Shown here in pieces: positions 1 through 23,451 of a stretch of 23,451 nucleotides of DNA. The notes beneath the pieces were generated by a model. It was not told the DNA's origin, searched no databases, and saw only the letters and a list, made by a program, of their open reading frames with translations. Position 1 is the first letter of the stretch. Every line of letters begins with the position of its first letter. This DNA comes from a virus, in IMG/VR virus record IMGVR_UViG_3300044645_001446, positions 1 through 23,451 of that record; one strand, written 5' to 3'. Made by a program: the position numbers and the translations under genes.

Positions 1-37
1 GGCATCATTGGTCAGCGCCGGCAGGCGTAAGCCTGGC

Positions 38-340
38 TTATGCCACGCGCCGCGGATTCCTGACGGTGTGGCACCTACGGGGCGACGGTGCAGGCTGATC
101 TTTCAACCGTGCAATCACGTTGCTCCAAGTTTCGTATGTTGCGGGCTGCCCGCCGCGGTAGTTACTTCCCCCAACACCAACAATCACGTCAGCCTTTACA
201 AGCTGCTGCATTTGCTGAGCAATGATGTTCGCTGGCGCGACGTGCGCAAGCTCGTCCTGCAGCTGCTCGAGCGTCAGTGGTTGACGCCTAAGCATGCGGG
301 TCATGACGGCGCGCACGTGCTTACGGTCAACGTCAGTCAT
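38..340 (-). CDS. Hypothetical protein, possible winged-helix DNA-binding protein
   Basis: This 100-residue protein is not assigned to a family. Its first 60 residues look helical with the pattern of a winged helix: basic helix (RKHVRAVMTRMLRR), then LTLEQLQDEL, then ANIIAQQMQQLVKADVIVGVG, where the last part would be the recognition helix running into a beta wing. The C-terminal 35 residues are basic and probably disordered. The ATG overlaps the stop of the gene before it in an ATGA junction, which supports this start. It is the last complete gene of the leftward operon in the window. A regulatory role is inferred from the helix pattern only. Confidence 0.6.
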   Translation of the reverse strand: MTDVDRKHVRAVMTRMLRRQPLTLEQLQDELAHVAPANIIAQQMQQLVKADVIVGVGGSNYRGGQPATYETWSNVIARLKDQPAPSPRRCHTVRNPRRVA

Positions 341-534
341 GGCTTCACCCTGGTGGTGGCGGCATCAATGATCGTTGCGTACTTCCCACGGTCGCTAACG
401 ACGCTCACACGCCCAGCTTGAAACCCAAGCCTGAATGCTTTGACCGCATCAGTCGTTGGTGTGATGTCAGCGTCACGTAAGCGCTGATCAATTGTCATGG
501 CAGCGCGTCGATCGGTAGGAAACGGATCGGTCAC
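337..534 (-). CDS. Hypothetical protein, 65 residues
   Basis: No family is recognised. The protein is small, soluble and mixed-charge, with a central segment AVKAFRLGFQAGRVSVV that could be an amphipathic helix. It starts at a GTG that overlaps the upstream stop (GTGA) and ends in an ATGA overlap with the next gene. The gene call therefore rests mainly on tight operon packing. A later in-frame ATG, at residue 13, is an alternative start. Confidence 0.6.
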   Translation of the reverse strand: MTDPFPTDRRAAMTIDQRLRDADITPTTDAVKAFRLGFQAGRVSVVSDRGKYATIIDAATTRVKP

Positions 535-1103
535 GCTGCGGCCCTCATGCGCTCAAGGTGCGCGTTACGTTCAGCCTCAAAGCGTGGATCATGCTGATAA
601 CAAAACTCACTGTCATTCAACGCACTCAACGAGCACGGCTGCCCCTTACGTGGGTACTGCGTCCTAAGCGCGTCACAACGCCGGCCGTGAACCTCACCGC
701 TCTTACGTCGCGTTTCACGCCTGTACTTCGCGTACTCGGGCCCACCGTCACGCTGCTGCTGGCGGCCACCACGCCCATGCTTGTAAGACTTCAGCACCGT
801 CATTTCAATACGGTCACGCGCCTGCAACCCAAGACGCTGCCACGCATTACTTATTGACGACGCGCAAGACGACTGCGACGAATACCCAACCCGAACGTAA
901 ACGCTCTTAGCAAGCTCATTGATGCTCTGCCCTCGCATGTGAGCGGCATGCAACGCCCTCAACTGCGTGTCAGTGAGTTTGCAACCAACACCAGGTGCTC
1001 GACCACCACCACGCTTCACAGTCAACGGTGTGTCGCACCACTCGCACACACCACGCTCAGTAAGGCCAGTGCGCTCACGGCACGTAGGGCAGTAGTCCTT
1101 CAT
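531..1103 (-). CDS. Zinc-ribbon and HTH protein with C-terminal Cys/His domain
   Basis: This 190-residue protein has three visible parts. Residues 5-23 hold two Cys-x2-Cys pairs (C5, C8, C20, C23), a likely zinc ribbon. Residues 42-95 read as a helix-turn-helix (LTDTQLRALHAAHMRGQSI, then a second helix near ISNAWQRLGL). Residues 143-171 hold C143, C157, C168 and H171 in a Cys-x13-Cys-x10-Cys-x2-His pattern resembling the DUF5763-type domain. The ATG at 1103 is chosen over an earlier frame extension because it sits in an ATGA overlap with the 59-residue gene upstream. A sequence-specific DNA-binding regulator is the likely role, but no target is visible. Confidence 0.75.
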   Translation of the reverse strand: MKDYCPTCRERTGLTERGVCEWCDTPLTVKRGGGRAPGVGCKLTDTQLRALHAAHMRGQSINELAKSVYVRVGYSSQSSCASSISNAWQRLGLQARDRIEMTVLKSYKHGRGGRQQQRDGGPEYAKYRRETRRKSGEVHGRRCDALRTQYPRKGQPCSLSALNDSEFCYQHDPRFEAERNAHLERMRAAA

Positions 1104-1279
1104 GCCGCGTCCTGATGCTTCTTCAACCACTTCAACCGAGTTATCTCAGCCGACGCTTGCGACTCACTCAACCCATGATCATCCGGCAACTGCTCATTCA
1201 ACACTTCAAGCTTCAACTTACGCAACAACCATTCTTGCTTTCCAGTTGCAGGCCCATGCGGCCAACCAGCCCAACTCAT
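1100..1279 (-). CDS. Small hypothetical protein, 59 residues
   Basis: This short gene fills what would otherwise be a gap of about 170 bases. It begins at an ATG overlapping the stop of the upstream gene (ATGA) and its TGA overlaps the ATG of the downstream one, exactly the local packing style. The product begins MSWAGWPHGPATGKQEWLLR and later has LSESQASAEITRLKWLKKH. The combination of TGKQ, then L-S-x-x-Q-A-S-x-x-I-x-x-L, is reminiscent of small DUF3072-like proteins, but the resemblance is weak. It has no membrane segment or signal peptide. Confidence 0.65.
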   Translation of the reverse strand: MSWAGWPHGPATGKQEWLLRKLKLEVLNEQLPDDHGLSESQASAEITRLKWLKKHQDAA

Positions 1280-1494
1280 GCCCTGTCCTGCCTGACCAGC
1301 AACTCAACAGTGCCAGGTGTGCAACCAATGCGATGCAACCCGCGCCTGAAACCTCGAGCGTCACCAAGCTCCTGTTGAAACTCAGCAAACGTCATCATGC
1401 TTTCGCGCATGCGCTTCACGTCCTCGTAACGAACCCAAGCGCCCTCGGGATTCTCGTCAAACCCACCGCGCGTTGTTGATCGGTAACGCTTCAT
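1276..1494 (-). CDS. Hypothetical protein with GFRRGL motif
   Basis: The product is 72 residues from the ATG at 1494, which overlaps the upstream stop as GGATGA. A GTG two codons earlier is possible but less well placed. Its C-terminal half carries RGFRRGLHRIGCTPGTVELL. This aligns without gaps with RGYRRGLREAGLPDWQIGKL in the product of the gene at 5655-5957, and the preceding 15 residues also follow a similar pattern, so the two may be paralogues. The motif looks like a short helical hairpin. No function is known to me. Confidence 0.65.
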   Translation of the reverse strand: MKRYRSTTRGGFDENPEGAWVRYEDVKRMRESMMTFAEFQQELGDARGFRRGLHRIGCTPGTVELLVRQDRA

Positions 1495-1793
1495 CCCCAC
1501 AACCCCGATGGCATGCCCTCACGCCAGTCAACCTCACTAACACGATCACGCTCGCGCTCATGCTCACGCATCAAGTCAATAACAGGGCTCATAAGGAACA
1601 AGCCGACGATCACGTCCGGCGCCGTTGCACACAACTGCGGCATGCTCACCGGCTTTGCGTACCCAATGTCAATGACGTTCAAGCCCGCATGACCGATCGG
1701 CCACACCTGCAGATAGAAGCCGTGCTCATCAAATACTTCGTCGTAGCCGCATAGCGCCTCGAGCCCGCACCTACGCTGCTGAATACGGCTCAT
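1491..1793 (-). CDS. Hypothetical protein, 100 residues
   Basis: No family is recognised. The sequence has a mixed alpha/beta look with a hydrophobic core segment (APDVIVGLFLMSPVIDLM, about residues 58-75) followed by a strongly charged helix with HERERDR. The hydrophobic stretch is short and interrupted by Asp and Pro, so a membrane span is unlikely. The ATG overlaps the stop of the IS110-like gene upstream (ATGA), and the stop overlaps the next ATG. The product is translationally coupled to both. Confidence 0.6.
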   Translation of the reverse strand: MSRIQQRRCGLEALCGYDEVFDEHGFYLQVWPIGHAGLNVIDIGYAKPVSMPQLCATAPDVIVGLFLMSPVIDLMREHERERDRVSEVDWREGMPSGLWG

Positions 1794-2533
1794 TGCGTAG
1801 CCATCAAAGACGCAGCCGGCATAGCAACAACAAAGTTGCCCTGATCACCAACAACCTGCAACTTTCGCTCGTTGTAAAGGTCCTTCAACAACTCCTTCAT
1901 CATCCTGCGCTTAGCCATCGCGTGCTTATGCCCATCACTTAACCGCGACCCAGCAAGCGCCGGCTTACCTGACGGCCCGCAACGCTTGCAATCAACAACA
2001 TGCACACGATCGGCATACTGCGCACGGCACTCGTCGTACAACACCCTGTACGGGCTCGCGTCATGCAAATCGGTTGCAACAGCCTTGACGCAGCTCTCGG
2101 TAATCAGCCAGGCACGCATTTTCGCGTCGTGATTCCAAGCTGCCCGCTCACCCCTTTGCTTACGTTGATCTGGCGCAAGGCCGCAGTACTTCCACAGCTC
2201 AGCAGGCCCACGTCGATAACGCTCCTCAGCCTCGTTGTAAATCGGGTCACCGAGCGCGGCAAGCAAACGCCCCATCTGCTTGAAGCCCAGGCCCTTAGTG
2301 CGCTTTACGAAGTCACCTAGCGGATGAGTTTTCATTGCGCGTTCTAGCTGCCCAACAGCATGCTTTTCTAACGCTTGAAGCTGCGTTGCCGCCGCCTGCC
2401 ACGCTTCGATCGGTACGCCTTCTGCTTCCAAGCTACGCACGCGATTATCTTGCGCGATACGTAGCCCTTCAATGTCGTTTACGAACTCGGCCCACAGTTG
2501 CAAACCTGCTTGTGCTGCGTTGTAGTCACTCAT
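1790..2533 (-). CDS. IS110-family transposase C-terminal-domain-like protein
   Basis: The 247 residues split into a helical, probably coiled-coil first third (about 1-75) and a region resembling the C-terminal domain of IS110/IS116 transposases (Transposase_20). The helix-hairpin-helix-like part is GLGFKQMGRLLAALGDP (81-97). It is followed by LWKYCGLAPDQRKQRG (113-128), SPYRVLYDECRAQY (160-173) and GHKHAMAKRRMMKELLKDLY (201-220). A CxxC insertion lies at 182-185. The usual N-terminal DEDD nuclease domain is absent, and the gene is shorter than typical IS110 transposases of over 300 residues. Where active relatives have a Ser-Gly in the Tnp domain, this protein appears to read Arg-Gly, so catalysis may be lost. 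A start with an AAAGGGGCAG ribosome site overlaps the repeat gene upstream. It could be a domesticated DNA- or RNA-binding protein. Confidence 0.7.
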   Translation of the reverse strand: MSDYNAAQAGLQLWAEFVNDIEGLRIAQDNRVRSLEAEGVPIEAWQAAATQLQALEKHAVGQLERAMKTHPLGDFVKRTKGLGFKQMGRLLAALGDPIYNEAEERYRRGPAELWKYCGLAPDQRKQRGERAAWNHDAKMRAWLITESCVKAVATDLHDASPYRVLYDECRAQYADRVHVVDCKRCGPSGKPALAGSRLSDGHKHAMAKRRMMKELLKDLYNERKLQVVGDQGNFVVAMPAASLMATQ

Positions 2534-2964
2534 TGCTGCCCCTTTATTTGGTTATCAAAAGTGTTGCCGCAAGCGATTTCACCGTGGTCATCGCAATCGG
2601 TCTGGCTTGCGGCAAAATGGTTGCTACGAGCGTTGGCGGCCTGGTTATCGTGCAAACCTTGACTCGTAGCAAGATGGTTCACGCAGGCGTCCCAACTATG
2701 GTTATCGCTTGCACCGTGGCCTGCGCGAAGATTGAGCCCGACGGCGGGAGGTAAATCGCAAACGCATGAGGCGTGGCCGTCGGGAAGATGGTTGCTACGA
2801 GCGATACAGCGCTGGTTATCGGCCGTAAATTGGCTCGTAGCAAGATGGTTGCCGGAAGCGTTGGTGTGTTGGTCATCGACATCAGACTGGCTTCCGGCAA
2901 AATGAACGGCAACACGCCGCGACGCACGATCTATGGATCTCGATCCTGATTTGGTCGCGGTCAT
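2530..2964 (-). CDS. Repeat protein encoded by palindromic 57-bp units
   Basis: This is a 144-residue ORF with ATGA overlaps at both ends, so it sits in the operon like a normal gene. After about 20 basic residues it consists of six consecutive 19-residue repeats with consensus A-x-S-Q-x3-D-N-Q-x3-A-x-S-N-H-L, then a truncated end (DNQIKGQQ). Repeat 3 keeps its length but loses most of the consensus (for example LPPAV). No family is recognised, and there is no signal peptide or membrane span. Each repeat is encoded by a DNA palindrome, so the open frame may be secondary to a nucleic-acid function, or both may be selected. The Asp, Asn, Gln and His positions could bind metal or nucleic acid, but that is speculation. 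Confidence 0.6.
   Translation of the reverse strand: MTATKSGSRSIDRASRRVAVHFAGSQSDVDDQHTNASGNHLATSQFTADNQRCIARSNHLPDGHASCVCDLPPAVGLNLRAGHGASDNHSWDACVNHLATSQGLHDNQAANARSNHFAASQTDCDDHGEIACGNTFDNQIKGQQ
2564..2900 (-). repeat. Six tandem 57-bp hairpin units with covarying stems
   Basis: Units occupy 2849-2900, 2792-2843, 2735-2786, 2678-2729, 2621-2672 and 2564-2615, separated by 5-nt linkers (usually CCATC or CCATT on the minus strand). Each is an 11-nt arm, a 30-nt loop and the complementary 11-nt arm. In five units the loop is 11 nt, an 8-nt core CGATAACC or CGATGACC, then 11 nt. The loop begins with CA and the part after the core begins with A and ends with C. Stems are perfect in three units. 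In two the only deviation becomes G-U in a minus-strand RNA, and in one (2735-2786) nine of eleven pairs hold and the core is displaced 6 nt. Arm sequences differ between units while pairing is kept, so structure rather than sequence is conserved. Confidence 0.9.
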
Positions 2965-3377
2965 GCTGCCTCGCTTGATTGGGCGCGCAACTCACCAACA
3001 GTGCAGCAACCCGAAACTTGAAGATCACGCAACAACACAACAAACCCATCACGCTTCGCTGCACTAGCCGCAATCTGACCGTCATACTCCGCAACAATCA
3101 TTGCCAAATCATCAGCAGTGCAATCAGCAAGAAACTTGTTGACAAACGGCGCAACGACAGGAAACGCAGCCCACTTACTCTTGCCAGCCGCACCTTGTGA
3201 CGGCGCAGACACATTGCGCACGTTTCGCTGCGACCACTTCACACGCTCAGTCATCGCCCACAACAAAAAATCGTCATCAACCAACGGGGCAAGCATTAGT
3301 GCTCGAGCAGCAACCACAGCGGGCTCCGACTCATCGCCCCTAAGCATAATGGTGCCAATTGCATCATCGACGTTCAT
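2961..3377 (-). CDS. Hypothetical protein, 138 residues
   Basis: No family is recognised. The ATG at 3377 overlaps the stop of the Rpf-like gene (ATGA) and is preferred to an in-frame extension that would run through that gene. The N-terminal half contains acidic helices (DESEPAVVAARALMLAPL, then DDDFLLWAMTERVKW). The middle is polar with a GAAGKSKW segment, which is not a Walker A motif because it lacks the GxxxxGK spacing. The C-terminal third is helical and ends in CCTVGELRAQ. The stop overlaps the start of the hairpin-repeat gene, so the two are translationally coupled. Confidence 0.6.
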   Translation of the reverse strand: MNVDDAIGTIMLRGDESEPAVVAARALMLAPLVDDDFLLWAMTERVKWSQRNVRNVSAPSQGAAGKSKWAAFPVVAPFVNKFLADCTADDLAMIVAEYDGQIAASAAKRDGFVVLLRDLQVSGCCTVGELRAQSSEAA

Positions 3378-3730
3378 CGGATACGGCTCCAACAAGCCCA
3401 CGCCGAATACCCGACGCGCCGAGCAACGATATTTGCGACCTGCATCTGCTGCCGCCACGTCGCCTGCCCAGCATTGTTAGGAAAGCCGCGAGGCTTAAAG
3501 CCATCCCAAGTCGCATGATAAAAGCCCAAGCCGCCCTGATACGTCGGCCCAGGATGACTCCAACGAACACCCCAAGCGCCGCGCCCTGGCTGCTCACAGC
3601 GCCCCATCTTCACCCAAAGCTGCCAATGCGCTGGCATCTTCGCGTCAGCACTACCGGCCATTAGCGCCGCGGCAAGCAGCCCCAACACAAACGCCTTCAT
3701 TGCCCGTTGCCCAATCAAAACACTACTCAT
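3374..3730 (-). CDS. Secreted Rpf-like transglycosylase
   Basis: From the ATG at 3730 the product is 118 residues. Residues 11-30 form a signal peptide (MKAFVLGLLAAALMAGSADA, likely cleaved after ADA). Residues 36-118 match the transglycosylase-like domain of resuscitation-promoting factors: W, then GRCEQPG (the Glu at 46 is the expected catalytic acid), YQGGLGFYHATWDGF, and the closing QQMQVANIVARRVGYSAW. Such domains cut the glycan strand of peptidoglycan and are typical of Actinobacteria and their phages. An AGGGGA ribosome site precedes two adjacent ATGs (3733 and 3730), and the ATG at 3700 is a third option. It is encoded far from the lysis block, so it may act on the wall from outside, either in wall remodelling during infection or as an accessory lysin. 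Confidence 0.8.
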   Translation of the reverse strand: MSSVLIGQRAMKAFVLGLLAAALMAGSADAKMPAHWQLWVKMGRCEQPGRGAWGVRWSHPGPTYQGGLGFYHATWDGFKPRGFPNNAGQATWRQQMQVANIVARRVGYSAWACWSRIR

Positions 3731-3842
3731 CATCAGTTCCCCTGTCGTATTCGTATTGCAGTTCAAGTTCACGCTCATGCGCTTCATCAGCATCATCAGC
3801 CGCCGCAATCGACGCGGCCTCATCCCAATCGTCGTCAGTCAT
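3723..3842 (-). CDS. Very acidic 39-residue protein
   Basis: This short ORF bridges the HNH gene and the Rpf-like gene, overlapping each by 8 bases. A GGGAAGG ribosome site lies just before its ATG. The product begins MTDDDWDEAASIAAADDADE and ends DRGTDDE, with roughly half its residues Asp, Glu or Ala. A strongly negative small protein could mimic DNA or bind a basic partner, but no family is recognised. It could also be a simple coupling peptide that lets ribosomes reach the next gene. Confidence 0.5.
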   Translation of the reverse strand: MTDDDWDEAASIAAADDADEAHERELELQYEYDRGTDDE

Positions 3843-4140
3843 TACGCCTTCCCGTTATTTGGCGCCTCGCTGCCTCAATGCCCCCAGCAACCGTGACGGC
3901 GCTCAGCTGCTCGGCAAGACTCAAATACGGGAGCAAGTCGAGCTCATGGGAATCAAACTTGTTGTGACACTCCCTACACAATTCAACAATCGCGTCAGCG
4001 TGCTCCCCACCATTCGGAGCCATCGACCTCGGAATGACATGCGCAGCATCAATCGGCGGCGAACCAGTCCGACACACACGGCACCTGCCAGCATCCGTCA
4101 CCTTTTGCCTAGCTTCAGCCCAATTACGATGCCTCGCCAT
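3835..4140 (-). CDS. HNH endonuclease
   Basis: This is a 101-residue HNH-family protein. Zinc-binding Cys pairs are C20-x2-C23 and C55-x2-C58. The catalytic beta-beta-alpha core is IDAAHVIPRS (H34) followed by DAIVELCRECHNKFD (H59, N60). The ATG at 4140 overlaps the upstream stop and gives the usual compact length; an earlier ATG, at 4155, is less likely. Free-standing HNH proteins in phages may be homing enzymes, or help terminase when they sit near packaging genes. This one lies in the early region among small genes, so its role is open. Confidence 0.85.
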   Translation of the reverse strand: MARHRNWAEARQKVTDAGRCRVCRTGSPPIDAAHVIPRSMAPNGGEHADAIVELCRECHNKFDSHELDLLPYLSLAEQLSAVTVAGGIEAARRQITGRRND

Positions 4141-4432
4141 CAGACACCCCCTCATCAGCCCTCGTCAACAACTGTTCGGCAGTGACGGCCGACACAGGCA
4201 CCCCACCAGCCCGCGCCAACCGCCACGCCCTCAACCGAACTACCTCCCACCGCGTCTGACCCGTGACGCGCGCGGCAAGTTCTGTCGCATGCGCAAACTC
4301 AAAGCCCTGCACGTCAGCGTCAACCATCCCAACAGCTGGCGGATACTTGCTTACTCTACAGTCCAGGCCATCGCAAACGACCCAGCGTTCTTGCACCGGC
4401 TTATCCTTACGTTCAGCTTTCTTACGACGCAT
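4124..4432 (-). CDS. Hypothetical protein, 102 residues
   Basis: The true start is taken as the ATG at 4432, inside the end of the IHF-like gene, because the upstream frame extension would overlap that gene much further. The N-terminus is very basic (MRRKKAERKDK). A middle part with WVVCDGLDCRVSKYPPAVG carries two Cys six residues apart, and the C-terminal half is helical (TRWEVVRLRAWRLARAG, then VTAEQLLTRADEG). The helical part could be an HTH. No family is recognised. Confidence 0.6.
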   Translation of the reverse strand: MRRKKAERKDKPVQERWVVCDGLDCRVSKYPPAVGMVDADVQGFEFAHATELAARVTGQTRWEVVRLRAWRLARAGGVPVSAVTAEQLLTRADEGVSDGEAS

Positions 4433-4700
4433 CAGCAACCACACCCTTCTGACGCTCAGTAAGGTCACTGACGCGCTTATGACCGTTAATTTCAAGACGC
4501 CTTAGCAGCCTATCAACGCGCACAGGCCCAACACGATCACGTGTCATAAGCAACGTGCGCAGCACAATGCTTTGCGCGCGCTCATCCCACAAAGCATCAC
4601 CAAGCAACAAGCGTCCGTCACGCAGCTCACGCTTCACGTCAGCGGCAGCAAACCTCACCACGTTAGCTTGCTCAAGTGCTTTCATTTGCTGCTCACGCAT
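4422..4700 (-). CDS. Actinobacterial-type integration host factor-like protein
   Basis: The 92-residue product follows the layout of mycobacterial and Streptomyces IHF (mIHF/sIHF): an N-terminal helix (ALEQANVVRFAAADVKREL), a DGRLLLGDAL loop, a middle helix ending LLMTRDRVGPVRVDRLLRRL, then a C-terminal helix with HKRVSDLTERQK. The G-x-V-R-x-D/A-x-x-L-L/M-x-x-L segment is the helix-two-turn-helix element that contacts DNA backbone in this family. Family members bend DNA and assist integration, replication or transcription control. The ATG at 4700 overlaps the upstream gene by 8 bases; residue 6 is an alternative start. This family is confined to Actinobacteria, so it is one of the best host clues here. 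Confidence 0.75.
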   Translation of the reverse strand: MREQQMKALEQANVVRFAAADVKRELRDGRLLLGDALWDERAQSIVLRTLLMTRDRVGPVRVDRLLRRLEINGHKRVSDLTERQKGVVADAS

Positions 4701-5658
4701 TGCTCGCCTTAATGTAGTCGCGGATCTCAGTCAACGTCACGGCCCACTGCTCACGGCCCGACGCGGTAGTGCCCTCGAAGCAGGCGATCGCAGCGTCAAT
4801 CACATCATCGTCAAGCAGCCTGTCGAGAGGGTCGCAACGTTGCGACTCTTCTTTCGGCAGTTCGTATTTCTCTCGCAGGTCACGCGCACCGAGCGTTTCA
4901 ACGTCTGCTAGTGCCTCCTCAACCGTTACTTCGTTAGCACCAAGCGCGCGCAAAGGAATCGCAAACTTTGACGGGCCCGCAACGGCTAGCTGCCGCGGAT
5001 CAACGCCACCATCAAGCACATACAGCTGCCAAATCTGCGCCATCCTAAAGAAGTTGCTGCGCGTCAACGTGATCTCAGGGCTCGCCAAGAACTCAGCAAG
5101 TGATTCGTAGCCCAGGTCAGTCCAGCTTTTGTCGCGGCTAATGTCGTGGCATGCCTGCGCAACGGCGCTGAGCGCAAGCCGTGACGCCGACAAGCCCTCG
5201 AGCAGTCGGTTGTACTGATCCTGCGCGACGTTCGTAACAATCTCACCCTCGGTCGTCAACGCCTGCCCGCCCGTGGCAAACACAACGTCCTCAAAGGCTC
5301 TGTGCTGCACGGTAGTGTTGTGTGCCGTCTTCGTAACCCGCGCCGTAAACCGATGCCCCTGCAGCTGATGCAAAGCGTTAAACACGCCGCGCGCATCAGT
5401 CTCATTCACGCCCATACGCTGCCCCCACTCAACCCACTTGCGATTAGCGGCCTGATCGAGCACGAAAGCGTCGTCGGGATCGGCGCCGAGCCGTCGCATT
5501 TCGCGCAGCTGCCGGCCACCGCTCGTTTCACTCAAGAACCTCCCCCACCAACCACCGGCCTTGCGAGGCACAACCGCAACCTCAGTCAATGTCACCAGGT
5601 GGTCGCCGTCAGGCACGATGCCGTCTTGAATTGCGGCAACCTGCTCAGGCAAGCTCAT
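4693..5658 (-). CDS. Putative DNA-binding protein with HTH-like domain
   Basis: The 321 residues appear to have two domains. Residues 1-130 are beta-rich (DHLVTLTEVAVVPRKAGGWW, then GHRFTARVTKTAHNTTVQHR) and could be an OB-like fold. Around residues 175-235 there is a pattern seen in ParB-type or KfrA-like HTH proteins: SWTDLGYESLAEFL, TRSNFFRMAQIWQLYV, and DPRQLAVAGPSKFAIPLRAL. The final 60 residues are acidic helices. No exact family is recognised. A role in replication, partition or regulation is plausible by content. The ATG overlaps the upstream stop, and the stop overlaps the start of the IHF-like gene, so both DNA-binding proteins would be made together. Confidence 0.65.
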   Translation of the reverse strand: MSLPEQVAAIQDGIVPDGDHLVTLTEVAVVPRKAGGWWGRFLSETSGGRQLREMRRLGADPDDAFVLDQAANRKWVEWGQRMGVNETDARGVFNALHQLQGHRFTARVTKTAHNTTVQHRAFEDVVFATGGQALTTEGEIVTNVAQDQYNRLLEGLSASRLALSAVAQACHDISRDKSWTDLGYESLAEFLASPEITLTRSNFFRMAQIWQLYVLDGGVDPRQLAVAGPSKFAIPLRALGANEVTVEEALADVETLGARDLREKYELPKEESQRCDPLDRLLDDDVIDAAIACFEGTTASGREQWAVTLTEIRDYIKASNA

Positions 5659-5957
5659 CGAAGGCCCTCAAGATTCGCGTCAACAGTTGATTCGGGCAAC
5701 GGCTTGTGAATCGGATGATGCGGCGATGCCGTGCCTTCCATCAGCTTCCCAATTTGCCAGTCAGGTAAGCCAGCTTCTCTTAGGCCCCTGCGATAGCCGC
5801 GCTGAGTCCCAACCTTCTCACGCAGTTTGACAAGCTGCCGCAGTGTCTTTTCCAACTTCTCAGCTTCAACGGCCAGCACCCACTCTCCACGCTCATCGAC
5901 CTGGCTTGACCGTTGCGTGCCATCCCAACCAACCGCCCATCGCCTTAGCTCACTCAT
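5655..5957 (-). CDS. Hypothetical protein with GYRRGL motif
   Basis: The product is 100 residues and starts at an ATG in an ATGA overlap. A charged coiled-coil-like helix (VEAEKLEKTLRQLVKLREKV) leads into RGYRRGLREAGLPDWQIGKL. The latter matches, without gaps, a segment in the product of the gene at 1276-1494. The tail is Pro/His-rich (ASPHHPIHKPLP) and probably disordered. No function is known; a nucleic-acid or protein contact through the Arg-rich turn is possible. Confidence 0.6.
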   Translation of the reverse strand: MSELRRWAVGWDGTQRSSQVDERGEWVLAVEAEKLEKTLRQLVKLREKVGTQRGYRRGLREAGLPDWQIGKLMEGTASPHHPIHKPLPESTVDANLEGLR

Positions 5958-6193
5958 ACTCGCCTCTTTGCAATTAGAATGTTGACGTCAACCGCTGCCT
6001 TCGACGCTTCAAGGTGCTCATACGACCGGCAGAGCTCGGCAAGCACAGCCTTTAGGTCATTGTTTTCGTCGCGTAGGCGTCGGCACATGTCGCTGCAGTC
6101 ATTAGCGATCGGCAACGCACTATTCACAGCCTCAAGTTCTTTGCGGCGCCGCATCCACTGAACCGGCACATTCTTAGGCTCCGCTCGCTTCAT
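5954..6193 (-). CDS. Hypothetical coiled-coil protein, 79 residues
   Basis: An AAGGAG ribosome site lies six bases before the ATG, which overlaps the upstream stop (ATGA). The product has a basic N-terminus (KRAEPKNVPVQWMRRRKEL) and a heptad-like helix (MCRRLRDENNDLKAVLAELC), suggesting a small coiled coil. No family is recognised. It lies between two similarly small genes that follow the recombination block. Confidence 0.65.
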   Translation of the reverse strand: MKRAEPKNVPVQWMRRRKELEAVNSALPIANDCSDMCRRLRDENNDLKAVLAELCRSYEHLEASKAAVDVNILIAKRRV

Positions 6194-6396
6194 AGTTTTC
6201 TCCTTGCCTGCCCGCTAAGGGCCTCAATGCTTCGCAACTGATCCCTCAACAACTGCGCAACATGCTGCTGCTCGTCAACAGTGCCAGTCAAGTAATGCAC
6301 AAGCAACGGCAGACAATCACTAAACGCAGCATGCAACTCGCGCACCTTCGTTTCGGCCGGCGCACCAACAGTAAGCGTCGTCATGTTGATCTTCAC
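6190..6396 (-). CDS. Hypothetical protein, 68 residues
   Basis: No family is recognised. The start is taken as the GTG overlapping the upstream stop (GTGTGA); an ATG four codons later is equally possible. Most of the product is predicted helical, with TKVRELHAAFSDCLPLLVHYL followed by a Thr-Gly turn and DEQQHVAQLLRDQLRSIEAL, i.e. a two-helix hairpin. No membrane span or metal motif is seen. Confidence 0.55.
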   Translation of the reverse strand: MKINMTTLTVGAPAETKVRELHAAFSDCLPLLVHYLTGTVDEQQHVAQLLRDQLRSIEALSGQARRKL

Positions 6397-7094
6397 ACCC
6401 GATCGCCCGTAATAGGATCAAGACCAAGCGCTTCACGACGCTCAATGATCTGCCGCGGCAACCCTTGTTCCGGATCAAGCCGTGCAACCACGTCAGGCGC
6501 GTACCCAGCCAGCTTCTTCAGGCGATCGTCAATGCTGCCTTGCAACTTAGGTGGCAACAACCTGTACCTGTGACTGTCTAGTGTGGCCTCGAGCTTACGA
6601 GCACAACTAAGCGCTGAGCTGCGCGCCTTACGAAACTCATCACTGTGCGAATCGCTCAGCACCCGTGACGGATGCTCCGAGCCCCTAATGTGCGGCTCAA
6701 GGTTCGCGGCCTGCGTTTCGCTAAGCAACTGCAAGCGACTAAGGGCACGATCAATTCGGCGTCCAGGTGCCAGCTCATCGCTGAGCATCCGTTCCTCGTT
6801 CCTGTGCTTTTCCCTGCGTTTACGTTCATGCTCAGCCCGAAACGCGTCCTGTTCCTTAGCGCGCTGAATGTCACGCTTCGACGCATCAAACCGCACCTGC
6901 AACCATTCCATTGCCGCTTCGGGCCCGCGCGCTGAGCACACGTTCCTAACAGTCTTGATGTTTGGAATGAATGGCTCAACGAACGGCACGTAATGCTCGT
7001 TTGCGGGATCGGGATTGCGAACACGCTCACTAAAGCGAGTCATTTCACGCGCGAACTCCAACACGTCTTCAATCTCAATCTCGGACACAGGCAT
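6393..7094 (-). CDS. Hypothetical charged helical protein, 233 residues
   Basis: No family is recognised. The N-terminal 60 residues look globular (EIEIEDVLEFAREMTRF, then FVEPFIPNIKTVRNV). Residues 70-105 are an extremely charged helix (SKRDIQRAKEQDAFRAEHER and on). The C-terminal half is helical and basic, ending DPITGDRV. It follows the SSB-like gene directly (ATG one base after that stop), so it may serve in replication or recombination, but that rests only on position. Confidence 0.6.
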   Translation of the reverse strand: MPVSEIEIEDVLEFAREMTRFSERVRNPDPANEHYVPFVEPFIPNIKTVRNVCSARGPEAAMEWLQVRFDASKRDIQRAKEQDAFRAEHERKRREKHRNEERMLSDELAPGRRIDRALSRLQLLSETQAANLEPHIRGSEHPSRVLSDSHSDEFRKARSSALSCARKLEATLDSHRYRLLPPKLQGSIDDRLKKLAGYAPDVVARLDPEQGLPRQIIERREALGLDPITGDRV

Positions 7095-7095
7095 C

Positions 7096-7539
7096 CTAAA
7101 ACGGCAGGTCAGATTCGGTCGTTATTGAAGCGTCAATGCCTGTCGCGTTGCTTGTCGTTTGTGCGGCCGGCGCCCAATGGTCAATGCGCAAACGAACCTT
7201 GTCATCCCACAACTCATGCTTGATCGTGATGATGGCCTTGCCACCAATCATCTTTGGCGCCTCAAGGTCAACTTCGCCACTGTCAGCGTTTGGGTAGCCA
7301 ATCGCAACGAGTACCTGCTTCACGCGCCACATAGCGCGCTCAGTGACCGTCACCCAATCCTTAACGCCCCTGCCTTTGAGTTCCCCCTCAAGTATCTCTA
7401 GGTCGAGCGCAACCTGCGGATGCCCGTTCTTGCTTGTCTTTTCCTCAGCCGCCGTAACACCAATCAGGTATTCACCTGGCGGTATTAGTGTCTGCGGTGT
7501 TTCCTCAGTCCCTACCTGATCAAGCCCTGTAATTTTCAT
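7096..7539 (-). CDS. Single-stranded DNA-binding protein (DUF669-like)
   Basis: This 147-residue protein follows the Sak4-like gene, the usual place for DUF669-type single-strand binding proteins. The beta-rich body has IPPGEYLIGVTAAEEKTSKN, then PQVALDLEILEGELKGRGV, W-V-T-V, and an alpha-helical stretch AMWRVKQVLVAIGYP, as in the family. The C-terminus is acidic and ends SDLPF. This closely resembles the DDDLPF tip by which bacterial SSB proteins recruit partners, and supports the call. It would protect single strands and feed the neighbouring recombinase. The gene starts at an ATG overlapping the previous stop. Confidence 0.75.
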   Translation of the reverse strand: MKITGLDQVGTEETPQTLIPPGEYLIGVTAAEEKTSKNGHPQVALDLEILEGELKGRGVKDWVTVTERAMWRVKQVLVAIGYPNADSGEVDLEAPKMIGGKAIITIKHELWDDKVRLRIDHWAPAAQTTSNATGIDASITTESDLPF

Positions 7540-8273
7540 GCGGTTTCCTTTTCATCGAATGGAAGCGAGTCATCAACGAAGCTCGCCAAATAGCTTGCAA
7601 TTAGGTCCGACAGATTCAGCTCAACAATTTCACCAAGCGCGCCTGAGCGATCCTTAGCGCGTCGGCCTTTGCTTTCGATCAGTTGCGCGAGGTAGCGCGT
7701 ACCCTTCTCATCCCTGACGGCGCCGCAGTAAGCGATCACGTCAACCTCAGCCATCGCCTCAGTTGTCGTCTTACCACCGACCAATGGTTCGACGATGCGA
7801 TCGCCCGTGTCAGAATCCAGCACGCGTTCGTGGCAGATCAGGACAGTGTTCATGTCGCTGTCGCGGAGCTCACGCAGAATTGTGGTCATTGCCTTACCTA
7901 CCTGACCCCACTGCGCGATTGTTGGTTGATCGCCGCCAATGTGAAACGCAATGCCATCCCGCAGCTTGCCGAGCGTGTCGATGACGATTGTGTTCACGCC
8001 ATGCTCTTTAGCAGCGGCAAAGGACTCCCTGAAGTACGCGCGCGGGTCTTCACCCCAATCAACCCTGACTTCGAGAATGTCAGTGCCGGCCTCTCGAGCA
8101 GACTTGCGCGCATAGTGCAACGCGTTAGGGCCTTCAAGGTTGATGAACATGACGGGCCCAGGTGCCGACGCTGCGGCCGTGCTCTTACCCGCCCCAGCAG
8201 GCCCATAGAGCAGCAAGTTAACGGTGCTTGGCATCTTCTCGGTGCTGAACAGCTCGAGTGCCATGTCGGTCAC
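7536..8273 (-). CDS. Sak4-like RecA-fold ATPase (phage recombinase)
   Basis: The protein is about 245 residues with Walker A GPAGAGKS near residues 24-31 and Walker B TIVIDTL near 95-101. A RecA-like core follows (MNTVLICHE, then KTTTEAMAEVDVIAYC), and the C-terminus is acidic. This matches the AAA_24/Sak4 group of phage proteins, which promote single-strand annealing or strand exchange together with an SSB. The chosen GTG at 8273 overlaps the upstream stop (GTGA); the ATG at 8264 is a good alternative. The SSB-like gene follows directly with a 4-base overlap, so the pair forms one recombination module, with RusA encoded separately at 9311. Confidence 0.85.
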   Translation of the reverse strand: MTDMALELFSTEKMPSTVNLLLYGPAGAGKSTAAASAPGPVMFINLEGPNALHYARKSAREAGTDILEVRVDWGEDPRAYFRESFAAAKEHGVNTIVIDTLGKLRDGIAFHIGGDQPTIAQWGQVGKAMTTILRELRDSDMNTVLICHERVLDSDTGDRIVEPLVGGKTTTEAMAEVDVIAYCGAVRDEKGTRYLAQLIESKGRRAKDRSGALGEIVELNLSDLIASYLASFVDDSLPFDEKETA

Positions 8274-8455
8274 CAAATCACCCGCTCAACCTCACGCAAC
8301 CGCGCCTTAATAACATGCGTTAAGCGCTCAACTTCAACAGCGCGCTCAGTGGCCGGCGACCGCTCATCAACCGCGGTCCTTAGCATCATTTCGCCAAGCT
8401 CCATCACGCGACGGGCTTGATCTGCTGCTTCGCTTAGTTCTACTTCCGTGACCAT
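8270..8455 (-). CDS. Small acidic helical protein, 61 residues
   Basis: The start is the ATG at 8455, preceded by AAAGGGGCAG, the same extended ribosome site found before several genes of this phage. The product is one or two long helices (ELSEAADQARRVMELGEMML, later VEVERLTHVIKARLREVERV) and is probably a coiled coil. No family is recognised. It overlaps the membrane-protein gene upstream by 16 bases and the Sak4-like gene downstream. Confidence 0.65.
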   Translation of the reverse strand: MVTEVELSEAADQARRVMELGEMMLRTAVDERSPATERAVEVERLTHVIKARLREVERVIW

Positions 8456-8589
8456 TTCTGCCCCTTTGGTTGTTTGCCCCAAACCTTGTTCATCACTGTT
8501 TCGATGATCATGTACCCAATGACGGCGATGAGTCCCGCAGCGACAATTAGCATCGGCCACCACGCAATCGCAACAATCAACTCAAACAT
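8440..8589 (-). CDS. Small single-span membrane protein, 49 residues
   Basis: The ATG at 8589 lies inside the end of the previous gene (AATGTTTGA). The product MFELIVAIAWWPMLIVAAGL continues hydrophobic to about residue 31 and then turns basic (KVWGKQPKGQKWSRK). This gives one membrane span with a positive cytoplasmic tail. No family is recognised. Such proteins in phage early regions can act in superinfection exclusion or host takeover, but nothing here decides it. Confidence 0.6.
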   Translation of the reverse strand: MFELIVAIAWWPMLIVAAGLIAVIGYMIIETVMNKVWGKQPKGQKWSRK

Positions 8590-8800
8590 TGTGTTCCTCC
8601 CCAATCGACCTGGCAATGTCAACCTCGTTAGCAGCACAGTCAATTAGCATTTGCGTTATCGCACTCATCACTAGCTTTTCGTTGCCCGCAAGCTCACGAT
8701 GCAACGGATGCGTTGGCATCGTTTGCGCAATCTCAGCGAGCTTCTTAGCGACCGCCAAGTGTTGCAGCTGATCAACTTCATACCCCTCAAGCGGTTTCAT
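8582..8800 (-). CDS. Hypothetical helical protein, 72 residues
   Basis: The start is the ATG at 8800, in an ATGA overlap with the tiny membrane-protein gene upstream. The longer frame upstream encodes Cys/Trp-rich nonsense over that gene and is rejected. The product is helical and slightly acidic (EVDQLQHLAVAKKLAEIAQT, later NEKLVMSAITQMLIDCAANE). No family is recognised. Confidence 0.6.
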   Translation of the reverse strand: MKPLEGYEVDQLQHLAVAKKLAEIAQTMPTHPLHRELAGNEKLVMSAITQMLIDCAANEVDIARSIGEEHNV

Positions 8801-8895
8801 ACGAGCACCATTGCCGCAAGCCACAACCCAACACCAATCAAGGCACACAACATGGCAGCGAACACAACAAGAACACCAAAGATAAGGTCGCTCAT
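8797..8895 (-). CDS. Tiny membrane protein, 32 residues
   Basis: This ORF of 32 codons begins at an ATG overlapping the upstream stop (ATGA) and ends in another ATGA overlap with the next gene. Nearly the whole product is hydrophobic (MSDLIFGVLVVFAAML then CALIGVGLWLAAMVLV), a single membrane span. The two clean overlaps are the main evidence that it is translated. It fills the only gap between its neighbours. Confidence 0.5.
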   Translation of the reverse strand: MSDLIFGVLVVFAAMLCALIGVGLWLAAMVLV

Positions 8896-9077
8896 GCCGC
8901 GGGCTTCCACGGGCCCCAAATAACATTCGGTGGACTCATGTCAACCGCGATGAGCTGCCCAATCATTTGATCCGGCGTCAAGCCCTGCTTGTCGCAGTGC
9001 TTTTTGAACTCTTCGAAGTATTGCTCAGTGAATGTCACCGTTAGCTCCTTCGTTTTCATTCCAGCTAATGCTTTCAT
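8892..9077 (-). CDS. Hypothetical protein, first gene of the left operon
   Basis: The 61-residue product has KTKELTVTFTEQYFEEFKKH followed by TPDQMIGQLIAVD, a strand-helix-helix layout reminiscent of ribbon-helix-helix proteins such as Arc or CopG. If so, it may bind DNA as a dimer and regulate its own operon. The ATG is preceded by AAAGGGGCAGC. It is the first gene after the terminator and candidate promoter, which suits a regulator. The C-terminus (NVIWGPWKPAA) is not part of the usual fold. Confidence 0.6.
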   Translation of the reverse strand: MKALAGMKTKELTVTFTEQYFEEFKKHCDKQGLTPDQMIGQLIAVDMSPPNVIWGPWKPAA

Positions 9078-9122
9078 GCTGCCCCTTTCGCCATCCCCCG
9101 ATGGATTCCTTCAATGCGCGAA

Positions 9123-9152
9123 GTTATAAACCGCCGTTCGGATGGAAAGCAA
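9123..9152 (-). promoter_or_regulatory. Candidate sigma-70-type promoter for the left operon
   Basis: On the minus strand a TATAAC (9123-9128, five of six to the -10 consensus) lies 18 bases after TTGCTT (9147-9152, a weak -35). Initiation would fall near 9116, about 40 bases before the first start codon. It lies directly after the terminator at 9196-9229, where a new transcript would be needed. A TTGACG at 9183-9188 has no convincing -10 partner. A short CCATC/GATGG hairpin (9091-9104) lies in the predicted leader. Confidence 0.45.
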
Positions 9153-9195
9153 ACCGTGCCGTGACAGAACACCCGCAAATAGCGTCAAGAACGAC

Positions 9196-9229
9196 AAAAC
9201 GCCCCCCTACCCGTGAGGGCAGAGGGGCG
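9196..9229 (-). terminator. Intrinsic terminator with 13-bp stem
   Basis: The minus strand reads a 13-bp GC-rich stem (arms 9217-9229 and 9200-9212, with two G-U pairs) with the four-base loop TCAC, then TTTT at 9196-9199. This is a classic rho-independent terminator for leftward transcripts coming from the RusA gene. The plus-strand side has no T run, so it is one-directional. It separates the virion/lysis operon from the left operon. Confidence 0.85.
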
Positions 9230-9234
9230 ATTCG

Positions 9235-9307
9235 GAGCGCAAGCGCTCAACCCGCGGCATCTAGGGGGCATGCCGCAGTTATGTATTCGCCCAGGGCAGC
9301 GGGCGAA
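9235..9307 (-). other. Three consecutive hairpins before the terminator
   Basis: Between the RusA stop and the terminator lie three perfect inverted repeats. They are a 7-bp stem TTCGCCC/GGGCGAA (9286-9307, 8-nt loop), a 7-bp stem GCGGCAT/ATGCCGC (9254-9276, 9-nt loop) and a 6-bp stem GAGCGC/GCGCTC (9235-9248, 2-nt loop). With the terminator they make four hairpins in 108 bases with no ORF. They could be the 3' end of a stable untranslated RNA, protection against exonucleases for the long late mRNA, or protein-binding sites. Confidence 0.7.
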
Positions 9308-9310
9308 GTT

Positions 9311-9706
9311 TTAAACGATCGGGATAATTTCCCCTACAACCCGATCAACGTCCCCAAAGCGCTTCTCAGCAGTGATGCGCGTGATCTGACTGTCGTTCTT
9401 GATTACGCCCACGTGTTGCAGTAGGTCACCGACAGTTCTGACTAGCTTGTCGAGGTCGCCGCGGCTTGGGTAATCGTGCGATGGTTTCTTAGGTCGCGCA
9501 TACGTGAACTCAACTAGCAGTTCGACGGGCCCGCCGATCATTTCGGCTTTACCGAGCTGAGCTAGCAGCTGCTTCTTCGCATCAGCCACGTAGGGGCCGT
9601 AGTTGCTGTTTGCTTCACGATTGAACCTGTGGCCTGTTTTCGTGACGCCCGCAACCCTTGACCCTTTTGGTACTGGCCGGCCGAGGATCGTAAACTGCAC
9701 GCTCAC
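9311..9706 (-). CDS. rusA: RusA-like Holliday junction resolvase
   Basis: This is a 131-residue RusA-family endonuclease, which cuts four-way DNA junctions as a dimer using metal-bound acidic residues. It shows the family N-terminus (QFTILGRPVPKGS) and the signature region GDLDKLVRTVGDLLQHVGVI followed by KNDSQI. D84, D86, D94 and D105 are the expected catalytic or metal-binding Asp residues. The GTG start overlaps the upstream stop (GTGA). It is the last gene before the terminator, so it is made late with the structural genes and could clear branched DNA before packaging. Confidence 0.9.
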   Translation of the reverse strand: MSVQFTILGRPVPKGSRVAGVTKTGHRFNREANSNYGPYVADAKKQLLAQLGKAEMIGGPVELLVEFTYARPKKPSHDYPSRGDLDKLVRTVGDLLQHVGVIKNDSQITRITAEKRFGDVDRVVGEIIPIV

Positions 9707-10164
9707 TTGTCTGCAGCCCTATGAAAGCGGTATTGACTTAGCGCGTCGTAAGCCTCAACGGATGCGGCAAGGGAACGCCGGAGGAAATAGACGAGGCGAT
9801 CGACGTCTTCATCGTCGCGGCCCTCTGCTTCAAGCTCCTGCAGCGCGGCAAGCGTGTACATCCGCAAGTCAGCGGTTTCTTCTAGCCCCTCTAGCGCCCA
9901 ATCCCTTTTGCTGCAGTTAATCCACGGTGCAGACCCAGCGCGTGTCTCAGCGTAATCGCTAAGCCTGTCAGCGGTTGGATCGTCTTGGGCAACGTATGGT
10001 GCGAACTGTGCGCACTGCCTTGTTTGCTCACGTTCCCACGCTAGATCGCGGATCATGTCGTCGCGCGGTATCTGCCGGCCGCAACGACTGCACAACCCAC
10101 GATGCCGCGGATTTACTGATTCTTCGTGCCCAAGCTCTTGGCACATCTGTAGTGCTGTACTCAT
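9703..10164 (-). CDS. Hypothetical protein with N-terminal Cys cluster
   Basis: The 153-residue product has C8, then C25-x2-C28 with nearby His residues (H13, H21), a possible zinc site. A segment reading RDWALEGLEETADLRMYTLA (about 97-116) follows the W-x-x-E-G-x-E-E-x-x-D-x-x-x-Y pattern common in small phage proteins of unknown role. The rest is acidic and helical. A good AAAGGGGC ribosome site precedes the ATG at 10164, which overlaps the upstream stop. No function is assigned. Confidence 0.65.
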   Translation of the reverse strand: MSTALQMCQELGHEESVNPRHRGLCSRCGRQIPRDDMIRDLAWEREQTRQCAQFAPYVAQDDPTADRLSDYAETRAGSAPWINCSKRDWALEGLEETADLRMYTLAALQELEAEGRDDEDVDRLVYFLRRSLAASVEAYDALSQYRFHRAADK

Positions 10165-11363
10165 GCCCCGCCCCTTTCGTAGGTCCAGTCACGCCACATC
10201 AACGCCCCCGCCACATACACGGCCTGTTCGCACAAGAACCTGCCATTCGCGCGCACGCTAGCGGTTGCAAACCCCTGCTGCCAATCCGGTCGCGGAGCGT
10301 GCGACAAACCATCTTTGATTTCGCACAAGCACCCCGTCTCCAATGCGACAAGTGTGCGCGGCTCATTGTCAATCGTCCATTCAGTTGAGAACACGCTTGA
10401 CGCACGATGCGTATGCCCCTGAATCGTCGAAACTCGCATGTGATCAAGCGTTGCGCGCGCACTCGAGCCGGAGCCCTTCTTAGCAATCCAGCCATGAATG
10501 GCCTGCAGCTCAGGACTCACCTTGATTGCTGCGTGTTCATACCCGCCAACGTCGCTCTTGACAAACTTGATTCCAAGCTCATCGAACCTGAGCAGAAACG
10601 GCACGCTCAGCAGCCCGTCATCGTCACCAGGACGCTTAAGGTTTGTGATCGCCGCGAGCTGCTTACCGATCGCCGCCCGCAGGCGTTCTTCATGGTTTCC
10701 GGCTAGGCAAACGATCTCTGCGTCAGGCGCCGCGGCCCTGTAGTCGCGCAGCACCTCGTAACCCTGATCGAGCGTGTCCTGCATCGTTGCGGTATGCAGA
10801 TCGTTACGCGCATACCTGCTGACTTGATCGAAGTCCAGCAAATCGCCCAACAACAGAATGCGGTCAGGTTGATGATGAGTTAGCCACGCAACGGTTGCCT
10901 CATGCAAAGGCTTGTCGTGAAACGGCACGTGCTGATCGCTAAGGAAGCACACCAGCTCGTTGCCCTTGTTCGCCGGCCGCGCCTTTGGCTTTGGTGCAAC
11001 CCAGCCAGGATCACTTGACGCTGGCATAAGCATGCCCAGCCTCGGCTCGAGGTCCACGCGCAACTGCGTGTTCTCCAAGCCATCAGGCCCGCCCCAATTA
11101 TTGAGCCTTGACCTGACAACAATCCAGTCCTTGTCAACGTCAAGGCCACGGTCAGCGCACAAACGCCGGATGTCACCAAGGTCAGCTTCGTCCTCAATAA
11201 CAACTGACGATGCCTTAACTGGCTGAACAGCCTCTTTCTTTACCTTCGCTGCGTCAGCCCTCGCCCTTAGCGTGCTTGATGGAATACCAAGCGCCCTCGC
11301 AGCAGCAGCCCAGCTACCGTGCGTGTCAAGTAGCTCCTGCAACTCCCCCCGAGTTTGGGTCAA
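10161..11363 (-). CDS. Calcineurin-like metallophosphoesterase with HTH
   Basis: The 400-residue protein has a complete metallophosphoesterase signature: DQH (143-145), GDLLD (173-177), GNHE (222-225), H290 and GHTH (316-319), i.e. all ligands for two metal ions. Residues 1-37 are a helix-turn-helix (LLDTHGSWAAAARALGIPSS), as in Fis-like or resolvase-type DNA-binding ends. The start is a TTG two bases after the holin stop, the only initiator near the HTH. The substrate cannot be told; phage relatives are known with nuclease or phosphatase activity. The HTH suggests action on DNA. Its position between the lysis genes and RusA is unusual for a replication enzyme. Confidence 0.85.
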   Translation of the reverse strand: MTQTRGELQELLDTHGSWAAAARALGIPSSTLRARADAAKVKKEAVQPVKASSVVIEDEADLGDIRRLCADRGLDVDKDWIVVRSRLNNWGGPDGLENTQLRVDLEPRLGMLMPASSDPGWVAPKPKARPANKGNELVCFLSDQHVPFHDKPLHEATVAWLTHHQPDRILLLGDLLDFDQVSRYARNDLHTATMQDTLDQGYEVLRDYRAAAPDAEIVCLAGNHEERLRAAIGKQLAAITNLKRPGDDDGLLSVPFLLRFDELGIKFVKSDVGGYEHAAIKVSPELQAIHGWIAKKGSGSSARATLDHMRVSTIQGHTHRASSVFSTEWTIDNEPRTLVALETGCLCEIKDGLSHAPRPDWQQGFATASVRANGRFLCEQAVYVAGALMWRDWTYERGGA

Positions 11364-11364
11364 G

Positions 11365-11526
11365 TTACTCAGCCTTCAAGAAACCCGCACCAAACGCAGC
11401 AATGGTTGCGAGCGCGGCGCCAACCTCAGCGGGCACGTCAACACCAGCTGCAGACGCGATCCAAACAATGACTGTTGCGATAGCCCCGCCGATACCTGCG
11501 CCCTGAACCTTCTTGTTAATGGTCAT
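11365..11526 (-). CDS. Small two-span holin (r1t-type)
   Basis: This 53-residue product has a short basic N-terminus (MTINKKVQ), a first hydrophobic span GIGGAIATVIVWIASAAG, the turn VDVPAEVG, and a second span AALATIAAFGAGFL. The V-D-V-P-A-E turn between two spans is typical of r1t-type holins from phages of Gram-positive hosts. Holins form the membrane lesions that release or activate lysins. An AGGAGG ribosome site sits six bases before the ATG and overlaps the stop of the CHAP lysin gene directly upstream. Confidence 0.8.
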   Translation of the reverse strand: MTINKKVQGAGIGGAIATVIVWIASAAGVDVPAEVGAALATIAAFGAGFLKAE

Positions 11527-11534
11527 GCATCCTC

Positions 11535-12149
11535 CTAGCGCGTTACGCGCAGGTAGTCGTTGACAAGACTCTTTGCTCGGCGTTTGCGGTACACGCCATC
11601 CCCACCTGTTTTGCTGTCTGATACGGCACCACTGGCGCCTGTGTTGCCTTCAATTGTTTCGATGAACATGCCCGCCTCTTTGACGTACATGCCAACGTGA
11701 TCAAAGTTGAACCGAACTAGATCACCAGGCAAAGGCTTTGTGACGCGTCTAACGCCCCCAACGCCACCTAGAGCACGGACACTTGCCCAAGACCTAGTAA
11801 CGGCTTTAGAACCCGCTTGGCGGTAGCAGTACGCGATGAAGTCACCGCACCACGGTTCACCAATGTCACCGCCGTTCGCTTTAATGATCTTGTTGACCAT
11901 TGGCCCCGTGTTATTGCCGCCCTGCTCCATCACACCAACAAGCGCGTCAGCAGCACGCAAAGCACGCTTCTGCAATGTGTCGAGCTGCTTTTTGCGAACA
12001 CTGACCATCCAAACAGCGTGCTTCAGGCTCGCACGCCACTTCTTAACGCGTGCCGTGTTATGCGCACGCTTAGCAGCCAAAAGACGGTTGCGGCGCCAGC
12101 TCACTTTGCGTTCCCACGATCGCAACGAAGCCTCGGTACTAAAGCTCAT
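11535..12149 (-). CDS. CHAP-type endolysin
   Basis: Residues 1-70 are strongly basic and helical (many Arg, Lys and Trp), likely a wall- or membrane-binding part. Residues 75-204 resemble CHAP or NlpC/P60 papain-like hydrolases: EPWCGDFIAYCY places the catalytic Cys at 101, LPGDLVRFNFDHVGMYV places His at 151, and IEGNT supplies the third polar residue near 167-169. Such enzymes cut amide bonds in peptidoglycan. No Sec signal peptide is seen, so release would depend on the holin next door. The ATG overlaps the upstream M15 gene (ATGA). Confidence 0.85.
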   Translation of the reverse strand: MSFSTEASLRSWERKVSWRRNRLLAAKRAHNTARVKKWRASLKHAVWMVSVRKKQLDTLQKRALRAADALVGVMEQGGNNTGPMVNKIIKANGGDIGEPWCGDFIAYCYRQAGSKAVTRSWASVRALGGVGGVRRVTKPLPGDLVRFNFDHVGMYVKEAGMFIETIEGNTGASGAVSDSKTGGDGVYRKRRAKSLVNDYLRVTR

Positions 12150-12553
12150 TTCGGCACCGTGAACGGACGTTTAGCTTCAACATGCCAAGGCTCATTCGCG
12201 TAAGGCGTATGCAAAGCGACACCGAGCTTGCTAGCAATTCTGATTAGTTGCTGTGGTTCGCTTACGTCAACAGCCATACTCCAATGCCCCCTGGCTTTCA
12301 TGTTTCTAATCAGGTGGCGGCTAGGGCCGTTAGGTGGAAACGCGGGATTGCCAACGCCGGCACGAAACATGGCGTACAACGCTGCCTGCTGCGCGTAAGA
12401 GCGCAAACCGCCGCGTGGCCCGTTGATGCCGCCCTTCCAACCCTTACCCCTCGCGGTCAGTAGTAGCCAAAGCCAACAGTCAGTAACGACGGCTTGATCG
12501 AAGCGGAAGCGCCCGCGACGTATTTGCCGCCCCTTGCGGTAGTTGTTGCTCAT
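12146..12553 (-). CDS. M15-type peptidoglycan peptidase
   Basis: The 135-residue protein carries the zinc motifs of VanY or L-Ala-D-Glu peptidases: NGPSRH (H80), WSMAVDVS (D96) and EPWHVE (H124). About ten extra residues separate the SxH part from the A-x-D part compared with the usual spacing, and a second His (H90) lies in that insert, so which His binds zinc is uncertain. R51 and Q55-56 in LRSYAQQ match the family's R-S-x-x-x-Q element. The fold would cut peptide stems. It lies directly before the CHAP lysin, so the two form a double lysin pair. Confidence 0.8.
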   Translation of the reverse strand: MSNNYRKGRQIRRGRFRFDQAVVTDCWLWLLLTARGKGWKGGINGPRGGLRSYAQQAALYAMFRAGVGNPAFPPNGPSRHLIRNMKARGHWSMAVDVSEPQQLIRIASKLGVALHTPYANEPWHVEAKRPFTVPK

Positions 12554-12566
12554 GATGGGCTCCTAA

Positions 12567-12782
12567 CTACTTCGAGAGGTACGAAACGATGAGTCCCGCA
12601 ACGACTGGTGAAGCAATGCTGATCGGGATGAGGGCGCCTGCGAGCTTGTCGCGCCACGACTCAAGCGCGTCGATTTGATCACTGTGTTTGATGACCGTGC
12701 CGTTCGTGCGTGTCGTTTGTTCGAGTACGGCTTCAAGCGTTGCCTCAATCTTCGCAAGTCGCTTGTCGGTCGTGTCAGTCAT
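12567..12782 (-). CDS. XhlA-like membrane protein, possible holin partner
   Basis: From the ATG at 12782 (AAGGAG four bases upstream) the product has 71 residues. Residues 1-45 are a coiled coil (DKRLAKIEATLEAVLEQTTR, then SDQIDALESWRDK) and residues 48-68 are one membrane span (AGALIPISIASPVVAGLIVSYL). This layout matches the haemolysin XhlA family, which works with holins in phage lysis. A longer frame start at 12809 overlaps the upstream gene and lacks a ribosome site. With the small holin at 11365 it would give a two-component lysis system. Confidence 0.7.
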   Translation of the reverse strand: MTDTTDKRLAKIEATLEAVLEQTTRTNGTVIKHSDQIDALESWRDKLAGALIPISIASPVVAGLIVSYLSK

Positions 12783-12790
12783 TATGCTCC

Positions 12791-13321
12791 TTAGAACGGT
12801 TGAACCCAAGCAAACAGCTTGCGGTTTAAAAACGTGGCCGTGCCACCCGTCGTTGAATAGCGAAGGCTAAACGTGTGCGGCCCAACCGCCGTATCCCATT
12901 TTCGCGTGTTGGTAAATGTCAAATAGTGTCCGCGAGGCACTAGGTTTGAGTCTGTTGTCGTAGGGATTCCGATTGACGTAGAGTTTTCAGTCGTTGCACT
13001 GTCACTTCGCGCATACTCAGTGTTTACGCCAGCACCATTTGCCGCGTCGTGATCACGCACGTAAATGCTTGCGGTGTTGCCGCCTGTTACCGATGTCTCA
13101 ACTTCAAAGTAAATGTGTATTAAGCAAACCGCTGTTGTCACGATCGTTATCGTGTCAGCGGTTGTCAACGCAACCGGCGTAGCGCTTGTAGTTGTTTCGC
13201 TCGTCGCAACAACCGAAACCTCGGTGCGCGGCACAGCTAGTTGCCGTTCCATCTTTTTAATGCGTGCGGCCTGCGCTGGCAGAATGTGCATCAAGTCAGC
13301 ACGCTTCTTAATGTCAGCCAT
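12791..13321 (-). CDS. Probable tail-tip or fibre structural protein
   Basis: The 176-residue product has a short helical N-terminus (LMHILPAQAARIKKMERQL) that may trimerise or attach. A beta-rich, Thr/Ser-rich body follows (TETTTSATPVALTTADTITI, GHYLTFTNTRKW, HTFSLRYSTTGGTATF) and ends with LFAWVQPF. The look and its place after the tail hub gene suggest a minor tail or receptor-contact protein. The body resembles in style the 142-residue product at 14575-15003. The ATG overlaps the upstream stop by one base (TAATG). Confidence 0.65.
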   Translation of the reverse strand: MADIKKRADLMHILPAQAARIKKMERQLAVPRTEVSVVATSETTTSATPVALTTADTITIVTTAVCLIHIYFEVETSVTGGNTASIYVRDHDAANGAGVNTEYARSDSATTENSTSIGIPTTTDSNLVPRGHYLTFTNTRKWDTAVGPHTFSLRYSTTGGTATFLNRKLFAWVQPF

Positions 13322-14562
13322 TAGCTAAAGCTCCCCGCCAAACCATTGACTTCCGAAACGGTGTCGTAAGCCGCACCAATCTGATTCACCATGAGCTGCT
13401 GAGAAGCACCAGGGCCACCGGCCTCACACTCAACGCGGTGCGCAACCTCAAACCCTGAATCATCAATGCTCAACGTGATTGACCTGACGCGCAGCTGCCC
13501 GTTGTAAAGCAAACTGCCGCGACTAGCACGCACACTGACAACATCGCCAACGGTGTAATCCCTAAGTGGCCTCGGTGTGATCGCAGGCTCAGGCGTAAAC
13601 GACACGACTGTCTGCCAGTCAAGGCGTGTTGCAGCGTTCGCCGCGTCGATGCAGTCGTTCTCAAGGTAAAGGTCATTGTTGTTGATGCTGCCCTGCCAAA
13701 CCCCAATGCGTGCTTCAGCCGTTGTTACAGCCGCATTGACCGTACTGCTGCCCTCAACCTCATTACCCACACACACAACCCTCGTAGCCGGCGGTGTGAT
13801 CTCCCAATCAAAACCAGTCAAGTTGCCAACCGTGCTCGAGCCGTACCCAAAGCGAGCCATCACAGTCGTGCCCTGATAGAGCGTGCCAACCTCAAGCGTG
13901 CCAAACGTGCTCGAGCCAGCAACCGGCGTGATCCGCAAGTCAGGCCCGTTAGTCAGATTGACTAGCTCCATGATCTTGTCAAGCACAACGTCACGGCTCG
14001 TTGTGAATGTCTCAACATCAAAGCCTGACGTTGCAGCCGTGGCCGTCAACCCTGTTGCCGCTAGTGCGTTAGCCTGCGCAACAAGACTCGTGCCTGATGT
14101 CAACGTGCCCGCAATTAGGTTTGTCGTTGATTCGTCGTAAACCTCAAAGTCACTGTCCGTCAACCTGTGCGCGAGCACGCCGAGCGCGTCAGTGAACGTG
14201 ACCATCATGCTCAAGTCCTCATCAGCTGCTTCCTTAACACCTGATAGGTAGCCAGCGAAGTAGAGCCTGCCGTCACGGTAGGCATACGCGAGCGGCCTGG
14301 TGGTCGTCAATGCCGAGATAATGTTGTAGGCGCGATCGTCCTCGCCTTGCAGCGTGAACGTGCATGTTGTTGGCTGCGAGCGCTGATACTGCAGTTCGCA
14401 AGCTGTAATCGCGGGATCGAGGATGTCGAGCTGCACACCGTTCTTGTCAGCAAGAATAAACGTCCACTCCTGCGGTGCGGTACCAACCCCAGCGACTTCC
14501 TCGGCCGCGTCACTGATCGGGCTGTCAGCGTACTCACGCTGCAGCAGCAGTAGCAAACTCAT
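13321..14562 (-). CDS. Tail hub / Gp37-like minor tail protein
   Basis: The 413-residue product resembles the ReqiPepy6 Gp37-like group of siphophage tail proteins from actinobacterial phages: W-x-F-I-L-A-D-K-N-G near residue 33, ACELQYQRSQPTTCTFTLQG, then a long beta-rich body with RPLAYAYRDGRLYFAGYLSG. It corresponds in position to the baseplate hub or tail-associated lysozyme of other siphophages, lying after the distal tail protein. No peptidase motif is visible. AAGGGGGAGG precedes the ATG. Confidence 0.7.
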   Translation of the reverse strand: MSLLLLLQREYADSPISDAAEEVAGVGTAPQEWTFILADKNGVQLDILDPAITACELQYQRSQPTTCTFTLQGEDDRAYNIISALTTTRPLAYAYRDGRLYFAGYLSGVKEAADEDLSMMVTFTDALGVLAHRLTDSDFEVYDESTTNLIAGTLTSGTSLVAQANALAATGLTATAATSGFDVETFTTSRDVVLDKIMELVNLTNGPDLRITPVAGSSTFGTLEVGTLYQGTTVMARFGYGSSTVGNLTGFDWEITPPATRVVCVGNEVEGSSTVNAAVTTAEARIGVWQGSINNNDLYLENDCIDAANAATRLDWQTVVSFTPEPAITPRPLRDYTVGDVVSVRASRGSLLYNGQLRVRSITLSIDDSGFEVAHRVECEAGGPGASQQLMVNQIGAAYDTVSEVNGLAGSFS

Positions 14563-14574
14563 ACTGCCTCCCCC

Positions 14575-15003
14575 TTATTGTGGTCCGAGGTCTTCAATTA
14601 CAAGCTGCCGAACAAAGCTGGCGCTACCACCACTATCAACAGCAGTGTTAGCCGTCCCCGCAGCAATCTGCACCTTAAAAGTTTCCGTCGCACCCGTCGC
14701 CGGACCGTTAAAAATCCTTGAATGTGAAGCACTCGTCACAAGACCAGTCACTAGGGCAGGCGTTTGCACGCGCATTTCAACAGTCGCATTACGCAAAACC
14801 GTATAAACAGCCGTTTGTGCGCCCCCCGAAGCGTAAGGATGCACAAAAAGACTCACGCGAAGAATCCTTGCCGCACCATACGTCACGCTTACCGTCAAGC
14901 CTTCGTCCTGCGCGGTCGTATGCGTTGCCGAAGTAGTGAATCCGGTCGTAAGGGTATGCGATCCAATGACCCGTCGCGCAGGTACTCGCGTAACCCCAGC
15001 CAT
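14575..15003 (-). CDS. Probable virion structural protein, 142 residues
   Basis: This is a beta-rich protein full of Thr, Ala and Val (SHTLTTGFTTSATHTTAQDE, then LTVSVTYGAARILRVSLFV, and a final FVRQLVIEDLGP). The FVRQLVIEDLGP ending is common in beta-sandwich proteins of phage tails. It starts in a TAATG overlap. Function is inferred from position between the distal tail protein and the hub gene. It could be a decoration or minor tail protein. Confidence 0.6.
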   Translation of the reverse strand: MAGVTRVPARRVIGSHTLTTGFTTSATHTTAQDEGLTVSVTYGAARILRVSLFVHPYASGGAQTAVYTVLRNATVEMRVQTPALVTGLVTSASHSRIFNGPATGATETFKVQIAAGTANTAVDSGGSASFVRQLVIEDLGPQ

Positions 15004-15449
15004 TAGCTGAACGCCATGAAGGTCACGCCATCACCAGACACAGTTGCGTCCAATCCAATGTCAGCAAGGTTATCTATCTGCAACACAATCGAATCACCAG
15101 CAGCCAAAGGGACACCCGTCCTCGTCGCAATCGTCGCCACAACCGTTGCCGCGGCCCCAACCGCAACGATGCCCGTGTTGTCAGTCTCAGCCGTAATGAC
15201 AACCTCTTTGCAAGCCGTCGAGGAAGCCAAAGCAACCCTTGTGCCGGCCGTTGTCACAACCTTACGGCCATCAGTGACAGTCGTAATTGCAGACGTGACC
15301 GCAACAGGAAACGGATTAGTAGGCGACACAAGCGTGAACGAGCCGTCAGCGCCATACGTCACCTTCATAATCTGAACGTGATCAGACCCGTTCTGATCCG
15401 TCGCAATCGACGTACCAGACCCAGCAGTAATCGCAACATTGTCAGCCAT
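15003..15449 (-). CDS. Probable virion structural protein, 148 residues
   Basis: This is another Thr/Ala/Val-rich beta protein (VTDGRKVVTTAGTRVALASS, KEVVITAETDNTGIVAVGAA). It ends with AGDSIVLQIDNLADIGLDAT, a pattern seen in small structural or fibre-like proteins of many environmental phages. A GAGGAG ribosome site precedes the ATG. It lies just after the distal tail protein and may sit at the tail tip. Confidence 0.6.
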   Translation of the reverse strand: MADNVAITAGSGTSIATDQNGSDHVQIMKVTYGADGSFTLVSPTNPFPVAVTSAITTVTDGRKVVTTAGTRVALASSTACKEVVITAETDNTGIVAVGAAATVVATIATRTGVPLAAGDSIVLQIDNLADIGLDATVSGDGVTFMAFS

Positions 15450-15460
15450 CTAACAGCTCC

Positions 15461-16294
15461 TCACGCCCACGCAGAGCGATAGATAAGATCAACCCTCGGA
15501 CTACCACTAATCGCGGAGCCCGTCATACACACAGTGCTACTACCCGTAGGCAACTCAAAGAAATCCGAGCTTGCAGCCGTCAACAAACTCAAAGAATTCG
15601 TCGTGCCATTCGTCTTCACAGTCCTAGCCTGCACATCAATCTCCAAGAAATCACCAGGCGCCACAGTCCCCGAAAACACAAGGCCCGCGCCAACCGACGC
15701 GGCAACCGTGCCCTTACGAACAAACGGATTCGTAATGCCGCCATAAATCCTGATCTTCGGCGGCGTCCCAATCGAGCCAGCGTTCGTGTAGCTCACCGTC
15801 CCACCAACCGCAGCATCCGTAATCGTTGTGCCCGTACCCGTAGTCTCGCTCTGATCGTAAACGCGAGGATCACCAGCAACCAACGTGATCTGCGACGACA
15901 ACATGTTCCCACCATCCGTAAGCACCAAAGGCGCCAAGGAAGATAGTTGGCAGTCAACTTGCAACGCTTGCCCGCCTGAGTCCCTAGTCCATCTCAAAGT
16001 GCCAGGCGTACTCACACTACTCATCAGTGCTTTAGCTACCGTGTCGAACTCATCGAATGAGTCCTCGATCGACGTGCCAATGACTTCCATTTCCAAAGTG
16101 ATGTACCGAGCGTCAACATACTTTGATCGGATGTACGCGCCGGACTGCTGCCCCTTAACAGTCTTAACCTCACGGATAGGTGGCGAGCCCTGCAACCCCT
16201 CAGCGCGCGTCACAACACGCTTAGAACCAATCGTAACGGCATGCAACGACACCGCCGACCCGCCGAGCGGTGTGAACGTAATTGTGCTGATCAT
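15461..16294 (-). CDS. Distal tail protein (Dit)
   Basis: The 277-residue product matches siphovirus distal tail proteins, which form the hexameric ring joining tail tube and tip. A beta-rich N-terminal ring-forming part (ITFTPLGGSAVSLHAVTIGS, GSPPIREVKTVKGQQSGAYI, YITLEMEVIG) includes DSFDEFDTVAKALMS. A galectin-like C-terminal half follows (TVSYTNAGSIGTPPKIRIYG, GDFLEIDVQARTVKTNGTTN). The ATG at 16294 sits in an ATGA overlap with the tape measure stop and is preferred to a TTG six codons earlier. Position directly after the tape measure is the family rule. Confidence 0.85.
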   Translation of the reverse strand: MISTITFTPLGGSAVSLHAVTIGSKRVVTRAEGLQGSPPIREVKTVKGQQSGAYIRSKYVDARYITLEMEVIGTSIEDSFDEFDTVAKALMSSVSTPGTLRWTRDSGGQALQVDCQLSSLAPLVLTDGGNMLSSQITLVAGDPRVYDQSETTGTGTTITDAAVGGTVSYTNAGSIGTPPKIRIYGGITNPFVRKGTVAASVGAGLVFSGTVAPGDFLEIDVQARTVKTNGTTNSLSLLTAASSDFFELPTGSSTVCMTGSAISGSPRVDLIYRSAWA

Positions 16295-18996
16295 CGCGTA
16301 GCCAACTGCCAACCCAATTGACGAGCAAGCAGCATTGGATCATCAGCCGCAGCACCAACCGCGTTAACTGTGATGTTCATGCCGGCGCCGCCGCCCATAC
16401 GACTAGTGCGCGTCCCCGAATGAACCTTCCCACCAACAATCAACTCAGGACCAGTCTCCCCAACAAGCGTAAGCTGCCCTGGCGTCAACATGCCACCGGA
16501 CACCTTGTTAGCAAACGGATGCCCCTTCAAAGCAGGTTTCGGTCGAGCAGCATACGCCTGAGCTTGCGTGACACCAAACATTTTTCCGTAATCGCTAGCA
16601 AGATGCGGCCTGCTTGCTGGTCGTGGGTTCGTACTAAGCAGCTGCGCACGAATTCTTTGCGCCAACGAAGGACCGCCACCACCAGCAACCGGCGCACCAG
16701 CCTGCGTTGTGCCACCAATAATTGCGGCAGCTTCACCAACACCAGCCGTAACGCTCGCAGGCAACCCAGGAACTGAAACGCCCGACCCTTGCATTGCGGC
16801 CGTCAGGCTTGCAAAGAACGCCGTGACCGTGCCACCGGCCATGAATGCGTCAAGCGCGCGCTGCATGCCGCCAGCAAACGTGTTAGCAAACGCGGTTGCC
16901 GCAGCCTCACTACTAGCCTCAATTTCATTCTCATTAAGCTGCGCAAGCTGATCCTGCAACTCAGCAAGATACGCGGGCCCATACCGAGCATCAAGGGCAG
17001 CCTTTTCGCTTTGTAGCGCGTCAATCGCTTCAAGGTTGCCCTGCTTACGTGCCTGAGCAATACGAGCATCAAGACGGGCAGCATCACGCTGAAACCTAGC
17101 CTGAACGCGCGGATCAGCAGCCTCAGCCTGAGCCCGCGAAATAGCAGACCCTAAGCCGCCTCGAGCAACACCAGTTTCACGCGCAGCCCTCGCAGCACGC
17201 GCAGCATTAACCGGCGCCATAATGCGATCAAGCTCAGCCGTCCGAATCGTGTCCCTAATACCCTCAATGAAACCCTTAAGAGTTTCGCCAGCCGCAGCTC
17301 GAGCCTGCTTAGCTGCCAGACGACGCTCAAGCGCTGCAAGCTCATTTGCAGCCTTCTCCCTAGCCTTCTTAGTCTTCGCAGCCGCTACTTTTGCTTGCGC
17401 AGCCAACAATGCTTGCTGATCCCTCAACGCGCCCGCCGACGAGCCAGCACCCTGATTCAACAACACATTTTGCGCCCCTACATTCAACCTCTCGGGCGTC
17501 CGACCCACAACAGCCTTAATCTTCTTCAACGCAGCAAGACCAGGCAGGTTCCCAAGCGCAGACCCAACCCGCGAAATCGCATTCACCAAAGCATCAACAC
17601 CAGCCTTAGCGGCACTGAACGCCGAAACAACAACGTCACGCATCCTTCCTGCCGCAGACCCAACACCCTTAAACGATGAACGCGCAGCACCAAGCAAAGC
17701 CCGAGAAGCACCCGTAAGCGCGTTGACGCGTTGCGACACAAACGTCAAAACCGGCCCAACCAATCGCAATGACGCAACGATCGCAAACGCAATAGCCTTA
17801 AACAGCGGCACAAGGACCGGCTTCAACGCAACAAACAACCGTGAGATTGAGCGGGCAACACGGCCCGCGGCAGCAAGCGCCGCTGGCAACTCACGCTTCG
17901 CCGCGTCACCAACACTCTTAAAGATCGGGCCAACGGTCGCACCAATCTGAGCAACAAGCCTTTGCAACGACGCGCTGCGCTTATATGCCAAAAAGAACGC
18001 TGCACCAACGGCAGCAATGCCAATGGCAACCGCAGCAATCGCAGCAGTATAAGGATTGCTAAACACGGCGGCAAGCAAGCTCCCAATGCTTGTCAACGAG
18101 CCCGCAATCTTACCGGCAGCAAGCACAGCAGCCAAACCAGCAAGCGCGAGGGCAATGCCCTTGATGTTGTCGCGGAACACGCCACCGACACCAGTGCCAG
18201 CACGCAGACCCTCAACAAAGCCCATTATGGCAATTGCGCCACGATTCAACACAGGCACCAAGTACCCGCCGATTGTCTCGAGCAGGTTTTGGTACGTGAC
18301 ACGTAGCCTGTCAAGTGGTGTTGCCTGCGCGGCCGCCGACCCACCAAACTCGGTTGCAAGCTCCTTCAAAATTAGTTTCTGCGCGTCAGCCGTCTTACCT
18401 GTCTCAACGAGCTTCTTAATGACCTCGGTTTGGTCAGCACTGAAGTTCACACCAACACGCCTTAGTGCCGTAATGCCCCTAATAGGGTCCTGCAACGCTT
18501 TACCAACCTGAATGCTTGCGCCCTTCAAGCTCGTGCCCGTAGCCGCGCTCAAATCAAGTACGGCGGCGGTAGCGGCAGGGAACGTGTCCTTACCAATCTT
18601 CGTGAACGTCAGCAGCAGGTTTTCGGCCGACTGAATGGCCTCATCATCAACCGCTGTCTTCTCACTCAACGCCTGAGCAAGATCGCCAACGGCTTTAGCT
18701 GTCAACCCTGCAGCGCCCTTCGTTGACTTGAGCACCGCGTTTGTTTGCCGGCCAACCTTAATGCTTTCCTGCTGCTCACGAACCGAACCTTGAATGACAG
18801 TGATTAAGCCCTGGGCGCCAATGTACGCGCCAGCAAGTCCAGCAACGGAGCGCGTAACGCTTCTAAACGGATTGCCTTTAACGTTCTTGGTTGAGCGATT
18901 AAACTTGTCAGTTTCGCGCGTAACACGCTTCAACGCAGCCTGAGCCTTCGCTGCATCAACAAGAATGTCGATACGTGCCTGAATTGACTTAGCCAT
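16291..18996 (-). CDS. Tape measure protein
   Basis: This is the longest gene in the window, 901 residues. It has the family layout: a helical N-terminus (LVDAAKAQAALKRVTRETDK), a prophage tail-length region, and hydrophobic Ala/Gly-rich segments around residues 275-340 (IALALAGLAAVLAAGKIAGS, TAAIAAVAIGIAAVGAAFFL). A Lys/Ala coiled coil is followed by a C-terminal GTRTSRMGGGAGMNITVNAV. It sets tail length and is ejected with DNA. By the usual 0.15 nm per residue, a tail of about 135 nm is expected. It starts in the end of the chaperone frame (ATGGCTAA). No lysozyme or peptidase motif is evident. Confidence 0.95.
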   Translation of the reverse strand: MAKSIQARIDILVDAAKAQAALKRVTRETDKFNRSTKNVKGNPFRSVTRSVAGLAGAYIGAQGLITVIQGSVREQQESIKVGRQTNAVLKSTKGAAGLTAKAVGDLAQALSEKTAVDDEAIQSAENLLLTFTKIGKDTFPAATAAVLDLSAATGTSLKGASIQVGKALQDPIRGITALRRVGVNFSADQTEVIKKLVETGKTADAQKLILKELATEFGGSAAAQATPLDRLRVTYQNLLETIGGYLVPVLNRGAIAIMGFVEGLRAGTGVGGVFRDNIKGIALALAGLAAVLAAGKIAGSLTSIGSLLAAVFSNPYTAAIAAVAIGIAAVGAAFFLAYKRSASLQRLVAQIGATVGPIFKSVGDAAKRELPAALAAAGRVARSISRLFVALKPVLVPLFKAIAFAIVASLRLVGPVLTFVSQRVNALTGASRALLGAARSSFKGVGSAAGRMRDVVVSAFSAAKAGVDALVNAISRVGSALGNLPGLAALKKIKAVVGRTPERLNVGAQNVLLNQGAGSSAGALRDQQALLAAQAKVAAAKTKKAREKAANELAALERRLAAKQARAAAGETLKGFIEGIRDTIRTAELDRIMAPVNAARAARAARETGVARGGLGSAISRAQAEAADPRVQARFQRDAARLDARIAQARKQGNLEAIDALQSEKAALDARYGPAYLAELQDQLAQLNENEIEASSEAAATAFANTFAGGMQRALDAFMAGGTVTAFFASLTAAMQGSGVSVPGLPASVTAGVGEAAAIIGGTTQAGAPVAGGGGPSLAQRIRAQLLSTNPRPASRPHLASDYGKMFGVTQAQAYAARPKPALKGHPFANKVSGGMLTPGQLTLVGETGPELIVGGKVHSGTRTSRMGGGAGMNITVNAVGAAADDPMLLARQLGWQLATR

Positions 18997-19410
18997 TGCG
19001 TTCCTTCCCGATGCGTTTCAAATCAACAGCCATGTCATGCAGCTCACTCAACAACAAGTCATCCATTTCCCACGGCCTAACCCCATAAACGCGAGCAACG
19101 CTCGGCGTCCACAAGTGACGAGCAGTTAGGCACTCGTAGGGTCCGCAACCTTCTTCTTCGGTGCCGCGGGCTCATCAACAAACTCAATCTCGCTCAACGT
19201 CCAATCAAGCGCGGTTTCCTCAGTCAACACCTTGCCTGCTCGAGCAGCACTAACGATCACCAACGCGAGCACAATGTCAAGGTCGCCCTGATCAAGCGCT
19301 TCCTCGATTTGACCAGGCAACAAGCCCGTGAGCTGCTTAATGCTGCGCATTTCACGCAACGTAAACTCATCAGGCACCGCAAACGTTCCTGCAGGACACT
19401 TAATTTCCAT
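18989..19410 (-). CDS. Tail assembly chaperone, probable frameshift product (gpGT-like)
   Basis: Downstream of the first chaperone frame, the -1 frame is open from 19171 to the stop at 18989. It encodes a sensible chaperone C-terminus, with HLWTPSVARVYGVRPWEMDD and then LLSELHDMAVDLKRIGKERNG. The W-E-M-D-D-L-L-L-S-E-L part is typical of the T frame in siphophages. This frame has no well-placed start with a ribosome site, so it is most likely reached by a ribosomal frameshift between 19128 and 19171, near three AAG codons (19150-19158). No classic slippery heptamer is visible, so the exact site is unknown. Coordinates give the whole predicted fusion. Confidence 0.65.
19126..19410 (-). CDS. Tail assembly chaperone (gpG-like)
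   Basis: The 94-residue product lies just before the tape measure, the fixed place for these chaperones, which coat the tape measure while tail tube subunits assemble. It has the family look: a beta start (MEIKCPAGTFAVPDEFTLRE), then helices (IKQLTGLLPGQIEEAL, DIVLALVIVSAARAGK) and an acidic L-S-E-I-E-F end followed by PAAPKKKV. It ends at 19126, where a second frame continues. Confidence 0.8.
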   Translation of the reverse strand: MEIKCPAGTFAVPDEFTLREMRSIKQLTGLLPGQIEEALDQGDLDIVLALVIVSAARAGKVLTEETALDWTLSEIEFVDEPAAPKKKVADPTSA

Positions 19411-19419
19411 CTCAACCCC

Positions 19420-19827
19420 CTATTTGAAGCCAGCTTTGCTGACCGTTGACTTAATTACATCCTGCAACTCTTGAGCGATCTGCGGTCCTGCTTTTTGCAA
19501 GCCAGGACGCAAGAACGCTCGAGGGCCAGTCGCATTAACCTTCCCGCGACCGCCGTACTCATAGACGGCAGGGTAAGAAAAGCCCTCGCGGGTAGCTCGA
19601 GCAACAACGGCAACACCTTTTTGCGTCACGCTCGGCGTAATCTTCCTAATCAGTTCGCCGCTAGCACGCAAGCCTTTGCGCTCAGCTTCCATCTTACCCT
19701 TCGTCACAACCTGCTTTGCCACGCCCTTCAGACCCTTATCTAGCTCCTTATTCAAGCCAGTACCAATCAACTGCAGGCCCTTACGCACCTTCGCGTAATC
19801 AGTAAACGTGACCAACTGATCTGCCAT
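19420..19827 (-). CDS. HK97 gp10-like head-tail or tail completion protein
   Basis: The 135-residue product shows the HK97-gp10-like pattern: a helical N-terminus (LNKELDKGLKGVAKQVVTKG), then RATREGFSYPAVYEYGGRGK, where the Y-x-x-x-Y-E-Y/F-G motif is diagnostic, then ATGPRAFLRPGLQKAG. Members help finish the connector or tail. It usually precedes the tail terminator and tube genes; here it follows the tail tube gene, which is a rearranged order. It starts one base into the tube gene's stop (TAATG). Confidence 0.75.
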   Translation of the reverse strand: MADQLVTFTDYAKVRKGLQLIGTGLNKELDKGLKGVAKQVVTKGKMEAERKGLRASGELIRKITPSVTQKGVAVVARATREGFSYPAVYEYGGRGKVNATGPRAFLRPGLQKAGPQIAQELQDVIKSTVSKAGFK

Positions 19828-20768
19828 TACGGCGCGCTGTCACCATTCGCAACAGCAATCGTCACAGGCGAATCAGTACCGTTGAACAAGCCCTTGAAGT
19901 TCAAGGTCTGATCAAGGATGTCCGGCCCACCAACCGACGGTGTATCACCATCAAAGCGGGCAACAGGAACAGTGACCGTAATTGACTGCGATGTTGAGTC
20001 AGTGAACGTCGCAACAATCGCTGCGTGCGTAGCGTTCACAACACGGTTGTAAGCCGTTGCGTCAACAAACTCAGCAACAAGCGAGCCGGTAACCTCAGCC
20101 ATGCTTGAAGCAATAGGCTGCTGCGCAACCTGCGAACCAAGGACAAAGCGGTCACCAGTCAAACCGTTGTTGACGGACAAGCTGAATTCCTTACACGGAT
20201 ACGCGGTGCCAGCAACAGTAATCGCGGCGCCAGCGAAGTGCAGCAACTCAAGGCCTGAGCCATACGAAGCTGCGGTAACGGAACCAATCGTTTCGGCGGT
20301 CGTGCCAATGATGCCAAACTCAGCATTCAGCAGCTCACCAACACTGACCGACAGGTCAAGCGTGTTGATCTTGCAGCCGGCATACGTGAACGCGCGAACC
20401 GTTCCATCGTTACCTGGCCGACCAACCTCGATTGTCAAGCCGAGCCCAAACGGATCGCTCATCGTGCACGTGTGCAGATACGTTCCCGACGTTGCAACAG
20501 CACCAAGAGCGTGCTTAAACAAGATCGCCGTGTTATCAGCGGTCATGTCCATCGAGAACGAACCCTCAATAGCTTTCTGACCTGACGCGTAACGATCGCT
20601 ACGAAGAACACGATTGCCTGTGCGAAGTCCCTCAGATTCAATGCGCTCGATCGTCATTGCAATCGACTCATCATTGAACTCATAAAAACGAGTTGGCGTT
20701 GCAGCGGTACCGACCGTTGATTCAACACCAATGCCAATTTGTGCTGCGAGTCCTGACCTGATAGCCAT
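19827..20768 (-). CDS. Major tail (tube) protein
   Basis: The 313-residue product fits siphophage tail tube proteins, which stack as hexameric rings. It has the typical opening (GIGVESTVGTAATPTRFYEF), a conserved beta part (GQKAIEGSFSMDMTADNTAI), a central LFKHALGAVATSGTYLHTCT, and a repeated beta half from about 180 (FSLSVNNGLTGDRFVLGS). The C-terminal part (DSTSQSITVTVPVARFDGD) completes the second barrel. It is encoded between the tail terminator and the chaperones. Length and order support the call. Confidence 0.85.
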   Translation of the reverse strand: MAIRSGLAAQIGIGVESTVGTAATPTRFYEFNDESIAMTIERIESEGLRTGNRVLRSDRYASGQKAIEGSFSMDMTADNTAILFKHALGAVATSGTYLHTCTMSDPFGLGLTIEVGRPGNDGTVRAFTYAGCKINTLDLSVSVGELLNAEFGIIGTTAETIGSVTAASYGSGLELLHFAGAAITVAGTAYPCKEFSLSVNNGLTGDRFVLGSQVAQQPIASSMAEVTGSLVAEFVDATAYNRVVNATHAAIVATFTDSTSQSITVTVPVARFDGDTPSVGGPDILDQTLNFKGLFNGTDSPVTIAVANGDSAP

Positions 20769-20956
20769 TACTTAGTCTCCTTAGTGGCCTTCACGGCCTT
20801 TTTCTTTGGTTGCGCGGCCTCAAAGTCAGGTCGCTTTAGTAGCTCTGTTGCAAGCTCGGCGGGCACGTCAACAACACCGTCGCGCTCAACTTCGAACTCC
20901 ACGTCATGATGCGGAATGTAGATTTGTGACTGCGGCCCAACGTATTTAAGTTTCAT
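20768..20956 (-). CDS. Hypothetical small protein between tail terminator and tube genes
   Basis: The 62-residue product has YVGPQSQIYIPHHDVEFEVE, then DVPAELATELLKRPDF, and a Lys-rich tail (PKKKAVKATKETK). Small proteins with a G-x-V-x-D-V-P-x-x-L-A-x-x-L-L segment are common in head-tail gene blocks. The look is a small beta domain with one helix, and the role is not established. It starts in a TAATG overlap with the terminator gene and ends in another with the tube gene. Confidence 0.6.
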   Translation of the reverse strand: MKLKYVGPQSQIYIPHHDVEFEVERDGVVDVPAELATELLKRPDFEAAQPKKKAVKATKETK

Positions 20957-21393
20957 TAGATCCTCGCTGCTGCCTCAACGCCAAGCGTGAGAATTGATTG
21001 CCTTGCCGTGTCGCCCGCAAATTCCTCGAGCGTAAAAGGTGTGCTGAGCTGCGCGATACGCACCGTGTTATTGACCGTAGGATTCGCGCGTAGGTAGTCC
21101 TCAAGCTCAGCGGCAATAGCGAAGCATCGCTCAGTGCATTGCTGCTGCTGATTGCCCTCACGAACAACGCTCACGTAAACGTCCAGCGTGTACGTTTCCT
21201 CTTTCGTTAGCTTCCCTAATGCTGCGAACTCTTGCGACCCACTAATGTCGCTGAGGGCAATGAACTCGCGTGGCCCCGTGATTGGTGCGCCATAAGACAC
21301 CGTTACATCAGCTAGGTCAGTGTTAGCGGCCAGGGCGGTGTAGAGGGCTGCTTTGAACGCTGGCGCAGTGCTCTTATACGTCGCAGTGGTCAC
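20956..21393 (-). CDS. Tail terminator protein
   Basis: The 145-residue product fits tail terminator or tail completion proteins (lambda gpU-like, DUF3168-like), which cap the tail tube. A helical start (APAFKAALYTALAANTDLAD) is followed by VTVSYGAPITGPREFIALSD, a Y-T-L-D-V-Y-V-S-V strand, and the helix CTERCFAIAAELEDYLRANP. A final IAQLSTPFTLEEF then ILTLGVEAAARI completes it. Position after the adaptor gene supports the call. The start overlaps the upstream stop by four bases. Confidence 0.75.
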   Translation of the reverse strand: MTTATYKSTAPAFKAALYTALAANTDLADVTVSYGAPITGPREFIALSDISGSQEFAALGKLTKEETYTLDVYVSVVREGNQQQQCTERCFAIAAELEDYLRANPTVNNTVRIAQLSTPFTLEEFAGDTARQSILTLGVEAAARI

Positions 21394-22013
21394 AACAGCC
21401 CAACACGGCGGTAAGGGCTCAGCAACCTGAGCGCGGCGGCCGGCAGAGCGTAGTTCGTTGGGCGATCAGGCCCAAGCTCCCGCGGATCACTCAGCACATC
21501 ACCAAGATCGAGGTTCACAACATCCCTGCGCATAGCTGCGGCAACCGACACGACGCAAGCCTGCTTCACGTCAACAGGAATCGCAACTGGCCCCCACGTG
21601 CCAACGATCGTCACCCTCGAGTAACCAAAGTACCTGGCTGAGTCGCTGTTCCACAGGTTGGCTTCCTGATTACTGAACTGAACTGCTGAAAACATGCCGT
21701 CATGATTCGTTACGGGTTGAGTTTGATAATCAGCGGCAGCAAGAACAAGGCCCGTTTCGTCAGCATGAAACGTCACTGACGTAACCGAGCGAAGATCAAA
21801 AGGAACAAGCGACAACGTGTACTGCCCGAGCGGCAGTTTAAACACGCGCGTAGCCGTGCCGGATGGGTAAAGCTCGCGTTGCGTGTACTGCTGAATAGCT
21901 TTACTGACCGCAGCAATCGTCGTAGTAATCAAACTGTCACGCGCCGTGTCAGCAACAGGCAGCTCAAGAAACGCCCTGGCCTCAGCAAGCGAACATAGGT
22001 CACCCGCGGCCAT
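21390..22013 (-). CDS. Head-tail adaptor protein (gp6/gp15-like)
   Basis: The 207-residue product begins CSLAEARAFLELPVADTARD followed by LITTTIAAVSKAIQQYTQRE, the classic helical pattern of HK97 gp6 or SPP1 gp15-type adaptors that bind beneath the portal. A beta insertion (TRVFKLPLGQYTLSLVPFDL, SVTFHADETGLVL) and a C-terminal helical part (VDVKQACVVSVAAAMRRDV) follow. A long loop in the middle makes it larger than the smallest homologues. It follows the capsid gene after only one small gene. Confidence 0.8.
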   Translation of the reverse strand: MAAGDLCSLAEARAFLELPVADTARDSLITTTIAAVSKAIQQYTQRELYPSGTATRVFKLPLGQYTLSLVPFDLRSVTSVTFHADETGLVLAAADYQTQPVTNHDGMFSAVQFSNQEANLWNSDSARYFGYSRVTIVGTWGPVAIPVDVKQACVVSVAAAMRRDVVNLDLGDVLSDPRELGPDRPTNYALPAAALRLLSPYRRVGLL

Positions 22014-22177
22014 TACTTACGCGCCTTGTTAGGCACACGCTGCTCAGCACGCTTCGCAGGCGTAACACCCTTAGCGCCAAACGCTCGCAGCTGCTCATCA
22101 ATTTGCTTAACGCGGTCAACGAGTCCACGGGCCTCAAGGCCAGCGCGTTCACGAATAAGGGAAGCAATCTGGCTCAT
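22013..22177 (-). CDS. Small hypothetical protein, 54 residues
   Basis: This short ORF has an AAGGAG ribosome site eight bases before its ATG and ends in a TAATG overlap with the adaptor gene. The product is very basic and helical (MSQIASLIRERAGLEARGLV, then RVKQIDEQLRAF) with a Lys/Arg-rich tail (TPAKRAEQRVPNKARK). It could be a short coiled coil. Small proteins between capsid and adaptor genes in such phages are often virion or assembly parts, but that is inference. Confidence 0.65.
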   Translation of the reverse strand: MSQIASLIRERAGLEARGLVDRVKQIDEQLRAFGAKGVTPAKRAEQRVPNKARK

Positions 22178-22204
22178 ACCTAACTCCTTAAATCAATGTT
22201 TCAA

Positions 22205-22268
22205 GCGGCGGCAAGGGAATCAAACCCCTGCCTAAGCCCACGCCACGTAGTGGCAATCAGGGCGCCGC
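22205..22268 (-). other. Structured intergenic element with tRNA-like look
   Basis: In the 105-base gap after the capsid gene, the minus strand can fold into three parts. They are an outer 6-bp stem GCGGCG/CGCCGC (22263-22268 with 22205-22210), an inner 5-bp hairpin GCCAC-TAC-GTGGC (22242-22254) and an 8-bp hairpin GGCAGGGG-TTTGATT-CCCTTGCC (22210-22232, one G-U). The outer stem and the last hairpin compete for 22210. The last hairpin resembles a tRNA T-arm, but the middle loop has only three bases and no D-arm fits, so this is not a working tRNA. No U run follows, so it is not a normal terminator. It may tune how much transcript or translation passes beyond the capsid gene. Confidence 0.5.
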
Positions 22269-22282
22269 AGTCCTACAATCGA

Positions 22283-23451
22283 CTAAGCGAAAGTAGGTGT
22301 GACCAGGCCCGTACCGGACACGATCGAGGTGTTTACACCGACGTAGCGCTCAGCAGTGAACGCAACGAAGTTGTAAAGGCGGAAACGAACAGTCGCTTCA
22401 GCCGAGAGGGTTTCGCGGAATACTTCAGCCTTCGGCGTACCTTCGAAAAGGTAAGCGTCAGCGAAACGCGAAATGATGATGATGTCCTGATTCGTGCCAG
22501 CGCCCGAGTTAACGGCGATGTTCGGATCAAGGTACACAGGCAGACCGAGAATGTTGCCAACCGCACCTTCAGCGGCAACACCATCAGCAGTACCAAACGT
22601 GTTCTGCGCCTGAGCGGTAGGAACAACGAGAGGACGCTGTGCGCCATCAACACCACTAGTCAAGGCATACCAGCGCCTTGGATGCATGACGATTCCATCG
22701 GCAGGCAGGAAGCGAGCTGATGCAACCTGCTGAATGCCGTCAGCGATCTTCGCAACCGTCTTAGCAGCCGTAGGGCTTGCCTCGGTGTACGTGATCGTGT
22801 TAACGGTGTCAGCGTTCACAAACCCTTCAAGGGTTCCCGATGAGCCGGTGCCGTTAATGACAGCGTTACCAACAGCCTGCGCATGCGATGCGGCAAGATC
22901 AGCGAAAATAACCTGATCGAACGCAATCGGGCTCTGCTCTACGAGCTGAACCGAAACATCCTGAATACCACCAATCGTCGTGACCGGAGCCGTGACGGTT
23001 GCCGTTACCAGGTTAGTTTCCTGCAGCGCACTGTTCTGCGATGCCTGAGCCGCGTTAGCGGTACCAGTCGTGATTGCTGGGAAGTTGATCGAGTCGGTGC
23101 CACCAGGCAGAGCAAACTTCGAACAAAGATCAGCAGTAACGCGGCCGGCACGTGCCTTAGCAATGTACTCATTGACTAGGTACGCTGGCGGCACGAAATC
23201 GCCACCACTTGTGTCAGTGGTGTTGATGTCACGTGTTGCCAGTGCATGGCCTTGAAGGCGATCAGTTGCTTCACGATCACCCTTCGTTTTTGACAGGTAC
23301 AGGTCGCGGAAGTACGAGCGCTCTGGGCGATCGGGCCGGTAAACCTGCTCGTTGCTAATAACTTCAACCTTGACGTCAGCAACCGGCTTAACCGATAGTG
23401 ACTCACGGGCCTCAATTACAGCCTGACGCTGCTCAACAGCACCAGCGGCGC
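22283..23451 (-). CDS. Major capsid protein, 5' end beyond the window
   Basis: The visible 388 residues are the HK97-fold capsid subunit. The frame stays open from the right edge, through RPDRPERSYFRDLYLSKTKG and TSGGDFVPPAYLVNEYIA, so an internal GTG at 23194 is not the start. Typical features are the E-loop region (FALPGGTDSINFPAITTG), the spine and P-domain (LEGFVNADTVNTITYTEA, FLPADGIVMHPRRWYALTSG), and the closing RFRLYNFVAFTAERYVGV. The N-terminal part before TSGGDF looks charged and helical, as in fused scaffold domains removed by a protease, but cleavage cannot be proved here. It stops at 22283. Confidence 0.9.
   Translation of the reverse strand, partial: AAGAVEQRQAVIEARESLSVKPVADVKVEVISNEQVYRPDRPERSYFRDLYLSKTKGDREATDRLQGHALATRDINTTDTSGGDFVPPAYLVNEYIAKARAGRVTADLCSKFALPGGTDSINFPAITTGTANAAQASQNSALQETNLVTATVTAPVTTIGGIQDVSVQLVEQSPIAFDQVIFADLAASHAQAVGNAVINGTGSSGTLEGFVNADTVNTITYTEASPTAAKTVAKIADGIQQVASARFLPADGIVMHPRRWYALTSGVDGAQRPLVVPTAQAQNTFGTADGVAAEGAVGNILGLPVYLDPNIAVNSGAGTNQDIIIISRFADAYLFEGTPKAEVFRETLSAEATVRFRLYNFVAFTAERYVGVNTSIVSGTGLVTPTFA

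What the first reader, a model, noticed from the sequence alone, without database searches (positions are those of the whole stretch)
2564..2900. Six-unit array of 57-bp hairpins with covarying stems and a fixed loop core
Seen directly: six consecutive units of exactly 57 bp, each an 11-nt arm, 30-nt loop and complementary arm. Arms differ between units at positions 3 and 5 to 9, yet base pairing is kept in each. In two units the only non-Watson-Crick position is G-U in a minus-strand RNA, while it would be A-C on the other strand. This asymmetry points to selection on the transcribed RNA. Five loops share CGATRACC at the exact centre, flanked by two variable segments of about nine bases each. 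Conserved scaffold with variable flanks looks like a guide or recognition element, repeated six times. I know of no named RNA or repeat class with this layout.
Basis: partly seen in the sequence, partly recalled or inferred. Interest (0 to 1): 0.92.

Follow-up and report, generated by a model that had tools for sequence, protein, structure and literature searches.

The report
Phage TIGR-Tas guide-RNA hairpin array
The six hairpins (really seven) are the guide-RNA array of a TIGR-Tas system, a recently described CRISPR-like RNA-guided DNA-targeting system, carried by an actinobacterial phage; close relatives sit unrecognised in more than 70 laboratory mycobacteriophages, where what these guides target could be tested.

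Summary
On the minus strand each unit reads: palindromic arm ending in C, box C (CCA), 9-nt spacer, CG-ATRA-CCA loop repeat, 9-nt spacer, box D (CG), arm. That is the layout of the stem-loop arrays of TIGR-Tas systems (Faure 2025). A seventh unit lies upstream (2917-2960). The gene just downstream (1790-2533, minus) is a nuclease-less Tas (TasA) protein: NCBIfam TIGR_Tas E 5e-53; the predicted fold matches TasR at Z 19.5. Relatives in 69 loci carry the motif almost only on the tas strand (250 against 5), with stems pairing through all base-pair types. Not in that paper's main text: a conserved partner gene (phrog_4604; window 2961-3458) precedes the array in 67 of 69 loci; many arrays are open reading frames continuous with tas; in many relatives guide units lie inside the tas coding sequence. 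In mycobacteriophages tas is 97-100% identical to a reference phage's while the array is 67-94% identical, with different spacers on the same stems. No target was found in the phage itself, sibling phages or phage databases beyond chance. What the system does, and to what, remains open.

The parts
2961..3458 (-). Conserved accessory gene directly upstream of the array (165 aa, phrog_4604, function unknown)
   Evidence: Profile search: homologue immediately upstream of array/tas in 67 of 69 loci; all 42 aligned members match phrog_4604; in the phage collection it is found in 75 mycobacteriophage records against 76 with tas. AF2 model of low confidence, no fold match.
2917..2960 (-).
   Evidence: Strict scan; coordinates
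2849..2900 (-). Guide unit 1: spacers GTCTGATGT / ACACACCAA
   Evidence: fold z -4.3
2792..2843 (-). Guide unit 2: spacers ATTTACGGC / GCGCTGTAT
   Evidence: fold z -6.4
2735..2786 (-). Guide unit 3, degenerate: loop repeat CGTTTGCGA, 9 of 11 stem pairs; spacers CGCCTCATG / TTTACCTCC
   Evidence: fold z -2.3
2678..2729 (-). Guide unit 4 (one G-U pair in the stem): spacers CGGTGCAAG / TAGTTGGGA
   Evidence: fold z -2.3
2621..2672 (-). Guide unit 5 (box C TCA, closing pair U-G): spacers AGGTTTGCA / GGCCGCCAA
   Evidence: fold z -4.2
2564..2615 (-). Guide unit 6: spacers GACCGATTG / CGGTGAAAT
   Evidence: fold z -3.5
2530..2964 (-). Open frame (144 codons) running through the whole array, with 4-bp overlaps to the genes on both sides; possibly translated read-through, not a conserved protein
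   Evidence: in relatives spacer letters avoid in-frame stops, 26 open against 15.7 expected. The window's own frame was not tested by that control.
1790..2533 (-). tasA: 247-aa Nop-domain Tas protein without a nuclease domain
   Evidence: NCBIfam NF052498 TIGR_Tas_endo, 180 bits against cutoff 100; family profile hits TasR 6e-29 and TasH 6e-17; AF2 pLDDT 92, TasR Z 19.5, TasH Z 18.7, IS110 Z 13, Nop5 Z 7

Best explanation
The feature is a TIGR stem-loop guide array of a TIGR-TasA system in an actinobacterial phage. The operon (accessory gene, seven guide hairpins, tasA) is transcribed from the minus strand. Each hairpin is inferred to be cut out at the linkers and bound by a TasA dimer through its two box C/box D pairs: one at the base of the stem, one in the CG-ATRA-CCA loop. 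The two 9-nt spacers then pair with opposite strands of one 18-bp DNA site (spacer A followed by the reverse complement of spacer B). Because TasA has no nuclease, the likely outcome is guided binding and bending of DNA that silences or blocks competing mobile DNA. Shown here: family, anatomy, strand, covariation, spacer variability, conserved partner gene. Inferred from the published TasA/TasR work: processing, RNP formation, targeting. Guessed: the biological role and targets.
For: Protein. [quoted passage not shown] The same unit in relatives: 300 strict hits on the tas strand. Without any stem requirement the motif occurs 250 times on the tas strand against 5 on the other, with 86-94% of stem positions paired and all pair types present. 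Spacer lengths are 9/9 in 269 of 294 units. In 28 mycobacteriophages slot 1 carries 9 and slot 4 carries 15 different spacer pairs on the same stem, while tas is 97-100% identical and the array 67-94%. The whole cassette is a discrete insertion in a phage whose published description (5-bp CACTG duplication against LittleE and Courthouse) fits Omega.
Against: No transcript, processing or RNP data for this phage. No target found: no excess over mispaired spacers in own and sibling genomes, no exact 18-mer in 50,697 phage records for eleven spacer pairs (a positive-control 18-mer was found), only chance-level hits in IMG/VR. The biological role is therefore a guess.
Confidence: 0.94

Rival explanations
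1. An IS110-like transposon with bridge RNA: the gene is a transposase and the hairpins are its guide or end structures. Homologues in mycobacteriophages are annotated and published as IS110-like transposases.
For: PHROGs and many GenBank records say 'transposase'; the Omega relative was described as an IS110-like transposon with a 5-bp duplication and I recover a 2.2-kb insertion against Courthouse; IS110 recombinases share the fold (Z 13).
Against: The protein is 247 aa and aligns to TasR from residue 108 on, leaving no room for the DEDD/RuvC domain of IS110; TasR and TasH match better than IS110; NCBIfam assigns TIGR-Tas; many independent guide units instead of one two-loop bridge RNA; Pfam Transposase_20 matches only 3 of 45 members weakly.
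Confidence: 0.03
2. A repeat-bearing protein gene: the 144-aa frame is what is selected, and hairpins are a by-product of a 19-residue repeat.
For: The frame is open with 4-bp overlaps on both sides; in relatives stops are avoided in the tas frame.
Against: Most units in relatives are spaced 53-69 nt without codon periodicity; in cluster A phages and in Rhodococcus phage Peregrin the array region has no annotated gene covering it; stems keep pairing while residues change; boxes and strand are conserved but the peptide is not.
Confidence: 0.02
3. DNA-level binding sites (replication origin iterons or operators) for a phage protein.
For: Regular 57-bp repeat with conserved core and inverted repeats.
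Against: Thirty-nt separation of arms, arm sequences free to change if pairing is kept, G-U over A-C excess on one strand, spacer hypervariability, close linkage to tas.
Confidence: 0.01

Closest known systems
TIGR-TasA stem-loop array from Peromyscus gut metagenome (Faure et al. 2025, PMC12045711)
   Different: Here box D is CG and the loop repeat is uniform (CG-ATRA-CCA); array is one regular 57-bp run upstream inside an open frame; a conserved phrog_4604 partner gene precedes it
TIGR-TasR / TasH dual-repeat systems (9MTY, 21KL)
   Same: Nop domain fold, box C CCA, loop repeat with G-C pair closing a short A-rich loop, 9-nt spacers
   Different: No nuclease domain; hairpin stems instead of short edge repeats; 57-nt instead of 36-nt units
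IS110-family bridge-RNA recombinases (IS621, ISCro4)
   Same: Nop-like RNA-binding fold, split guide flanked by helices
   Different: Lacks the DEDD catalytic domain; many guides instead of one bridge RNA
Box C/D snoRNP (Nop5)
   Same: Distant fold similarity (Z 7.1), split guides between box motifs
   Different: No fibrillarin, L7Ae or k-turn counterpart looked for or seen; DNA rather than RNA targeting expected

Membership tests
TIGR-Tas (stem-loop type, TasA) | Nop-domain Tas protein encoded next to the array | tested here: met
   NCBIfam NF052498 180 bits vs cutoff 100; profile vs TasR 6e-29, TasH 6e-17; TasR Z 19.5
TIGR-Tas (stem-loop type, TasA) | Tandem units with variable but consistently palindromic stems in place of edge repeats | tested here: met
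[quoted passage not shown]
   9/9 in all seven window units and 269 of 294 units overall; box C CCA, box D CG. Box D is UG in TasR; the paper says boxes diverge together
TIGR-Tas (stem-loop type, TasA) | Spacers vary while boxes and stems are kept | tested here: met
   Mycobacteriophage slots: 9 and 15 spacer pairs on one stem each
TIGR-Tas (stem-loop type, TasA) | Array transcribed, processed into single units and bound by Tas | not testable with these tools
   needs small-RNA sequencing
TIGR-Tas (stem-loop type, TasA) | Tandem-spacer recognition of an 18-bp DNA site | tested here: inconclusive
   no target found beyond chance
IS110 transposase with bridge RNA | N-terminal DEDD/RuvC catalytic domain | tested here: not met
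   247-aa model begins at the coiled coil; alignment to TasR starts at its residue 108
IS110 transposase with bridge RNA | One bridge RNA with target and donor loops | tested here: not met
   seven similar single-loop units
CRISPR array | Identical 25-36 nt repeats separated by similar-sized spacers, with cas genes | tested here: not met
   repeats not identical, no tandem repeat detected; effector is Tas. The Cas4-like exonuclease beside tas in some cluster A phages is a separate gene

The most novel reading that the evidence does not exclude
Actinophage TIGR systems form a distinct three-part type: a dedicated partner protein (phrog_4604), a guide array that is also a translated reading frame, and a Tas gene that in many members carries extra guide units inside its own coding sequence. 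Guides and effector would compete on one transcript: cutting out a guide destroys the tas message, giving built-in autoregulation. The cassette would move between phages and exchange guides at conserved stems.
Probability: 0.45. Interest if true: 0.82.

Novelty: new variant of a known kind. Interest (0 to 1): 0.7.

Why it matters
The natural role and targets of TIGR-TasA systems are open; the discovery paper calls its loci mostly metagenomic and their targets hard to identify. This analysis places intact stem-loop TIGR-TasA loci in more than 70 sequenced phages that grow on Mycobacterium smegmatis, annotated 'transposase' or 'hypothetical', with closely related phages differing in their guides. 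Knock-outs, RNA sequencing and competition assays become straightforward. It also adds a conserved partner gene and guide units nested in coding sequence, and it suggests that a published 'IS110-like transposon' is a TIGR-Tas cassette.

Tried and rejected
Rfam: nothing at gathering threshold. Pfam: nothing for the window Tas even at E 10. Direct DNA search of the array in phage records: nothing meaningful. Self-targeting: window units against their own 28.9-kb record, and cluster A units against five cluster A genomes, gave counts equal to mispaired-spacer controls; 218 spacer pairs against about 0.68 Mb likewise. A 17/18 match of one unit (L064) to the tas gene of another phage is within that background. 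Exact 18-mer targets: none in the phage collection for eleven pairs (six mycobacteriophage, five window), with a control showing such a match is detectable. One cluster A pair was absent from 198 mycobacterial genomes and from IMG/VR. Three window pairs gave 2, 3 and 1 IMG/VR hits in unrelated viruses, as chance predicts. Accessory protein: no confident Pfam, NCBIfam or PDB match; the AF2 model is weak and Foldseek found nothing. MAFFT misaligned unit 3, so formal pair counting on the six window units was not used; the motif-only test replaced it.

Full report
WHAT IS THERE. Read on the minus strand, window 2564-2905 holds six units of 57 nt: an 11-nt arm, a 30-nt loop, a complementary arm and a 5-nt linker. 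A strict pattern (stem, [CT]CA, 8-11 nt, CG, 2-14 nt, CCA, 8-11 nt, CG, stem of at least 7 bp) finds five of these plus a seventh unit at 2917-2960, all on the minus strand and none on the plus strand. Each unit folds with z between -2.3 and -6.4 against dinucleotide shuffles.

WHAT EACH UNIT SAYS. In register, every unit is: arm ending in C, then CA (together box C, CCA or TCA), 9-nt variable segment, CG-NNNN-CCA (loop repeat, box D plus box C), 9-nt variable segment, CG (box D), arm. The G of each CG can pair with the first C of the CCA beside it. This is the organisation published for TIGR guide RNAs: box C CCA, a two-base box D, loop repeat with a G-C pair around a short A-rich loop, 9-nt spacers; and for the stem-loop version of TIGR arrays, variable but palindromic stems in place of the edge repeats (PMC12045711).

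THE PROTEIN. The gene immediately 3' of the array, 1790-2533 (-), is a Tas protein. phmmer against the PDB gave TasH as best hit at E 0.0066. A 45-member family profile hits TasR (9MTY) at 6e-29 and TasH at 6e-17. NCBIfam NF052498 'TIGR-Tas system RNA-guided endonuclease' scores 180 bits against a cutoff of 100. AlphaFold2 gives pLDDT 92.3, and the model aligns to TasR (Z 19.5, 188 residues, 2.3 A), TasH (18.7), IS110 recombinases ISCro4 and IS621 (about 13) and more distantly Nop5 (7.1), the first four well above unrelated helical proteins (about 10 or less). It starts where the TasR coiled coil starts, so it has no nuclease domain: TasA type.

RELATIVES. Fifty-six viral loci and seven loci from bacterial genomes encode relatives, as do 83 records of the phage collection: 76 Mycobacterium, 5 Gordonia, 1 Rhodococcus, 1 Arthrobacter. 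Over 71 loci the strict scan gives 300 hits on the tas strand, none on the other strand once a locus stored in the opposite orientation is set aside, and about 3 in shuffles. Dropping any stem requirement, the box pattern alone gives 250 against 5 hits, and 86-94% of the eight stem positions pair, with GC, CG, AT, TA and G-U forms present. G-U cells outnumber A-C cells 78 to 50. The opposite strand is therefore not the functional one and the stems are kept by compensatory change. Loci are related to each other, so counts are not independent events.

SPACERS VARY, SCAFFOLD DOES NOT. In 28 cluster A mycobacteriophage arrays, slot 1 shows 9 and slot 4 shows 15 different spacer pairs on the same stem. 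Compared with BigPaolini, the array is 67-94% identical, the start of tas 97-100% and the end of the upstream gene 87-100%. Alleles are reshuffled among phages, as if guides were exchanged at the stems.

FEATURES NOT IN THE MAIN TEXT OF THE PUBLISHED DESCRIPTION. First, a protein of about 155-170 aa (window 2961-3458; phrog_4604, unknown function) lies directly upstream of the array in 67 of 69 loci. In the phage collection it appears in 75 mycobacteriophage records against 76 with tas. It has no confident fold match. Second, arrays are often open reading frames. In the window the frame 2530-2964 overlaps both neighbours by 4 bp; in the M. abscessus prophage the array is an annotated ORF; in Gordonia phages it is the N-terminal part of the annotated tas gene. 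With the scaffold fixed and spacer letters shuffled, 15.7 of 36 arrays should be open in the tas frame and 26 are (P about 1.5e-5). Third, 33 units lie inside tas coding sequences; where the flanking motifs could be parsed, the protein loop after ELWxYCG grows from 8-20 to about 45-64 residues in most loci that hold units there. Fourth, a cluster J locus (L029) fits the published description of phage Omega: contig of 110,865 bp and a CACTG duplication against LittleE and Courthouse. Its 'IS110-like transposon' is a 2.2-kb insertion (L029 1944-4115) made of guide units, accessory gene, tas and more units. The record's name was not confirmed, because neither Omega accession tried is held.

TARGETS. 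From the published 8-nt 3' overhang and C-5 rule I derived that the target strand reads spacer A followed by the reverse complement of spacer B. No excess of such sites was found in the phage's own record, in sibling mycobacteriophages or near relatives' tas loci compared with mispaired controls. There was no exact site in 50,697 phage records for eleven pairs (with positive control, 95), none for one widespread pair in 198 mycobacterial genomes, and only chance-level hits in IMG/VR. Self-regulation through perfect targets is therefore unlikely; targets in unsampled mobile elements remain the default guess.

MECHANISM. Best supported: transcription of accessory gene, array and tasA as one message; excision of hairpins at linkers; one hairpin per TasA dimer with stem base and loop repeat as the two equivalent anchors; recognition of 18 bp by two 9-nt guides on opposite strands; binding and bending without cutting. 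Steps after the sequence level rest on PMC12045711, not on data for this phage. In members with units inside tas, guide excision would consume the message, a possible autoregulatory loop; this is inference.

VERDICT. The class is known (TIGR-Tas, stem-loop arrays, 2025). This locus is an actinophage variant of it with a conserved partner gene and coding-frame arrays.

Noticed in passing
L029 1944-4115 with L123, L124: The insertion published as an IS110-like transposon in phage Omega appears to be a complete TIGR-Tas cassette (units, accessory gene, tas, units) in a locus matching Omega; CAGTG (CACTG reversed) stands at both junctions.
   Followed up: partly
L123 640, L124 640, L029 4276: Courthouse and LittleE lack the cassette here but keep one solitary guide unit (11-bp stem) at the same place where Omega's lies just outside the cassette, with different spacers: an orphan guide or a deletion scar.
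   Followed up: partly
L071 about 1860-2990: The Nocardia tas gene is interrupted at the LWAYC motif by an insert that looks like an intein (CVPRGERVSTPSGAIPIEDLKVGDRVF...).
   Followed up: no
L003 2791-2860 and equivalents in cluster A phages: The third guide hairpin is followed by GCTTTTCTT, so its stem may double as an intrinsic terminator within the array.
   Followed up: no
L005 1850-2000: In Gordonia phage Spooky further hairpin units appear upstream of the accessory gene, overlapping the end of the preceding gene.
   Followed up: no
window 3835-4155 (-): Small HNH endonuclease gene two genes upstream of the array; PHROGs HNH families, probably unrelated to the Tas effector.
   Followed up: no
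SarFire genome 18853 (-), BPBiebs31 51131 (-): Single motif-plus-stem hits far from tas, possible orphan guide units or chance.
   Followed up: no
cluster A arrays, slot 4: The same spacer A (TATCTCCGG) occurs with several different spacer B sequences, so the two halves of a guide can be exchanged separately.
   Followed up: no
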